Below are positions 1 through 64,000 of a stretch of 64,000 bases of DNA, piece by piece. The stretch is from Balneolaceae bacterium. GTDB taxonomy: Bacteria; Bacteroidota; Rhodothermia; Balneolales; Balneolaceae. Below the pieces are notes generated by a model, which saw only the letters and a program-made list of their open reading frames with translations, ran no database searches and was not told the DNA's origin. A program made the position numbers and the translations under genes. Positions within the stretch are counted from its first letter, which is position 1. The number at the start of each line of letters is the position of its first letter. The stretch spans positions 62,001-126,000 of the forward strand of contig VEMX01000014.1 of assembly GCA_009711805.1 (NCBI GenBank), given 5' to 3'.

Positions 1-1
1 A

Positions 2-1438
2 ATTGGCTACCTTGACTCATTGTATACAACCTATGCTTTTGATGCCGGTTCCAGTGATAATCCCAGTATAAACACCTATGGCGCTATTTCAATTATAGGA
101 GCTGAGTATGGCGGGGATTTTTATCATCCCAGTAATACAGATCATCTGATATCAGAGGGAAAACAGGCCCCTATGGTTGATCCAAGCTATTGGTTATTCA
201 GTTCTGGCACAGGGGTATATGATGCCCCGGGTAATGATTTGGACCGGTATACCCGCATGGCTGAAAAATTCCCACTCGACTCTTCCCGAACAGGAAATCA
301 AACGATCCGCGAGGAGTTGAGAACCGATGGTCAATCAGGAAATGGCAATTACATTACTTCTCTTCATATTGGCCCTTTTCCACGAGTTGAGCCTGGAGAG
401 ACGATTACGATTTATTTTGCATACTCAGCTGTATTAAAGCCAGATGAGTTCCAGGGCCTTACCGGGAAAGCGACTGATAATGAAGAGTCGAGAAAGAATT
501 TAGTTAAAACAATTAATTCGGTTAACCGGGTATTTAAAGGGGAAGATAAGAATGGGAATGGAGAACTCGATCCCGGAGAGGACACAGATAATGATGGTGA
601 GTTAACGCGGTACCTGTTTCCCACCCCTCCCGATAATCCAAAAGTGAAAGTAAAACTGACCGCAGGTAAAGCTTCTATTTACTGGGATCGCACAGCGGAA
701 GAATCGGTGGACCGCGTTTCCGGGGAACAAGATTTTGAGGGATACCGAATATACAGTTCTGAGTTGGGAACGGACATAAATCCTAATACAAGACTTATCC
801 GGGAATTTGATACTCCCGGAAATGATGTAGGTTTTAATACCGGTTTTGAGGCTGTTGAACTGAGCGAACCGGTAACTTTTGAGGGAGATGATACCGAGTA
901 TTGGTACCGTTACGATATTGACGGGCTATTAAGTGGATGGCAGTACGAAATATCAGTGACCGCTTTTGATGGGGGTAGTACTGTTTTCGAGATAGAGCCT
1001 CTCGAAAGTAGTTCTAATGCAAATGCTGTGCGTGTATTTCCCGGTACGCCCGCCAACAAAAATTTTGGCAGTGATGACGAACGATATACCGTTGGGGTAT
1101 ATCCAAATCCTTATCGCGTTAACGCTGCCTGGGATGGCGCAAATGAAGCTACAAGAAAACTATATTTTTATAATCTGCCGGCTAAATCGGAAGTACGCAT
1201 TTATACCGTGGCCGGAGATATTATTGCAAACTTTACGCACGATGCAGATACCTATCAGGGCGATATAGCCTGGTACAATGATTTTAGTGACAACCCCCGG
1301 GTTCTCCCCGGCGGTGAGCACGCATGGGATTTGCAATCTGAAGCCAATCAGATTTTAACCACCGGTTTATATCTGTACAGTGTTAAAGACTTAGATTCAG
1401 GAGAAGTACAAACAGGAAAAATCGTAATTATTAAATAA
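2..1438 (+). CDS. T9SS-sorted secreted protein, 5' end outside window
   Basis: The frame is open from base 2 and the gene begins upstream of the window; the first visible in-frame alternative start (TTG at 20) is not believed to be the real one. About 479 residues are visible. Around residues 175-195 there is an acidic Asp/Asn/Gly-rich stretch (DKNGNGELD, then DTDNDGE) that resembles EF-hand or dockerin-like calcium loops. A fibronectin-type region with YRIYSSELGT follows. The last ~90 residues contain VGVYPNPYRVN and end GKIVIIK, which is the pattern of a type A T9SS C-terminal sorting domain. The protein is therefore probably exported across the outer membrane and attached to the cell surface. 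Its function is unknown. The next gene starts 11 bp downstream on the same strand, so co-transcription is likely. Confidence 0.75.
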   Translation: MGYLDSLYTTYAFDAGSSDNPSINTYGAISIIGAEYGGDFYHPSNTDHLISEGKQAPMVDPSYWLFSSGTGVYDAPGNDLDRYTRMAEKFPLDSSRTGNQTIREELRTDGQSGNGNYITSLHIGPFPRVEPGETITIYFAYSAVLKPDEFQGLTGKATDNEESRKNLVKTINSVNRVFKGEDKNGNGELDPGEDTDNDGELTRYLFPTPPDNPKVKVKLTAGKASIYWDRTAEESVDRVSGEQDFEGYRIYSSELGTDINPNTRLIREFDTPGNDVGFNTGFEAVELSEPVTFEGDDTEYWYRYDIDGLLSGWQYEISVTAFDGGSTVFEIEPLESSSNANAVRVFPGTPANKNFGSDDERYTVGVYPNPYRVNAAWDGANEATRKLYFYNLPAKSEVRIYTVAGDIIANFTHDADTYQGDIAWYNDFSDNPRVLPGGEHAWDLQSEANQILTTGLYLYSVKDLDSGEVQTGKIVIIK

Positions 1439-1449
1439 CCCTATACACC

Positions 1450-4125
1450 ATGAAAAAAATGTTACAGCTAATAGTACTTTTTGCGGTTATGCTAGTGCCG
1501 GTAATGGCAACTGCACAAACAGCGCAGGAAGTGACTATCAAGGATCTTAATACGTATGATAACCTTACGGAATATTCCGAAGATGCAATTGAGAGTCATC
1601 CGCTTGCCGGAGAATTAGTTAAATTCACAGCCGTTGTTGTTTCTTATCCGAAAAGTTCTGGTTTGTCAACACCAAGCGATACAGACGATGATGGAGAACT
1701 TGATACCATAAGCCGTATCCATGTGTTTGTGACAGATACCAGCGCGATAGGCTCAGGCCGTTCGGGAATGTCTATGCAAATAGTTGAAACCGATGTGGCT
1801 CTGATGGAAGGCTTTACCCGTGGAGATGTAATTGATGTTACCGGACAGCTTGGATATTTTAATGCTACTGCACAATTCGATGTAGAAACAGTAGATTTAT
1901 TGGGTAATGTAAGCTCTGAGTACCCAGCTTATGCTGATTTGTTAAATCCGTGGGTTATTTCTTCTGTAGGCGAGCTGAATATTGCTAATGAGAATGGAAC
2001 CTACCAAATTAATCTGGATAACTATTCCAAGTATGTAGGTTCTTATGTTAAGATTGAAGGAGCAACAGTAAGTAACGTATCTACCGGTGAGCGGCCGAAT
2101 TGGGCCGCAAATGGTGATGGCTCGCGAATTTATATTTATGATACTTCTCTTCGCTACCGAAATGACAGGGTGAATGGATATTTACCCAGCTACAATTTTC
2201 GCCGTTTACAGGGCGAAGATGGCCTTTTTGAGCCACCCGCACCAGGTTCTCTTATTAATATAAGCGGCTTCCTGACAATGAATGGAGATGATCCGGATGG
2301 GAATGTAGCTCCAAACCAGAATATATTTACCATAAACCCATTCGAAGATGGAGTATTTTACATTAATGGTGAGCGGTACGAAGATGGTGATGATCTTGGC
2401 GGTGGTGTGATATTAGACTGGCCAGATGATTTAGAAGTGGTAGGACAGCCTCCGGTATTTTCTAATGCTATGCTATCTGATTCTTCCGTTACTTCATCTG
2501 ATGAGGTGACAGTAAGTGTTGATGTAGTTGCGGCTGAGGAAGGAGCAACCATTCAAACCGTAAATATGGTTTATATTGCAGGCAGCGACACCACAACAGT
2601 AGAAATGACGGGCTCAGGTGATACCTATTCTTACACCCTGCCTACATTTTCCAATTTTACCGCGGTATCATTTTACTTTACCGCAACCGACAGTGAAGCC
2701 CTGGAAGGAAGAGACCCGAATTCAGGAAACTATAGCTTCTTTGTTCAGGATGAAGCGATCAACTCTTTAGCGCTCATTCAGGAAACTTCAAACGGAGGCC
2801 CCGGTGCGAGTCCGCTGGCTGGGAATGCAGATCTGCCAACCGAGATAACCGGTACTATTGTTTCTGATGCCAGCGATGGAGTCATCATCGTTCAGGATGC
2901 AGCTGCAGCCTGGAGCGGAGTTCCGCTTGAGCAAACGAGTGCAACATCAGAATTATCCCGTGGAGATATGATTCAAATTACCTCCGCTTCGGTAATTGAA
3001 GCCGAGGTAAATGGCGGGCCGAGCATGACTCAGCTTACCGATCTGGAATTTGAATTACTCTCAAGTGGTAATGACGTAGATGCGGTTGTGCCTGTAATCA
3101 CAACAGATATGGTACTCCAGATGCAAGCGGATGGTGAACTCGAGCCGTATGAAGGTATGCTGGTTAAGTTCGAAGATGTGACTGTAACTGAACGAGGTAT
3201 TTTCGGAGAGTATACCATACAGAATACGACTGCAGATTCCGCAGATGGGATAGCCTTTAATGAAGATATCCGTGCCGATGATACCATCGGAAGTGTAGGT
3301 GTGAGCTATGACATCAACCATGCCATCCGGCTGAATAAAACAATGGATGCTTACGCTATAGTAGGAGCTTCATTTGGTGCACCTAAGTTCCACCCGCGAA
3401 ATATCGATGATTTTGTAACTGTTGATGGTAATGCATTTACCCCGGTTCTTGACTTCCCGCTGGTATCCCCTGCCGACAGCGCAGAGGTAGTGGTATCAAA
3501 CGACCTGGAAGTTTCCTGGACAGCCACCGAAGATTTTGATGGAGACGATCTTACGTATGAGTGGGTTCTTTATTCAGCAGATACAGCATCTGTTAAGGCA
3601 ACGGTAACTTCTGATGCAAACGGAACGGAACCTAAAGTCACACTCCCCTACGAAACTGTAGACGGTTTACTGGCAGATGCCGGTCTTGCGGAAGGGGAAT
3701 CAGCAACTTTCCTCTGGAATGTGAGAGTAAGCGATGGCTCTGATACCCTGCATGTACACGGCTCCTACGGGAATTTTGGGGATGACTTCTCCCCGCTGTA
3801 TCGCCATATAACACTCGAACGTTCAGCATTAGTAGCGAACGAAACCGAGGGTGGGGTGCCTGCTGAGTTTACACTTAAGCAAAATTATCCGAATCCATTT
3901 AATCCAACAACACAAATTGCTTTTGATCTTCCAAAAGCATCCAAGGTTAGATTAACTGTGTTTGACATGCTGGGTAGAAAAGTATCTACCCTGGTAAATG
4001 AAAGGATGAGCGCAGGTTCCCAGGTAGTGGAATTTGATGCATCCAGACTTTCAAGCGGAATGTATATTTATCGCATCGATGCAGGTACATTTACAAGTAC
4101 CAAGAAAATGATGCTTATCAAATAA
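1450..4125 (+). CDS. T9SS-sorted secreted protein with OB-fold-like and Ig-like repeats
   Basis: The 891-residue product has a clear signal peptide (MKKMLQLIVLFAVMLVPVMA, cut near AQT). Two or three segments (about 40-150, 190-300 and 450-700) have the look of OB-fold domains found beside extracellular nucleases, with phrases such as GDVIDVTGQLGYF and GDMIQITSA. A fibronectin/Ig-like stretch lies near 335-440, and SWTATEDFDGDDLTYEWVL near 690 looks like another Ig-like domain. The C terminus has KQNYPNPFNPTTQIAF, then SSGMYIYRI and TKKMMLIK, a textbook T9SS type A sorting domain. No catalytic motif was recognised, so it may be an adhesin or a scaffold. It sits 11 bp after another sorted protein and upstream of a lipoprotein, TonB receptor and PorV-like protein. 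Confidence 0.8.
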   Translation: MKKMLQLIVLFAVMLVPVMATAQTAQEVTIKDLNTYDNLTEYSEDAIESHPLAGELVKFTAVVVSYPKSSGLSTPSDTDDDGELDTISRIHVFVTDTSAIGSGRSGMSMQIVETDVALMEGFTRGDVIDVTGQLGYFNATAQFDVETVDLLGNVSSEYPAYADLLNPWVISSVGELNIANENGTYQINLDNYSKYVGSYVKIEGATVSNVSTGERPNWAANGDGSRIYIYDTSLRYRNDRVNGYLPSYNFRRLQGEDGLFEPPAPGSLINISGFLTMNGDDPDGNVAPNQNIFTINPFEDGVFYINGERYEDGDDLGGGVILDWPDDLEVVGQPPVFSNAMLSDSSVTSSDEVTVSVDVVAAEEGATIQTVNMVYIAGSDTTTVEMTGSGDTYSYTLPTFSNFTAVSFYFTATDSEALEGRDPNSGNYSFFVQDEAINSLALIQETSNGGPGASPLAGNADLPTEITGTIVSDASDGVIIVQDAAAAWSGVPLEQTSATSELSRGDMIQITSASVIEAEVNGGPSMTQLTDLEFELLSSGNDVDAVVPVITTDMVLQMQADGELEPYEGMLVKFEDVTVTERGIFGEYTIQNTTADSADGIAFNEDIRADDTIGSVGVSYDINHAIRLNKTMDAYAIVGASFGAPKFHPRNIDDFVTVDGNAFTPVLDFPLVSPADSAEVVVSNDLEVSWTATEDFDGDDLTYEWVLYSADTASVKATVTSDANGTEPKVTLPYETVDGLLADAGLAEGESATFLWNVRVSDGSDTLHVHGSYGNFGDDFSPLYRHITLERSALVANETEGGVPAEFTLKQNYPNPFNPTTQIAFDLPKASKVRLTVFDMLGRKVSTLVNERMSAGSQVVEFDASRLSSGMYIYRIDAGTFTSTKKMMLIK

Positions 4126-4138
4126 AAATATGAGTTAA

Positions 4139-4184
4139 CAGTTGCAGGTTGCGAATTTATGCAGCCTGCAGCTGATAACTTTTT
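4139..4184 (+). terminator. Stem-loop terminator or attenuator
   Basis: A 14-bp stem (4139-4152 with 4161-4174, two G-U pairs) and an 8-nt loop are followed by a short T run at 4180-4184. It lies 13 bp after the stop of the T9SS protein and 20 bp before the next gene. It may end or attenuate transcription inside an otherwise tightly packed run. Confidence 0.6.
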
Positions 4185-4204
4185 AATAAATTCAGATTAA
4201 ATAA

Positions 4205-5716
4205 TTGAACTTTTTTAAACACATAAGTCTGCTGTTATTTACTGTGATATTGTTCACAGGGTGCGATAGCTCTTTAGATGGTGAACTGAACAAAAACCAG
4301 CTGCCAACAACCAATCTTACTGTAGAAAGGATAAACCGTGGAGACGATTTTCGTTTGTCCAGTCAGATTGAAATCTCGTGGTGGGGAAATGACCCCGATG
4401 GATATATCGTTGGTTACGAATATGCTATTAATGATACCTCAGAAGGCAATTGGACCTTCACAGAAAAATCAGATAGCCTGTTTATTTTGCCAATCACCGA
4501 AGGGCAGTCAGAAGATGAAGTGTTATTTAAAGTTCGTTCTGTCGACAATGATGGAGCCAAAGATCCGGTTGGGGCAAGTCTTGTATATCCTATCGTAAAT
4601 ACGAAACCGGAAGTTCAGATTAACCGAAATGAATCGCCACCTGATACTTTATTTTCCATCTCAAGTTTTGGCTGGGAAATTGAAGATAAAGACGGCTTAG
4701 GAAATATTGACCGTACCGAGATTGCCCTCAATGATACGCTTAACGGGTGGGTATCCATACCACTGCCGGAAGAGGATGAAACGCAGCTGTTTGTTTCATT
4801 GGCAGTTGACAACACTCAGCCTGGTATTCAAACAGCTCAGGTGTTTCAGGGACGGGCATACAACCGTGCTGTTGATAAGGACGGAAATCCGGTAGAAGTA
4901 CCGGGTATGGAAGTGGGAGCCCGGAATATTTTTTATGTTCGGGTTGTAGATGCGGCCGGTGCCGTAAGTAACGTAGACACCCTTTCCTGGTTTGTGAAGC
5001 AGCAGCAATCGGATGTATTGTTTATTAATGATGATGGCGGAATCAATTCATTGCCGAACCAGCAGGCACATCTCAACTTATTGGCAGAATTGGGAATTCA
5101 CCCTGACGTTTGGATGATTAATGGGGGTGAAGTGGAACAGCAGAAAATAGCCCTTTCAGAGGCGTTTCCAGCCGTTATTGATCCAACACTGAAAAAGACA
5201 CTGGCAAAGTGGGATCATATCTACTGGATTTCAGATAATATTGATCGAAACATTACCTATGCCCTCGATATTACAAGCGACTTTTTTAACAACGGCGGAT
5301 CCATGTTTGTGAATATTCCGATGAAAGGAATAAGCCAGGAAGATGAGATTTTTAATTTTCTTCCCGTAGACTCTATTGGCGTGTTGGAAGGCATACAAAC
5401 CAATTTCCTGGTTAACGGAAACGTGGATGTGAATCCTGTTGATGTTTCTACCGATGTAGTACTGAAAACAGAATCCAGAAGTACGGGGGTATTTCCCTTA
5501 AAACCCATTTCGGGAGCTACCCTGTTGTATGAAACAGATTTTAAAGCCACAACCATAATTGGGGTAAATCAGGATTACCAGGGATTTGAAGGTGTAGGAA
5601 TCGAAAATCCCGAAGGAGACCTGGCCTATTTTGGAATGGATCTTGTAAACTTAAACGGTAACAATAACCTTGCAGAGTTGATTGAGTTTGTCTGCAGACA
5701 ACGCTTGGGCTTTTAA
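4205..5716 (+). CDS. Ig-like domain lipoprotein
   Basis: The 503-residue product starts at TTG 4205 and has a lipoprotein signal peptide with a lipobox ending FTGC (Cys20), so it should be anchored in a membrane from the periplasmic side. Residues 40-270 hold two fibronectin/Ig-like units (ISWWGNDPDGYIVGYEYAI; FSISSFGWEIEDKDGLGNI). From about residue 280 (DVLFINDDGG) onward there is an alpha/beta domain that resembles the glutamine-amidotransferase-like or DUF4159-like folds, with no catalytic triad recognised. Its place between T9SS cargo and a TonB receptor/PorV-like pair suggests a role in surface assembly or substrate binding. No specific function can be assigned. Confidence 0.7.
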   Translation: MNFFKHISLLLFTVILFTGCDSSLDGELNKNQLPTTNLTVERINRGDDFRLSSQIEISWWGNDPDGYIVGYEYAINDTSEGNWTFTEKSDSLFILPITEGQSEDEVLFKVRSVDNDGAKDPVGASLVYPIVNTKPEVQINRNESPPDTLFSISSFGWEIEDKDGLGNIDRTEIALNDTLNGWVSIPLPEEDETQLFVSLAVDNTQPGIQTAQVFQGRAYNRAVDKDGNPVEVPGMEVGARNIFYVRVVDAAGAVSNVDTLSWFVKQQQSDVLFINDDGGINSLPNQQAHLNLLAELGIHPDVWMINGGEVEQQKIALSEAFPAVIDPTLKKTLAKWDHIYWISDNIDRNITYALDITSDFFNNGGSMFVNIPMKGISQEDEIFNFLPVDSIGVLEGIQTNFLVNGNVDVNPVDVSTDVVLKTESRSTGVFPLKPISGATLLYETDFKATTIIGVNQDYQGFEGVGIENPEGDLAYFGMDLVNLNGNNNLAELIEFVCRQRLGF

Positions 5717-5726
5717 CAAAAAAGGT

Positions 5727-8687
5727 ATGAATATGCAGAACCGTTTTTTGATTATACTACTATTTTTGATGCTACCCTGTTTTGCTTTCGCACAGCAAAA
5801 TACAGGATCCTTAAAAGGAAAGATTACCGAAGTGGGAACCGATGAACCGCTGATTGGTGTGAATATCAGAATTGTAGGAAGTTCGCTTGGGAGCTCAACA
5901 AACCTCGATGGGGAATATACGATCCCAAAAATCAGACCCGGAGAGTACAATATTGAAATCAGCTATGTAGGTTTTGAGCGCGTTCTGCTGACAGGGATCA
6001 AGGTGGAAGCTGGAGAAGTCACTGAGTTGAACTACGAATTAAGAGAACAAATATTAAGTGCTGATGAAGAAATAGTTGTGGTAGGAGAAGCTCCTATCTT
6101 TGATGTAGAAAAATCTACCACTTCTTCTACCATCTCACGCTCCGATATTGAGGCAACCCCGGTGCAAAAAGTAGAAGATGCAGTAGCTTTGCAGTCGGGT
6201 GTTGTGAAAGATCCAACCGGGCTCTACATCAAAGGAGGGCGTGCTTACGAAACCGGTTATGTAGTTGATGGTGTTTCCGCCCAGGATCCCCTTGCCGGAA
6301 CAGGTTTTGGGTTAGACCTGGGTTCAAATTCATTCAGCAGTGTAGAAGTGATAACCGGTGGCGTTGGCGCTGAGTATGGAGATGTAACCTCGGGAGTGGT
6401 AAATGTAAAAACCCGGGATGGCAGTGACTCATATCAAGGTAATTTCACCCATAAAAGAGACAATGCCGGTTCGAATGTAATGTCGAATGAGGCGAATTTC
6501 TTTATGGATAATTATGAGTTCAGTCTGGGGGGCCCGGAAGTAGTTACTCAAAAACTGTTGCCTGCCCTGGGAATTAACCTCCCCGGAGAAATATATTTCT
6601 TTGCAACCGGGCAGATTTCCCTTACCGACGGTTATACCAAACTGTCTGCCGACCAAATTAATTCTTCTATTTCAGGCAGCGATTTCTGGTCGCCCCGGCA
6701 GGGAAACCGATGGAATGGCATGTTTAAGCTCACATATAATATTAAGCCGGGGATGCGCTTGCAGGCAGCCTACCAGCGTTCGCTGACCATTAATCAGAAT
6801 ACCCGAATGCTTCAGATAACCGGGGCTAATACACAGGTGCAACCCGGTTTCCAGTTCGCCTTCTCAGATGGTTTTTTAGACAATGCCAACACCTACACGC
6901 ACGACAGCAACCTGTCGTATGTGAAGTGGACTCAGACTCTGTCTCAAACTTCCTTTTATGAAATTCAGTTAAGCCGTTTGTTTACCCGGCTGCGGGCCGA
7001 TGCCAATGGACGCGACTGGCGCCCGGAAAATGTGGACAGTGAATTTGACCCCGAAAGTATAAACACCTTTCCGGCCGATGAGTTTCAGGGTGGCGATAAT
7101 TTTACCTACGTACTTGCAGGTCCGGGGTACATCAACAATGGGGGGATTGCAACCTTGTGGCACGATCACTTTGCAGAAGAGCTGACGGCCAAAGGGAATT
7201 TCACCAAGTTTTTTAATGATCGGGACAATCAATTGGTTGCAGGCTTCGAGTTTAAATTTAATGATTATCAGTGGATTGATATTACTCGACCCTGGATTGG
7301 AGCTCCCATCAATATTGGAGGCGGCCAAACATCCCAAACATTTCGTGTAGGTGAGACATTTGACGCCTGGAGGGTAAAACCGAAACGAGGGGCGTTATAT
7401 ATTACCGATAAAATCCGTTACAACGGACTGATTGCTAATATAGGGGCAAGGCTAGAATACTGGGCTCCCGGCAGGTACGTAGATAATGCCGTAGAGCGAA
7501 CACTGGACGAGAATCAATTTTCAACTCTGCCACAATTTATTGCAGAGGATTATATAGACGAAACCGTTGCGGTTTTAGGATTGCGATATAAGTTCAGATT
7601 TCTTCCCAAAGTGAATGTTTCTTTCCCGGTGAGAGAAAACCAAGTACTGTTTTTTAATTACGGACATTCCACCCGCATCCCTCACCCAAGCTATGTATAT
7701 GCCGGGCTGGATCCATTTTACCAGGATCAATCGGATCTTCCGGATTTGGGAAATCCCAACTTAAACCCCGAAGTGGATATATCCTATGAAATAGGTCTTC
7801 GAAACCAGCTTACGGCAAATGATGCGCTGAATATCTCGGCCTTTTGGAGAGATAAATATGATTTTGTTACCTCCCAAACCATTCGGGTACCCGATGTAGA
7901 CGGGCGGCCTACCACCAAAGCATTCCGCATCAACGGAGATTACGCCCGGTCCCGAGGGGTAGAGATCTCTTACCTTAAGCGGTATAAGGATATATTGAGA
8001 GGGCAACTGTCTTTCACTTATTCACGGGCCGAAGGGTTAAGTTCCACCAATGATGACAATCTCAACAGCATTAATGAAAGCCAGAATATAGGAAACAATG
8101 TTGAGACCCCGCTGGCCTGGGATCGCCCATTCGACATAAAAGGGAATATCACCTTTACCTACGACCGGGAAAATCCATTTTTAGGTGTGAAGCCCCTCAA
8201 TCAGTTTCAAATGTTTGTCTCGGCAGTGTGGAGAAGCGGAACCCGGTACACACCTTACGAGTTTGTCGGAAATGAACGACATCCGGTTACCGGAGAGCAA
8301 AACTGGCGGCCTATTTATGAACGGGTAGATGATCCTGCCAAACGATTTAGCCTGGTAGGTCCTGCTTGGTTCTTTATGGATTTTAATATGAAGAAATGGT
8401 TTAAAGTAGGGGATACAAGGTTTGCTGCATTTTTTGAAGTATCAAACTTATTAAACAATCAGAGTTCAGTAATTATAAATCCGGTAACAGGAGAGGGATA
8501 TAAACAATACCCATCCAACCCACAGGCTTTAATCGCGCTTCGTAACGACCGAAGTTATGATGTGCCAACCGGAGTACGTGATCCTCGTTATATCGATCCA
8601 ACGGATAATGGGCTTCCCGCTTATGATAATCCAGCCAATTACCTGGAACAAAGGCACATAGTTTTTGGAGTATCTATAGAGTTTTAA
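5727..8687 (+). CDS. TonB-dependent receptor with carboxypeptidase-regulatory-like domain
   Basis: The product is an outer-membrane beta-barrel transporter of about 985 residues. The first Met after the previous gene's stop is at 5727; ATG 5733, 7 nt after an AGG, gives a cleaner signal peptide (MQNRFLIILLFLMLPCFAFA). Next comes a CarboxypepD_reg-like domain (about 20-100; GSLKGKITEVGTDEPLIGVN and NLDGEYTIP), then a plug domain with YIKGGRAYETGYVVDGVSA and EYGDVTSGVVNVKTRDG, and a long barrel ending HIVFGVSIEF with a terminal Phe. The frame is open further upstream to 5682 but this overlaps the preceding gene. The next gene starts 2 bp downstream. In related phyla such receptors next to PorV/PorQ-like proteins are common; the transported substrate is unknown. 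Confidence 0.9.
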   Translation: MNMQNRFLIILLFLMLPCFAFAQQNTGSLKGKITEVGTDEPLIGVNIRIVGSSLGSSTNLDGEYTIPKIRPGEYNIEISYVGFERVLLTGIKVEAGEVTELNYELREQILSADEEIVVVGEAPIFDVEKSTTSSTISRSDIEATPVQKVEDAVALQSGVVKDPTGLYIKGGRAYETGYVVDGVSAQDPLAGTGFGLDLGSNSFSSVEVITGGVGAEYGDVTSGVVNVKTRDGSDSYQGNFTHKRDNAGSNVMSNEANFFMDNYEFSLGGPEVVTQKLLPALGINLPGEIYFFATGQISLTDGYTKLSADQINSSISGSDFWSPRQGNRWNGMFKLTYNIKPGMRLQAAYQRSLTINQNTRMLQITGANTQVQPGFQFAFSDGFLDNANTYTHDSNLSYVKWTQTLSQTSFYEIQLSRLFTRLRADANGRDWRPENVDSEFDPESINTFPADEFQGGDNFTYVLAGPGYINNGGIATLWHDHFAEELTAKGNFTKFFNDRDNQLVAGFEFKFNDYQWIDITRPWIGAPINIGGGQTSQTFRVGETFDAWRVKPKRGALYITDKIRYNGLIANIGARLEYWAPGRYVDNAVERTLDENQFSTLPQFIAEDYIDETVAVLGLRYKFRFLPKVNVSFPVRENQVLFFNYGHSTRIPHPSYVYAGLDPFYQDQSDLPDLGNPNLNPEVDISYEIGLRNQLTANDALNISAFWRDKYDFVTSQTIRVPDVDGRPTTKAFRINGDYARSRGVEISYLKRYKDILRGQLSFTYSRAEGLSSTNDDNLNSINESQNIGNNVETPLAWDRPFDIKGNITFTYDRENPFLGVKPLNQFQMFVSAVWRSGTRYTPYEFVGNERHPVTGEQNWRPIYERVDDPAKRFSLVGPAWFFMDFNMKKWFKVGDTRFAAFFEVSNLLNNQSSVIINPVTGEGYKQYPSNPQALIALRNDRSYDVPTGVRDPRYIDPTDNGLPAYDNPANYLEQRHIVFGVSIEF

Positions 8688-8689
8688 TT

Positions 8690-9694
8690 ATGACAAAAAG
8701 CAATAAGATTTTATTTACGTTTGCCTGTTTGATGGCGTGCATCCTCCCGTTTGGTTCTGTCACTTATGCCCAATCAGATTTTGGTGAAGACCGTGCAGGT
8801 ACCGAAGGTTTTCAGTTTACAAAAATACCCATAGACCCAAGAAGTGCGGCGATGGGGAATTCCAATATGGCTGATGCCGTGGATGGATCCAGTTTATTTT
8901 GGAACCCGGCTCTTGCCGCTCGTTTAACCGGCTCTAATGTAATGCTGAATCACACGCAGTATTTTGCAGATATTAGTTTAGAGTATCTAAGCTATATCCA
9001 TAAAACAGGAAAGTTCGCTATTGGGGGATCGGTTCAATATCTCAGTTCCGGAGACATTAAAGAAACCACCGAGTTTGATCCTTTTGGTACCGGGCGGACT
9101 TTCGGGACTCAACATATTTCAATAGGTCTCACCGGTTCCCATCAGATAACGGATTTATTTAGCTATGGAATTACCCTGCGCTATATCACCGAACGGTTTA
9201 TTGAAGTTCAGTATAACACCGGCGCTATAGATTTTGGCTTCTCTTACTTGGTTGGAGAGACCGGTCTCAGGTTTGCGGTAGGTATCAATAATTTTGGATT
9301 TGATGCTTCGCCGGAAGGCTCGGTTACCGATTATGGACTGGATGGTGAAGAAAAAATAAACCCCAAAGATGATTTATCGCTGCCTACACGATTTAATATT
9401 GGTGCAGCTTATGATGTGATTGAAAGCAAAAATAATAAACTCACTCTAACGGCACAGATTACAAACCCAAGTGATAACTCTGAGCAATTAAATATAGGTG
9501 CAGAATATGGGTTTGTAGATCAGTTCTTTTTGCGAGGCGGTTACGAATTTGGAATAAACGAAAGACAGTGGCCAAGCTTTGGTGCTGGAATAAAAGTACC
9601 ATTTTCCAACCGTGAGCTACATGCGGATTACGGATATACCGTCTATGAACGTTTAGGTGGAATTCACAGAATTGGAGTAAGTATTTCTCTATGA
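8690..9694 (+). CDS. PorV/PorQ-family outer-membrane protein
   Basis: The 334-residue product has a signal peptide (…GSVTYAQ) and the family's N-terminal signature: IDPRSAAMGNSNMADAVD, then SLFWNPALAARL. The rest alternates hydrophobic beta strands and ends in HRIGVSISL, as expected for a FadL-like barrel. PorV is the outer-membrane shuttle that carries T9SS cargo to the attachment complex; PorQ and other paralogues exist, and this member cannot be placed precisely. It follows the TonB receptor by 2 bp and overlaps the next gene by 4 bp (ATGA), so the three are almost certainly one operon. The two T9SS cargo proteins upstream fit a role in their export or attachment. Confidence 0.85.
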   Translation: MTKSNKILFTFACLMACILPFGSVTYAQSDFGEDRAGTEGFQFTKIPIDPRSAAMGNSNMADAVDGSSLFWNPALAARLTGSNVMLNHTQYFADISLEYLSYIHKTGKFAIGGSVQYLSSGDIKETTEFDPFGTGRTFGTQHISIGLTGSHQITDLFSYGITLRYITERFIEVQYNTGAIDFGFSYLVGETGLRFAVGINNFGFDASPEGSVTDYGLDGEEKINPKDDLSLPTRFNIGAAYDVIESKNNKLTLTAQITNPSDNSEQLNIGAEYGFVDQFFLRGGYEFGINERQWPSFGAGIKVPFSNRELHADYGYTVYERLGGIHRIGVSISL

Positions 9695-10977
9695 AAAAAA
9701 GCAGTTTTAAAATAGTTTTAGTTGTATTACTGGTGTCATCAGTATTTGTAAACACCTCGTGTGATAGTGTTTTTGGCTCCAAGTCAAACGACACCACCGA
9801 TGAAATCTTTGGAGAAGGACGTATTGATCCCGGTCTTGAGGATGTAGATGGATATGCCCCGGTACTTCCCTTTTGGGGGGATTTTGACGCCCCAACGGAT
9901 GTACATGTAGGTTTCGATCAGTTTGTATATGTAACCGATGCACAGGGAGTGCACCTATTGGATCGGGCGGATCTTTCTCCCCGGCAAACTATTCAGCTTA
10001 AAGAAGCTAATGCCGTAACACAAGACCGTCTGCTGAATATCTATGTGTCGGCTAGAATTGATACCGTTATTGAGTCTATTGATCCGGATATTAGTTGGAA
10101 TTTACCGGCGGTCTTCAAGATTAAGAACCTGAATGGTGCCGGCCCTGTGCAGTATGTGGATACCCTGATTTTTCCTTTTGACGATGCCAGCCTGAGTACC
10201 ACGGCAGCCCAAAATGCACGTCTCAATAAAAACTCATCTCAGAACTACGAAAAAGTAGAAGTGACGGGCTTGGCTATTCTGGGAGATAACACCTTATATG
10301 TTACCCGTCGAGGACCATTTAATGACAACTCTCAGGTTGCAGCCCCAGACAACACCGTACTCGAATTTCAGCCAGAGAGCACCGGGGGTAAAATGAAGAA
10401 TGTTCGCCAGATCAGAACGTTAAATCCCAAAACGCCTTCGCTGCGAAGCGGAATTGGCATGAGTGCCATTGCATCATTTGTTGCTCCCCCACAACGTGAT
10501 ACTTTCACAGATGATCGCAGTTTCTTAATTGCCCAGGCAGATCAAAATAAAGAGATTGATTTCCGCGTGTTATGGATCAAAGCCACGGTTACAACCGATG
10601 GGTTGATCTTTGAACAGAATTCATCTCTGCTTTCTCAGGATACATCCCAGGCAGATGGGTTTTTGTATGAACCCACAAAATTTCAGCAACCTACAGATAT
10701 AGCTTATGGGGGAGATGATGACAGCTATATTTTTGTGGTGGATGCCACACTAAATCGCTTATATCAGTTTCAAAGAAATGGCCAGGAAGGGGTTCCACCT
10801 CCCGCCGGTGCCGAAGATCAGAGTAAACAGGTTGTTGTTTCTTTTGGGGAGGAAGGAGCCGGTCCCAAACAGTTTAACTACCCAAGTGGAGTAGCTTACT
10901 TCGACCGTGTTGTGTACGTAGCCGACAAAGGCAACAACAGAATTGCCCGTTTCAAACTTACGTCCGATTTCGAATAG
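9691..10977 (+). CDS. Beta-propeller (NHL-like) lipoprotein
   Basis: The start overlaps the previous stop by 4 bp. The 428-residue product carries a lipoprotein signal with lipobox VNTSC. Repeated blades of the NHL/6-bladed propeller type are visible: PTDVHVGFDQFVYVTDAQGV near residue 70, PTDIAYGGDDDSYIFVVDA near 335, and the classic last blade GPKQFNYPSGVAYFDRVVYV followed by ADKGNNRIARF near the C terminus. No catalytic residues were recognised. It probably works as a surface or periplasmic binding partner of the TonB receptor and PorV-like protein encoded just upstream. It is the last gene of this run; a 160-bp spacer follows. Confidence 0.8.
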   Translation: MKKSSFKIVLVVLLVSSVFVNTSCDSVFGSKSNDTTDEIFGEGRIDPGLEDVDGYAPVLPFWGDFDAPTDVHVGFDQFVYVTDAQGVHLLDRADLSPRQTIQLKEANAVTQDRLLNIYVSARIDTVIESIDPDISWNLPAVFKIKNLNGAGPVQYVDTLIFPFDDASLSTTAAQNARLNKNSSQNYEKVEVTGLAILGDNTLYVTRRGPFNDNSQVAAPDNTVLEFQPESTGGKMKNVRQIRTLNPKTPSLRSGIGMSAIASFVAPPQRDTFTDDRSFLIAQADQNKEIDFRVLWIKATVTTDGLIFEQNSSLLSQDTSQADGFLYEPTKFQQPTDIAYGGDDDSYIFVVDATLNRLYQFQRNGQEGVPPPAGAEDQSKQVVVSFGEEGAGPKQFNYPSGVAYFDRVVYVADKGNNRIARFKLTSDFE

Positions 10978-11137
10978 TTTTCAGAACAAGAGTATTTGTA
11001 TTGTTTTTCCGACCCCTCATTTAACCTTCCTGAATGAGAGTTGTTAAAGTAAACTCAACAAACAGTTTACGTTAGCTTAACCTGTTTCTTTATACCATGT
11101 GGAACTTTTTAGAACCACAAAAAAACTATTCACAGGT

Positions 11138-13852
11138 ATGAAGAAACACCTACTATTCCTAACAATATTACTCTTTCTTCCTTTGGTTGTGGCGGCTCAA
11201 ACCACCATCAGAGGAACCGTGTATGAAGCCTCAAGCGGCGATCCGATTATTGGTACCAATGTGTACTTGCTTGGCGCAGACAAAGGCGCTGCTACAAATC
11301 TTAATGGTGAATACACCATTCAGAATGTGGAAGAAGGTACATATACTATTCGTGTAACCAGCATTGGGCACGAGACCATCAAAAAAGAAATCAAAGTTTC
11401 TGGTGCTTTACTTGAATTGGATTTTGAACTGGTGCCTACCAGCCAGTTCTTGCAATCACTCCAAGTGTTTGCTTCCCGTTCAGATCAATCTACACCGGTG
11501 GCTTTTACCAATGTAGATAAGGCAGAATTGGCTGTCCAGTTGGGATCCAGAGATCTTCCTGAAGTGCTGAATGTAACCCCCTCTGTTTATTCAACCAACC
11601 AGGGTGGAGGCTCCGGAGATGCCCGTATTAACGTTCGTGGATTCAGCCAGCGAAACGTAGCAGTACTGATTAACGGAGTACCGGTAAACGATATGGAAAA
11701 TGGCTGGGTGTACTGGTCGAACTGGGACGGTGTGGGAGATGCTGCCCGTTCGCTACAGGTACAGCGCGGTATTTCTAATGTAAACCTGGCCGTACCTTCG
11801 GTAGGGGGAACATTAAATATTATCACTGATCCTACCTCTAACCAGGCCGGCGGTGCCGTTAAATATGAAAACGGCAGTGGAGCCCTTGAAAAAACAACCT
11901 TAATGCTTAACACCGGCCTGATTGGCAATAAGTTTGCTTTCAGTTTTGTGGGAGTACGTAAAGTTGGTGATGGCCTTGTTGAAGGCACCTGGACCGATGC
12001 GTGGTCGTATCATGCGGCGGCCTCGTATCAGATTAATGACAATAATCGTCTGGATTTATATGCATTGGGAGCTCCCCAGCGACATGGCCAAAACCTGTAC
12101 GCCCAAAACATAGGTACATACGATCGAAGTTATGCCCTTGGCCTGGATGGTTATGATGCGGCTGCAGCCGACAAGTTTACCGAGAAAGGGAGATACTTCA
12201 ACCAAAACGTTGCGGGTGTAAATCCATCGTACCTGGGCAACCAATATATTGGTGATGGCTGGGTTGGTGCTAATATTACCAACCGCTATGATTCAAATAT
12301 GTTAAACGAACGGGAAAACTTTTTCCATAAACCACAGGTTAACCTGAACTGGTATAGCGAGCTTTCCGATAAGATCTCACTCACCAATGTACTGTACTAC
12401 TCTGGCGGCCGTGGCGGAGGAACTGGAACCTGGGGAGACAGCCCGGTGCGAGACTTTTCTAACGGTGCCTACAAGATTCTCTGGGATCAAACCATTAGCC
12501 GAAACCAGGATATTGCAGATGTCAACGATGGTAGAATTTCGCTGCTGGGAGACGATCCTAATGAGGGAACTATTCTCAGAAACAGCCGCAATAACCAATG
12601 GACTATTGGTAACATCCTGAAAGTAACAGCTGATTTAAATGAGAACATAGAACTAACGGCTGGTATCGACTGGCGGACAGCAGAAATAGAGCACTATCGT
12701 GAAATTCGTGATTTATTAGGTGCCGGTGCTGCTGTTGATTACTCCGATGAGCTGAACCAGGGCAGAATTGTTGGATTAGGCGACAAAGTAGCTTACAACT
12801 TCACCAACACGGTAGACTGGATTGGAGGGTTTGTACAGGGACAATATACCGTAGATCGATTTAGCACTTATGCTACAGCCGGGATATCAACCATCAAGTA
12901 CACACACGATAATCACTTTGTTGAGGACCCTGAAAATCCGGGCAAATACATATCACGCGAGAGCGACAACATTGCCGGCTACCAGGTAAAAGCCGGGGCG
13001 TTGTACAGCGTTTCCCCCAACCTGGATGTGTTTGCTAATGTGGGTGCCATTTCTAAAGTGCCAATCTTTGACAATGTGATTAACGACGGTTCCGGAGCTG
13101 TTAATGAAGATCCTGAAAACGAGAAATTCTTCTTCTACGAAGGAGGAGTCCGGGTATACGACAATACCGGAAAGTTTGGAGCCAACCTGAACTACTACCT
13201 TACTGACCGTAAAGACCGATCCTTTACACGGGGAATACAGCAACAAGATGGTTCTGATGGAATCATCAATATTGCAGGCCTCGATCAGCGCCACACAGGT
13301 ATAGAGTTTGAATTGAGCTATCAGCCTGAAGATTGGATTCGTTTGGATTTCGCAACATCACACAACCTTTGGGAATACCAAAACGATGTTGAAGCACGCT
13401 ACCAGCCCGATGAATCCTCTCCAGACTTCGAAACAGTGAACCTGTATATCGAAGGACTGAAAGTAGGTGATGCTCCGCAAACACAGTATGCCTACACACT
13501 GAACCTGAAGCCAACAAATGCTCTGGATGTTACTTTTGTGGGGACTTCTTACCTGCGTCACTATTCCGATTTTGATCCAATCGACAGAGATGATGCCAGC
13601 GACAGAGCACAAACATGGCATGTACCAAATTACACAGTATTTAACCTGCACCTAAACTACGAGCTGCCAGCTTTGCTTGAAGGAGGCACATTCTTCTTCA
13701 ACATGTTCAACCTGTTTGATGCTACATACATTCAGGATGCTACCGATAATAGCCGGTACAATAGCTTTGATCAGGACCACGATGCTGATGATGCTGAAGT
13801 ATTCTTTGGTTTGCCAAGGCGTTATAACTTTGGTATCCGGCTTAACTTCTAA
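11138..13852 (+). CDS. TonB-dependent receptor with carboxypeptidase-regulatory-like domain
   Basis: The frame opens at a GTG (11099), but ATG 11138 gives a perfect signal peptide (MKKHLLFLTILLFLPLVVAA) and is preferred, giving 904 residues. A CarboxypepD_reg-like domain follows (TTIRGTVYEASSGDPIIGTN; NLNGEYTIQNVEEGTYTIRV), then a plug domain (ARINVRGFSQRNVAVLINGV; GGTLNIITDP) and a barrel ending RYNFGIRLNF. The text GWVYWSNWDG in the plug is typical of a group of receptors of unknown substrate in this phylum. It stands alone between a 160-bp leader and a strong terminator, so it is probably monocistronic. Confidence 0.9.
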   Translation: MKKHLLFLTILLFLPLVVAAQTTIRGTVYEASSGDPIIGTNVYLLGADKGAATNLNGEYTIQNVEEGTYTIRVTSIGHETIKKEIKVSGALLELDFELVPTSQFLQSLQVFASRSDQSTPVAFTNVDKAELAVQLGSRDLPEVLNVTPSVYSTNQGGGSGDARINVRGFSQRNVAVLINGVPVNDMENGWVYWSNWDGVGDAARSLQVQRGISNVNLAVPSVGGTLNIITDPTSNQAGGAVKYENGSGALEKTTLMLNTGLIGNKFAFSFVGVRKVGDGLVEGTWTDAWSYHAAASYQINDNNRLDLYALGAPQRHGQNLYAQNIGTYDRSYALGLDGYDAAAADKFTEKGRYFNQNVAGVNPSYLGNQYIGDGWVGANITNRYDSNMLNERENFFHKPQVNLNWYSELSDKISLTNVLYYSGGRGGGTGTWGDSPVRDFSNGAYKILWDQTISRNQDIADVNDGRISLLGDDPNEGTILRNSRNNQWTIGNILKVTADLNENIELTAGIDWRTAEIEHYREIRDLLGAGAAVDYSDELNQGRIVGLGDKVAYNFTNTVDWIGGFVQGQYTVDRFSTYATAGISTIKYTHDNHFVEDPENPGKYISRESDNIAGYQVKAGALYSVSPNLDVFANVGAISKVPIFDNVINDGSGAVNEDPENEKFFFYEGGVRVYDNTGKFGANLNYYLTDRKDRSFTRGIQQQDGSDGIINIAGLDQRHTGIEFELSYQPEDWIRLDFATSHNLWEYQNDVEARYQPDESSPDFETVNLYIEGLKVGDAPQTQYAYTLNLKPTNALDVTFVGTSYLRHYSDFDPIDRDDASDRAQTWHVPNYTVFNLHLNYELPALLEGGTFFFNMFNLFDATYIQDATDNSRYNSFDQDHDADDAEVFFGLPRRYNFGIRLNF

Positions 13853-13874
13853 CATTATTTATTGTTAAATAGCG

Positions 13875-13906
13875 AAGGCAGTTCTTAGATAAGGACTGCC
13901 TTTTTT
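13875..13906 (+). terminator. Rho-independent terminator of the second TonB receptor
   Basis: A 12-bp stem (13875-13886 with 13891-13902, one G-U pair) with a 4-nt loop runs into six T's at 13901-13906. It lies 22 bp after the receptor stop and just upstream of the phosphodiesterase gene. Confidence 0.9.
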
Positions 13907-13920
13907 ATATCATACATACC

Positions 13921-15159
13921 ATGAAAAACATCTTACTGTTTACACTTTTTGTTACCTTGGTAGCCTGTTCAGGCCAGGGGAATCCGCAAACAAGATCCGG
14001 GAATGTTGATCCAGGAAATAAGGTGCTCTTGGTGTCTTTTGATGGTTTTTCTGCACAGTACCTGGATAAAACCAACACCCCCAATTTCGATGCACTGGTA
14101 AAAAACGGAATTATTAGTGAGGGATTGGTTCCGGTGTTTCCTTCAAAAACATTTCCCAACTACTATGCTATAGCCACTGGTTTATATCCCGAGAATAATG
14201 GGTTTGTAGGAAACAATATGTACGATCCTGAGATGGATGAGCACTATGCCATACGAGATCGGGATGCTGTTGAGGATCCGCGATGGTATGAAGGCGAACC
14301 CATCTGGAATACCGTAGAAAAACAGGGCAAAAAAGCCGGAACTATGTTTTGGGTTGGTTCCGAAGCTCCGGTCCAGAATATGCGCCCAACGTTTTGGAAG
14401 AAATATGATGGCAGTATACCTGACTCTGCCCGTATAGATACGGTCATAAAATGGATGAGCCTGGATAATGAATCAGAGATTGACCTGGGCACCCTGTATT
14501 TCAGTTTTACAGATACACAGGGGCACCGGTATGGGCCAGCCTCAGTCGAAGTGGTGAAAGCCATACAGCGTGCCGATGAGTTAATGGGGTATCTGTTGCA
14601 GCGGCTCAGAGAAGAACATCTTATGGAACAGACAAACCTGATTGTTGTATCTGATCATGGAATGCAGGAAGTGTCCAGAGATAAGATTGTTGTATTGGAT
14701 GATTACATTAATCCGGAAGATGTAGAAATGATAGCCTACAGTCCAGCGGTGATGATGAACGCAAAAGCCGACAAGCTGGAGGATGTTTACCAAGCCCTCA
14801 AAAAGCATGAGAATCATTATCGTGTGTACAAAAAACAAGAAATTCCCGAACGCTTTCATCTAAAAAACCATCAACGGGTGCCCCAATTGTTGATGGTGGC
14901 CGACCCGGGTTATACCATAAATACCCAGGATTTTTTTGATTCCAGACCGGATTATCCATCCGGTGGAACCCATGGTTTTGATAATAACAGTCCACAAATG
15001 CACGCACTGTTTGTTGCTCATGGCCCGGATCTGGCATCAGGACTTAGAATTGAGGAATTAGAGAATATTCATTTATACCTCCTTATGACAGAGCTACTGG
15101 GGGTGAATCCTGCTTCTAATGATGGAAATTGGAAAAAAATTTCTAAACTAATCCGCTAA
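13921..15159 (+). CDS. ENPP-like type I phosphodiesterase/nucleotide pyrophosphatase lipoprotein
   Basis: The 412-residue product belongs to the alkaline-phosphatase superfamily, nucleotide pyrophosphatase/phosphodiesterase branch, and should hydrolyse phosphodiester or pyrophosphate bonds outside the inner membrane. The signal ends in a lipobox (LVAC, Cys16). Two-zinc ligands are visible: Asp41 in VSFDGF, the nucleophile Thr77 in PSKTFPNYY, the Asp and His in DTQGHRYG, Asp-His in VVSDHGMQE, and His in GGTHGFDNN. The length matches bacterial family members. It starts 15 bp after the terminator, so its promoter must overlap that hairpin region or it relies on readthrough. The substrate (nucleotide or lysophospholipid head group) cannot be told from sequence. 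Confidence 0.9.
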   Translation: MKNILLFTLFVTLVACSGQGNPQTRSGNVDPGNKVLLVSFDGFSAQYLDKTNTPNFDALVKNGIISEGLVPVFPSKTFPNYYAIATGLYPENNGFVGNNMYDPEMDEHYAIRDRDAVEDPRWYEGEPIWNTVEKQGKKAGTMFWVGSEAPVQNMRPTFWKKYDGSIPDSARIDTVIKWMSLDNESEIDLGTLYFSFTDTQGHRYGPASVEVVKAIQRADELMGYLLQRLREEHLMEQTNLIVVSDHGMQEVSRDKIVVLDDYINPEDVEMIAYSPAVMMNAKADKLEDVYQALKKHENHYRVYKKQEIPERFHLKNHQRVPQLLMVADPGYTINTQDFFDSRPDYPSGGTHGFDNNSPQMHALFVAHGPDLASGLRIEELENIHLYLLMTELLGVNPASNDGNWKKISKLIR

Positions 15160-15242
15160 TTTTGATTGCATATGTCTTAAAGTGACCGGATATTCCCATC
15201 TGTATAAATAAGCCCAATAATTACATAACAGACATTTTAACT

Positions 15243-15578
15243 ATGCCTTACATTGTTGCCGAACCATGTATTCAATGCAAATACACAAACTGTGCTGCAG
15301 TTTGTCCAGTTGATGCATTCAGAGAAGGACCTAATTTTCTTACTATCGATCCTTTTGAATGTATTGATTGTGATGCATGTGTTTCAGAATGTCCTGTTGA
15401 AGCTATTTTTCCAGATGATGAACTTCCAGAAAAATGGGAGCATTATATAGAGCTGAACGAACAGCTTGCGGAAGAATGGGCCGACCGCATCATTAATGAA
15501 ACAAAAGATGCTCTTCCTGATGCAGATGAATGGGCTGAGAAGGAAGATAAGCTTAAGGATCTCGCAAGAGAATGGTAG
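15243..15578 (+). CDS. fdxA: 7Fe ferredoxin (FdxA-type)
   Basis: The 111-residue electron carrier has the N-terminal pattern of seven-iron ferredoxins: Cys9, Cys12, Cys17 and Cys21-Pro ([14 protein letters not shown]), then [12 protein letters not shown] about 20 residues later. One [3Fe-4S] and one [4Fe-4S] cluster are expected. The acidic tail after residue 60 ([13 protein letters not shown]) is usual for the FdxA group. The gene is isolated, 83 bp after the phosphodiesterase and 71 bp before folP, so it may have its own promoter. Confidence 0.9.
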
Positions 15579-15649
15579 CAAATACTGCTTAAAATATATC
15601 CGGCAGGAGTAACCAAAATAAGTTGCTCAGGCTGAATAGGGAAAATAAT

Positions 15650-16483
15650 TTGAAAAAACGAAAAAAGTTTGATTTAACATCAGATAAGCCTGCTGTAATG
15701 GGAATTATGAATGCCACGCCGGATTCATTTAGTGATGGCGGACGGTATATGGAAGTATCACGTGCAATGGACTTAATCCATATTATGCGCCGTGATGGAG
15801 TTACGATGATTGATGTAGGCGGTGAGTCTACTCGACCCGGAGCCGAAGCTGTATCAGTAGAGGAAGAAATAGAAAGAGTAATACCTATTTTAGAATCCGG
15901 TATAACCTCATTTGGAGGAGATGTAGTGTTCTCTATTGACACTACCAAATATGAAGTAGCAAAACAAGCACTTGAAACCGGTGCTCAAATGGTGAACGAC
16001 GTGAGTGGTATGCAGAAAGAGCTCCGGTTGGCTGAACTGTGTGCTGAGCACGATGCTGCATATGTAATTATGCACTCGCAGGGTGATCCGCAAACCATGC
16101 AGGAAAATCCTGAATATGATGATGTAGTTGAAGACGTTTATGCTTTTCTTAAAGAGAAGGCAGAAGCTGCCCAACAGAAAGGTGTAAAAAATATTATCCT
16201 GGATCCGGGTATTGGATTTGGTAAAACATTGGAGCATAATTTAAAATTGCTTGCACATCTTGATAAATTCAAAGAAATTGGTTTCCCTTTATTAGTAGGG
16301 ACTTCACGGAAATCCATGCTCGGAAAAATACTGAATGACCGTCCGGTGAATGACCGCCTGACAGCAACAGTAGTTTCACACTATCATGCATTAATGAAAG
16401 GTGCAGATATAATCCGGGTGCATGATGTACGGGAAGCATCAGACTCAATTAAAATATTTACAGCAATTCAATCCCAACATTAA
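15650..16483 (+). CDS. folP: Dihydropteroate synthase
   Basis: FolP joins p-aminobenzoate to 6-hydroxymethyl-dihydropterin pyrophosphate in folate synthesis. The signatures are all present: MGIMNATPDSFSDGG, DVGGESTRPGA, SIDTTKYEVA, MVNDVSG, LDPGIGFGKT and GTSRKSMLGK, with the final RVHDV. No ATG precedes the first motif. TTG at 15650 puts 25 residues ahead of it, matching the family; the frame also allows TTG 15623. About 277 residues are predicted. It lies 15 bp before cdaA; folP-cdaA neighbourhood is frequent in Bacteroidota and relatives, which supports both calls. Confidence 0.95.
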   Translation: MKKRKKFDLTSDKPAVMGIMNATPDSFSDGGRYMEVSRAMDLIHIMRRDGVTMIDVGGESTRPGAEAVSVEEEIERVIPILESGITSFGGDVVFSIDTTKYEVAKQALETGAQMVNDVSGMQKELRLAELCAEHDAAYVIMHSQGDPQTMQENPEYDDVVEDVYAFLKEKAEAAQQKGVKNIILDPGIGFGKTLEHNLKLLAHLDKFKEIGFPLLVGTSRKSMLGKILNDRPVNDRLTATVVSHYHALMKGADIIRVHDVREASDSIKIFTAIQSQH

Positions 16484-16498
16484 CATAGGAAAGCGGCT

Positions 16499-17314
16499 TT
16501 GTTCCCCATAGGCTTTCTCGAATTTGGAATTAAAGATTTCATCGAGACGCTGATTATAGCGTTGTCATTGGTGTATTTATACCGATGGGTGAAAGGTACG
16601 TTCGCCATTCAAGCCGCAATTGGGATCTTATTTGTAATAATTATTAATGTGATTATTGGTATTCTGGGTTTTAATACCATTAACACCATTCTAAGCCAAA
16701 TTCTGGACGTAGGTGTTATAGCGGTAATTATTCTATTTCAGCCCGAAATCAGAAAACTGTTATACCGCCTCGGAACCAATACGAATCTGGATCGTTTTTT
16801 CTCAACTTCCAGTGCCTATAAGGCTATTGATGAAGTTGTAGATGCGGTAAAAGAACTCTCAAAAAATAAGATAGGCGCACTCATTGTGTTTGCCCGTACT
16901 TCCTCATTACAGGATTTGGTGGATGCGGGGGTTAATATTGATGCTGATGTTAAGAGTGAACTTATTGTCACTATCTTTCGGAAGGAGACACCACTCCATG
17001 ATGGCGCTATTGTTATTAGAGGAAATCGTATAGTGGCTGCAAGTTGTTATCTGCCCATTTCTCAAAACCCCAATATTTCCAATTCTTTTGGAACCCGCCA
17101 CCGGGCAGCAGTAGGTATCAGTGAAACTAATAATGTCTTCGTTTTGGTAGTTTCGGAAGAAACGGGGCGCATATCTGTTGCCAGAAATGGGGCGTTAACC
17201 AGTGGTCTTACCATCCAGAAGCTAAGAGCAGAGATGGAAGATACATTCGGTACCCAGCACTTCGATGAAGATGTAGCCTTTACTTCTGCCCAAACAGATA
17301 TGAATCTGAATTAG
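16499..17314 (+). CDS. cdaA: Diadenylate cyclase CdaA (c-di-AMP synthase)
   Basis: The 271-residue membrane enzyme makes cyclic di-AMP from two ATP. Three hydrophobic helices occupy about residues 12-80 (LIIALSLVYLY; IGILFVIIINVIIGILGF; VGVIAVIILF), followed by FQPEIRKLLYRLG and the DAC domain with the catalytic DGA in PLHDGAIVI and the RHR motif in FGTRHRAAVGISE. The start is taken at TTG 16499, preceded by AGGA at 16487-16490. c-di-AMP usually controls potassium and osmolyte uptake and wall homeostasis; no target gene is visible nearby. No terminator follows, and a 770-bp hairpin-rich spacer begins. Confidence 0.95.
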   Translation: MFPIGFLEFGIKDFIETLIIALSLVYLYRWVKGTFAIQAAIGILFVIIINVIIGILGFNTINTILSQILDVGVIAVIILFQPEIRKLLYRLGTNTNLDRFFSTSSAYKAIDEVVDAVKELSKNKIGALIVFARTSSLQDLVDAGVNIDADVKSELIVTIFRKETPLHDGAIVIRGNRIVAASCYLPISQNPNISNSFGTRHRAAVGISETNNVFVLVVSEETGRISVARNGALTSGLTIQKLRAEMEDTFGTQHFDEDVAFTSAQTDMNLN

Positions 17315-18031
17315 CCCGAATTATTCACGAATGGATGCAAAATGGCGATCTATATACTTGAATATATTATCGGTGAATTGCTTTATGTAATAGCCCAATT
17401 TTGAGGTACGGATTAGGCGGCGAAATTTCCCCCTACGCCGCGTTCAAGTGAAAATTGGGGTACTCAGGGTACCACAGTACCCTTCCGTTCCCATTTCCAC
17501 TTCGCCTTGCGTACGATTAAATTTCTTGGTGAATAATCCGGGTTAGCTCTGGGCTCCGGCTTGTTTGGCTTACAACCCAAATCATCCATCACCCCGCTTG
17601 CAGTGGAAAAATGGATTTGGAAGTAGTTTACAGATATATCGTATTTCAATTTTACTTATATCCCTGAACCAAGTACCAATCACCCCAGACATTCCCGGGG
17701 ACGTTGGGAACGAGAATAACATCATGCAAATTCGGTATAAGGATAAAACTAAAACCTTGGCAGTCATCCCGCACGAAGTGAACACAGAGATGCGGGATCT
17801 CCTTGATACAGGCAACGCACCTGCCAGTGCTGCGTTGTTGAACATCCCAGGCCTCTTCGGAGAGATCCCGGTTCGGCGCTTCCGCTCCGCTCCAGCTTGA
17901 CCGGGATGACGGGTTTTCAGGGGTATCGCTGGCCCATACCGAAGACTCTCTCTGAAAGGATTAGTGTTTTTTGCAATCCGGACCAGGGGCACAATGGCTT
18001 GTTTTGGCGGGGAAGAAAAAGTTTCAGTAAT
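17315..18031. repeat. Gene-free, hairpin-rich spacer with REP-like inverted repeats
   Basis: No convincing gene is seen here. Several inverted repeats are: 17394-17402 with 17451-17459, flanking an inner GGCGGCG/CGCCGC hairpin; 17458-17464 with 17478-17484 (a GGGTACT/AGTACCC stem); and a block around 17766-17910 with two ATCCCG...CGGGAT hairpins, one of them a stem ATCCCGGT/ACCGGGAT enclosing a GC-rich arm. The block ending in a TTGACCGGGATGACG-like sequence resembles dispersed REP/BIME-type elements seen between genes in many bacteria. A degenerate coding remnant cannot be excluded in 17315-17400. Confidence 0.5.
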
Positions 18032-18058
18032 AAAAAACCCCACAACAAATGCGGGGTT
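18032..18058 (-). terminator. Terminator of ahcY
   Basis: Read on the minus strand, a 9-bp stem (18050-18058 with 18036-18044, one G-U pair) with a 5-nt loop ends in a T run (18037-18032). It lies about 25 bp beyond the ahcY stop. Confidence 0.85.
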
Positions 18059-18083
18059 AATAATACTATAGATTCAGTGAATT

Positions 18084-19394
18084 TTAGTAGCGGTACTGAT
18101 CCGATTTATAAGGTCCTTCGATGGGAACACCAATATATTCGGATTGCTCATCTGTAAGTGTTTCCAGCTCTACCCCAATTTTTGAGAGGTGTAAGCGGGC
18201 TACTTTCTCATCCAGGGATTTTGGCAATACGTGAACACCCGGTTCAAACTCCTCTGGGCGATTCCAAAGTGCAATCTGCGCTAAGGTCTGATTTGTAAAG
18301 CTATTACTCATCACAAAAGATGGATGACCTGTAGCATTACCCAGGTTCATGAGTCGGCCTTGCGAAAGAAGAATAACTTGTTTCCCGGAATCATTAAGGG
18401 TAAAGATATCGACCTGGGGCTTAATGTTCTCTTCTTTTGAATGAGCTTTCAGCCAGGCTACATCAATTTCATTATCAAAGTGACCAATATTCCCTACAAT
18501 CACTTTGTCTTTCATACTTTTGAAATGCCGGCCTTGTACAATATCCTTATTACCGGTAGCGGTAACGATGATATCTGCTCTTGGAGCTACATCGTCCATT
18601 TTTTTTACTTCATACCCATCCATAGCCGCCTGGAGCGCACATATAGGATCAATTTCGGTAACAATAACACGAGCACCCGCGCCTCTCATAGAGGCGGCTG
18701 TTCCTTTACCCACATCTCCATAACCGGCAATAACAGCCACTTTACCAGCCATCATTACATCGGTGGCACGGCGAATGGCATCAGCGGCCGACTCCCGGCA
18801 TCCGTATTTGTTGTCGAACTTGGATTTGGTAACCGAGTCGTTCACATTAATAGCCGGTATAGGGAGAGAACCTTTGCGTTCTCTCTCAATCAATCGCAAT
18901 ACTCCGGTAGTAGTTTCTTCAGAAATGCCGTTAATGCCATCTACCAACTCAGGATACTTATCGAGCACCATATTGGTAAGGTCTCCTCCGTCATCCAGTA
19001 TCATATTCAGAGGTTCTCCATCCGGGAAAAAGATGGTTTGCTCAATGCACCAATCAAATTCTTCTTCGCTCATTCCTTTCCAGGCATAAACGGGGATGCC
19101 TGCATCGGCGATAGCAGCTGCGGCATGGTCTTGAGTGGAATAGATGTTGCATGAAGACCAGGTAACTTCTGCACCCAGCTTAATCAGCGTCTCAATTAAA
19201 ACAGCAGTTTGAATAGTCATATGAAGACATCCGGCAATACGAGCTCCTTTCAGCGGCTGTTTGTCGGCGTATTCTTCCCGCAGGGCCATTAAGCCCGGCA
19301 TTTCTGCTTCTGCAATTTCAATTTCCTGCCTGCCGTAATGGGCCAGGCTAATATCTTTTACTTGGTATGCTAACTTATCGTCTACTTTTGGCAT
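18084..19394 (-). CDS. ahcY: S-adenosylhomocysteine hydrolase
   Basis: AhcY reversibly splits S-adenosylhomocysteine into adenosine and homocysteine and so relieves product inhibition of methyltransferases. The 436-residue product shows the substrate motifs [31 protein letters not shown] and [13 protein letters not shown], the NAD-binding loop [19 protein letters not shown], and the C-terminal K/Y tail KSDQYRY that reaches into the neighbouring subunit's cofactor site. The length is standard. It lies 18 bp downstream of the TlpA-like gene on the same strand and ends in a clear terminator. Confidence 0.97.
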
Positions 19395-19412
19395 TCGTAT
19401 GTTGTTTGATTA

Positions 19413-19949
19413 CTAAGATTCTTTGTATTTCTCGATGATCTCTTTCGTTTTCTGATAATCGTTACCGGACACTCCAACCTCTGCTTTAATCAGATATCCT
19501 TCTGTGTCAAAGTATAATTTGAAGGGAATACCCAACTCAATGACCTCGGGCCCTACCGCATTTGTATCCAGCAGATATTCAAAATTGTAGGGGTGTTCGT
19601 CCTTAAACGAGATAACATCCGATTTGTCGTCTGAGCTGTTTAGGTTAACAGCCAATATAACGAAATCTTCCGGGTATTCATTCTTGAGGGAGTCCATAAC
19701 AGGAAAGGTTTGCAGACAGGGACCGCACCAGCTTTCCCAAAAATCTACAAGCACCACTTTACCCTTGTAATCTGCCAGGCGAACTTCATTTTCTTCCAGG
19801 TCTTCAAAGGCAGAGCTCCATACAATAGCATCTTTTTCTGCCAGGGAGGTACTTAACGATCTTGGGTTATTTCGATCACTTTTACTTCCACAGGAAATAA
19901 ATAATACTGCAAGGCACAGCAGGGTAAAAACAGGGCGAATAGGGTTCAT
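19413..19949 (-). CDS. TlpA/ResA-like thiol-disulfide oxidoreductase lipoprotein
   Basis: The frame is open upstream to 20066, but ATG at 19949 gives a lipoprotein signal with lipobox LFISC (Cys20), so the 178-residue form is preferred. The thioredoxin fold carries the redox motif WCGPC (Trp74-Cys78) in VLVDFWESWCGPC and the cis-Pro loop LGIPFKLYF. Such proteins reduce disulfides in the periplasm, often for cytochrome c maturation. A T9SS-sorted cytochrome is present elsewhere in the window, but no direct link is shown. It precedes ahcY by 18 bp. Confidence 0.9.
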   Translation of the reverse strand: MNPIRPVFTLLCLAVLFISCGSKSDRNNPRSLSTSLAEKDAIVWSSAFEDLEENEVRLADYKGKVVLVDFWESWCGPCLQTFPVMDSLKNEYPEDFVILAVNLNSSDDKSDVISFKDEHPYNFEYLLDTNAVGPEVIELGIPFKLYFDTEGYLIKAEVGVSGNDYQKTKEIIEKYKES

Positions 19950-20066
19950 ATGATAAATAATATTTGTTGAAAACATAGAAAATAAGATACGGTATAGTTT
20001 TGTGAATTGTGAGAGGGTGAGGAGTCCTTTTTTTGAGGAGGATAACAGAGAGGGGAAACCGATCAT

Positions 20067-20298
20067 TCCAAAAAAATAAGAGGAATTTTATGTAGATGAA
20101 CGAAGGCCCGATACTTTAATGTTAATGTTGGGTTGCATTATTTCTTAAAATTAATATGAATTTAAAAAAATGAGTTTTAATAGGTTTTATTCCGTGTTTT
20201 TAAAGCACAAATAATTGGATGTTTAAACTTTTTTAACAATAATAGAGAGGCTCATGTAAATGAGCATAATCCTTAACAAAAACGAAATATAAAGTGTT
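20067..20298 (+). promoter_or_regulatory. AT-rich leader of the SusC/SusD pair
   Basis: This 232-bp gene-free stretch separates the divergent TlpA-like gene from the SusC gene. It is very AT-rich. A perfect 6-bp hairpin (20250-20255 with 20260-20265, GCTCAT/ATGAGC) lies 33 bp before the SusC start. No -7/-33 pair could be placed with confidence. Confidence 0.35.
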
Positions 20299-23200
20299 AT
20301 GAAAGGGAGCTACTATTTAAAATTATTGGGAATAATGACTGTGTTGTTGTTTACTACGCAGGTTGTGAGAGCCCAATTTACCGTAACGGGAACAGTAACA
20401 GATGGTTCCACAGGAGAGCCATTGATAGGAACAACTATCTTTGATGCGGCATCAGAGACAGGAACATCAACAAGTATTGACGGAACCTATGAGTTAGAAC
20501 TGCCTTCGGGTACTACTACCTTGCGATTTTCATCGGTAGGTTTTGTAGTGGAAAACATTGAGGTGTCGGGTTCTGATGGTGAAGAAATAACGTTGGATAT
20601 AGAATTGAAACCTGATGTAGCCCGACTGGGCGAAGTTGTGGTTTCGGGACTGGGTACTACCGTTGAAAGGTCGAACCTGGCGAATTCAGTGACTTCTATA
20701 TCAGCAGAAGAATTCGGAGGAACCACCCAGGCTACTACATTAAGCCAAGGACTTTATGGAAAGGTAACCGGAGCTGAAATAAGTGCCAATTCAGGTGCGC
20801 CAGGTGGAGGTATCTCGATAAGGATGAGAGGGGTTACCACCATTAACGGTTCTTCTCAGCCTTTGTATATCGTAGATGGAGTATACTACGACAACAGTGC
20901 CATTCCTAATGGTTCGAATGCCGTAACAGCTGCAGCCGCAGGGGGAAGTTCCTCTAACCAGGATAATCCCGTTAACCGTATTGCAGATCTTAATCCGGAT
21001 GAGATAAAAAGTATTGAAATATTGAAGGGAGCTTCTGCTGCGGCCATTTATGGTCAGCGAGCCTCTGGTGGTGTGGTTCTTATCACTACAAAGAGAGGAA
21101 ATCGTGGAGGCGCTGAATACTCGGTATCTCAATCATTCGGTTTTACTACTATTTCTAAGAAACTGGGGCAACGCACATTTGATGTAGATAAAGCAGAAGC
21201 TTCATTTGGGCCAACCGGAAAAACATTATTTGAAGAAGCCGCTTCAAAAAACAGGTTCCTGGATTACGAAGAGCTAATGTTTGGAGAGGAAGGGATGCTT
21301 TCTAAAACTACAGCCGATGTAAGTTTTGGGAATGAATCTACTTCATTCTATATATCCGGCTCTGTCCAGGATGATGAAGGCATAATTAAGACAACCGGTT
21401 ATAAGAAACAATCGATTCGAGCAAATATTGATCACCGCTTTAGTCCAAAATTTAAAGTGGAAGTTTCCAGTAATTATACCCATTCAGAATCTCGGAGAGG
21501 GTTAACCAATAATGATAACACCGGAACAACATTTGGTGTATCGATGACTGCTACCCCTAATTTTGTGGATCTCCGTCCCGATTCTAAAGGCAATTACCCG
21601 GATCATCCATTTAATGGTGCTAACCAGTTGCAGACACGAGACCTGTTCAGTAATGGCGAATTTGTAAATCGGGTGACTACTTCTGCAAGGGTCAACTATA
21701 ATGTATTCCAAAATAAAAGCAGCAGTATGGATCTCAGTTTTACCGGCGGAGTAGATTTTTACAGCCAGAATAATAAACTGATATTTCCTTCAGAATTACA
21801 ATTTGAAAGAGTAAGCGGTTCACCGGGAACGCTTATCGAGAGTACGTCTGATGTATTGAATACAAATACGAGTCTGATATTAGTACATACCTATACCCCA
21901 AACCGAGATATGACACTTACATCTCAGGCTGGTTATACATCGTTTAACAACGATCAGAACACCATTCTGACAGTGGCAAATGATATTTTGGGTTCTCAGA
22001 CAAATGTAGATCAGGCAATTAATCTGAATGTAAATCAGACGAAAATATTTCAGCGTGATCGTGGATTTTTCGTTCAGGAAGAACTTAATTACGATAATAC
22101 CTATATCGTAACGGCTGGTTTAAGAGGGGATAAATCGGATCGTAATGGGGATGTTAATAAGATGTATTACTATCCGAAGGCGTCATTTGCCTGGAATGTC
22201 AGTAATGAGGATTTCTGGGATTTTGGTAAACTCAGCAATTTTAAGCTGAGAGCTGCCTATGGACAAACCGGTAATTTGTCAAACTTCGGTGCCAAGTTTA
22301 CCTCGCTTGGTCCTGCCAATATCGATGGGTTGGGAGGGGTACTTATTAACAATACCCGTGGAGTTGAAGACTTAAAACCGGAAAGACAGGCAGAAATAGA
22401 AGTTGGTTTTGACGCTTCAACGGATGATGGTGCAGCTTCGTTCGAGTTTACCTTATATCAAAAGAACATTGAGGATATGCTATTGCAGCGAGAGTTGGAA
22501 CCCTCTACCGGTTTCAGTTTCGAAAGTTTCAACTCTGGTGAAATGAGAAACCGAGGAATAGAAATCGGGCTCAACCTCTTGCCTGTTAGTACATCAGATG
22601 TACAGTGGTCAACCGGTATAAACTTCTGGAAAAATGTATCTGAGGTAACCGATTTGCCCGTTCCTGCATTTGATGTAGGAGGATTTGGTACTTCGCTGGG
22701 AGTGTTCCGAATTGAAGAGGGGGAATCCGCTACTCAGATTGTGGGTATAGATCCCGAAACTGATAGTAGTGGAAACCTGGTTTATCGTGATGGCGATGGA
22801 AATATTGTAAGTCCTTCGGAAGGAACACCTTCTATTATCACAAAAAAACTGGGAGACGGAGAAGCTGATTTTCAAATGTCGCTATCCAATAGCCTTTCAG
22901 TCAAAAACTTTGATTTTAGTTTTTTACTTCACTGGAAAAAAGGGGGTGATAATATAAACCTTACTGAACTACTCTACGATCTCAACGGTACCACCAATGA
23001 TTACGATGATACCGATCTTGAAATTGCAGATTTCCGGCTGGAAGCTGGGGGATTAGATGCAACTGATATCAACTCTGATAAGCGTCTTAGCTTACTTGGT
23101 GTTAGTTCCGATCATTTTGTTCAGGATGCTTCTTATCTGAAGCTGAGGGAAATAGGAATGTATTATAACCTGCCGGCCTCGATTATATCAGAATCTACCA

Positions 23201-23379
23201 CGGGTATCGAAAACATTCGAATTGGTGTTTCAGGAAATAATCTCATAACGATATCACCCTATCGAAGTTATGACCCAGAAGTATCCAATTTTGGAAATCA
23301 GCCTATAGGAAGAGGTATAGAAGTAACACCTTTCCCTGCTTCAAGGCAGTTTTATTTCCACTTTAAAGTTGAGTTTTAA
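20299..23379 (+). CDS. SusC/RagA-family TonB-linked outer-membrane protein
   Basis: The 1026-residue receptor has a signal peptide (…TQVVRAQ), a CarboxypepD_reg-like domain (FTVTGTVTDGSTGEPLIGTT; SIDGTYELELPSG) and a plug with the SusC-type motifs GKVTGAEISANSGAPGGG, IRMRGVTTINGSSQPLYIVD and the marker IKSIEILKGASAAAIYGQRA. The barrel ends FPASRQFYFHFKVEF. With the SusD-like lipoprotein 18 bp downstream it should form a 'pedal-bin' importer for an oligosaccharide or peptide. No glycoside hydrolase, peptidase or sensor is linked, so the substrate cannot be guessed. Confidence 0.95.
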   Translation: MKGSYYLKLLGIMTVLLFTTQVVRAQFTVTGTVTDGSTGEPLIGTTIFDAASETGTSTSIDGTYELELPSGTTTLRFSSVGFVVENIEVSGSDGEEITLDIELKPDVARLGEVVVSGLGTTVERSNLANSVTSISAEEFGGTTQATTLSQGLYGKVTGAEISANSGAPGGGISIRMRGVTTINGSSQPLYIVDGVYYDNSAIPNGSNAVTAAAAGGSSSNQDNPVNRIADLNPDEIKSIEILKGASAAAIYGQRASGGVVLITTKRGNRGGAEYSVSQSFGFTTISKKLGQRTFDVDKAEASFGPTGKTLFEEAASKNRFLDYEELMFGEEGMLSKTTADVSFGNESTSFYISGSVQDDEGIIKTTGYKKQSIRANIDHRFSPKFKVEVSSNYTHSESRRGLTNNDNTGTTFGVSMTATPNFVDLRPDSKGNYPDHPFNGANQLQTRDLFSNGEFVNRVTTSARVNYNVFQNKSSSMDLSFTGGVDFYSQNNKLIFPSELQFERVSGSPGTLIESTSDVLNTNTSLILVHTYTPNRDMTLTSQAGYTSFNNDQNTILTVANDILGSQTNVDQAINLNVNQTKIFQRDRGFFVQEELNYDNTYIVTAGLRGDKSDRNGDVNKMYYYPKASFAWNVSNEDFWDFGKLSNFKLRAAYGQTGNLSNFGAKFTSLGPANIDGLGGVLINNTRGVEDLKPERQAEIEVGFDASTDDGAASFEFTLYQKNIEDMLLQRELEPSTGFSFESFNSGEMRNRGIEIGLNLLPVSTSDVQWSTGINFWKNVSEVTDLPVPAFDVGGFGTSLGVFRIEEGESATQIVGIDPETDSSGNLVYRDGDGNIVSPSEGTPSIITKKLGDGEADFQMSLSNSLSVKNFDFSFLLHWKKGGDNINLTELLYDLNGTTNDYDDTDLEIADFRLEAGGLDATDINSDKRLSLLGVSSDHFVQDASYLKLREIGMYYNLPASIISESTTGIENIRIGVSGNNLITISPYRSYDPEVSNFGNQPIGRGIEVTPFPASRQFYFHFKVEF

Positions 23380-23397
23380 ACCCAGAGGTAATCAGAT

Positions 23398-24759
23398 ATG
23401 AATTACATTAAAAAGATGATGAAAAGTAACATACTTGTATATATAGGAATAAGCAGTATGCTGATTTTAGGCTGCAATATTCTGGATATTGAAGATCGCC
23501 CCGATCCAAATAACACGGAACTTAGTTCAGTAATTGAAAATCCAACCCGATCAGATGTTAATACGTTGGTTTCAGGAACACTTAGCGGTATTCGTACCGA
23601 CCTTGCTATCTACTATGTTGATGTAAGTATGGTAGGCCGTGAAATATATCGTTTCCTGGCAGCAGAGCCTCGCTTTACTGGTGACTTACTAGGGAAAGAG
23701 AACTCTGAACTTGATGCAGGTTCGTTTTATACAACACGGCCCTGGGCAGCATATTATACGAATATCCGCATGACCAACATTCTGATTGAGGCAATGAACT
23801 CAGGAGCAGGAGGATTATCGGATGCCGAGAGAAACGGTGTATTAGGGTTTGCAAAAACCATAAAAGCCTATGAATATCTGTTGGCACTTAGCCTGACTAA
23901 TGAAAATGGAATACGGCTTCAAAACCAATCTGATATCAATAGCGTTGGAGAATTGCTTAGTAAGTCAGAATCAATGGACCTTATTGCATCTACACTGGAT
24001 GATGCTTATTCAAACTTAAATTCAGCTGGTTCAGAATTCTTGTTTAACTTGCCCAGCGGCTTTACCGGTTTTGATGCGCCCGGAACATTTGCTCAGTTTA
24101 ATCGAGGTCTGAGAGCACGAGTAGCGGCTTATCAGCAAGATTGGTCAACAGTACTTTCAGCTTTAAATAACTCTTTTATTGATGCTGGAGCTGATTTAAA
24201 AATGGGCGTATATTATGATTTCACTACTCAGCCTAATGATGTAACCAACCCACTTTTTGCTAATCCCCAATCAGGAGCCGGAGATAGCTGGGTTGCTCAT
24301 CCCTCATGGCGGGCTGATGCAGAATCCGGTGATGCACGGGTAGACAATAAAATAGTAGACCGTAACTCAGCAGCTTCGTTGGATGGACTTACCAGTGATG
24401 ACGGCTTAAATGTTTATAAAACCCAAACATCCTCTATTCCAATTATCAGGAATGCAGAACTCTTGCTATTAAGAGCTGAGGCCCTGGCGCAACGAAATAA
24501 TGCCGGAGACCTGGATGATGCGGAAGATAACCTGAATGTGATTCGGAACGCCGCAGGTTTATCCGGTTTTTCTCGTGGATCCGGGGGACAGGCGGCCGTA
24601 ATTGATGAGATGTTGAATCAGCGCAGATATGAGCTGTTCTTCGAAGGTCATCGCTGGGTTGACATGAGACGATACGACCGGCTCGATGAATTACCATTAG
24701 ACCGGGTGGGAGATAATGTGTGGGTGAGTTTCCCCATACCAGAAAACGAAAATCTCTAA
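23398..24759 (+). CDS. SusD/RagB-family nutrient-binding lipoprotein
   Basis: The 453-residue product has a lipoprotein signal with lipobox LGC (ILGCNILDIE) and is mostly helical with TPR-like segments. The C-terminal SusD signature is visible: NAELLLLRAEALAQ, then LNVIRNAAGL and MLNQRRYELFFEGHRWVDMR. It should cap the SusC partner encoded 18 bp upstream. It is shorter than many SusD proteins (commonly 500-600 residues). A strong terminator follows. Confidence 0.93.
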   Translation: MNYIKKMMKSNILVYIGISSMLILGCNILDIEDRPDPNNTELSSVIENPTRSDVNTLVSGTLSGIRTDLAIYYVDVSMVGREIYRFLAAEPRFTGDLLGKENSELDAGSFYTTRPWAAYYTNIRMTNILIEAMNSGAGGLSDAERNGVLGFAKTIKAYEYLLALSLTNENGIRLQNQSDINSVGELLSKSESMDLIASTLDDAYSNLNSAGSEFLFNLPSGFTGFDAPGTFAQFNRGLRARVAAYQQDWSTVLSALNNSFIDAGADLKMGVYYDFTTQPNDVTNPLFANPQSGAGDSWVAHPSWRADAESGDARVDNKIVDRNSAASLDGLTSDDGLNVYKTQTSSIPIIRNAELLLLRAEALAQRNNAGDLDDAEDNLNVIRNAAGLSGFSRGSGGQAAVIDEMLNQRRYELFFEGHRWVDMRRYDRLDELPLDRVGDNVWVSFPIPENENL

Positions 24760-24793
24760 AGTCAGTCTGTTGGTATCAACAGTAAGTAAAAAG

Positions 24794-24821
24794 GAGCCCT
24801 CAAATCGAGGGCTCTTTTTTT
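24794..24821 (+). terminator. Terminator of the SusC/SusD operon
   Basis: A perfect 8-bp stem (24794-24801 with 24807-24814, GAGCCCTC/GAGGGCTC) with a 5-nt loop is followed by a run of T's to 24821. Confidence 0.95.
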
Positions 24822-24833
24822 ATATAGAATCCA

Positions 24834-24841
24834 TACCTTTG
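24834..24841 (+). promoter_or_regulatory. Bacteroidota-type -7 box of lhgO
   Basis: TACCTTTG matches the TAnnTTTG -7 element of Bacteroidota sigma-A promoters. Only 4 nt separate it from the lhgO ATG, so the transcript would be leaderless or nearly so. A good -33 TTG was not found at the usual distance. Confidence 0.5.
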
Positions 24842-24845
24842 GGGC

Positions 24846-26048
24846 ATGATATACGACTTTACAATTGTAGGAGCCGGAATAGTTGGGCTCTCAACCGCTT
24901 ATAAGCTATCACTTAAATATCCCAATGCAGACATTCTTATTCTCGAAAAGGAGGACAAGGTAGCCGCCCACCAAACGGGGAAAAATTCAGGGGTTATTCA
25001 TTCGGGAATCTATTACAAACCGGGAAGTTACAAAGCCAGGAATTGTGTAAATGGCCGCCATCAACTGGTGGACTTTTGCCGGGAACACGATGTGCCTGTG
25101 GATGTATGCGGAAAAGTAATAGTAGCTACCTGCGGGGAAGAGCTTCCCCGACTTAAAAAAATTTATGAACGCGGCCTGGAAAATGAGATCGAAGACATTG
25201 AACTTATTGATGCCGATAAACTGGCAGAGATAGAACCACATGTACATGGAGTTGCAGCCATCAATGTGCCTTGTGCGGGTATTGTGGATTACTCTGGCAT
25301 GTGCCGCAAACTGCTGGAACTGCTGGAAGTGAGAAATACCACAGTAGTCTTCAATCAGGCTGTTTCCAATATCACTGATACCGGTGATTTTGTAGAGGTA
25401 ACTGCAACAGCACATACCTGGCAAACAAAATACCTGGTGAGTTGTGCCGGCCTGTATGCCGATCACCTGGCGGAGATGGCCGGGATTAAATCACCGGTAC
25501 AAATTGTCCCTTTTAAAGGGGAGTATTACGAACTAAAACCGGATGCCGAGTACTTGGTTAATGATCTGATTTACCCGCTGCCCAATCCTGAGTTCCCCTT
25601 TCTGGGCGTGCACTTTACCCGCATGGCTGTAGGGGGAATTGAATGTGGTCCCAATGCGGTGTTTGCCTTTAAACGCGAGGGATATGAGAAACTATCTTTC
25701 AACCTTCAGGAAACTATTGAAACGTTTAATTTCCCGGGGTTCTGGAAAATGGCCAAAGAACACTGGCGTATGGGACTGGATGAATACCGGCGTTCCTTTT
25801 CTAAAAAAGCCTTTGTGAAAGGACTCCAAAAACTGATACCCGAAGTACAGGAACACCACCTTAAACATTCCCCGGCGGGAGTACGGGCCATGGCACTGCA
25901 ACCTAACGGCGAAATCCTTGACGATTTCTATTTTGAAGTTGCCGATCGGCAGATACACGTTCTAAACGCCCCCAGTCCGGCTGCTACTGCAGGCCTGGCC
26001 ATTGGTGACGAAATTGTAAGCCGCGCCGAAGAACACTTTACTCTGTAG
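24846..26048 (+). CDS. lhgO: L-2-hydroxyglutarate oxidase/dehydrogenase
   Basis: LhgO oxidises L-2-hydroxyglutarate to 2-oxoglutarate with FAD, feeding electrons to oxygen or quinone. The 400-residue product is the usual length. It begins with the dinucleotide-binding loop FTIVGAGIVGLSTAY and then shows the family motifs QTGKNSGVIHSGIYYKPGS, VSCAGLYADHLA, VPFKGEYYEL, FPFLGVHFTR and HSPAGVRAMALQPNGEILDD. It stands alone between the SusCD terminator and the repeat array. A YdiJ-like enzyme for the D-enantiomer lies on the other side of the array. Confidence 0.93.
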   Translation: MIYDFTIVGAGIVGLSTAYKLSLKYPNADILILEKEDKVAAHQTGKNSGVIHSGIYYKPGSYKARNCVNGRHQLVDFCREHDVPVDVCGKVIVATCGEELPRLKKIYERGLENEIEDIELIDADKLAEIEPHVHGVAAINVPCAGIVDYSGMCRKLLELLEVRNTTVVFNQAVSNITDTGDFVEVTATAHTWQTKYLVSCAGLYADHLAEMAGIKSPVQIVPFKGEYYELKPDAEYLVNDLIYPLPNPEFPFLGVHFTRMAVGGIECGPNAVFAFKREGYEKLSFNLQETIETFNFPGFWKMAKEHWRMGLDEYRRSFSKKAFVKGLQKLIPEVQEHHLKHSPAGVRAMALQPNGEILDDFYFEVADRQIHVLNAPSPAATAGLAIGDEIVSRAEEHFTL

Positions 26049-26169
26049 TTGTGATATGGAGAAGTGAAAGGGCTGGGATTTGATTGATAGGTATCCTTTC
26101 GAGAGGGGCTTATTCTATACCTACACCAATATTGTTAGGCAACATATAATCTCATTTACTGCCCCACAT

Positions 26170-26967
26170 AAGTCCTCCCTGGAGGGGGGTGGCTCAGCAC
26201 ATCGATTGGAGTAAAAAAGCTATTTCCTCATTGTGCTGAGTCGGTGGGTGTTGTGGAGCTCGGAATCCACAACCAAGTTTATATTACACTTAAAGCTCCG
26301 TTCACACCCCTCAATTCCACCCGGGAACGGCCGTCTGGAATGTCTCCCCTCGAGGGGAGAATTATTCCGGGTGTTATTGATAGTTGTGCTCATATCCAAC
26401 CCAATCCCCTATTTTCCATGCCGGTCATTTCCATGTAGGAGATATCATTGGCACTCTCTGGAAGGATACTCTAAATCAACGGTTATATTTTTGAATTACA
26501 TGAACCCTTATTTATCGTCTTGTATGAAGTCCTCCCTGGAGGGAGGTGGCTCAGCACACCGATTGGATTAAAAAACTATTTCCTCATTGTGCTGAGTCGG
26601 TGGGTGTTGTGGGGGCTCGGAATATGCAACCAAACGAATATTTCACTTAAAGCCCTCATCCACACCCCTCATTTCCATGTAGGAGATATCATTGGCACTC
26701 TCTGGGAGGATACTCTAAATCAACGGTTACATTTTTGAATTACATGAACCCTTATTTATCGTTTTGTATGAAGTCCTCCCTGAAGGGAGGTGGCTCAGCA
26801 CACCGATTGGACTAAAAAAGCTATTTCCTCATTGTGCTGAGTCGGTGGGTGTTGTGGGGGCTCGGAATATGCAACCAAACGAATATTTCACTTAAAGCCT
26901 TCATCCACACCCCACAATTCCACCCGGGAACGGCCGTCTGGAATGTCTCCCCTCGAGGGGAGAATTA
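26170..26967. repeat. Structured tandem repeat array, units 1-3
   Basis: Three units start at 26170, 26527 and 26771, each opening with the CCTCCC/GGGAGG hairpin. Unit 1 is full length (357 bp); unit 2 is 244 bp because about 113 bp between CACCCCTCA and TTTCCATG are missing, with a 3-bp TCA shared at the junction; unit 3 runs about 197 bp and then passes straight into the DUF559 gene. Inside each unit: a 9-bp stem CTCAGCACA/TGTGCTGAG, and, in units 1 and 3, an 18-bp perfect palindrome (26343-26360; 26946-26963) with an XhoI-type core. Small open frames in the units are not conserved in phase (the period is not a multiple of 3) and are not called. 26049-26169 before the array shows nothing recognisable. 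Confidence 0.9.
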
Positions 26968-27348
26968 TACGGGGCGTTGTTTATGGCTGTCGATATAGTG
27001 TTGAAGACTACGAAGCACTCCATCCATCTGTTGTTTAACCTCATGGTCACTAAAGCGGATAAACGACACACCTAATGACTCGAGTCGTTGCTGACGTATC
27101 AGATCTTTCTTGATGGCAGAGGCTGAATCATGGGAAGAACCATCAATCTCAATAGCCAGCATAAGCTCGTGACAATAAAAATCCACAATATAATTATCGA
27201 TGGGTACCTGCCGGTGAAATTGAGCTCCAAGCGTTTTTCCTTTAAGTTGTTGCCAGAGTAGCACCTCACTAAGAGTGCTGTTCTTTCGAAGTAAGCGAGC
27301 CAGCTTCCGGAGTTTAGGATTATATGGAATGATCTTATTTCTACTCAT
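26965..27348 (-). CDS. DUF559 endonuclease-like protein inside the repeat array
   Basis: The 127-residue product is a DUF559 protein, a Vsr-like branch of the PD-(D/E)XK nuclease fold. The family features are clear: LRKNSTLSEVLLWQQLKGK, GAQFHRQVPIDNYIVDFYC and LAIEIDGSSHD, with probable metal ligands Asp56, Glu67 and Asp69 and the conserved His73. The length is normal and the frame is intact. Its stop codon lies 2 bp from the 18-bp palindrome of repeat unit 3, so the last three codons (RPV) sit in repeat-derived sequence, and 91 bp upstream of its start the next repeat unit begins. The gene therefore replaces about 160 bp of a standard unit. DUF559 genes have no settled function; a homing-type or element-linked nuclease is an inference. 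Confidence 0.85.
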   Translation of the reverse strand: MSRNKIIPYNPKLRKLARLLRKNSTLSEVLLWQQLKGKTLGAQFHRQVPIDNYIVDFYCHELMLAIEIDGSSHDSASAIKKDLIRQQRLESLGVSFIRFSDHEVKQQMDGVLRSLQHYIDSHKQRPV

Positions 27349-27439
27349 ATGTTCTTCTTTACAGAGTAAGAAAGGTGTAAGGGCTATTCCTTACAAAAAA
27401 GTTAAGGTTCGAATAAATCCTTTCCCTGGCATGCGGGAA

Positions 27440-28301
27440 GGGAGGTGGCTCAGCACACCGCTGGGGCAAAAAACAATACGCTACTTGTGCTGAGTCGGTG
27501 GGTGTTGTGGGGGCTCGGAATATGCAACCAAACGAATATTTCACTTAAAGCCCTCATCCACACCCCACAATTCCACCCGGGAACGGCCGTCTGGAATGTC
27601 TCCCCTCGAGGGGAGAATTATTCCGGGTGTTATTGATAGTTGTGCTCATATCCAACCCAATTCCCTATTTCCCAAGCCGGTCATTTCCATGTAGGAGATA
27701 TCATTGGCACTTTCAGGGAGGATACTCTAAATCAACGGTTACATTTTTGAATTACATGAACCCTTATTTATCGTCTTGTATGAAGTCCTCCCTGGAGGGA
27801 GGTGGCTCAGCACACCGATTGGATTAAAAAACTATTTCCTCATTGTGCTGAGTCGGTGGGTGTTGTGGGGGCTCGGAATATGCAACCAAACGAATATTTC
27901 ACTTAAAGCCCTCATCCACACCCCTCAATTCCACCCGGGAACGGCCGGCTGGAATGTCTCCCCCCGAAGGGAGAATTATTCCGGGTGTTATTGATAGTTG
28001 TGCTCATATCCAACCCAATCCCCTATTTTCCAAGCCGGTCATTTCCATGTAGGAGATATCATTGGCACTCTCTGGGAGGATACTCTAAATCAACGGTTAA
28101 ATTTTTGAATTACATGAACCCTTATTTATCGTTTTGTATGAAGTCCTCCCTGGAGGGAGGTGGCTCAGCACACCGATTGGACTAAAAAAGCTATTTCCTC
28201 ATTGTGCTGAGTCGGTGGGTGTTGTGGGGGCTCGGAATATGCAACCAAACGAATATTTCACTTAAAGCCTTCATCCACACCCCTCAATTCCACCCGGGAA
28301 C
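27440..28301. repeat. Structured tandem repeat array, units 4-6
   Basis: Units begin (at the shared GGGAGGTGGCTCAGCAC) at 27440, 27797 and 28155; the opening hairpins of units 5 and 6 start at 27783 and 28141. The period is 357-358 bp. Unit 4 has a different opening hairpin (TTCCC...GGGAA) where it meets the DUF559 gene, and a diverged loop in the CTCAGCACA/TGTGCTGAG stem although the stem itself is kept. Its palindrome is at 27599-27616; the unit 5 copy (27957-27974) is imperfect. Unit 6 is truncated after CCCGGGAAC at 28301. The remaining 165 bp to the next gene are AT-rich with no other structure seen. Confidence 0.9.
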
Positions 28302-28466
28302 ATTTTCCCTTACTCTATAGCTGGGGCAGAGGCCAGGGACCAGAGATCGAAACCTTAATTCAATTTCTCTCTAATTCTAAATTGAACAATTCAGATATCT
28401 AAAGAAACATATTGAAATTATCCTCAATTAACCTCAAACTCCGATAGCAAAACAAAAGGAGTTTTT

Positions 28467-31331
28467 TTGATTAAACGAGATTTACTTAGCCGTCGCCTTT
28501 ATGCCAATGATGCTTCAATGTATGAGGAGCTCCCCGAAGGCGTTTCTTTCCCTAAATCAGCAGCAGATATACAACAGTTAGTTGAACAGGCCCATAAAGA
28601 AGGGTTTTCCATAACACCCAGAAGTGCGGGTACCAGCCTGGCCGGGCAAGCAACCGGCGGCGGGGTTATTATGGATGTATCCCGGTTTATGACGGATATC
28701 CGGGAAATTAACGTTGATGAGCGATATGCTGTGGTACACCCGGGAGTGATCAGGGATACCTTAAATCGTGAATTGGAAGAACAGGAGTTATTATTTGGCC
28801 CCGATACCTCAACCACCAACCGGTGTATGATAGGAGGGATGATAGGGAATAATTCTTCGGGATCATTTTCTATCAAACATAAAACAACACGTGAGCATGT
28901 ACTGGAAATGAAAGTGGTGCTCAGCGATGGTTCGTTAGCTACTTTTAAACCCCTTTCTGAGGAGGAACTGGAAGAGAAGAAACAGCTGGATAATCTGGAA
29001 GGTTATATATACCGCTCTATGTTAAGGCTGATAGAAGAACATAAAGAGCTTATTTACAGGAATTACCCCCATCCTGAAATCATCCGAAGAAACACAGGAT
29101 ATGCTCTGGATAAACTTGCTGAAATGCAGCCTTTTGATCCGGATGGGCGCCCATTTAATATGTGCGAACTTTTGTGCGGTAGTGAAGGTACACTGGCAAT
29201 GACTACCTCTGCAAAGCTGAATCTGGTTACCAAAGACAAAACAAGTATTCTTGCAGTTCCTCAATTCACAAATTTACAGGAAGCACTGGTAGCTACCCGA
29301 GAAGCCGTAAAAGTGCGGCCAGCAGCTATAGAATTAGTTGATCATATCATATTAGAGGCTACAAAGGGAAATATTGAACAACGTAAAAACCGTTTCTTCC
29401 TAAAGGGTGAGCCCAAATATATACTCATTATACAGTTTGATGGGAGTGATAATGGAATACTCCGGTTAAAAACGGAACAGCTGAAAGAAAAGCTGAATAA
29501 ACTAAATCTAGGGTATACCTGTCCGGTGATAGAAGATCCCGAAAAAGTAGATCAGGTCTGGGAGCTCAGGAAAGCCGGTTTGGGTTTGCTGATGGGCCTG
29601 GGAGAGGAGTCCCGGTCGCCAACATTTTGTGAAGACACGGCCGTCCGGGTATCCGATTTACCAGAATATGTGAGTGATTTTCAGGAGATACTGGACAAGT
29701 ATAATACCGAATGCGTGTTTTATGCACATGCCTCGGTAGGAGAATTGCATCTGCGTCCCGTTGTTGATATCACTACTGAGCGTGGACTGCAGATTATGAA
29801 AAATATGGCAGATGAAATTGCCGAACTGGTCAGGAGGTACCGGGGATCACTTTCTGGTGAACATGGGGATGGGCGAGCCCGGTCCCCCTACATCGAAAAA
29901 GTACTGGGTAAAGAGCTGATGTCGGTACTAAAAGAAGTGAAAGAAATTTGGGATCCCGACAATATCTTTAACCCCGGGAAAATTGTTTCTTCTGAAGCAC
30001 TCGACTCAGATTTGCGGTTTTCCCCGGATTATAAACGCCCGGATATAGATACTGTTTTTGCCTGGAGGGATGAGGGTAATATGGGAGTTGCCTTAGAACT
30101 ATGTAATGGCGCAGGTGTATGCCGGAAGCTTGCAGAAAGTGGAGGTACCATGTGCCCTTCCTATATGGCTACACGGGATGAAAAAGATTCTACCAGGGGA
30201 CGGGCCAACGTATTCCGACAGGTATTTGAAGGAGATGATCCGGAAGGTTTTGCCTCCGAAGAACTGAAAGAAGCCCTGGATTTATGCCTGAGTTGTAAAG
30301 CCTGTAAAAGCGAATGCCCCGCCAATGTGGATATGGCAAAGATGAAGGCTGAATTTATGAATGGCTGGCATGAAATATATGATGTTACCAAAGGTGAACG
30401 GTTTTTTGCCGAATCCGGAAAATTGTTTCCCCTGGCTTCAATGATGCCGAGAATGGTAAATACCCTGGTGAATTCCGGCTTTGGTAAACGCATGATGGAA
30501 TTGATTCTTAAAATTGACAGTAGACGTGAACTCCCTGATTTTGCTTCGCAGACATTTAAGCAATGGTTTAAAGAACATACTGCAAGTAGAAGGCAAGCAG
30601 GGAAATGGAAAGTGTTGCTTTTTGTAGATCTGTTCACAAACTATAATGAACCGGAAGTAGGCATTGCCGCTGTACGTGTGTTAGAGAGCATGGGATTTGA
30701 GGTGTTGGTTGCCGATACCATGCAGACCGGCCGTGCTCAGATTTCAAAAGGAATGTTGGAAGATGCTAAACAGATTTGCAAAAAGACGATCAAAGAGTTG
30801 AAAAAATATGCCCAGGCCAGAATCCCTATAATAGGTCTGGAACCCTCCGAAGTTTTAACTCTGAGGGATGAGTTTCTGGAATTATGTGAGCCTTATGAAT
30901 TACTGGAAGCACGAAGAATAGCAAAACGCTCGTATACATTTGAGGAGTTTTTAGCCTTGCACTCGCAAAAGTTTCCCGGAAAGGCGGGGGGCGAACATGT
31001 AATGCTGCACGGACACTGCCATATGAAAGCACTGGTTGGAAATAAACCTTCGGTTATGGCGCTCGAAGCCGTTGGTTATACCGTTGAGGAAATTCCGTCT
31101 GGTTGCTGCGGCATGGCGGGCAGTTTTGGTTACGAAAAAGAGCATTACGACTTATCCATGGATATTGGAGAACTAGTTCTTTTCCCACATATCAGGGAGC
31201 ATGAAGCCAAAATTTGTGCATCGGGTTTTTCATGCCGCCACCAGATAAAAGATGGTACAGGAGAACAAGCCTATCATCTCGCTCAGCTATTAGCTGATAC
31301 CATCCGGGACAAAGTAGAAATGGAAATGTAA
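28467..31331 (+). CDS. YdiJ-like FAD/Fe-S dehydrogenase (D-2-hydroxyglutarate or glycolate type)
   Basis: The 954-residue product fuses a GlcD-like FAD domain to a GlcF-like iron-sulfur and CCG domain, as in YdiJ, the E. coli D-2-hydroxyglutarate dehydrogenase. The N-terminal PCMH domain has RSAGTSLAGQATGGGVIMD and IGGMIGNNSSG; the substrate cap has HASVGELHLRP and LSGEHGDGRARSP. Two 4Fe-4S sets follow: CNGAGVCRK...MCPSY and CLSCKACKSECP, then the CCG motifs HGHCHMKALVG and SGCCGMAGSFGYEKEHYDLS. TTG 28467 is chosen because AAGGAG sits 5 nt upstream and no better start exists. The DoxX gene follows by 4 bp. The exact 2-hydroxyacid is inferred; the nearby lhgO favours D-2-hydroxyglutarate. Confidence 0.85.
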   Translation: MIKRDLLSRRLYANDASMYEELPEGVSFPKSAADIQQLVEQAHKEGFSITPRSAGTSLAGQATGGGVIMDVSRFMTDIREINVDERYAVVHPGVIRDTLNRELEEQELLFGPDTSTTNRCMIGGMIGNNSSGSFSIKHKTTREHVLEMKVVLSDGSLATFKPLSEEELEEKKQLDNLEGYIYRSMLRLIEEHKELIYRNYPHPEIIRRNTGYALDKLAEMQPFDPDGRPFNMCELLCGSEGTLAMTTSAKLNLVTKDKTSILAVPQFTNLQEALVATREAVKVRPAAIELVDHIILEATKGNIEQRKNRFFLKGEPKYILIIQFDGSDNGILRLKTEQLKEKLNKLNLGYTCPVIEDPEKVDQVWELRKAGLGLLMGLGEESRSPTFCEDTAVRVSDLPEYVSDFQEILDKYNTECVFYAHASVGELHLRPVVDITTERGLQIMKNMADEIAELVRRYRGSLSGEHGDGRARSPYIEKVLGKELMSVLKEVKEIWDPDNIFNPGKIVSSEALDSDLRFSPDYKRPDIDTVFAWRDEGNMGVALELCNGAGVCRKLAESGGTMCPSYMATRDEKDSTRGRANVFRQVFEGDDPEGFASEELKEALDLCLSCKACKSECPANVDMAKMKAEFMNGWHEIYDVTKGERFFAESGKLFPLASMMPRMVNTLVNSGFGKRMMELILKIDSRRELPDFASQTFKQWFKEHTASRRQAGKWKVLLFVDLFTNYNEPEVGIAAVRVLESMGFEVLVADTMQTGRAQISKGMLEDAKQICKKTIKELKKYAQARIPIIGLEPSEVLTLRDEFLELCEPYELLEARRIAKRSYTFEEFLALHSQKFPGKAGGEHVMLHGHCHMKALVGNKPSVMALEAVGYTVEEIPSGCCGMAGSFGYEKEHYDLSMDIGELVLFPHIREHEAKICASGFSCRHQIKDGTGEQAYHLAQLLADTIRDKVEMEM

Positions 31332-31335
31332 ACTT

Positions 31336-31758
31336 ATGATAATTATGAAATTCTTTGAGAAGGTAAAACAATTTAGAGGAACCGGTCTTTTCTTATTGCG
31401 TTTTCTGGTAGGATTTCATCTGATTTATGGGACACAGGATAATGTTTTTTCCTGGGAGCAAATGTTGGAATTTTCCGGTTTCCTGGAACAATTTGGGTTT
31501 CCGGTTCCACTGATTTCAGCGGTTGTATCAGTATATGCACAGTTTATTTGCGGTATACTTTTCATAGTAGGATATAAGATCCGGTGGGCAGCACTTGTTA
31601 TGATTATAAATTTTATCATTGCTTTGTTGATGGTTCACCTGGGTGATACTTATCCGAATATGTTCCCGGCCTTAGTAATGTTTGTGGGGTCTGTTTTCTT
31701 CCTGATTTACGGGTCAGATAAAATATCATTGGAACAGTTGCGGGAAAAACGGCGTTAA
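31336..31758 (+). CDS. DoxX-family membrane protein
   Basis: The 140-residue product has four hydrophobic helices (about 15-33, 55-77, 82-100, 108-126) and the DoxX-like phrases LRFLVGFHLIYG and GILFIVGYKIRWAAL. Family members are small integral membrane proteins sometimes linked to quinone or thiol redox chemistry. It starts 4 bp after the YdiJ-like dehydrogenase (or 13 bp, if ATG 31345 is used), so the two are probably co-transcribed; a role in electron transfer to the membrane is only a guess. Confidence 0.8.
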   Translation: MIIMKFFEKVKQFRGTGLFLLRFLVGFHLIYGTQDNVFSWEQMLEFSGFLEQFGFPVPLISAVVSVYAQFICGILFIVGYKIRWAALVMIINFIIALLMVHLGDTYPNMFPALVMFVGSVFFLIYGSDKISLEQLREKRR

Positions 31759-31873
31759 GCAGTGAGTATTTACTATATATTACAAAAAAAGTGTTTAGTC
31801 TCGACTAATATATACTTTGATGTTAAACTATTTATTATTAAATATCCCTTAAAATTAATTTAACCCCTCCGTC

Positions 31874-32533
31874 ATGAGACTTTCGATATTATTATTTACA
31901 CTATTATTTACTTCAGTTTATGTAGAATCAGCAGCTCAGGTTGATTATGAAAGTGAAATCCAACCCATTTTTAATGCAAACTGTACGTCGTGTCATGGCG
32001 GCCAAAATGGGGTTACGCTGGAAAGTTACAGTACCGTGATGAATAGTGTGGGTCAACAATATGGAACCGAAATCGTAGTTGCCGGAGATGCAGCTTCAAG
32101 TCCTCTTGTTGACAAGATCGAACCTAATCCTCAATTTGGATCTCGCATGCCACAGGGAGGCAGCTTAAGTTCTAATCAGATAGATTTGATCAAGCAATGG
32201 ATAAACGAAGGGGCAAATGAAGTGCCTACTTCTAACGAAGTGGTTACCGATTTGCCGAAAGGGTTTGAACTACAGGGCAATTATCCCAACCCTTTTAACC
32301 CCGGAACAACTATACAGTTTACAGTCCCTCAAACCACACAGTATACAATTTCTATTTACTCCGTCACAGGGATACTCGTGGCAGATATAGAGGGCTCTGC
32401 CCAGGCGGGACAAACATCCATTCGGGTTGATATGAGTAATCAAGCATCCGGAATATATATCTACAAAGTATTTGCATCTACCAATAGTACGCGTTATTTG
32501 TTGGGTTCGGAACGAATGACCCTCATCAAATAA
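31874..32533 (+). CDS. T9SS-sorted monoheme c-type cytochrome-like protein
   Basis: The 219-residue product has a signal peptide (…VESAAQ), a cytochrome c domain with one heme motif C37-T-S-C40-H41 and a likely distal Met in GSRMPQGG, as in planctomycete-type cytochromes (PSCyt1-like: EIQPIFNANCTSCHGGQNG; SSPLVDKI). Residues 135-219 form a T9SS type A sorting domain (QGNYPNPFNPGTTIQF; SGIYIYKV; MTLIK). The predicted fate is heme attachment in the periplasm and then export to the cell surface. It is separated from neighbours by 115 bp upstream and a 535-bp spacer downstream, so it is probably a single-gene unit. Confidence 0.88.
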   Translation: MRLSILLFTLLFTSVYVESAAQVDYESEIQPIFNANCTSCHGGQNGVTLESYSTVMNSVGQQYGTEIVVAGDAASSPLVDKIEPNPQFGSRMPQGGSLSSNQIDLIKQWINEGANEVPTSNEVVTDLPKGFELQGNYPNPFNPGTTIQFTVPQTTQYTISIYSVTGILVADIEGSAQAGQTSIRVDMSNQASGIYIYKVFASTNSTRYLLGSERMTLIK

Positions 32534-33068
32534 TGAGTTGCCTCTTTTAGATTATGGCTTGAATACCACCTGACGGCTGGAGTCCGTTTACCCGATGGCC
32601 TAATCCAAGCAACGCAGCTTTCCCTTTTACCTGATTCAGGAAGGGTAGCCCTGATTCATCGATGAGACCGGTGATCGGTCAAATCGGGTATGGGGTGGTT
32701 TAACGTCCCCCTTAGCCAGCCCGGTTGGAGCCCGCCTGAACCGATTGCTCGATTCAGGCAACCCAGCCTTATCTGTTCCCCAATTCATCACCCCCATCAC
32801 AGTTAAAACCAGAAAAGGATAAACTAAAATTATGTTGGATTGAGAGAATTAACAGGGTGTTTCATTTAATCCTGCCTATCCTGGTAATCCCTAAAATCCA
32901 GGTTCATAATGCGGGGGTAAGAAAATCAGGATACAGGCTTGGTTGAGTAGTCGGGATAGCTCTATATATATAAAAGGGGATTCATATTTTTTTTTACACA
33001 TTAGTGATGATCTATCCGTTACATTAAAGCGGGTACATAACTATACAATAGACAATTACAGGAGGTAT
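32534..33068. repeat. Gene-free spacer with small inverted repeats
   Basis: No gene is supported. Visible structures are a GACCG/CGGTC hairpin (32666-32670 with 32676-32680), a GCCTGAA/TTCAGGC hairpin (32734-32740 with 32753-32759), and a segment at 32868-32908 made of degenerate AATCCTG-like steps about every 10 bp. The last resembles dispersed AATCCTG-rich intergenic elements known from several phyla. The final ~60 bp before 33069 are AT-rich and end in AGGAGG (33060-33065), the ribosome site of the next gene. Confidence 0.45.
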
Positions 33069-35114
33069 ATGGATAGCAAGAACAGTAGAATACTGTTTTG
33101 TGGTATGCTGGCGTTAGGGATCTTATTCTTTTCCCTTTCTGGAGCAATTGCCCAAACAGCAAGTACTAACGGAAACGAATATCATACACCATCGCAAGTG
33201 AATGATATACTCAGGGACATTCACGATGCTAATGGAAATAACACAAAAATTCATGAGCTGGCTGAAAGTCCCGGAGGGCACCAGCTTTTAATGATTGAAA
33301 TTGGACCGGAAGTCCATTCCTCCAAAAAAACGAAACCAGCTATTTTTGTGGTTGGCAATATGGAAGGAACAATACCTGTATCGACAGAAGCTGCTCTTTA
33401 CCTGGCTAATGAGGTGCTGGTAAGTGAAGCGTCATCATCCAAAACCTGGTATATACTGCCCAATGGGAATCCGGATGCTGCTGCAAATTATTTTAATTCC
33501 CCTCTTATACAGGATAGCCGAAATGACAGGCCCCATAACGATGATATGGATGAACAAGAGGATGAAGACGGTTGGGAAGACCTGAACGGGGATGGCATGA
33601 TTACCCAAATGAGGGTAAAAGATCCCACCGGAGCATGGATGGTTATCGAAGGAGAACCTTTGCTCATGAAAAGAGCAGATCGCTCTAAAGGGGAAAAGGG
33701 TATGTATAAACTGTATTCGGAAGGCATCGACAATGATGAGGACGGACAGTACAATGAAGATAGCGATGGCGGAGTGAATGTGAACCGCAACTTTCCTCAT
33801 CTTTTTAAGGATTTCACAGAAACCGGAGGAGCCTGGCCGGGAAGCACCCCCGAAGTGTATGCGATTCTGGAATTTGCGTATGCTCATCCCGAAATAGCCA
33901 TGACTTATTCTCTGGGAGCAACAAACTTTAGCATGGTTCCACCCAAAGGAGGGCGACAGGGTTCTGCCGATTATAGCCAGCTTGAGATTCCAGAGTCTTT
34001 TGCAGAGCAATTGGGTGCGGATCCTAATAAAACATATTCTATGGAAGAAGTAATTGAGATGGTACAGCCACTGGCACCTCCGGGATTTGAGATTACCGAA
34101 TCGGTGGTAGCCAGTTTCCTGGGGTTAGGGGCCGTTGTAAATCCTATGGATGCTGATTTGAAGTTCTACAAAGAACTGTCTGATCAATACAAGGAATACC
34201 TGGAAGAAAAAGACTTCAGCACCGAACGCCTGGATCCTGAACCAGCCAAAGACGGTTCATTCGAATTATGGTCTTACTATCACCTGGGAATTCCAACGTT
34301 TAGTATGGACTTTTGGACATTGCCGGAATTCAAAGAAGAGAAAAAAGAAGAAGGCAGCGGCATCACCATCGAGAAGCTGGAAGAAATGAGCTCGGAGGAT
34401 TTTCTGGAACTTGGAGAAGAGAAAATCACCTTGTTTTTAAAAGAATCGGGAGCGCCCGAACGGTTTAGCGCGAAAATGGTGATAGGGATGGTGGAAGGAG
34501 GACAGGTTACTCCTGCACGAATGGCTGCGATGATGAAGCAAATGCCCAAGCCGCCAAGTGCTGAAGGGGTAGACCCCGATGACAAAGCTTTACTGGCATT
34601 CAATAAAAATGTATTAAATGGAAAAGGTTATGCAGAATGGGAAGCCTACGACCATCCCGCTTTGGGAGAAGTAGAGATAGGAGGGGAAGCTCCTTATGTA
34701 CGCAATACCCCGCCGGCTTCAATGCTCGATTCCCTGCTGTCGGTACAAGTGCCCTGGGTACTTGAGGTAGCATCAAAAATAGCTAAACTTGAGATACTCA
34801 AAACTTCAGCCACGCACAAAGGGAACGATGTTTATGAGGTGTCGGTGTGGGTGGAAAATACAGCTTATCTGCCATTTCCTACTGCAATGGGAGAAAAGAA
34901 CCAAAATCCCAAACCCGCTATTATTACACTTACCGGAGATATTGAAGTACTTTCAGGAAAAACGCGAACTGCCATCAATAGTTTAGGTGGCCTGCAAGTG
35001 AAAAAGTATAGCTGGATAGTACGAATAACCGAATCTGATGAAATTGAAATAAATGTAGATTCTGCGCACGCCTGGGGCGACCGCACAGAATTGAAGGTTG
35101 GAGGTGCACAATGA
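33069..35114 (+). CDS. M14-carboxypeptidase-like protein lacking zinc ligands (probable pseudoenzyme)
   Basis: The frame opens earlier (32943), but ATG 33069 follows AGGAGG by 3 nt and gives a signal peptide (…FSLSGAIAQ), so the 681-residue form is chosen. The fold matches the M14 peptidase encoded next door: same acidic insert (EDLNGDGMITQMRVKDPTGAW), same NVNRNF motif and same C-terminal region. The zinc and catalytic residues do not match: the HxxE pair is Glu99 and Ile102 in GNMEGTIPVS, the third His is Gly283 in TYSLGATNF, and the catalytic Glu is Asp in FSMDFW. Activity as a zinc carboxypeptidase is therefore unlikely. Its stop overlaps the next gene's start by 4 bp, so both are made together; a binding or regulatory partner role is inferred. 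Confidence 0.85.
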   Translation: MDSKNSRILFCGMLALGILFFSLSGAIAQTASTNGNEYHTPSQVNDILRDIHDANGNNTKIHELAESPGGHQLLMIEIGPEVHSSKKTKPAIFVVGNMEGTIPVSTEAALYLANEVLVSEASSSKTWYILPNGNPDAAANYFNSPLIQDSRNDRPHNDDMDEQEDEDGWEDLNGDGMITQMRVKDPTGAWMVIEGEPLLMKRADRSKGEKGMYKLYSEGIDNDEDGQYNEDSDGGVNVNRNFPHLFKDFTETGGAWPGSTPEVYAILEFAYAHPEIAMTYSLGATNFSMVPPKGGRQGSADYSQLEIPESFAEQLGADPNKTYSMEEVIEMVQPLAPPGFEITESVVASFLGLGAVVNPMDADLKFYKELSDQYKEYLEEKDFSTERLDPEPAKDGSFELWSYYHLGIPTFSMDFWTLPEFKEEKKEEGSGITIEKLEEMSSEDFLELGEEKITLFLKESGAPERFSAKMVIGMVEGGQVTPARMAAMMKQMPKPPSAEGVDPDDKALLAFNKNVLNGKGYAEWEAYDHPALGEVEIGGEAPYVRNTPPASMLDSLLSVQVPWVLEVASKIAKLEILKTSATHKGNDVYEVSVWVENTAYLPFPTAMGEKNQNPKPAIITLTGDIEVLSGKTRTAINSLGGLQVKKYSWIVRITESDEIEINVDSAHAWGDRTELKVGGAQ

Positions 35115-36856
35115 GATATCTAAAAGAACTATTACTCGGCATCATTATATGCAGTACTGCTATTGCAACAGCTAAGGCGCAAGACATTGAAGTCCCCCTT
35201 CGTTTTGATCACTATTACGACTATGGACAGGTGGTAGAGGCTGTTAAAGCTCTCAATAAAGCCTATCCCGATATGACAGATATTGAAGTGATAGGAACCA
35301 GCGAAGAGGGTCGTGAGATATGGTCGCTAACACTGAATAATCCCCAAACCGGAGAAGCCCTCCAGAAACCCGGGGTATATGTGGATGGTAATATCCATGG
35401 TAATGAAATTCAGGCAGCAGAGGTAAACCTGTACCTGATCAACTACCTGCTGGAGAATTATGGTGAACTGGAGAAGGTTACCGAAATGGTAGACCGGAAT
35501 GCGTTTTACTTTATCCCTTCTATCAACGTGGATGGAAGGTACCATTTCTTTAATGACGCTAACACTCCCAGTACCAATCGAGGATTGCGTATTCCCAAAG
35601 ATGATGACCGGGATGGGTTATATGATGAGGACTTCCCAGAAGATCTGAATGGGGACGGCAGCATCACCCAAATGCGAAAAAAAGATCCGTTTGGGGAGTG
35701 GAAAACCGATCCTGAAGATCCACGGCTGCTGGTTAGGGTAGAGCCAGGCGAAATGGGCGAGTGGACTATCCTCGGGCAGGAAGGTATTGACAATGACGGA
35801 GACGGTCGCATCAATGAAGATTCCGAAGGATATGTAGATCCCAACCGTAACTGGGGCTCAAATTGGGCACCTCCTTACGTACAGCGGGGGGCAGGGAATT
35901 ATCCTTATTCAGGAAATGTGACTAAGGCCGTTACGCGGTTTATGATGGACCGTCCTAATATTATTATGGTGTTTGCTTTCCATAATAATGGAGGGATGTT
36001 TTTGAGGGGGCCAGGCACCAAATCAGAAGGTCCGCTTAATGCTCAGGATATTAGTGTGTATGATGTACTGGGAGAAAATGCCGAAAAGATTGTGCCGGGC
36101 TATCGCTATCTGATAAGCTGGAAAGATCTGTATTCCACCTATGGTGATTTCACCGAATTCACTTATAATCAGGTGGGTGCTTTCAGTTTTGTTGGAGAAT
36201 TATTTATGGAAGAGTCTGAGACCTATACAGCACATGATGAGGAAGAGGCGGAAGCTGCACCTGGTTTTGGCACTAATAATGCCCGGCAAAGAGAACGCCT
36301 CGAATTCAACGATCATGTTGTCCAGGGATCACTTTATCATGAATGGGAAACCTATGATCATCCCAAATACGGGGAAGTTGAAATTGGAGGTTGGACCAAG
36401 ATGAGTTCGCGCCTGCCCCATCCGTTTATGCTTCAGGATTTGGTGCATCGCAATGCTTCGGCTGTGATGTTTGCCGCCTCTCAAACACCCGATATAAAGA
36501 TACAGATGTATGAATCCTCAAAGATAGATAATAACCTGTATCAGGTCCGTGTGAGGTTAGTGAACAAGAATACCATTCCCACCATGACCTATCATTCAGT
36601 AAAAAATAAACTATTCCCACAGGATCAACTAACGGTTTCGGGCAGAAATATAAAAGTTGTAGCTGGCGGTAAGCTCACCAATGTGTATAATAACACCGTA
36701 GACTATAAAGAGCATAAACCAGAAATACAGTTTTTGCGTGTTCCTGGTTCCGGTCTTGTGGAATACCAGTTTCTGATTGAAGGAAGCGGTTCTTTTAGCA
36801 TACAGTATAAATCCAGAAAGGCCGGAAATTTAGTGCAAGAATATTCATTGCATTAA
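35111..36856 (+). CDS. M14-family zinc carboxypeptidase
   Basis: The 581-residue secreted peptidase (signal …STAIATAKAQ) has all M14 active-site residues: zinc ligands His96 and Glu99 in GNIHGNEIQAAE, third zinc ligand His291 in FAFHNNGG, substrate-binding Asn245-Arg246 in VDPNRNW, and catalytic Glu363 in SFVGELFME. A long acidic insert (about 163-240; DDDRDGLYDEDFPEDLNGDG, then GIDNDGDGRINEDSEG) resembles calcium-binding loops. A beta-rich C-terminal domain of ~140 residues follows. It overlaps the upstream pseudoenzyme by 4 bp. A bidirectional terminator separates it from recN. Confidence 0.92.
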   Translation: MRYLKELLLGIIICSTAIATAKAQDIEVPLRFDHYYDYGQVVEAVKALNKAYPDMTDIEVIGTSEEGREIWSLTLNNPQTGEALQKPGVYVDGNIHGNEIQAAEVNLYLINYLLENYGELEKVTEMVDRNAFYFIPSINVDGRYHFFNDANTPSTNRGLRIPKDDDRDGLYDEDFPEDLNGDGSITQMRKKDPFGEWKTDPEDPRLLVRVEPGEMGEWTILGQEGIDNDGDGRINEDSEGYVDPNRNWGSNWAPPYVQRGAGNYPYSGNVTKAVTRFMMDRPNIIMVFAFHNNGGMFLRGPGTKSEGPLNAQDISVYDVLGENAEKIVPGYRYLISWKDLYSTYGDFTEFTYNQVGAFSFVGELFMEESETYTAHDEEEAEAAPGFGTNNARQRERLEFNDHVVQGSLYHEWETYDHPKYGEVEIGGWTKMSSRLPHPFMLQDLVHRNASAVMFAASQTPDIKIQMYESSKIDNNLYQVRVRLVNKNTIPTMTYHSVKNKLFPQDQLTVSGRNIKVVAGGKLTNVYNNTVDYKEHKPEIQFLRVPGSGLVEYQFLIEGSGSFSIQYKSRKAGNLVQEYSLH

Positions 36857-36901
36857 GCGTCAAAAGATGCTAAAATAGTTTTCCTCTTATCGGGAGATTT
36901 T

Positions 36902-36936
36902 AAAAAGCCTTCTTGTAGAAATACAGGGGGCTTTTT
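36902..36936. terminator. Bidirectional terminator between M14 peptidase and recN
   Basis: An 8-bp stem (36902-36909 AAAAAGCC with 36929-36936 GGCTTTTT) gives A/T tails on both sides, and the two genes converge on it. The recN stop falls in its right arm. Confidence 0.75.
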
Positions 36937-38641
36937 AGTTTTTAAAGGTATTCTTTTCTATCAGTTGTTTGGCACTGAGCAGGGCTGCGTCAGAGATATC
37001 GGAACCACTCATCAGGCTGGCAATTTCATGAATATGTTCATCTTTGGAAAGAGGGATGATACGGCTGACGGTACGCTCGTCTTCTTCAGCTTTGGCCACT
37101 TTGTAATGATGATGTGCCTGGCTGGCAATCTGTGGCTGATGGGTGATGGCTACAATCTGGCAGTGGGCAGATAGTTCCCGCATCGACCGGCCAACCTTTT
37201 CAGATATTTCTCCGCTTATGCCGGTATCAATTTCATCAAATATCATAACCGGCAGGCTCTGTTCTTTCGATAGAATAGATTTTAAAGCGAGCATTACCCG
37301 GCTGATTTCACCGCCGGAAGCAATTTTAGCAAGAGGTTTGGGTTCTTCCCCTTTATTGGTAGAGATAAACATACGCACATCATCACATCCCGAAGGAGTA
37401 CATTCTACGGGTTGATTGTCAATTTTAATCCAGCCGGAAGGGGCAAATAACCAGTCGGCACGAACATCCAGCCTGGCATGAGAGATGCCCATTTTGGCCA
37501 GTTCTTGCTGAATGTTGTTCGCAAGCTTTTCTCCAATAGAAAGCCGGGCATTGTGAAGTTGAAGGGCTTTATCTTCTAATATCCGGGCTTGCTCAGCTAT
37601 GGCCTGTTCCATTTTTTCGATCTCGAGATCAAAGTTATCCGCAATAGACAACTCCCGCCGTATGTTGTGCAGATAATTGATAAGGTCTGGAATATCTCGT
37701 TGATACTTCTTCTGAAGGCGGTTCAGTTCCGACTGCCGCTGCCGGAGTTCTTCCAGTCGCCTTGGGTTAAACTCGATGTTGTTTCGGTAGCGTTCAGCAA
37801 AGCTGATGGCCTCGTTGATACTTAGCCTGGCTGCGTTAATCTCGTCCAGATATGTTGCAAACTCAGGTTCTATATGGGCAAGATCTTCTAGGTTTATTTT
37901 AAGGTGATTAATGAGTTGAATGATATTAGCTTCATCCGACTCACCCATTTCTGAAATCATGGCTGCTTTCTGATCCAGTTCTTCGGCATTATCCAGGAGT
38001 TTCATTTCCGATTTCATCTCCTCTTCTTCCTCTTCACTTAAGGCGGCCTCCTCAAGCTCCTTAACCTGAAAGCGATAGAGTTCTGTTTTTTCCAGGAGAT
38101 CTTCTTCTTTTTTGAGGAGAGCCCGAAGTTCTTTCTGCAGCTCCACCATTTTTTTGTACTCTGTTTTATAGGCGTCTTTCACGGGATCAATTTCTCCAAA
38201 AGCGTCAACCACAGCCTGGTGATTTTCTTCCTTCAACAGCAACTGGTGATCGTGTTGGCCATGAAGGTCTACCAAAAGATCGCCTGCTGCTTTAAGCACT
38301 CCAATATTAACCGGAGTATCATTAATAAATGCCCGGCTGCCGGTACTCCTGATTTCACGGCGGAGGATCAAAAAATCATTAAACTCAACTTCATTGGCTT
38401 CCAGCAGGTCCTTCAACTCCGTATTGTTGTTAACCTGCATGGTAGCTTCAGTAATCGCCTTTTTGGTGCCTTGCCGTATCATATCGGTATCAGCCCGTTC
38501 CCCCAAAATCATATTCAGTGCCCCTATAATGATCGATTTACCAGCCCCTGTTTGTCCGGTTAAAATGTTTAGTCCTGTTCCGAATTCCACTTCAAGCTCG
38601 TCTATCAGGGCAAAATCTTTTATGTAAAGGGATTTGATCAT
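36935..38641 (-). CDS. recN: DNA repair protein RecN
   Basis: RecN is an SMC-like ATPase acting in recombinational repair of double-strand breaks. The 568-residue product begins MIKSLYIKDFALIDELEVEF and has Walker A in LTGQTGAGKSIIIGALNMIL, a long coiled coil (about 155-350), the ABC signature region LAKIASGGEISRVMLALKSI, Walker B in MIFDEIDTGISGE and the H-loop VAITHQPQIASQA. Length is typical. It converges with the M14 gene on a shared terminator. Confidence 0.97.
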   Translation of the reverse strand: MIKSLYIKDFALIDELEVEFGTGLNILTGQTGAGKSIIIGALNMILGERADTDMIRQGTKKAITEATMQVNNNTELKDLLEANEVEFNDFLILRREIRSTGSRAFINDTPVNIGVLKAAGDLLVDLHGQHDHQLLLKEENHQAVVDAFGEIDPVKDAYKTEYKKMVELQKELRALLKKEEDLLEKTELYRFQVKELEEAALSEEEEEEMKSEMKLLDNAEELDQKAAMISEMGESDEANIIQLINHLKINLEDLAHIEPEFATYLDEINAARLSINEAISFAERYRNNIEFNPRRLEELRQRQSELNRLQKKYQRDIPDLINYLHNIRRELSIADNFDLEIEKMEQAIAEQARILEDKALQLHNARLSIGEKLANNIQQELAKMGISHARLDVRADWLFAPSGWIKIDNQPVECTPSGCDDVRMFISTNKGEEPKPLAKIASGGEISRVMLALKSILSKEQSLPVMIFDEIDTGISGEISEKVGRSMRELSAHCQIVAITHQPQIASQAHHHYKVAKAEEDERTVSRIIPLSKDEHIHEIASLMSGSDISDAALLSAKQLIEKNTFKN

Positions 38642-38707
38642 GGGATGATTTTTTAAAATTCAAGAACCCTAAAGGTTTACATTTTAAATGTTAAATGCTA
38701 CTCAGTG

Positions 38708-39058
38708 TTATATGTTTTTTTGAGCGGTTTTAACAATAGCTGTCAAGATCTTAATGAGTTCAGTGACATCATTTAAATAGTTCGAATAATTCAATTCAAC
38801 AATTTGACTTCTATTTAAAAGCCTTAGCTAATAGCGTGTTTCCCGAGCTTCTTTTGAAGAGATCGTCATTTTATAGGCAAAATCTTTTTTTGTAGAAGCG
38901 GCAGTAGCTTCCTCCACATTTGCCCCAATACTTGTTGCTGAACGAAGCAATTGTTTTGATAGCACATACTCTTTGTTGTTAATAAGAACTTTGTAAAGCT
39001 CGATTATTGAAAGTGCAAAATCAAAACTTTTTTCAAGAATCACATTATGGTTACTCAT
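38708..39058 (-). pseudogene. Four-helix-bundle (S23-like) protein interrupted by an amber codon
   Basis: The first 76 codons (39058-38831) encode the N-terminal two-thirds of a TIGR02436/S23-type four-helix-bundle protein (VLSKQLLRSATSIGANVEEA; SSKEARETRY). A TAG at 38830-38828 follows. The same frame then continues for 39 more codons with the family's expected ending (LRLLNRSQIVELNYSNYLND…VKTAQKNI) to a TAA at 38708. Family members have Trp at the TAG position (RETRYWLRLL), so one TGG-to-TAG change explains the break. The total of ~116 residues matches full-length relatives. It is either a recent pseudogene or a readthrough gene. These proteins often appear as mobile or intervening sequences; function is unknown. 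Confidence 0.85.
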
Positions 39059-39162
39059 GGTAGCCTTCCATTTAAAACTAAAACATTTAACATTAGTTAG
39101 AGCTGACTCAGAACAACTTCTTACAAAAAAATTATTGGGTAAAAAAGAAGAACGAATCTACG

Positions 39163-39170
39163 TACCTTTA
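39163..39170 (+). promoter_or_regulatory. -7-like box before the RluD-family gene
   Basis: TACCTTTA differs from TAnnTTTG only in the last base and ends 6 nt before the ATG at 39177. A matching -33 element was not found at the normal distance. Confidence 0.35.
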
Positions 39171-39176
39171 CCTATC

Positions 39177-40193
39177 ATGGAAAAGAAAGCCAGCAACGAC
39201 AGACAACGAACTATTTACGAACACACAGTTCCCGACGGGCATAACAGTGAAGTTCGACTCGATAAGTATATTACTTCTTTTGTAGAAAATGCCACCCGAA
39301 ACAAAGTACAGCAGGCTATTAAGGACGGTCACGTTACGGTAAATGGCAAAAAGGAGAGTAAATCGTACCGAATGCAGCCCGGAGATGAGATTTATATTGA
39401 TATTCCCCACCCCCCGCCCCCCGAAGCCAAGCCCGAGAAGTTAGATTTGAACATTATTTATGAAGACGATGATATCATTTTGGTAAATAAAGAAGCCGGC
39501 ATGGTAGTGCATCCGGCATATGGAAATTGGACCGGTACTCTGGTGAATGGGCTAATGTATCATGTAGACGAACTGGCAGGCGATGAAGAGCAGGAGAACC
39601 TGCGGCCCGGTATAGTTCACCGTCTGGATAAAGATACCAGCGGTTTATTGGTGGTAGCCAAGAATGAAGAAACTCTCTCTGACTTGAGTAAATTATTTCA
39701 GGAAAAAGATATTGAGCGCACCTACTGGGCTATTGTATGGGGAACTCCAAAAAAAGAAGGAACGATTGAGGGAGATATTGGCCGGTCTAAAAAAGACCGT
39801 AAGCTGATGACGGTACTGCAAGGTGGAAGAGGTAAACATGCAGTTACCCACTATAAAGTACTGGAATATTTTGATTATCTAAGCCTGGTAGAAGTGAAGC
39901 TGGAAACCGGACGCACCCATCAGATTCGTGTGCATTTTGCACATATTGGCCATCATGTATTTGGAGACCCTACCTATGGGGGAACTTCGGTGAGATATGG
40001 CCCTAATACCGGATCTCGTAAATCTATGTTTCACAATTTGATTACGGGTTTAGGCAGACAGGCACTGCATGCCAAAACGTTGGGTTTCGAACATCCTGCC
40101 ACCGGAGAGCAAGTACAATTCGATTCCGAACTTCCCGATGACTTCCAGCATGTACTTACTATGCTCCGGGAGAATTGTAACCAAGAATATTAG
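39177..40193 (+). CDS. RluD-family 23S rRNA pseudouridine synthase
   Basis: The frame is open from 39057, but that overlaps the divergent gene; ATG 39177 gives 338 residues and a normal N terminus. An S4 RNA-binding domain lies at about 20-85 (RLDKYITSFVENATRNKVQQ; HVTVNGKKESKSYRMQPGDE). The catalytic domain has DIILVNKEAGMVVHPA, the catalytic Asp motif GIVHRLDKDTSGLLVVAKN, and LETGRTHQIRVHFAHIGHHV. It should isomerise uridines in 23S rRNA helix 69 as RluD does; RluC-like targets cannot be excluded. gldC follows 37 bp downstream. Confidence 0.93.
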   Translation: MEKKASNDRQRTIYEHTVPDGHNSEVRLDKYITSFVENATRNKVQQAIKDGHVTVNGKKESKSYRMQPGDEIYIDIPHPPPPEAKPEKLDLNIIYEDDDIILVNKEAGMVVHPAYGNWTGTLVNGLMYHVDELAGDEEQENLRPGIVHRLDKDTSGLLVVAKNEETLSDLSKLFQEKDIERTYWAIVWGTPKKEGTIEGDIGRSKKDRKLMTVLQGGRGKHAVTHYKVLEYFDYLSLVEVKLETGRTHQIRVHFAHIGHHVFGDPTYGGTSVRYGPNTGSRKSMFHNLITGLGRQALHAKTLGFEHPATGEQVQFDSELPDDFQHVLTMLRENCNQEY

Positions 40194-40230
40194 TCAATTG
40201 TCAAAAATCAATTTCAATTAGTTGTTAAGA

Positions 40231-40566
40231 ATGCCTATACAAAAAAAAGACATCAATATTACTGTAGAACTGGACGAAGCGAATATACCTTCTGATATTA
40301 TTTGGCAAGCTGCCGATATGGAGGGCCGGGATGAGGCTCATTGCCGGGCCATGCTTCTTTCTTTTTGGGATGCCAAAAACAAAGATACCCTAAAACTGGA
40401 CCTGTGGACCCGGGAAATGACGGTGGACGAAATGAAAATCTTTTTCCACCAAACATTGGTTACTATGGCCGACACCCTGGAGCGAGCCACCAATGATGAA
40501 CGGATCTCCAACGACATGAGAGATTTTTGCGCCTACTTTGCAGAGAAGATGGAGATAAGTGGGTAG
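40231..40566 (+). CDS. gldC: Gliding-motility-associated protein GldC
   Basis: The 111-residue product matches GldC throughout: INITVELDEANIPSDIIWQA, AMLLSFWDAKNKDTLKLDLW, then TREMTVDEMKIFFHQTLVTM and ADTLERATNDERISNDMRDF. A TTG start at 40222 is possible, but ATG 40231 fits relatives. GldC was found through gliding genes in Flavobacterium but is conserved well beyond gliding species and its biochemical role is unsettled. Together with PorV-like and sorting-domain proteins it supports a T9SS-bearing host. Confidence 0.93.
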   Translation: MPIQKKDINITVELDEANIPSDIIWQAADMEGRDEAHCRAMLLSFWDAKNKDTLKLDLWTREMTVDEMKIFFHQTLVTMADTLERATNDERISNDMRDFCAYFAEKMEISG

Positions 40567-41463
40567 AGGTGATGGAGTGATGAAGTGAAAAATTTTCGAT
40601 GCATTAATTCACGCATTCAGCTTTTTTACCGAATGAGATCCTCCCCCGGGACGTCATAGGCATTCCGTCGGGAAAATCGTATTCTGTAACAACGCTTCTA
40701 CTCCTCCAACGCCGTCTGATGGATTTCACGAGCATACTTCCGGAGGTACAACTAATCGGTCAGACGGACTGTAGCCGTCAGACCGTAATAAACCGAAAAG
40801 GGCTCCGTCAAAAATATCTATACATCGCTGTGTCCAAAGCGCTAATACTTACCGAAGATGCACGGCAAGATTTAGAAGACGCATCTGTTAATATCTCCCA
40901 CCTCAACTAACTTCTCAAGCATAGGATGACTCGTTGATTTAAGAACAGGGAAGAAAAAATAATAAGAACCCCATCTCCCGTGGGGATGTCTACGGCACGC
41001 GAGGGCTGCGTGAGCCCGGCGAAGCAGCCCGTGACAGTCTCCCTATCCATGGCAATGGATGTGAACAGCGTTGATATGTTATCCCAACCATATTTTAGGA
41101 GATTGCCGCGTCGGTGGGGTACCGGGTGTTATTAAAGCCTGAGGCTCCTCAAAAGGGACTTTTATATTGAGAGAACCACCTGTATATCAACAAGTCCTTC
41201 CCCTTGTTGTGCCGCGATGGAGTTGGGAAAGCATAAATTTTCATTCCCAATTATACTCCTCTATCTGCCGGCTCTAACGCAGTCTGATGGATTTCACGGG
41301 TTCACTTCCGGAGGTACAACTAATCGGTCAGACGGACTGTAGCCGTCAGACCGTAATAAACCGAAAAGGGCTCCGTCAAAAATATCTATACATCGCTGTG
41401 TCCAAAGCGTTAATACTTACCGAAGATGTACAGCAAGATTTAGAAGACACATCTGTCAATACC
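40567..41463. repeat. Gene-free region with two copies of a ~190-bp direct repeat
   Basis: Copy A spans about 40703-40900 and copy B about 41276-41463, roughly 570 bp apart and about 90% identical by eye. Each contains a hairpin in CGGTCAGACGG...CCGTCAGACCG with one central A-A mismatch. Copy B runs up to the stop codon of the metallo-beta-lactamase gene. Open frames of 63 and 73 codons cross the copies, but their differences are mostly amino-acid-changing, so they are not called as genes. Between the copies, 40968-41120 holds further hairpin-type sequence, including an AGGAGATTGCCGCGTCGG segment like dispersed GAGATTGCC elements of other bacteria. Confidence 0.75.
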
Positions 41464-42204
41464 TCACTCATCCAAAGAACTAAAAAGCTGAATTGTAAAA
41501 TCAAGTAACTCAGTTCCGCCCGGAGCGCCATGGCCGGGGATTACTATTTGGGCAGTGGGAAAGTAATGTTTGATGGCGGTTACCGTTTGGGGCCATTGTT
41601 CAACATCGGCATCAGCCAGGTTGCCTTTTCTGGCTCCCAATGATTTCACCATACAGCCGCCAAACATGGTATGCTTTTCGGGGATCCAAAGCGTGGAGTT
41701 ATCGTGGGAATGTCCCTTGCCAAAATAATATGCCGTTACTTTTTTAGATCCTACGTTGATGTCAAGAGAATCAGAGAAAGTGTGCTGGGGTACAGGCTTG
41801 CCTTCCCGTTTTGCCAGCCGGGCGGTTTCTTTATAGCTGTAGGAAGGGATGCCTTGCTGATGAAAAACCTCAAGTCCTCCCAGGCAGTCGGCATGAAAAT
41901 GATTGATAATTAAAGCTGTGACCGTAATTCCTTGTTCATTTATCCAGGAGAGCAGTTGTTCTGCAAGGGCATTGCTGGGTGGGGTATCCCCGATAATGGC
42001 TTCATCACCAGAGATATAAATAACCCCGTTGGATGCAAACCGCCCAAATTCTTCCGAATTGATATAAGTCTTATGGATGAAGTTCTCATCATCCAGCTTT
42101 ATGATCTGAAGATCATCAGATAACTTCAGGGTATCGGCGAAAGATATCTGGGCAAATCCTTCAATGCCAATGGCGGCAAGAAGAACAAAAAGTATGTATT
42201 TCAT
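41464..42204 (-). CDS. Subclass B1 metallo-beta-lactamase
   Basis: ATG 42204 gives a 246-residue protein with a signal peptide (…AAIGIEGFAQ), the normal size for subclass B1. All B1 zinc ligands are present: His102, His104 and Asp106 in NHFHADCLGG; His165 in GKGHSHDN; Cys184 in MFGGCMVKSLG; His225 in IPGHGAPGG. Lys187 three residues after the Cys, and the downstream GNLADADVEQWPQT, are specific to the B1 group (as in CcrA and IMP). The predicted activity is hydrolysis of penicillins, cephalosporins and probably carbapenems in the periplasm. It lies 19 bp after the MEMO-family gene and no mobile element is recognised, so it looks like a resident chromosomal gene. Confidence 0.93.
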   Translation of the reverse strand: MKYILFVLLAAIGIEGFAQISFADTLKLSDDLQIIKLDDENFIHKTYINSEEFGRFASNGVIYISGDEAIIGDTPPSNALAEQLLSWINEQGITVTALIINHFHADCLGGLEVFHQQGIPSYSYKETARLAKREGKPVPQHTFSDSLDINVGSKKVTAYYFGKGHSHDNSTLWIPEKHTMFGGCMVKSLGARKGNLADADVEQWPQTVTAIKHYFPTAQIVIPGHGAPGGTELLDFTIQLFSSLDE

Positions 42205-42223
42205 GTAGATGTTTTGGTTTAAA

Positions 42224-43516
42224 TCAGTATAAAATAGAGCCAAAGCTGACGGCACTGTGCCGTTCCTGTTCATCCCAAATATCGTAGGTAAGTACTTCAC
42301 CCTGGCTGCCGGGGAATATATTCAGGAAGGAATACAAAGGCGGGTAGCCGCAGATACGATAAGGGTCATATTTTTCGCTCATCAATTCCAGCATTTGTTT
42401 AGCGTTTCCCTTAGCCCCGAAATCCAGGAATGATTCATCAAATGACCGGATCTCATCAAGCATCTCTTTTGCCGGCTGTGAATCCCCAAACTTCTGTCCG
42501 ATGTGTGCTAAGTCTCCACTAATTAGAAAAAAGGTATCTTTATCATCGGCAAATAGCTCTTGAATGAGCGTACTGAATTGCTGAACCTGTTCACCCTGAA
42601 ATCCATCCACTTTATAGAAAATCTCATCCAGTCCACCCACCAGGATGGGGATGATGCTGAAATCGTGATCCCACAAATGATTTAAAAAGAGCAAATGCAG
42701 TTCTATACTGTGTTCAATGCGGTGCGCCCGGTCTTGAAATGTGATACCCAGGTCTTCGGGCTGCATAGCATTTGAAGAGCCCTGTTGACCATTTGTTGTT
42801 GAAATAGTATCAGTACTCAGACGATTCTTTATTTGGTCTATGCCTTCCGTATCGGATTTAACAGTGCCATTGGTGAGATGATAGTCTTTCTCTGAAATAA
42901 CGAATGGCCGGTTTTCATAAATATCAGGGTATAAGCCGGAATAGTGTGAGGTTCCCAGCAGTATCACTCGTTTGGGTTTCAGTTCACTAATTGCAGAAAA
43001 AGCTTTTACATAGCTATTCAGTCCCACCCGAAAATCAATGTGAGGAGCATACAACGCTTTTGCCTGGCCAACGGCCTTTGAAGTCTCCAGTTTTTCAAAA
43101 GCTTCGTTCAGAAAGTCGGTGAGTTCCTGGGCATCCTCAGGATAAGAGATACCTGCAGAATTTGTAGGATGGACAGAGGCTTCTTCATATTCTTCTTCTA
43201 CTTGTTCCGAATGAGTCCTGAAATAAGGAGATTCGAGCAGGGCATTTTCATCCAGGAAACGCACATAGTCAAGTACCTGATCTTTAGTAATTTCTTCGGC
43301 ACTAAAACGCATGATATCTTCCACACTGTTTCTGCCATCAAAAAGTGAAAAAATAGATTGAGCAGAGGATGGTACGGCAAAATCGGGAGTGGCATAGCCT
43401 TTTTGGTCATAGAAGTACATGAAGTCTTTCCCGTTTTGCTCTACAGGAAACATTTGTACATCCCGCCGAAACGGAGGGATAGGCTTGGTATAGGAATCAA
43501 ATAACTTGTCAGACAT
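42224..43516 (-). CDS. MEMO-family protein (AmmeMemoRadiSam system protein B) with N-terminal extension
   Basis: The start is ATG 43516, giving 430 residues. Residues ~150-430 are a MEMO domain related to extradiol dioxygenases: LYAPHIDFRVG, VILLGTSHYSGL, HRIEHSIELHLLFL, IPILVGG, FLISGDLAHIGQKFG and RICGYPPLYSFL, with the metal-binding His and Asp positions apparently kept. Residues 1-110 form a separate small domain that looks PqqD-like (FAVPSSAQSIFSLFDGRNSV). The usual partners (AMMECR1 and the radical SAM protein) are not within this window. nth lies 42 bp upstream and the beta-lactamase 19 bp downstream on the same strand. The molecular function of bacterial MEMO proteins is not established. 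Confidence 0.88.
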   Translation of the reverse strand: MSDKLFDSYTKPIPPFRRDVQMFPVEQNGKDFMYFYDQKGYATPDFAVPSSAQSIFSLFDGRNSVEDIMRFSAEEITKDQVLDYVRFLDENALLESPYFRTHSEQVEEEYEEASVHPTNSAGISYPEDAQELTDFLNEAFEKLETSKAVGQAKALYAPHIDFRVGLNSYVKAFSAISELKPKRVILLGTSHYSGLYPDIYENRPFVISEKDYHLTNGTVKSDTEGIDQIKNRLSTDTISTTNGQQGSSNAMQPEDLGITFQDRAHRIEHSIELHLLFLNHLWDHDFSIIPILVGGLDEIFYKVDGFQGEQVQQFSTLIQELFADDKDTFFLISGDLAHIGQKFGDSQPAKEMLDEIRSFDESFLDFGAKGNAKQMLELMSEKYDPYRICGYPPLYSFLNIFPGSQGEVLTYDIWDEQERHSAVSFGSILY

Positions 43517-43558
43517 TTGTATCAATAATCATTATTAAATTTCACTCAAACTCAAAAT

Positions 43559-44260
43559 TTACTCACTTTCTTCCCGCATGGTTTGGCACTCACAGTTTTT
43601 GCCATAGTTGATGCAAAGCGGATGATCCGGTGCTTCAGAAATACGAGCCTTGCAGGCGTTACGTCCATGATGAATCAAAAGATGCGAGAGGTCAGTCCAG
43701 TTGTCACGGGGAAACAAAGCCATCAAATCCTTTTCGATTTTATTGGTATTCTTCTTCTCTTTCGTAAGGCCAAAGCGGTTTGATATTCGCTTTACATGGG
43801 TATCTACAACTACTCCGGCATTAATATTAAAAGCATTTCCAAGCACTACATTGGCTGTTTTTCGGGCTGCTCCCCTCAGTGAAAGCAGATCCTTCATATT
43901 CCGAGGGACTTCCCCGTCAAACTCTTCTGTAATTCGTTTGGAAGATTCTTTCAGAGCTTTTGCTTTATTGCGGTAAAAACCAGTAGAACGAACCAGTTCT
44001 TCCAGCTCCTCCAGCGGTGCATCGGCCATAAGTTCGGGTGTGGGGTAGGTTTCAAATAATGCAGGAGTTACTTTGTTAACTCTCACATCGGTACACTGGG
44101 CGCTGAGTATAGTAGCAATGAGCAGCTCAAAAGGATTTCGGTGATTTAACTCACAATGCGGATTGGGATAGTGCTGATAAAGTTCCTTGAGAATAACTTC
44201 TGCTCGTTCTTTCTGTGTTTTTGTTTTTCGGGGAAGTTTGGGAAGTTTTGGTTGAGACAT
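43559..44260 (-). CDS. nth: Endonuclease III (DNA glycosylase/AP lyase)
   Basis: Nth removes oxidised pyrimidines and cuts the abasic site. The 233-residue product has LLIATILSAQCTDVRVNKVT, the helix-hairpin-helix with catalytic Lys replaced region LLSLRGAARKTANVVLGNAF, and the catalytic Asp in VVDTHVKRISNRFGL. The usual HhH text is LPGVGRKTA with the lysine retained here in RKTA. The C-terminal cluster motif is unusual: instead of Cys-x6-Cys-x2-Cys-x5-Cys it reads Cys-KARISEAPDHPL-Cys-INYGKN-Cys-E-Cys, so the second ligand is displaced or replaced (a His is nearby). It heads a minus-strand group with the MEMO and beta-lactamase genes. Confidence 0.93.
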   Translation of the reverse strand: MSQPKLPKLPRKTKTQKERAEVILKELYQHYPNPHCELNHRNPFELLIATILSAQCTDVRVNKVTPALFETYPTPELMADAPLEELEELVRSTGFYRNKAKALKESSKRITEEFDGEVPRNMKDLLSLRGAARKTANVVLGNAFNINAGVVVDTHVKRISNRFGLTKEKKNTNKIEKDLMALFPRDNWTDLSHLLIHHGRNACKARISEAPDHPLCINYGKNCECQTMREESE

Positions 44261-44374
44261 AAAAGATTTTATTCAATTATTAACGGTTCCATACTAAACA
44301 ATATCTCCGCTGTATTGCAAGCCCGCATTTAATTATTATCGGCAGTTCAGGTTTTAACCATAACCTTGATTTAC

Positions 44375-44382
44375 TAACTTTT
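44375..44382 (+). promoter_or_regulatory. -7-like box before the MFS gene
   Basis: TAACTTTT resembles TAnnTTTG and ends 4 nt before the ATG at 44387. A TTTT at 44352-44355 lies 19 bp upstream, the right spacing for a -33 TTTG-like element. Confidence 0.4.
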
Positions 44383-44386
44383 CCAC

Positions 44387-45646
44387 ATGAATCAAATTAA
44401 AAAGGCTGCCATTCCTGAAAGCCGCAAAATATACCCCTGGATTGTATTAGGGCTGTTGGTATTGATGTATATATCCAGCTTTGTAGATCGCCAGATTATA
44501 GCCGTACTGTCTACCGCTATTCGGGATGAACTCGGTTTCTCCAATACACAGATTGGTATACTTTATGGACCGGCTTTTTCACTTATTTATGCAATTTGTG
44601 GCATTTTTATGGGCTGGTTTGCCGATCAGTATTCCAGAAAGCGTATTATACTGGTTGGCCTCACCATCTGGAGTCTGATGACGGTGGCCAGTGGTTTTGC
44701 AACTTCCTTTATTTTCCTGGCCACAGCCCGCTTTTTTGTTGGGATGAGCCAATCGGCCTTGAGCCCAGCGGTTTATTCATTGTTGGCCGATTATTTTAAG
44801 CCTGAACAGCGGGCAAGAGTATTTTCGGTGTATGCCTCAGGGATATTTATCGGGGTGGGGTGTTCCTTTTTGATTGGCGGTTCGGTAGCCGAGGCTTTTG
44901 ATTGGCAGGTGGCTATGAAAACTGTAGGATGGCCCGGCATTTTACTGGCTGTTGTTGGATATATGATCATCCGGGAACCGGCACGGCAAGGGGACAAAAG
45001 TAGTCACAAAGTTTCAGATTTTTTTGGTGTATTGAAATACATCCTGAAGAAAAATACGGTGCGCTATCATTTAGCCGGCTTTTCTTTGCTGGCACTCAGC
45101 GGTTATACCATTCTGGCATTTATAAGCACCGTGTTGAATGATACATTTGAACGCCCGTCGCTTATTGCACAATATGGCTGGTTTATGTTCGCTACCGGGA
45201 TCAGTGTAAATATCTCGGGTTGGCTGGCTGATAGACTGGCAATACAGTGGGGCGCCAACAAACGCTTTGTAATGGGCATTGTAGCAGCCCTGGGCGGTTT
45301 ACCTTTCTATTACTTTGGGTTGATGGCTGAGACTGCTTTTACTGCATTTATGTTCATTGGCCTGGCGAATGTGATCTCTTCTTCTTACAACGGAGTGGCG
45401 GCCGCTCTTATCCAATATTTTGTGAAGCCGGATATGCGAGGTATGGCCGGAGCTTTATATTTATTTGTGGTGAGTATTATCGGTTTTGGAATAGGCCCTC
45501 CACTTACCGGGTGGCTGATCGATCATATATTTACCGGATTATATGGTCCCTCCAAAGCATTGTTATTGGTATTTACAGCATGTGGGGTACTGGCCACCAT
45601 TTGTTTTCTACAAGCTATGAAGCATTATAATGTAGATGTGGAGTGA
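44387..45646 (+). CDS. MFS transporter (spinster-like)
   Basis: The 419-residue product has about twelve membrane helices and the MFS motifs: FVDRQIIAVLSTAIRDELG near helix 1, loop 2-3 motif GWFADQYSRKRIILVG, and RFFVGMSQSALSPAVYSLLA in helix 4. The pattern fits the Spns/hexuronate-type branch found widely in marine Bacteroidota and Proteobacteria. Substrate unknown. The gene is monocistronic, convergent with the aminopeptidase gene, with a short tandem repeat between them. Confidence 0.9.
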   Translation: MNQIKKAAIPESRKIYPWIVLGLLVLMYISSFVDRQIIAVLSTAIRDELGFSNTQIGILYGPAFSLIYAICGIFMGWFADQYSRKRIILVGLTIWSLMTVASGFATSFIFLATARFFVGMSQSALSPAVYSLLADYFKPEQRARVFSVYASGIFIGVGCSFLIGGSVAEAFDWQVAMKTVGWPGILLAVVGYMIIREPARQGDKSSHKVSDFFGVLKYILKKNTVRYHLAGFSLLALSGYTILAFISTVLNDTFERPSLIAQYGWFMFATGISVNISGWLADRLAIQWGANKRFVMGIVAALGGLPFYYFGLMAETAFTAFMFIGLANVISSSYNGVAAALIQYFVKPDMRGMAGALYLFVVSIIGFGIGPPLTGWLIDHIFTGLYGPSKALLLVFTACGVLATICFLQAMKHYNVDVE

Positions 45647-45655
45647 GGATGGTTT

Positions 45656-45736
45656 GTCAATTAAGAATGGGTCAATTGGGAATTAAGAATGAATCAATTA
45701 GGAATTAAGAATGAATCAATTAGGAATTAAGAATTA
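45656..45736 (+). repeat. 22-bp tandem repeat
   Basis: Three consecutive 22-bp units (45671, 45693, 45715) and a shortened first unit (45656) share the core TCAATTAGGAATTAAGAATG. The same 20-mer occurs once in the opposite orientation at 59581-59600, so it is a dispersed element rather than a purely local duplication. Confidence 0.85.
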
Positions 45737-45765
45737 ATAGCTCCACTTTTTATCTTTTCACTCAA

Positions 45766-48297
45766 CTACTTCTGAATCGAATTTGCCCGAAACATCATAT
45801 CCGCTGCTTGCAGGATTTTCATCCTTAATTGTTTGTTGTAGTCGGGGCGTTTAGCAAGGAAATCCCGAACGGTTTGCACGGCGGTATCCGAAGCGTAGTT
45901 TCCTAAAGTGGTATCCAGCCAGCGCTTTGGGAAAAAGATATCGCCGGTAACCTGTATTTCCTGCAATAGTTCCAGGCTGGGCAGAATGTATTTCTCAGAT
46001 TGTTGCACCCGCAAGGGATGGTGGAGATAGCCGATAGCGCCCAGCACCCAGGATTCGATTTGTCGGTTTTCTTCTTTCTTCAGGGAAGCAAAAAACACAT
46101 CTCTGATTTGTTGATTGGGCGAAAGAGCAGGGATAATAAACTCAAACCTTCGTAACCGGTCGGGGTTTTCGATACGCTCTTTCTGATTATTGAGGATGTC
46201 CCCGGCAATAGATGGATTTTTTATGGCAAGATCTCCGGCCATACTGATATAATCCCGCTCAGATAAATTCAACCCTTTCGGTTTCAAGTCTTCATTCCAG
46301 ACATCATATACTTTTTTGAGGGCATCCTCCGACAAAGCAATATTCCTGAAAGCGTTGAAGAAAGTTTTCTTTTTGCTGTTTTCTTCTTGTCGAAGCATCT
46401 GTTCCCACAAGATAGTTTCGAGTTCAGAAGTTCGTTCCATACGTTGTGCTTCTGTAAATAATCTCCAATAAATAGTTTGTAGTTGTCCAAGAGCCCGGCT
46501 CAGAAGAAGCTGATTTTCTTCCTTTTGAATGATGGCAAGCAGTTCTGTATAGTAATTGGCAGGCTGGACATCATTACCTTCCAGCATATTCTCATATAGG
46601 TTGATGAGTTCCGTTCCGCGTGCCACTTCATCCAGTTGCTCCCAGGCTGAAAGATTGTGAATGTTTGATGGAAACAGGCCATACCCATAGCCATTAGCAT
46701 TATAGATGGTACGATCTGTGGGGGTGAATTCGAGTGGAGTCTCTGTTCGTTCTGTTGTAATAGCGTGAGACTCAAAATCACTATTATCGCTGCTAAGCAG
46801 GGTAAATTTCTGCGGCCAGATACGATGGTCTCCTTTCGGGTCATTTTGCTTAAGTACAGCGTAATTACCGGTATCTGATGCAATGTTGAAGTGAGGACGT
46901 CCCGGGGTGTTCACCCACACCTGACTCCACGATTTCAGGTCATAATCTGATTTTTTGTCCAGGATGGAAATGAGGTCGGGCCAGGTGGCATTTTTAAAAG
47001 AATAAGTACTCAGATATTTCTGCAAGCCCTCTCTAAAGGTGTCTTCCCCCACCAGCAGCTCCAGCTGCCGCATCATAATGGGAGCTTTGTTATAGATGAT
47101 AGCTCCATACATTTGTCCGGCTTCATTCAGGTTGTCCAGCTTTTGGCGGATGGAATTGGCTCCTTCTGTCCGGTCTACCGAATAGGAACTTGGATAGTGG
47201 CGGAGCAGGAAATTCAATTCATGGTTAATATCCGGAAAATTGGGGTTCATAATCTTGGCGGCCATGAAATTGGCAAATACTTCTTTGGTCCACACATCAT
47301 TAAACCACTCCATGGTAACCAGGTCGCCAAACCACATGTGTGCCGTTTCGTGCGCAATTAAACTGGCCCGGCTCAGTAATTGAGATTCGGAAGGATCTTC
47401 TTCCAAAAACAAAGCAGATGCCCGGTATTGTATAGCTCCTACATGTTCCATTCCTCCATACTGAAAGGTGGGAATAAGGGCGAAGTCAAACTTTTGGAAG
47501 GGGTAGTCGATCCCGGTGTATTCTTCCAGCCACTGTAATGATGCAGCATGAAGTTGGAATATGTCGTCAATATTCCGTTCTGCTTTTTCAGTGTCAGTTT
47601 CGCGGTGCAGCATGGTCATCTCAATACCATCAACTGTTTGGGTTATCGACTCAAAATCCCCGACTGCAAAGGAGAACAGGTAGGAGCTGATGAGGTCTGA
47701 TGGGGAGAAGTCCAGGACTTTGGTAGAGTCTTTAGGTGTTTCAGAAGCCAGGGGCGCATTGGATATCGCATTCCAGGAGTGGGGAATTTCGAGGGTCAGG
47801 TCATAGGTAGCTTTTAAGTCTGGCTGATCGAATAAGGGAAAAGCGGTTCGGGCACGATCCGGGACAAAGAGTGTATAGAGATATTCAGGATTTCGATTTA
47901 AGGAAGTTTCACCTGCCGTAAATTCAATCTCAATGATATTTTCCCCCAATACTAAAAAGTCAGAAGGCAAGATGAGATGTTCTTGCTCAAATTGTATATC
48001 CACAGGAGTATCATTAATTGCCAGTGAAATTAAATGCTCCCTGCCTTCTCGAAAATCAAGGGGGATGTCTGTGGTATTATCATCTATTTTGAAAGACAGG
48101 GTTTCGCGAGCCTCAATGGGGGTATTTGGGTCTTCGGCTATGTTGAAATATAAGTCGTACTTAATATCCGAAATCACGGATGTTCTAAACTGAGCCAGGG
48201 AAAGGGAAACACCGGTTTCCATTTTTGGAGATTCATTTTGGGTACAGGATGTTAACATCATAATCAGGGCTGCCAAAAAAAGAGCGTATATTTTCAT
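45766..48297 (-). CDS. M1-family aminopeptidase lipoprotein
   Basis: ATG 48297 gives 843 residues with a lipoprotein signal (lipobox MLTSC, Cys18). The M1 active site is complete: the exopeptidase motif GGMEHVGAIQYR (in place of GAMEN), zinc motif HETAHMWFGDLVTMEWFNDV followed by WTKEVFANF with the third zinc ligand Glu. An N-terminal beta saddle, the thermolysin-like domain and a helical ERAP1-like C-terminal domain are all present. It should trim N-terminal residues from peptides at the periplasmic face, probably for nutrition. It is monocistronic and convergent with the MFS gene. Confidence 0.95.
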   Translation of the reverse strand: MKIYALFLAALIMMLTSCTQNESPKMETGVSLSLAQFRTSVISDIKYDLYFNIAEDPNTPIEARETLSFKIDDNTTDIPLDFREGREHLISLAINDTPVDIQFEQEHLILPSDFLVLGENIIEIEFTAGETSLNRNPEYLYTLFVPDRARTAFPLFDQPDLKATYDLTLEIPHSWNAISNAPLASETPKDSTKVLDFSPSDLISSYLFSFAVGDFESITQTVDGIEMTMLHRETDTEKAERNIDDIFQLHAASLQWLEEYTGIDYPFQKFDFALIPTFQYGGMEHVGAIQYRASALFLEEDPSESQLLSRASLIAHETAHMWFGDLVTMEWFNDVWTKEVFANFMAAKIMNPNFPDINHELNFLLRHYPSSYSVDRTEGANSIRQKLDNLNEAGQMYGAIIYNKAPIMMRQLELLVGEDTFREGLQKYLSTYSFKNATWPDLISILDKKSDYDLKSWSQVWVNTPGRPHFNIASDTGNYAVLKQNDPKGDHRIWPQKFTLLSSDNSDFESHAITTERTETPLEFTPTDRTIYNANGYGYGLFPSNIHNLSAWEQLDEVARGTELINLYENMLEGNDVQPANYYTELLAIIQKEENQLLLSRALGQLQTIYWRLFTEAQRMERTSELETILWEQMLRQEENSKKKTFFNAFRNIALSEDALKKVYDVWNEDLKPKGLNLSERDYISMAGDLAIKNPSIAGDILNNQKERIENPDRLRRFEFIIPALSPNQQIRDVFFASLKKEENRQIESWVLGAIGYLHHPLRVQQSEKYILPSLELLQEIQVTGDIFFPKRWLDTTLGNYASDTAVQTVRDFLAKRPDYNKQLRMKILQAADMMFRANSIQK

Positions 48298-48438
48298 AAA
48301 AATAACGATTGCGGAATTGTTGAACCATGAAGGTACTAACAATTATGGATTAGTCAATCGGGAAATGAATCTCTATGGCAGCTTGTAATACTACAGGAAT
48401 TTATTTGGCAGATTCGCATCCTGGTTTAATATCCGCAT

Positions 48439-50382
48439 TCAGTCCTGTTTCTGCGAAGTATCCACAATGGTGAAATTAACAGATTTTTTTATGGTTTCAC
48501 CAGATTGGCTGTCGGTGAACTCAATGACCAGTTCATAGTCACCTGGTTCGCGGTCCACAAGATCAATCTCCAGGGTTTCCTGAATCTGAGAGTCATAGTC
48601 ATCCAGATTCACGCTAATCCGGTTTACCTCTTGTTTGGTAAATAGTTTTTTCAGGAATCCCTTTCTTCTTTGTACATAAAACTCCACTTCCATTTTGGAG
48701 ATGCCTGATTCATTCGTTTCCAGGTTTATCGCCTGGAAGTGCATAAACAAATTGGTGGAATCCGGGATGTCTTCGTTTATGGATACAGTGAAAGGTATTT
48801 CATCATCCCATTGACTGGAACTGGTTTGGTAGCCAATAATAATGTCAGAGAGGGTAAATTCGGTGGGGGTACCTGGTGTGCGGTTTTCTTCTGAAGAAAC
48901 AGATCCCCGGGCTCTTAATGATGCCGGCAGTATTCGGCTATCATCTCGCCCGGTAGCTTCCTGGTCATAAAGTTGGGCAGAATATGTAAAGGATAAATCA
49001 GCATCGGTAGCGGGAATGTTAAAAATAGACTGTGCGGGGTGGAGCATTCCTTCATTATTGAAGGGAATTAGAGGAATGTGATTAGTTGACGGAATGGCTT
49101 CATCCCCAAAGTTGGTAACAGAGATATTGTGATTGAGGTGATACCTGTCCAGGTTTTCTGTTTGGTCCCTGGCCAGGGTATAAAGTATTTCCGGCTGGGG
49201 AAAACTATTCATGACAGCAAGGTAGTAGGGGGTGTTATTTTTATCATACAAGAGATATTGTTGACTTTCTACATCAATTGGAATCAGGTTTTGTAAATGA
49301 GTAGAGTGTTGGACAGGTGCTGTTCGCTCAATTTGTCTCAGCTCATGTTTATATATTGTACTTTGTGCATTAACCCAGGAAGCTTTGATAGAGGGAATAT
49401 TCTTTTCTACCAGATGGAAAAAATCTGCGAATGAAGTATGATACATCATGAGCTGTTTAGAATAAGAATACAATAATAAAGCCCCAGGAGAAGGTCTTTT
49501 TTTATATTTTTTACCGTATTTTTTTCTGTAAGCAGATTTAGGTACAAAATCACTGATGGAGCTTATGGCAGTAAATTGACGCTTTATCGCCGATTGCCCA
49601 AATATTTTTACCAGCGAGAGGCCTTTTGTTAAATTTAAATATACCCATATCTCAAATTCTGGTTCATAATAGCTATGGAGAGCTTTGTATAGGATACTGT
49701 CTATTACGGAACTATTTTTTAATAAGTCTCCCATTAATTCTCTGGCTTTGCGTTTCATCAGAACTTCATCAAAATCCAGAAATCCGCTATCTATAAAGTC
49801 AGGTTTTCCATAACGTAAGTATACCAATGTCCGATCGTCTGTCCCAAATACAGTATTGTCATTACGGCTAAAGTGTGTTTTTGAATATGCAATGCGTTCC
49901 CCGTGTTCGATGAGCCGTTCATTCTCCAGCGTTTCGGGGGTGGGGTCCAGGCTTTCCCAGTGTGATAAGACAATACCGGCGGCTTTGTATGGGTCTTTTT
50001 TGGCAATTCTTTCTATGTCTTTAAACCTATTTTTATCGAATACCGGAGCCAATTTCTGAATTTCTTCGAGTAGGTATTCCCGGTATTCATCAGTGCCACG
50101 AGAGCTAAGTGACCAATAGTATATTTTTGTAGCTGTATGATAAAGGTGACTTAATTTGTGTTTCCCAACCGCCTGTATTACAGCCGTGCCAATACGAGGA
50201 TCAATATTACGAGGGGAATCAATGGCATGGTAGGCTTTTATCCAATAGGTGAGAGCGGCATTGACATTACCGCTCTGATATAATTGCAATCCGGTATTGT
50301 AATAATGATCGTCGGCAGGGGGATCCGAAAAAGCATATGTGGATATTGAGAATAAAAAAATGGCAATAAGTAAAAAAAGCAC
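48439..50382 (-). CDS. GWxTD-like secreted protein, paralogue 3 (most diverged)
   Basis: The product has 647 residues from GTG 50382 (an in-frame stop lies just upstream) and a signal peptide (MLFLLIAIFLFSISTYAF). The N terminus looks TPR-like (YYNTGLQLYQSGNVNAALTY). The central part has FGTDDRTLVYLRYGKPDF, matching the GWxTD-domain pattern (TD-R-x3-Y-x2-YG-x-PD) except that Trp is replaced by Phe, and then FEIWVYLNL. A beta-rich C-terminal domain ends with a segment about carriage of mechanical-like repeats (FYVQRRKGFLKKLFTKQEVN). The family's function is unknown. It is the last of three tandem paralogues, 164 bp after the second. Confidence 0.75.
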   Translation of the reverse strand: MLFLLIAIFLFSISTYAFSDPPADDHYYNTGLQLYQSGNVNAALTYWIKAYHAIDSPRNIDPRIGTAVIQAVGKHKLSHLYHTATKIYYWSLSSRGTDEYREYLLEEIQKLAPVFDKNRFKDIERIAKKDPYKAAGIVLSHWESLDPTPETLENERLIEHGERIAYSKTHFSRNDNTVFGTDDRTLVYLRYGKPDFIDSGFLDFDEVLMKRKARELMGDLLKNSSVIDSILYKALHSYYEPEFEIWVYLNLTKGLSLVKIFGQSAIKRQFTAISSISDFVPKSAYRKKYGKKYKKRPSPGALLLYSYSKQLMMYHTSFADFFHLVEKNIPSIKASWVNAQSTIYKHELRQIERTAPVQHSTHLQNLIPIDVESQQYLLYDKNNTPYYLAVMNSFPQPEILYTLARDQTENLDRYHLNHNISVTNFGDEAIPSTNHIPLIPFNNEGMLHPAQSIFNIPATDADLSFTYSAQLYDQEATGRDDSRILPASLRARGSVSSEENRTPGTPTEFTLSDIIIGYQTSSSQWDDEIPFTVSINEDIPDSTNLFMHFQAINLETNESGISKMEVEFYVQRRKGFLKKLFTKQEVNRISVNLDDYDSQIQETLEIDLVDREPGDYELVIEFTDSQSGETIKKSVNFTIVDTSQKQD

Positions 50383-50546
50383 TTAGAAGCTTTCATATCC
50401 CGAATGTAAGTTATAAGACCATCATAAATAGATAGATAAAAAACAGGTATTGCTATAACATGAATATGCGATAAGGATTGCTTTTGAGAAATATTTTCCA
50501 ACCTGAGTTCAGGTAATAAATAGCCACAAAATTTTTAAAATGCCTT

Positions 50547-52541
50547 TTAAGGACGGTTTTTTGCTTCTTTAATCGCGAAGGTTATTTCTTTGGATAATGT
50601 ATTTTCAGTCTGTAAGTCTGTGGCTTCAATAACCAGTACGTATTCCCCCGGTTCGCGGTTGGCCAGTTCAACTTCCAGGGTTTCCTCAATCTGATTGGAG
50701 TAGTCATCCAGGGTTATACTAATTCGGTTTTGGTCTTTCTTACCAAACAGTTTCTTTAGTCCTCCCTTTTTGTCTTTAACATAAAATTCAACTTTCATTT
50801 GAGAGATATCGGATTCATTCGGCTGTAGGTTTATTGCCTGGAAGTGCATAAACAAGTTGGTGGAATCCGGGATATTTCCATCCAGAGAGACCGTGAAGGG
50901 AATGTCTTCTTCCCACTGTAGAGAATCGGTTTGGTAGCCGATCAAAATATCTGAAAGAGTAAAGGCAGTGGGGGGAGTCGGCTTGCGTGTTTCTTCGGAA
51001 GTTACCGATCCCTTTGCTTTCAGAGAGGCTGGTAATACACGCCCAGAGGCCATTCCAGAGGTTTCATCATCATAGAGCTGGGCTGAATAGGTAAATGACA
51101 AGTCTGCTTCCGGAATAGGAATCCTGAAGATGGATTGAGCTGGATGAAGTATCCCGTCGTTTTCAAAAGGAATGTTAGGAGCGTGGCTGACGGGAGGGAT
51201 TTCTTCGCCTCCATAACTGGTAACCGAGAGGTTGTGATTAAGGCGATATCGATTTACATCTTCGACTCCATTTTCACTAATCAGGTATAGCAGCTCCGCC
51301 TGGGGATAACTGTTCATCACCGACAGGTAATAGGGTTGATTGCGTTCGTTGTAAAAAAGATACTGATGATGCTCAACATCAAATGGTGTTAGATTATCCT
51401 GGTGAGATGATTTTTGGGTTGGCCCAGTCTGTTCAACTCTCCGCCGCTGGCGTACCAAATCATGTTTTTGTGCCATTGTCCATGATGAGGATACATGGGG
51501 ACCATCTATACTGAAACTTTTTTTTAGGTTGTGAAACATCTCGGCGAAGGTAGAATGATACGTCATTAACTGGCGGGTATATGTAAGAAGAAGAAGAGTG
51601 CCCGCACTTAACCATTTTTTCTTGATAAATCCCGGCCCTTGGGATATTTCATACTGGATGGCCCGGCCTTTTGAAAAAGCTCCGTTGGGAACAAAATCAC
51701 GCAGAGATTCAATTTGAGCAAATTTGTTTCTTGTGTAAGATTCTCCAAATATTTTAACTATCGTGCCCGATTCAGTAAGGTGTTGATACAGCCATATTTC
51801 ATATTCCATTTCCCGGTAAAACTTGATGGCTTGTTCCATCACTTTTTCAGTATCCTGGATTTTATCCATTAGATCCATTTGATATAAAGCCTCACTAGCC
51901 ATCGACTTCATAGCATGTTCGTCAAACCTGAGGATATCGGTGTAGACAATGTCCGGCTTTCCATATCTGAGATAGGTTAAGGTACGGTCATCGGTTTCAT
52001 ATACCGTATTATCGTTACGGGTGAAGTTCTTTTTGGCATAGGCAATACGTTCCCCGTGCTCAATGAGCCGTTCATTCTCCGGGGTTTCGGGAGTGGGATC
52101 CAGGCTTTTCCAGTGTGATAAGACAATACCGGCGGCTTTATACGGATCTTTCTTGGCAGTTTTATCCACATCTTTAAACCGGCTTCTGTCAAATACAGAG
52201 GCAGATTTTTGAATTTCTCTTCGTAGATATTCTTCATATTCACCCGTACCCCGCGATTTCAATGACCAATAAAATATGTTGGTAGCAATAGGGTATAGGT
52301 GTACCAGTTTATATTCTGAAACCGCCTGTACAAAAGCGGTGCCAATTCTGGGATCAATTTGTTGTTCACTTGTTGTAGATTTATATGCACTGGCCCAAAC
52401 CTGGAGAGCTCCGTTTATGTTACCGGCAACGTACAGATCCATTCCGGCGGTATAAGGATCTGTTTTTTGCAGGGTGTTTGAGAAGGAAAACACTGGATTA
52501 AAAAGAAAGACAAACAGTAGAAGGTGTTTAATATAGTTCAT
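50547..52541 (-). CDS. GWxTD-like secreted protein, paralogue 2
   Basis: The 664-residue product has a signal peptide (…FNPVFSFS), a TPR-like N-terminal domain (TAGMDLYVAGNINGALQVWA), the GWxTD-like stretch YETDDRTLTYLRYGKPDI with Tyr in place of Trp, YEIWLYQHL, and a C-terminal beta domain (DIPFTVSLDGNIPDSTNLFM). About 420 bp of its 5' part (52081-52502) are identical to the next copy upstream, while the segments after that diverge sharply. The leader also matches that of paralogue 1 in part (TTTATTATAGTCAG-like on the minus strand). No function is known. Confidence 0.78.
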   Translation of the reverse strand: MNYIKHLLLFVFLFNPVFSFSNTLQKTDPYTAGMDLYVAGNINGALQVWASAYKSTTSEQQIDPRIGTAFVQAVSEYKLVHLYPIATNIFYWSLKSRGTGEYEEYLRREIQKSASVFDRSRFKDVDKTAKKDPYKAAGIVLSHWKSLDPTPETPENERLIEHGERIAYAKKNFTRNDNTVYETDDRTLTYLRYGKPDIVYTDILRFDEHAMKSMASEALYQMDLMDKIQDTEKVMEQAIKFYREMEYEIWLYQHLTESGTIVKIFGESYTRNKFAQIESLRDFVPNGAFSKGRAIQYEISQGPGFIKKKWLSAGTLLLLTYTRQLMTYHSTFAEMFHNLKKSFSIDGPHVSSSWTMAQKHDLVRQRRRVEQTGPTQKSSHQDNLTPFDVEHHQYLFYNERNQPYYLSVMNSYPQAELLYLISENGVEDVNRYRLNHNLSVTSYGGEEIPPVSHAPNIPFENDGILHPAQSIFRIPIPEADLSFTYSAQLYDDETSGMASGRVLPASLKAKGSVTSEETRKPTPPTAFTLSDILIGYQTDSLQWEEDIPFTVSLDGNIPDSTNLFMHFQAINLQPNESDISQMKVEFYVKDKKGGLKKLFGKKDQNRISITLDDYSNQIEETLEVELANREPGEYVLVIEATDLQTENTLSKEITFAIKEAKNRP

Positions 52542-52676
52542 AAGATCGACCCATTTTATTTACACTGACTATAATAAATACCAATACCTTATGCAAGAAA
52601 TGGGATTTGGTAAGTGTAAGTGAAATTCTCGATATCAGTCAGTATTTCACAAAGAGAAATAGATTTTCAATCTTTT

Positions 52677-54698
52677 CTACGGTTCTACAATAGAAAATGG
52701 GATGATCTTCGAAATAGAGTTCCCGCTCCCCAGATCAGTAGCTTCAATAACCAGTTCATACTTCCCGGGCTCCCGGTCAGCCAGTTCAACTTCCAGGGTT
52801 TCCTCAATTTGATCGGAGTAGTCTTCCAGGGTCACACTAATTCGGTTTTGGTCTTTTTTCCCGAATAGTTTCTTCAAGAATCCACCCCTTTCTTTTACAT
52901 AGAACTCAACTTTCATTTGTGAGATATTGGATTCATTCGGCTGTAGGTTTATCACCTGGAAGTGCATAAACAAGTTGGTTGAGTCTGGGATATTTCCATC
53001 AAGAGATACTAAAAAAGGAATGTCTTCTTCCCACTGTAGTGAGTCAGTTTGATAGCCAATCAGGATATCAGATAGGGCAAAAGCTGAAGGGGATTCCGGT
53101 TTTTGTGATTCTTCGGAAGTTGCCATTCCACTTGCTTTCAGCGAGGCGGGTAGTACACGTCCTTTCCTCATACCGGATGCTTCCTGATCATAAACCTGAG
53201 CAGAGTACGTAAGCGATAAATTTGATTCAGGAACTGGAATTTTGAAAATGGATTGGGCCGGATGCAGTATCCCGTCGTTTTCAAAAGGAATGGTAGGAGC
53301 GTGGCTGACCGAAGGAACTTCCTCGCCTCCATAACTGGTAACCGAGAGATTGTGATTAAGGCGATACCTGTTTACATCTTCAACCTCATTTTTACTAATC
53401 AGGTACAGTAGCTCCGCTTGGGGATAACTGTTCATAACCGACAGGTAATAGGGCTGGTTGTGTTCATTATAAAAAAGATACTGATGGCTGTTTACCTCAA
53501 GTGGTCTAAGTTCATTGAGATGTAAAGAACGCTGATCGGGAGCAGTTTGAAGGACCCGTTCTCTTTGCATACTTAAAACACTCTTTTGAGACGAAATCCA
53601 GGAAGGGCTCACATTGGGCCCATTCATTCCAAAGCTTTTCTTAAGGTTAAGGAAGAGGCTTTCGAAGGTTGTATGATAGACCATTAATTGGCGGGTGTAT
53701 GAGAGTAAAAGCAAAGTGCCGGGACTTAGATGTTTTTTCTTTGCGATTGTAGAGTTTGGTTCACCTCTGCCAGTTCCGGCTTCTACTTTTGGTCCCCATA
53801 CAAGGTTATAGTGAGAAGAACGTGATTTCATAAAGGCAGATTTAGGAACAAAGTCTGTAAGGGATTCTATCTCACCAAATGTTCTTTTGTGATACGATTC
53901 TCCAAACATTTTAATAACATAACCGGCCTTGGTAAGGTTTTTATATAACCAAAGTTCATACTTGGGCTCTTTATAAAATATCATTGTATTTGATATTAAA
54001 GAATCAACTTTGTCGATCCTATCGAGTGCTGGAACTTGAGTCATAGCCTCATTGGCCATTGATTTCATATTATGTTCATTAAATTCCAGGGTACCTTTAT
54101 GGAGCAAATCAGGGGCACCGTACCTGAGATAAGTCCAGGATCTTTCATCGGTATCAAATACCGTATTGTCATTTTCGGTAAAATGCTTTTTTATGTAAGC
54201 AATACGTTCCCCATGCTCGATGAGCCGTTCATTTTCGGGGGTTTCGGGAGTGGGATCCAGGCTTTTCCAGTGTGATAAGACAATACCGGCGGCTTTATAC
54301 GGATCTTTCTTGGCAGTTTTATCCACATCTTTAAACCGGCTTCTGTCAAATACAGAGGCAGATTTTTGAATTTCTCTTCGTAGATATTCTTCATATTCAC
54401 CCGTACCCCGCGATTTCAATGACCAATAAAATATGTTGGTAGCAATAGGGTATAGGTGTACCAGTTTATATTCTGAAACCGCCTGTACAAAAGCGGTGCC
54501 AATTCTGGGATCAATTTGTTGTTCACTTGTTGTAGATTTATATGCACTGGCCCAAACCTGGAGAGCTCCGTTTATGTTACCGGCAACGTACAGATCCATT
54601 CCGGCGGTATAAGGATCTGTTTTTTGCAGGGTGTTTGAGAAGGAAAACACTGGATTAAAGAGAAAGACAAGTAGCAGAAGATGTTTAATGTAGTTCAT
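52677..54698 (-). CDS. GWxTD-like secreted protein, paralogue 1
   Basis: The 673-residue product is the first of the three tandem copies. Its first ~170 residues differ from paralogue 2 by one residue (Leu10 for Phe10), then the GWxTD-like stretch is FDTDERSWTYLRYGAPDL, and residues ~210-380 are clearly different, while the C-terminal beta domain is similar again (DIPFLVSLDGNIPDSTNLFM; YVKERGGFLKKLFGKKDQN). A signal peptide is present. The mosaic pattern points to gene conversion. The three genes face the same way with spacers of 135 and 164 bp, so each may have its own promoter. Confidence 0.78.
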   Translation of the reverse strand: MNYIKHLLLLVFLFNPVFSFSNTLQKTDPYTAGMDLYVAGNINGALQVWASAYKSTTSEQQIDPRIGTAFVQAVSEYKLVHLYPIATNIFYWSLKSRGTGEYEEYLRREIQKSASVFDRSRFKDVDKTAKKDPYKAAGIVLSHWKSLDPTPETPENERLIEHGERIAYIKKHFTENDNTVFDTDERSWTYLRYGAPDLLHKGTLEFNEHNMKSMANEAMTQVPALDRIDKVDSLISNTMIFYKEPKYELWLYKNLTKAGYVIKMFGESYHKRTFGEIESLTDFVPKSAFMKSRSSHYNLVWGPKVEAGTGRGEPNSTIAKKKHLSPGTLLLLSYTRQLMVYHTTFESLFLNLKKSFGMNGPNVSPSWISSQKSVLSMQRERVLQTAPDQRSLHLNELRPLEVNSHQYLFYNEHNQPYYLSVMNSYPQAELLYLISKNEVEDVNRYRLNHNLSVTSYGGEEVPSVSHAPTIPFENDGILHPAQSIFKIPVPESNLSLTYSAQVYDQEASGMRKGRVLPASLKASGMATSEESQKPESPSAFALSDILIGYQTDSLQWEEDIPFLVSLDGNIPDSTNLFMHFQVINLQPNESNISQMKVEFYVKERGGFLKKLFGKKDQNRISVTLEDYSDQIEETLEVELADREPGKYELVIEATDLGSGNSISKIIPFSIVEP

Positions 54699-54807
54699 CA
54701 GATCGACCTACAATGTTTATACTGACTATAATAAATGCCTATACCTAATGCAAGGTATAGGGTTCAATAAGTTCAGCACTTATGATCTAAGTAAGCAGTA
54801 GCAGAAA

Positions 54808-54838
54808 TAAAAAAGCTCCAATACCTAAGTATCGGAGC
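54808..54838 (-). terminator. Terminator of the ALDH7 gene
   Basis: On the minus strand a 9-bp stem (54838-54830 with 54823-54815, one G-U pair) and a 6-nt loop end in seven T's (54814-54808). It is 30 bp past the dehydrogenase stop. Confidence 0.9.
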
Positions 54839-54867
54839 AACTACACTTAATTCAGCTTTATCTTTAT

Positions 54868-56376
54868 TTAAACATCAAAATCAATTCCCTGGGCAAGTGG
54901 TAGTTCATCACTCCAGTTAATGGTGTTGGTTTGTCGGCGCATATAGGCTTTCCAGGCGTCAGATCCGGATTCACGACCTCCCCCAGTTTCTTTTTCTCCT
55001 CCAAAAGCACCACCAATTTCAGCACCACTGGTACCAATGTTGACGTTGGCAATGCCGCAATCAGATCCCGCAGCACTTAAGAATGATTCAGCTTCCCGCA
55101 TATTTAGAGTAAACATGGCAGAGCTGAGTCCCTGCTTCACCCCATTGTGTATGGCAATAGCCTCTTCTTTGGTTTTGTATTTCATCAGGTACAGGATGGG
55201 AGCGAAGGTCTCGTTTTGTACAATCTCGTAGTGATTTTCTACTTCAGCTATGGCTGGCTGCACATAGTTGCCATCGCGGTCCAGTACTTCGCCGCCGTAG
55301 ATGACTTTGCCGCCTTCTTTTTTAATTTGTTCCAGGGCGTTTTGCATCATGTCCACAGCATCCTGGTCAATCATGGGGCCAACCAGAGTGTCTTTCCCAA
55401 GGGGATCTCCAATCTTAATTTTTTTATAGATGTCGATTAAGCGGTCTTTAATCTGATCGTATACATTCTCGTGAATAATCAGGCGGCGTGTACTTGTACA
55501 GCGTTGTCCGCAGGTTCCCACTGCTCCAAATACCGTAGCCCGGATAGCCATTTCAATATCAGCTTCTTCAGAGATAATGATGGCGTTATTACCGCCCAGC
55601 TCCAGGATGGTTTTACCCAGTCGCGCACCCACTGTTTTAGCCACTTCTTTCCCCATACGGATAGAACCTGTAGCAGAAATAAGTGGAACCCGCTCATCTT
55701 CAGTTAGCCATTCGCCAACTTGCCGGTCGCCGGTTACCAGGTTAAAGATACCTTCCGGCAGATCATTTTCTTTCAACACTTTAGCAACGATCTTCTGGAC
55801 GGCTACTCCGCACAACGGAGTTTTTTCTGATCCTTTCCAGATCATCACATCACCACACACGGCGGCAATCATGGCGTTCCAACTCCATACAGCTACCGGA
55901 AAGTTGAAGGCAGAAATAATGCCTACAATCCCTATGGGGTGCCATTGCTCGTACATTCGGTGTCTGGGCCGTTCACTGTGCATGGTGAGGCCATAGAGCT
56001 GACGGCTGAGTCCAACGGAGAAGTCACAGATATCAATCATTTCCTGTACTTCCCCCAGGCCTTCCTGATATATTTTACCCATCTCGTAAGAGACCAGTTT
56101 ACCCAGAGCTTCTTTGTTCGCACGCAATTCATCTCCAATCTGGCGTACTATTTCACCTCGCTGCGGAGCGGGAACTTCCCGCCATGTTTTAAATGCTTCC
56201 TCAGCTTTGGTTACTACCTCATCATATTGTTCGCGGGTAGTTACAGAAACATGAGCAATCTTAGAATTGTCAACAGGGGTAGTACTGCTGATGGTTTCTT
56301 TACTTTCTAAATATTCGCGTCCGGTACTGGTGCCGGGATTAATACCTTCAATGTCTAATGTCTTTAAGAACTCCAT
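54868..56376 (-). CDS. amaB: ALDH7-family aldehyde dehydrogenase (aminoadipate-semialdehyde type)
   Basis: The 502-residue NAD-dependent enzyme matches the ALDH7/antiquitin family, which oxidises L-2-aminoadipate-6-semialdehyde in lysine breakdown. Visible motifs: FNFPVAVWSWNAMIAAVCGD, NLVTGDRQVGEWL, the general base in LELGGNNAI and the catalytic Cys in GAVGTCGQRCTSTRRL, plus GAEIGGAFGGEKETGGGRES near the C terminus, where substrate carboxylate is bound in this family. No other lysine-degradation gene is close, so the pathway assignment rests on family alone. It is monocistronic and ends in a strong terminator. Confidence 0.9.
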   Translation of the reverse strand: MEFLKTLDIEGINPGTSTGREYLESKETISSTTPVDNSKIAHVSVTTREQYDEVVTKAEEAFKTWREVPAPQRGEIVRQIGDELRANKEALGKLVSYEMGKIYQEGLGEVQEMIDICDFSVGLSRQLYGLTMHSERPRHRMYEQWHPIGIVGIISAFNFPVAVWSWNAMIAAVCGDVMIWKGSEKTPLCGVAVQKIVAKVLKENDLPEGIFNLVTGDRQVGEWLTEDERVPLISATGSIRMGKEVAKTVGARLGKTILELGGNNAIIISEEADIEMAIRATVFGAVGTCGQRCTSTRRLIIHENVYDQIKDRLIDIYKKIKIGDPLGKDTLVGPMIDQDAVDMMQNALEQIKKEGGKVIYGGEVLDRDGNYVQPAIAEVENHYEIVQNETFAPILYLMKYKTKEEAIAIHNGVKQGLSSAMFTLNMREAESFLSAAGSDCGIANVNIGTSGAEIGGAFGGEKETGGGRESGSDAWKAYMRRQTNTINWSDELPLAQGIDFDV

Positions 56377-56466
56377 TTATAGATCTCTTTTGATGGGTTA
56401 CTTTTGGCTTGGAAGATAGAGAAGTCAACGGATAGAGTACAGCAGGGAAGTGATACTAATTAAGAA

Positions 56467-56492
56467 ATCGCAGAGCTTCTGTATTCTGCGAT
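56467..56492 (+). promoter_or_regulatory. Hairpin abutting an upstream ATG of the TrmH-family gene
   Basis: A perfect 8-bp stem (56467-56474 with 56485-56492, ATCGCAGA/TCTGCGAT) ends exactly at the ATG at 56493. Such a hairpin would block that start, which supports the in-frame ATG at 56514 as the real one, or else a translation-control role. Confidence 0.4.
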
Positions 56493-56513
56493 ATGAATTC
56501 AGTATTCTTGGGC

Positions 56514-57287
56514 ATGCAAAATGCTACAAACAACGAAATAAAACTGCTCAGAAAGCTTGGGCAAAAAAAATACCGCCAGAAAGAACAATCCTTTCTGGTT
56601 GAAGGGATACGTGCCGTAGAGCAGGTTCTTGGAAATAACCTGGTAGACGTCCACTCTGTTTTTGTCCGGGATACCGCAGTTTCAGATTTGTCTTTCATCA
56701 TTATAAATGCAGAACCTAAACGCATGGATGCAGGTGTTTTTGATGAGATTTCGGATACTGAGAACACACAGGGAGTTATTGCTTTATGCCGGATGCCGCA
56801 GCAGCCTAAGGTTAATGTATTGGCTAAAAAAGAAGGACTTATTATTGCTACCGATGCCATTCAGGATCCGGGAAATATGGGTTCTATCATAAGGACGGCA
56901 GCCTGGTTTGGAGCAAAAGCGATTATAGCCGGCAAGGGCAGTGTGGATGTGTATCACCCAAAGGTTGTAAGGAGTACGGCGGGGGCAACGGGAAGCACTC
57001 CGGTGTTACAGGAAACATTGCTGGATATTCTTGATGTTTTTGAATCCCGGGGATGGCAAAGTCTGTTACTGGATGCAGGGAAAAATGCCAAATCCTTAAG
57101 AGAGATAGAACGAACCTCTAAAACAATTCTTGTTGTGGGGAATGAGGGGAATGGAGTTAGTGAAGAGCTGCTTCAATCCTTCAGAGAAAAAGTAAAAATT
57201 GAATCGGCCGGTTCTGATCGCACGGTAGAAAGCCTGAATGCCGCCATGGCAGTAGGGATTGCTTTGTATGCACTTGGTGGGGAGTAG
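56514..57287 (+). CDS. TrmH/SpoU-family RNA 2'-O-methyltransferase
   Basis: The 257-residue product (a 264-residue form from ATG 56493 is possible) starts like relatives (NEIKLLRKLGQKKYRQKEQS). An N-terminal RNA-binding substrate domain precedes the SPOUT knot, with motif 1 DPGNMGSIIRTAAWFGA, motif 2 ILVVGNEGNGVSEE and motif 3 VESLNAAMAVGIALYAL. It methylates ribose 2'-OH of rRNA or tRNA using S-adenosylmethionine; the target cannot be told. It converges with the next minus-strand operon with only 9 bp between stops. Confidence 0.92.
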   Translation: MQNATNNEIKLLRKLGQKKYRQKEQSFLVEGIRAVEQVLGNNLVDVHSVFVRDTAVSDLSFIIINAEPKRMDAGVFDEISDTENTQGVIALCRMPQQPKVNVLAKKEGLIIATDAIQDPGNMGSIIRTAAWFGAKAIIAGKGSVDVYHPKVVRSTAGATGSTPVLQETLLDILDVFESRGWQSLLLDAGKNAKSLREIERTSKTILVVGNEGNGVSEELLQSFREKVKIESAGSDRTVESLNAAMAVGIALYALGGE

Positions 57288-57296
57288 GTATTGTGT

Positions 57297-57917
57297 CTAA
57301 GCCGTTAGAGGTGATTTTGAATAATGGTTATTCGAGGGGTAAAAAGATTTTAATGTGTTAGTCTTGGTAAGTTTACTTATTTCGGGCATACCTACTGCTC
57401 TATGTTCAAACTCTTCATTAATTATGTTGGCATGAATTTGTATATTATTCTGTGTCTGAGTTGAATTATAGGTCCTGCTAAGAATAATTACTTGAGGGAT
57501 CCCAACGGCAGTATGGTCTTCAAAATTTTCCCAGATGTATTTTTGGAGCGCGACATTTCCAAGACCATTTCCAATTGCTATTTCATCAAATCTATCATAA
57601 ATAAAATCAAGGTGTTTTAATCCTTTTTTGTAGTTTTGTTCACTTGAGACACCTATTGTCATAAAGGATATATTGTTTGCTTGTGCTATTGAATCCACCA
57701 TTGTAAACAAAAGGTTAATCTTTTTTGGCATGTCGGGGTGATTTGCTGGACCACATGTTGAACATCCAACGTATACTAATGCTATTTCATTAGCAGATTC
57801 TTTTATAATATTGGCATTATTATAAGGTTCTTGATGTCTTATTATATGATACAATATGGGTATAACAGCGCTTACCAAAAAAACGATACACAACACCAAA
57901 TTTTTCTTCTTATTCAT
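57297..57917 (-). CDS. Membrane-anchored thioredoxin-like protein with CSTC motif
   Basis: ATG 57917 overlaps the previous gene's stop by 8 bp and gives 206 residues. One N-terminal membrane helix (about 6-24) precedes a thioredoxin-like region: ALVYVGCSTCGPANHPDMPK carries a CxxC (Cys-Ser-Thr-Cys), and VGIPQVIIL is a plausible cis-Pro loop. The redox site would face the periplasm. A CxxC protein encoded with a six-cysteine exported peptide suggests disulfide formation or reduction in that peptide; this is an inference. The family was not recognised. The sequence is noticeably AT-rich compared with neighbours. Confidence 0.7.
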   Translation of the reverse strand: MNKKKNLVLCIVFLVSAVIPILYHIIRHQEPYNNANIIKESANEIALVYVGCSTCGPANHPDMPKKINLLFTMVDSIAQANNISFMTIGVSSEQNYKKGLKHLDFIYDRFDEIAIGNGLGNVALQKYIWENFEDHTAVGIPQVIILSRTYNSTQTQNNIQIHANIINEEFEHRAVGMPEISKLTKTNTLKSFYPSNNHYSKSPLTA

Positions 57918-59112
57918 ATAGGACAATACGATTTTGGTAGTTTACGGAATCTACAACATCAATCATCACTTGCATCTTATCTTTCAGGGCACCGATTAAT
58001 GAATAATTTTCTGAATAGGATAGTTTTCCATTTTCAGTATTAACCAATATTGTTCGATGTATAGGGTGGGGTAAAGTTGGTTTTGAGGGTTGAGGGGTAT
58101 TTGTATTTGCTTTGGCATTCAAATAACTGAAAGGGTAATGATAACCTATTTGCAGCATTTCATAAGGTGAATTGTTTAATTCTTTAAAAGGGTATATACG
58201 ATGAAAGTATGATTGATTGGATTCAAAGAGGATGGGTTCAGACGTTTCTGTAAACTCAGTATGAATAAAGTTTTCGAATTTAGAAATCCATTTTCTTTCA
58301 CCCTCAGGGGTGTATCCAAACATAAAAGGAAAGTGTAATTTTTGCTCAACAACAGTTTGTGTTTGTTCATTACAAGCCAGTTTTGATTTTGACATAGCTC
58401 GATTGAATGAATTCCAATCATGATACGACTTATAGGTATAACCGAAAGTGTTCTGGAATTCAAATGGGGTAATACGAAATTGGCTTATAGGTGAATTTAA
58501 CAGGTCTGAAATACTATTACTGGCAGAATCCGGTGGAGAAGAATTAAATCCGCTGATATATAAATTATTTTCCAATACACATATATCTTCTACCATTACC
58601 AGTCCATGTATATAACTTTTTTTGTATTCATACTTCCCATTAATAAGCTCGAATTCTTCAATTTCAAAGGCATCTAAAGCATATAGCTTGGAGAAATTAC
58701 TATTAAAGTCGAATGAAAAAAGCCGTAAGAACTCTCCCGGCCCCCTCCCAGGACGCCCAATGGAGTACTGGAAATGCCCTGTCGAATCATATACTACAAT
58801 AGTATTGGCGCCATCCTGAACATAGATGTTGTTGTTATGGTCAATAAGTATCCGGCTGTTATAGAGTAACATGCCATCATAACTATAATCCGAATTTGGA
58901 TCTGTTATCTCTGCCACAAACTCTAAAGTGTCTTTAGGAAAAATGCCGGGAAAGAACTTTAAATCGGGATCATTTAAATCTGCAATGTGATCAATGTCCT
59001 GTTCAGCTGGAAATTGAGTTATGTCAGGATGCTTATTTTTGTTTTCACACGAAGCAAAAATTATAACTGTTAATGAAAAGAAGAAAGCAGTTACAATTGA
59101 AAAAACATTCAT
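57910..59112 (-). CDS. Six-bladed beta-propeller lipoprotein
   Basis: The 400-residue product has a lipoprotein signal (lipobox FASC, Cys22) and a 6-bladed propeller of the type found in Bacteroides beside small secreted peptides: NNIYVQDGANTIVVYDSTGH, then FQYSIGRPGRGPGEFLRLFS. No catalytic residue was identified. It lies 12 bp after the small cysteine-rich peptide gene and overlaps the CxxC protein gene by 8 bp, so the three are one operon. The likely role is peptide binding or sensing at the envelope. Confidence 0.78.
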   Translation of the reverse strand: MNVFSIVTAFFFSLTVIIFASCENKNKHPDITQFPAEQDIDHIADLNDPDLKFFPGIFPKDTLEFVAEITDPNSDYSYDGMLLYNSRILIDHNNNIYVQDGANTIVVYDSTGHFQYSIGRPGRGPGEFLRLFSFDFNSNFSKLYALDAFEIEEFELINGKYEYKKSYIHGLVMVEDICVLENNLYISGFNSSPPDSASNSISDLLNSPISQFRITPFEFQNTFGYTYKSYHDWNSFNRAMSKSKLACNEQTQTVVEQKLHFPFMFGYTPEGERKWISKFENFIHTEFTETSEPILFESNQSYFHRIYPFKELNNSPYEMLQIGYHYPFSYLNAKANTNTPQPSKPTLPHPIHRTILVNTENGKLSYSENYSLIGALKDKMQVMIDVVDSVNYQNRIVLYE

Positions 59113-59124
59113 ATAATAGGTATC

Positions 59125-59373
59125 CTACTCTGGATTAGGACAATTTTTAGGACAGGGAACTTCGCCTGTATTCATGTAGCACCCCCCACCTATAATTTCT
59201 AAATTACAAAATTTACCAGGATCCCAATCCATGTCATCACAGGTACCACATTGAACTGACATACTTGCCTCAGCAGGCTTTAGGAAAATGGTATTTAATG
59301 TTATTCCGGTTATCAGGCCAAGTATAATGAGTATTCCTATCGAGGTGATCTTAATTTTGTATGGTAATAGCAT
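59125..59373 (-). CDS. Small exported six-cysteine peptide
   Basis: The 82-residue product has a hydrophobic leader (about 7-29, ITSIGILIILGLITGITLNT) and a mature part of ~45 residues with six cysteines: VQCGTC, GKFC, GGGC, PCPKNCPNPE. Three disulfides are possible. The layout, a leader then a short Cys-rich tail next to a 6-bladed propeller lipoprotein, is like the NVEALA-type peptides of Bacteroides, but the NVEALA motif itself is not seen (the leader ends KPAEASMS). It is first in a three-gene operon with the propeller and a CxxC protein. Function unknown. Confidence 0.72.
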   Translation of the reverse strand: MLLPYKIKITSIGILIILGLITGITLNTIFLKPAEASMSVQCGTCDDMDWDPGKFCNLEIIGGGCYMNTGEVPCPKNCPNPE

Positions 59374-59755
59374 AATTTAGGTTTTATTGATGTCAACATG
59401 TTAAGCATTATATATATATCAATTGATATTTAATATTATTTATAAGCATATAACATCAATTTAAAAGCAGCCAATAACAGCATAAATTTAGTTTAAAGTT
59501 TAATGCAAATAAAGAATGGTGAAGATAGACAGGCTGAGGACAGAAGTGACAAATCCCTGAAGAAGAATTTCTCATTGAACCATTCTTAATTCCTAATTGA
59601 CCAATTCTCAATCGCCCCATTACCAACGTTAACTTTTTGCTAATTTCTGCTTTAATTATTGAAAATGATTCTGGCAATCGCTTTATTGATTAAGCCATCC
59701 TGCATTAAATATCATCTACAATGGCTGGTAGAGCAAATCAAAAATATTAGCGCCC
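59374..59755. promoter_or_regulatory. AT-rich divergent spacer between the peptide operon and phoH
   Basis: No gene is supported in these 382 bp. The stretch 59400-59500 is extremely AT-rich (runs of TATATATA) and should hold the promoter of the minus-strand peptide operon. At 59581-59600 there is an inverted copy of the 22-bp repeat found at 45656-45736, followed by a partial second unit to 59616. No clear -7/-33 pair for phoH was found. Confidence 0.5.
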
Positions 59756-61084
59756 ATGCCAAAGAAGAAAAAGAAGATCTTCGTTCTGGATACCTCTGTT
59801 CTATTATATGACTATGAAGCGGTCAAAAACTTTGAGAAAAATGATGTAGCTATTCCCATTACCGTGCTGGAAGAGCTCGATTCTTTTAAAAAAGGAAACA
59901 ATGTTATTAACCTGCATGCCCGGGAGTTTATCCGTTACCTGGATGGAATCTCTGATGCAAATATGCTGCAGAAATGGATTCCCTTAAATGGACGTACCCA
60001 TGGCAAGTTACGTGTTATAACCAACGGATCGGCCTCTACAGATGCAACCAAAGTGTTTGGCTCCGATAAAAACGATCATCATATTATTAATGCAGCCATC
60101 CACCTTAAAGATGAGAACCCGGATCAGCGGGTGATATTGGTTTCAAAAGACATAAACCTGAGGCTGAAAGCACGGGCACTAAACCTGGAAGCCGAGGATT
60201 ACGAAGCCATCCGCATTAAAGATATTGATCACCTGTACCGGGGTAAGACCGACCTTGATATCCAGAATCCTTCGGTTATCAGCGAGTTTTATGACAAGGG
60301 ACGGATAAAGCCTGCCGACTTAATGGAGGCCGATCCTATTTGTAACCACTACTACATTATGAAGGGGCATGGTGCATCGGCTCTGGGCTGGTACAATCCG
60401 GATAGTGAAGATATTGAGGTGGTAGGGAATCAAAATGCCTATGGTATTTCTCCCAAAAATGCCGAGCAGACATTCGCTATGCATGCCCTTCAAAACCCCA
60501 ATATATTATTGGCAACCCTTACCGGAGCAGCCGGAACGGGAAAAACGCTGTTGGCGCTGGCCACCGCACTGGAGCAACGTAGAAATTTCAAGCAGATTTA
60601 CCTGGCGCGTCCCATTGTGCCGCTTAGTAACCGGGATATTGGTTACCTCCCCGGAGATGCCAATGCCAAAATAGATCCCTATATGCAGCCGCTTTGGGAT
60701 AATCTGAGTTTCATCAAGAACAACTACAAGGAAAGTAGTAAGCAGTACAAGAAGATTGATGAAATGATTGAAAGCGAAAAGCTTAAGATTGTCCCTCTCG
60801 CTTACATTCGCGGACGCAGCCTCTCTAACGTGATTTTTATTATTGATGAGGCCCAAAATCTGACACCGCACGAAGTCAAAACCATCATCACCCGGGCAGG
60901 CGAAAACACCAAGGTTATTTTTACCGGTGATATCTTCCAGATCGATACCCCATATCTGGATGCCCAAAGCAATGGCTTAAGCTACCTGGTAGACCGGATG
61001 AACAACAACAAAGTGTACGCTCACATCAACCTGGAAAAAGGAGAACGTTCGGAACTGGCAAACCTGGCATCAGAGTTGTTGTAG
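59756..61084 (+). CDS. PhoH-like ATPase with N-terminal PIN domain
   Basis: The 442-residue product joins a PIN nuclease-like domain (KKIFVLDTSVLLYDYEAVKN; VLEELDSFKKGNNVIN; RVILVSKDINLRLKA) to a PhoH ATPase domain with Walker A TGAAGTGKTLLALATALE and Walker B VIFIIDEAQNLTPHEVKTII, then FTGDIFQIDTPYLD. This is the YlaK/PhoH2 layout, for which RNA helicase/ribonuclease activity has been shown in some species. Length is standard. It converges with murI 98 bp downstream. Confidence 0.93.
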   Translation: MPKKKKKIFVLDTSVLLYDYEAVKNFEKNDVAIPITVLEELDSFKKGNNVINLHAREFIRYLDGISDANMLQKWIPLNGRTHGKLRVITNGSASTDATKVFGSDKNDHHIINAAIHLKDENPDQRVILVSKDINLRLKARALNLEAEDYEAIRIKDIDHLYRGKTDLDIQNPSVISEFYDKGRIKPADLMEADPICNHYYIMKGHGASALGWYNPDSEDIEVVGNQNAYGISPKNAEQTFAMHALQNPNILLATLTGAAGTGKTLLALATALEQRRNFKQIYLARPIVPLSNRDIGYLPGDANAKIDPYMQPLWDNLSFIKNNYKESSKQYKKIDEMIESEKLKIVPLAYIRGRSLSNVIFIIDEAQNLTPHEVKTIITRAGENTKVIFTGDIFQIDTPYLDAQSNGLSYLVDRMNNNKVYAHINLEKGERSELANLASELL

Positions 61085-61181
61085 GGGAGGGATTGTTGAG
61101 AAAAGGAGTGTATGAATTTAAAGGAATAGTTTTGAGACTTATCGTGTCGCTATCACTTAATATCCACAATCTACATCTCAA

Positions 61182-61997
61182 TCAAGGCAATTGCTCAATA
61201 TGTACCCCTTTTACCGGATGTCCTAAAAATCGTTCGGCCAATTCCTGGAAACGCTGGGGGCGGTCGCTTACGTAACACTCAAAACCTCCGCCTTCTGCAT
61301 TCAGCATATCTAAAGCTTCCAGTTTTTCTTTGGCGGAAGCTGCAATAGAATCAGCAGAATCAATAATCTGGATATTGCGACCTTCACCATTTAATATTTT
61401 CGGGATTACCTGTTTGAAGAGGGGATAGTGGGTACATCCCAAAATGAGGGATTCGATATCAGTGATTCTAAAAACATCCAGGTATTGTCGGAGTGTTAAC
61501 CGGGCCACCTCGTTATCAATCCATCCTTCTTCAGCCAGCGGCACCAACAGGGGGCAAGCTTTCTGGGTAACCTTGATGGTAGGATCAATCGCATGGACCG
61601 ACTTCACATATGCTTTGGAGTTAATGGTACCCAGTGTTCCTATTACGCCAACATGCCGGCGCTTGGGGCCATCAATAGCAGCCTTGGTGCCGGCACTTAT
61701 TACATCCAGTACCGGTACATCTCCGGCAGCTTCTATAATTTCTTCTTTGGCGGATGCCGAGACAGTATTACAGGCAATCAGGATCATCTTCACCTTATGC
61801 CTCATCAAAAAATCGGTGATTTGCAGCGCATATGAGCGGACCGTTTCTTCCGATTTTATCCCATAAGGAACCCGGGCGGTATCACCAAAATAAATGATGT
61901 CTTCGTTGGGAAGAGCCTTAATAACCGATTTAGCTACGGTTAATCCTCCTATACCGGAGTCGAAGATGCCAATGGGCGATGTATTTGAATGCTGCAA
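61182..61997 (-). CDS. murI: Glutamate racemase
   Basis: MurI makes D-glutamate for peptidoglycan. The 271-residue product begins at TTG 61997, 9 residues before the first motif, and shows GIFDSGIGGLTVAKS, YFGDTARVPYG, the catalytic Cys in ILIACNTVSAS, and the second Cys in LILGCTHYPL. Length is typical. It is divergent from the TonB receptor gene with 84 bp between them. Confidence 0.95.
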   Translation of the reverse strand: MQHSNTSPIGIFDSGIGGLTVAKSVIKALPNEDIIYFGDTARVPYGIKSEETVRSYALQITDFLMRHKVKMILIACNTVSASAKEEIIEAAGDVPVLDVISAGTKAAIDGPKRRHVGVIGTLGTINSKAYVKSVHAIDPTIKVTQKACPLLVPLAEEGWIDNEVARLTLRQYLDVFRITDIESLILGCTHYPLFKQVIPKILNGEGRNIQIIDSADSIAASAKEKLEALDMLNAEGGGFECYVSDRPQRFQELAERFLGHPVKGVHIEQLP

Positions 61998-62068
61998 ATT
62001 GTAAATATATTAAAAGGTAAAGTTTGTAAGGAATGTATTCATTTCTTAAATCCTTATTCAAGCTTTCA

Positions 62069-62076
62069 TACCTTTG
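62069..62076 (+). promoter_or_regulatory. Bacteroidota-type -7 box of the TonB receptor
   Basis: TACCTTTG is an exact TAnnTTTG match and ends 5 nt before the ATG at 62082, so transcription would begin at or next to the start codon. Confidence 0.5.
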
Positions 62077-62081
62077 TTCCC

Positions 62082-64000
62082 ATGAAGAAAATTGCACTAT
62101 TATTTTTATTATTCTTATCTGCTGATCTGGCTTATGCATTTCAGGAAACAGATACTTTAAAAGCAGAACTGGAAGACATAACTGTTGTCGGCTTTGAGGG
62201 GAATCGCAGCCTCATGCAAACTCCCGGGGCAATTGCCAATATTGAGGCCAAACTATTAAGTGGGTTTGATGAGAGTTCACTTTTGTACGGATTAAATACC
62301 GTGCCGGGTGTTCGCATTGAGCAGCGGGCACCGGGCAGTTACAGGGTTGCCATAAGGGGGAGTTCGCTCAGGGCACCTTTCGGAGTACGGAATGTGAAGA
62401 TATACTGGAATGGTATTCCTTTTACCACTCCGTCGGGGAGTACGCCTCTTAACCTGTTGGATGTCACCAATATGCAGCAAGCCGAGATTATTCGGGGTCC
62501 TGCCGGAAGTATTTATGGAGCGGGTAATGGCGGTGCTTTATTATTGGGGAGCCGAAATTTGAACCGGGATGAGGCCGGCACTGGCATCATGGTTGGTTCT
62601 TATGGGCTTGAGAGATACACCACCTATGCCCAGGGGCAGTTTAAAAATGGAAGCCTGCATTTTAATTATGCAAATCAGAAACTTGATGGGTATAGGGAAC
62701 AATCCTTTTTGAATCGCGAGACGGCCGAACTATCCACACGTTTTCATCTGAATGAGAAGCAGGTTATTAAAACCAGTTTTCTCTATTCTGATTTGTTTTA
62801 TGGTATTCCCGGAGGATTGAATAAAGAACAGTATGAAAATGATCCTACACAAGCCCGGCAGGGGAATCCGTTTGTATTGGGGAGTATAGATGCGAACGCC
62901 AGTATTCAACAAGAAATGTTTCTTGCCGGCTTGACTCATGATGTGCAGATAACGGACGCCTTCTCTAACCTGACTACGGTATATGGAACCTTTAATGCAT
63001 TCGAAAATCCTTTTAACCTGGATTACAAGAAGGACAGTCGCAAATCGGGAGGAGGGCGGAGTCGTTTTTACTACGATACTATTGTAGGTGAAGTAAGAAG
63101 TCGTTTTACAGCAGGAGGGGAATACCAGGCTGCTAATTATGCCGCACGAAATTTTGAAAATGACAGCAGCAAGGTTGGGGCACTTAATTTTGATGATGAA
63201 ATTGAGATCCAATCGGCACTCATTTTTCTAAATGCTGAAATAGATCTACCTCATGAATTCTATATTACTGCGGGGCTTAGTTACAATCGCCTGGTATATA
63301 ACATAAACCGCCTGGCAACTAATCTTGAAGGAGATAGCCAGGGAGTAGCCCGCAAAACTTTTGAGCCGGAGATTATACCCCGAATTGGATTGGTGAAAAA
63401 ATTCTCGTCAGCCTTATCTCTTCATGGAAGCATCAGCTATGGGTTTTCGCCTCCCACTATTGAGGAATTCAGGACCAACGAGGGAAGTATAGCGTTAGAC
63501 CTTGAGGCCGAGCAGGGAACAAATTATGAGGTGGGTATTCGCGGTACATTAAGAAACATTTCATTCAACTACGACTTATCGACGTTCTACTTTAAGCTGG
63601 ATGAAACGATTGTGCAACAGCCATCTGACAGAAATTCGACGGTGATTTTTGAGAATACCGGAAGTACCGATCAATACGGGGTTGAGTTGGCCACCGATTG
63701 GATGTTAATTCAGAATACCGGGCAGTTTCTTCAACAGCTGGACTGGAGGTTTTCCTATACCTACCATCACTTTAGATTCAACAACTATAAGAAAGAAGGG
63801 AACGACTATTCCGGAAATGAGCTTACAGGTGTTGCTCCTCACAGGATTGTCAGCAGTTTAAATGCCCAAATCAAATCGGGTTGGTATGGGAGTTTGTCGT
63901 ATAATTTCACGGATAAAATTCCGCTGAATGATGCCAATTCGGTATATTCGGATGCTTACCAGTTAGTGCAATTAAAAACCGGGATCGAACAGACTATCAC
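62082..64000 (+). CDS. TonB-dependent receptor, 3' end outside window
   Basis: ATG 62082 opens a frame that stays open to the right edge (about 639 residues). It has a signal peptide (MKKIALLFLLFLSADLAYA), no carboxypeptidase-regulatory-like domain, and a plug domain with LYGLNTVPGVRIEQRAPGSY, VAIRGSSLRAPFGVRNVKIY and QQAEIIRGPAGSIYGAGNGG. The barrel part includes GFSPPTIEEFR and NYEVGIRGT. The type fits siderophore, vitamin or metal-chelate receptors more than SusC. Substrate unknown; the divergent murI is unrelated. Confidence 0.9.
   Translation, partial: MKKIALLFLLFLSADLAYAFQETDTLKAELEDITVVGFEGNRSLMQTPGAIANIEAKLLSGFDESSLLYGLNTVPGVRIEQRAPGSYRVAIRGSSLRAPFGVRNVKIYWNGIPFTTPSGSTPLNLLDVTNMQQAEIIRGPAGSIYGAGNGGALLLGSRNLNRDEAGTGIMVGSYGLERYTTYAQGQFKNGSLHFNYANQKLDGYREQSFLNRETAELSTRFHLNEKQVIKTSFLYSDLFYGIPGGLNKEQYENDPTQARQGNPFVLGSIDANASIQQEMFLAGLTHDVQITDAFSNLTTVYGTFNAFENPFNLDYKKDSRKSGGGRSRFYYDTIVGEVRSRFTAGGEYQAANYAARNFENDSSKVGALNFDDEIEIQSALIFLNAEIDLPHEFYITAGLSYNRLVYNINRLATNLEGDSQGVARKTFEPEIIPRIGLVKKFSSALSLHGSISYGFSPPTIEEFRTNEGSIALDLEAEQGTNYEVGIRGTLRNISFNYDLSTFYFKLDETIVQQPSDRNSTVIFENTGSTDQYGVELATDWMLIQNTGQFLQQLDWRFSYTYHHFRFNNYKKEGNDYSGNELTGVAPHRIVSSLNAQIKSGWYGSLSYNFTDKIPLNDANSVYSDAYQLVQLKTGIEQTI

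Follow-up and report, generated by a model that had tools for sequence, protein, structure and literature searches.

A DUF559 nuclease gene and its palindromic ends as a probable homing-like selfish element with gene-less derivatives

A DUF559 nuclease gene in the window (the whole 64,000-nucleotide stretch of Balneolaceae DNA analysed here) lies between palindromic inverted ends in an array of gene-less units. We propose, with a probability of about two in three, that DUF559 and such ends form a homing-like selfish element and that the gene-less copies are its REP-like derivatives. The element family is apparently previously undescribed; our literature search, which most subscription journals lay outside, found no work linking DUF559 with palindromes. 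The association of the ends with the gene, presence or absence at fixed sites, in-frame continuity with host proteins and the nuclease lineage at each site are directly supported, as are the tree conflict at leuS, purifying selection in two site groups and the nuclease fold. Nuclease cleavage and element mobility are what we infer.

Results

A nuclease gene within a tandem array of palindromic units

A repeat search confirmed the six tandem copies or part-copies described in the first-pass annotation: positions 26170–28301 are real tandem repeats with a unit of ~357 bp, and the register copies start at 26170, 26527, 26771, 27426, 27783 and 28141 (spacings 357, 244, 655, 357 and 358). The copy at 27426 is strongly diverged, the unit at 26530 has no right end (the spacing there being 244), and the right end at 28276 is truncated. 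The six left ends (starts 26173, 26530, 26774, 27422/27435, 27786 and 28144) consist, in order, of the palindrome CCTCCCTGGAGGGAGG, GTGG, a hairpin CTCAGCACA/TGTGCTGAG and then CGGTGGGTGTTGTGG. The five right ends (starts 26303, 26906, 27559, 27917 and 28276) carry CACACCCC, a hairpin ATTCCA/TGGAAT and the 18-bp palindrome TCTCCCCTCGAGGGGAGA, which is present in three exact copies (26343, 26946 and 27599) and a mutated one (27951). Computed folding shows these hairpins to be stable. Copy 1 has its left end at 26173–26256 (palindrome CCTCCCTGGAGGGGGG, GTGG, hairpin and G-block) and its right end at 26303–26362; copy 2 is reduced to a left end at 26530–26612; copy 3 has its left end at 26774–26857 and its right end directly against the gene. 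The right end of copy 4 occupies 27559–27618, copy 5 has a left end at 27786–27868 and a right end at 27917–27976 with the palindrome mutated to TCTCCCCCCGAAGGGAGA, and copy 6 has a left end at 28144–28227 and the truncated right end at 28276–28301, where the array stops.

As first annotated, the array holds an intact DUF559 gene (26965–27348, minus strand, 127 aa). Copy 3 flanks it with its right end and copy 4 with its left end, and the palindromes on the two sides both face the gene. In the unit at 26965 the gene takes the place of the ~160-bp filler that runs from right end to left end in gene-less units (27619–27782). The right end by its stop codon (26906–26965; C-block CACACCCC, hairpin and the 18-bp palindrome facing the gene) overlaps that codon by one base and is the inverted partner of the gene's left end (TIR test, score 18.0); the stop lies 1 bp from the palindrome, not 2 bp as originally given. 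The left end upstream of the ATG (27422–27510) comprises a diverged palindrome, the CTCAGCACA/TGTGCTGAG hairpin and the G-block CGGTGGGTGTTGTGG facing away from the gene. It begins 74–91 bp upstream of the ATG, so that the earlier figure of 91 bp holds as the upper value of a range.

Three species share a motif, TTGTAAGGA, within a T-rich stretch that precedes the DUF559 start (27365–27395 in the window; loci L039 and L041); it is perhaps a promoter. The array's right ends resemble the whalefall-1 RNA model on the minus strand (26300–26363, 26903–26966, 27556–27619 and 27914–27977), with scores of 19.8–22.8 bits that all fall below the gathering value of 37, and the resemblance is treated as a lead rather than as an identification with a known RNA family. 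The whalefall-1 'RNA' might itself be an element end. An RNA-family search beside DUF559 in 40 other loci gave no gathering-level match, and miRNA matches were set aside as sub-threshold hairpin look-alikes.

A predicted Vsr/EDxHD-type nuclease

The window protein matches the Pfam profile PF04480 at 98.5 bits (curated cut-off 20.6). Its AF2 model (pLDDT 90.6) matches 3hrl (E 1.6e-7, Foldseek) and the homing endonuclease I-Bth0305I (3r3p_A; E 1.9e-4, prob 1.00, TM(target) 0.74), with a weaker match to 1vsr (E 0.06), and a profile match to I-Bth0305I reaches E 0.003. The model thus points to a nuclease of the Vsr/EDxHD type. Across 54 DUF559 sequences E28, D56, G70, H73, D82 and R98 are invariant and E67 and D69 are conserved in at least 90%; the conserved acidic and histidine residues are the likely catalytic residues. 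Median dN/dS values of 0.18 in the leuS group and 0.06 in the ilvA group, obtained for these two site groups with dS near saturation and only three pairs per group at dS <1, fit purifying selection on the nuclease at both sites.

A defence-library search with DUF559 returned weak, partial matches to other nucleases only, and a defence gene is on that basis an improbable identity. A classical IS or RAYT was rejected, the gene being DUF559 and not a transposase. What the element itself carries is thus DUF559 rather than an HuH Y1 transposase.

Inverted palindromic ends accompany DUF559 genes across phyla

The proposal that the same kind of hairpins flank DUF559 genes elsewhere was borne out, including for the other two DUF559 genes of the window's own genome. 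With flanks taken outwards from the domain boundaries, which lets ends within the ORF count, an inverted-repeat score of at least 14 was found for 82 of 139 DUF559 domains (59%) versus 6 of 1139 random positions (0.5%; p = 6e-47). Inverted ends are therefore ~110 times commoner around DUF559 than at control positions, and the link is not a chance one. When upstream flanks were compared with reverse-complemented downstream flanks at 80 DUF559 loci from GTDB genomes, which had first been inspected by eye, scores of at least 18 occurred for 22% of DUF559 genes, 0.07% of random positions and 1.7% of other ORFs. Mismatched loci, in which the left flank of one was paired with the right flank of another, still scored at least 14 in 10% of cases because end families are shared between loci. 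About 40% of DUF559 genes have no recognisable inverted partner. Sampling covered Bacteroidota, Balneolota, Rhodothermota, Calditrichota, Planctomycetota, Pseudomonadota, Deinococcota and Cyanobacteriota, and the 139 genes span at least seven phyla.

The ends have a common architecture: a C/G-rich (pyrimidine/purine) palindrome, a short spacer or hairpin, and a third G-block that repeats the arm. Two end types differ in the orientation of this block, which points towards the gene in one and away from it in the other; the window has the latter. Because the orientation varies among subfamilies, the exact element boundaries, themselves provisional, differ too. The same architecture is found on plasmids of Sphingobium, Qipengyuania, Deinococcus and Picosynechococcus. 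A nearly identical end (AGCCCCTAAATCCCC..GGGGACTTnnTACTGG) is shared by the Picosynechococcus plasmid pAQ6 (L253) and flavobacterial metH (L099 and L102).

Direct repeats with a score of at least 40 flank 24 of 72 DUF559 loci versus 1 of 338 controls. At several loci the end of a host gene is duplicated, namely pcrA (L068), pyrC (L022), xseB (L030), serS (L052) and a ygiQ-like gene (L082), the names being taken from translations. Such long direct repeats may be target duplications or the product of tandem reiteration with flanking DNA. Long classical target duplications were rejected as a general rule, because the metH insertions described below show none and the long repeats fit tandem reiteration equally well.

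In 200 Flavobacteriaceae genomes the end pattern TCCCCTTGAGGGGACNNNAGGGGTGT (at most 2 mismatches) occurred in 21, and its reversed control in 0. DUF559 was present in 19 of these 21 genomes versus 49 of the 179 others (p = 2e-8, a value that ignores shared ancestry); some genomes, such as G179 with its 15 ends, have the palindromes but lack DUF559. In G155 single ends form tandem arrays (C1:218817-219266 and C12:175609-176154), with spacings of ~141 bp and ~104/208 bp; they resemble the window's array but belong to another end family. Two DUF559 genes in the same orientation lie 1.0–1.4 kb apart in G003 (C1:258303-259616) and in G094 (C2:234561-236264), probably through tandem duplication of the gene-bearing unit.

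The array is an insertion with dispersed relatives in its own genome

The array is flanked on the left by a gene for an lhgO-like FAD oxidoreductase (24846–26048, plus strand) and on the right by one for an FAD-linked oxidase (28467–31331, plus strand), the latter present in 88 of 92 Balneolaceae genomes. Relatives were compared with one genome per species, the window's genus being represented by one genome. The possibility, allowed for in the first-pass annotation, that relatives carry the array at this locus without the gene did not hold: the array is absent from the homologous interval. In 14 of the 30 best Balneolaceae loci lhgO is the immediate upstream neighbour of the FAD oxidase gene, 10–331 bp away, and in two others the distance is ~1 kb; the gap in the window is 2418 bp, and the array is therefore an insertion. 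In one relative (L240) this interval holds palindromic ends too, a gene-less pair that differs from the window's.

Of the 13 matches to the left-end pattern in the 4.08-Mb own genome, 5 lie in the array and 8 on other contigs; the pattern read backwards, as a control, has 0. Gene-less copies of the same end family are thus dispersed in this genome, some as left–right pairs and others as single ends. The genome's three DUF559 genes have TIR scores of 19.0, 18.0 and 18.5, and their end sequences are all different. Near a gene-less left end on contig C58 (L009, ~1300–1420 of the locus) there is a long GGGAAAA run. The earlier proposal that the gene and its hairpins form the full element, with the gene-less units as derivatives, is favoured because the hairpins flank DUF559 elsewhere, the array is absent in relatives and gene-less copies are dispersed; as to the sequence of events at this locus, the gene-bearing copy may either have seeded the array or have come into it.

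In-frame insertion into host genes

The window's own copy of the element is intergenic. Many Flavobacteriaceae encode DUF559 within a larger protein, with in-frame insertions or fusions at leuS, metH, recG, aroC, rnpA, ilvA, thiE, hemD and hisD; DUF559 and its ends lie inside leuS, metH, aroC and recG and are fused to rnpA, hemD and ilvA. The segment is translated in these relatives through one or both ends and so can sit in frame in essential genes. In fusions the right end is read as a linker (TPLKSPQGD or TPLNSPQGD) between DUF559 and its partner, which is an ilvA-like threonine dehydratase in Winogradskyella and RnpA in Muricauda. The chorismate synthase insertion falls between residues aligned to 264 and 269 of 5z9a. 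A single leuS site accounts for 12 of the 30 best DUF559 loci from 200 family members; hemD has 5, at its start, hisD has 1, at its end, and several more are in metH, with hemD and hisD identified by sequence. The DUF559 genes fused to the start of an apparent uroporphyrinogen-III synthase (HemD; L187, L193, L198, L204 and L205) form one DUF559 clade. A Pfam scan of five fusions found no splicing domain (Hint) at 1e-5, only the host domain and DUF559, and an intein was rejected accordingly. Judged from sequence, the in-frame insert seems to carry neither a stop nor a splicing domain and to remain in the protein.

Empty and occupied alleles can be compared directly at metH. Of 200 genomes, 163 yielded a MetH, mostly in frames of ~890–930 aa, with occupied frames at 1040–1070 aa. 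In the alignment, empty ..PFIEAEK-DGKQEFA-GKILMATVKG.. stands against occupied ..PFIEAEK-[element]-GRILMATVKG.., and the element, whose TIR at the DNA level is AGCCCCTnnnTCCCCAAAGGGGA, is the sole difference between the alleles. The nearest relative of the occupied W. sediminis MetH (95% in that domain) is empty. No short target-site duplication was found at the metH site. A MetH without DUF559 (L165) has AAGGAAGCCTCCCAAAGGGGCAAGG at the insertion site, possibly the footprint of a lost element.

The leuS site measures 15 aa in most empty alleles and 147–168 aa in occupied ones. Miniature insertions that intermediate ORF lengths seemed to indicate in LeuS proved mostly wrong, because frame length takes in other parts of the gene; the site usually has 15 aa. 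The real short inserts there are CGTC-type palindromes. In L256, L258, L298, L305 and L319, and likewise in L280, L286 and L323, REP palindromes of this type (AACGTCATTGCGAGCGAAGCGAAGCAATCTCAT and kin) sit in frame in the LeuRS loop where other species carry DUF559 elements.

One nuclease lineage per site

The occupants of metH site 1, of ilvA, of rnpA and of hemD each form one DUF559 clade, and in a quick tree the leuS occupants need 2 changes on the DUF559 tree versus 8.3 when shuffled. On the host side, the occupied label needs at least 3 changes on the MetH tree. In a quick LeuS tree with 14 of 77 rows occupied it needs 11, at least 7 of them forced. The trees indicate that each main site has its own nuclease lineage and is patchily occupied on the host tree.

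Two leuS occupants, L122 and L199, are sisters (99*), and their LeuS hosts lie far apart across starred branches. Nuclease and host trees conflict here, a sign of lateral arrival at the same leuS site. The occupant of metH site 2 (L104) is sister to a site-1 occupant (L160; 99*) in the quick tree, which suggests a move between metH sites; in the careful tree it stands next to the entire metH site-1 clade. Occupancy at metH could be the outcome of one old insertion with vertical inheritance and several losses, since the nuclease tree shows no clear conflict with the host tree there.

Discussion

In our reading the DUF559 gene, together with the palindromic end on either side, would form one selfish element. 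Its nuclease, which may recognise the palindromes, most likely cuts or nicks an unoccupied target, and the element would be copied in during repair in a homing-like manner, with occasional moves to new sites; the nuclease itself would cause the movement. The palindromic ends would mark the copied segment and be harmless once translated. Gene-less copies, including those in the array, would be non-autonomous derivatives, and the array may have grown by tandem duplication with flanking DNA.

The most serious alternative, which we consider unlikely, is transposition, in which DUF559, much as RAYT/TnpA-REP or IS200/IS605 enzymes do, would recognise the palindromic ends as cruciforms or single-stranded hairpins and move the element, the gene-less units being its MITEs. 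Ends do accompany the gene at very many unrelated loci, gene-less copies are dispersed in the own genome, long direct repeats flank 24 of 72 loci and at some of them duplicate the end of a host gene (pcrA, pyrC, xseB and serS), and the metH site-2 copy is sister to a site-1 copy. However, the occupants of one site belong to one lineage in distant hosts, which is the pattern of homing; the metH site has no short target-site duplication; and the fold is that of a homing or repair nuclease rather than of an HuH or DDE transposase.

It is very improbable that DUF559 is an ordinary host nuclease of repair or defence whose hairpins act as transcription terminators or as regulatory structures in RNA. 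The hairpins fold stably, and the right ends match whalefall-1 below threshold, but in leuS, metH, rnpA and ilvA the ends are translated inside the ORF, so that no termination is possible there; the defence library gave weak, partial nuclease matches only, and the patchy occupancy is unlike that of a housekeeping gene. Equally improbable and strongly disfavoured is a gene inserted by chance in an older palindrome array, palindromes and DUF559 being independent and sharing tolerant non-essential places: at the window locus the gene may have come after the array, and CGTC-type palindromes use the same tolerant leuS loop, but the ~110-fold excess of inverted ends over controls, the rate of 1.7% for other ORFs in the same loci against 22% for DUF559, and the separate end family of each of the own genome's three DUF559 genes all speak against it.

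On a wider reading, which we hold only tentatively, DUF559 would be the mobiliser so far missing for bacterial palindromic repeats without a transposase, CGTC-type REPs and RPE-like elements among them, and its elements would be a class of exon-resident selfish nucleases that enter essential genes in frame with no need of splicing. It is suggested by the leuS loop that CGTC-type palindromes share with DUF559 elements and by the same end architecture in several phyla.

The proposed element ties a common domain of unknown function, DUF559, to C/G-rich palindromes, which are frequent and unexplained in the genomes of bacteria; the domain thereby gains a candidate function and the palindromes a candidate cause. 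Its in-frame copies in leuS, metH, aroC, recG and rnpA amount to domain-insertion experiments made by nature in essential proteins, where the selfish element would persist as a harmless part of the host protein, not via self-splicing. An old question, which enzyme spreads transposase-less palindromic repeats, thereby becomes testable.

Comparison with known systems

Free-standing homing endonucleases need no intron or intein. The EDxHD homing endonuclease I-Bth0305I resembles the DUF559 nucleases in fold, in being encoded by a small nuclease gene, in having site-specific lineages and in its patchy occupancy. Unlike EDxHD homing endonucleases, DUF559 elements lie outside introns and inteins, are bounded by palindromic inverted ends, are translated in frame with the host protein and have gene-less derivatives. 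In PMC9403480 a DUF559 gene is already named an EDxHD homing endonuclease.

Inteins likewise place a homing-type nuclease in frame in conserved enzymes, but five DUF559 fusions are without a splicing domain and the insert seems to be kept in the protein. With the MITEs of classical insertion sequences the DUF559 elements share terminal inverted repeats and gene-less derivatives of a gene-bearing element; they differ in having no DDE transposase and, at the resolved metH site, no short target-site duplication.

Rickettsia palindromic elements (RPEs), to our knowledge, carry no gene, whereas DUF559 elements encode a nuclease between their ends and range over at least seven phyla. RPEs are described as in-frame palindromes in protein genes in PMC3733652, which cites Ogata and Claverie, and relatives of the window's element are likewise inserted in frame in protein genes (leuS, metH, aroC, recG and others).

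In the same paper (PMC3733652), REPs and REPINs with a RAYT (TnpA-REP) are short palindromes, single or paired and clustered, with their partner enzyme in the same genome; REP clusters are attributed to tandem reiteration with flanking DNA, and CGTC REPs are said to be without a dedicated transposase. The partner here is instead a PD-(D/E)XK/Vsr-type nuclease and not an HuH Y1 transposase, and DUF559 ends appear to carry a third G-block in place of the GTAG tag; the window's left end has GTGG ahead of its hairpin, and inspection of other end families by eye showed neither a GTAG nor a CGTC tag of that kind. What the two systems have in common is palindromes that occur singly or in pairs, cluster, are reiterated with flanking DNA and have a partner enzyme in the same genome.
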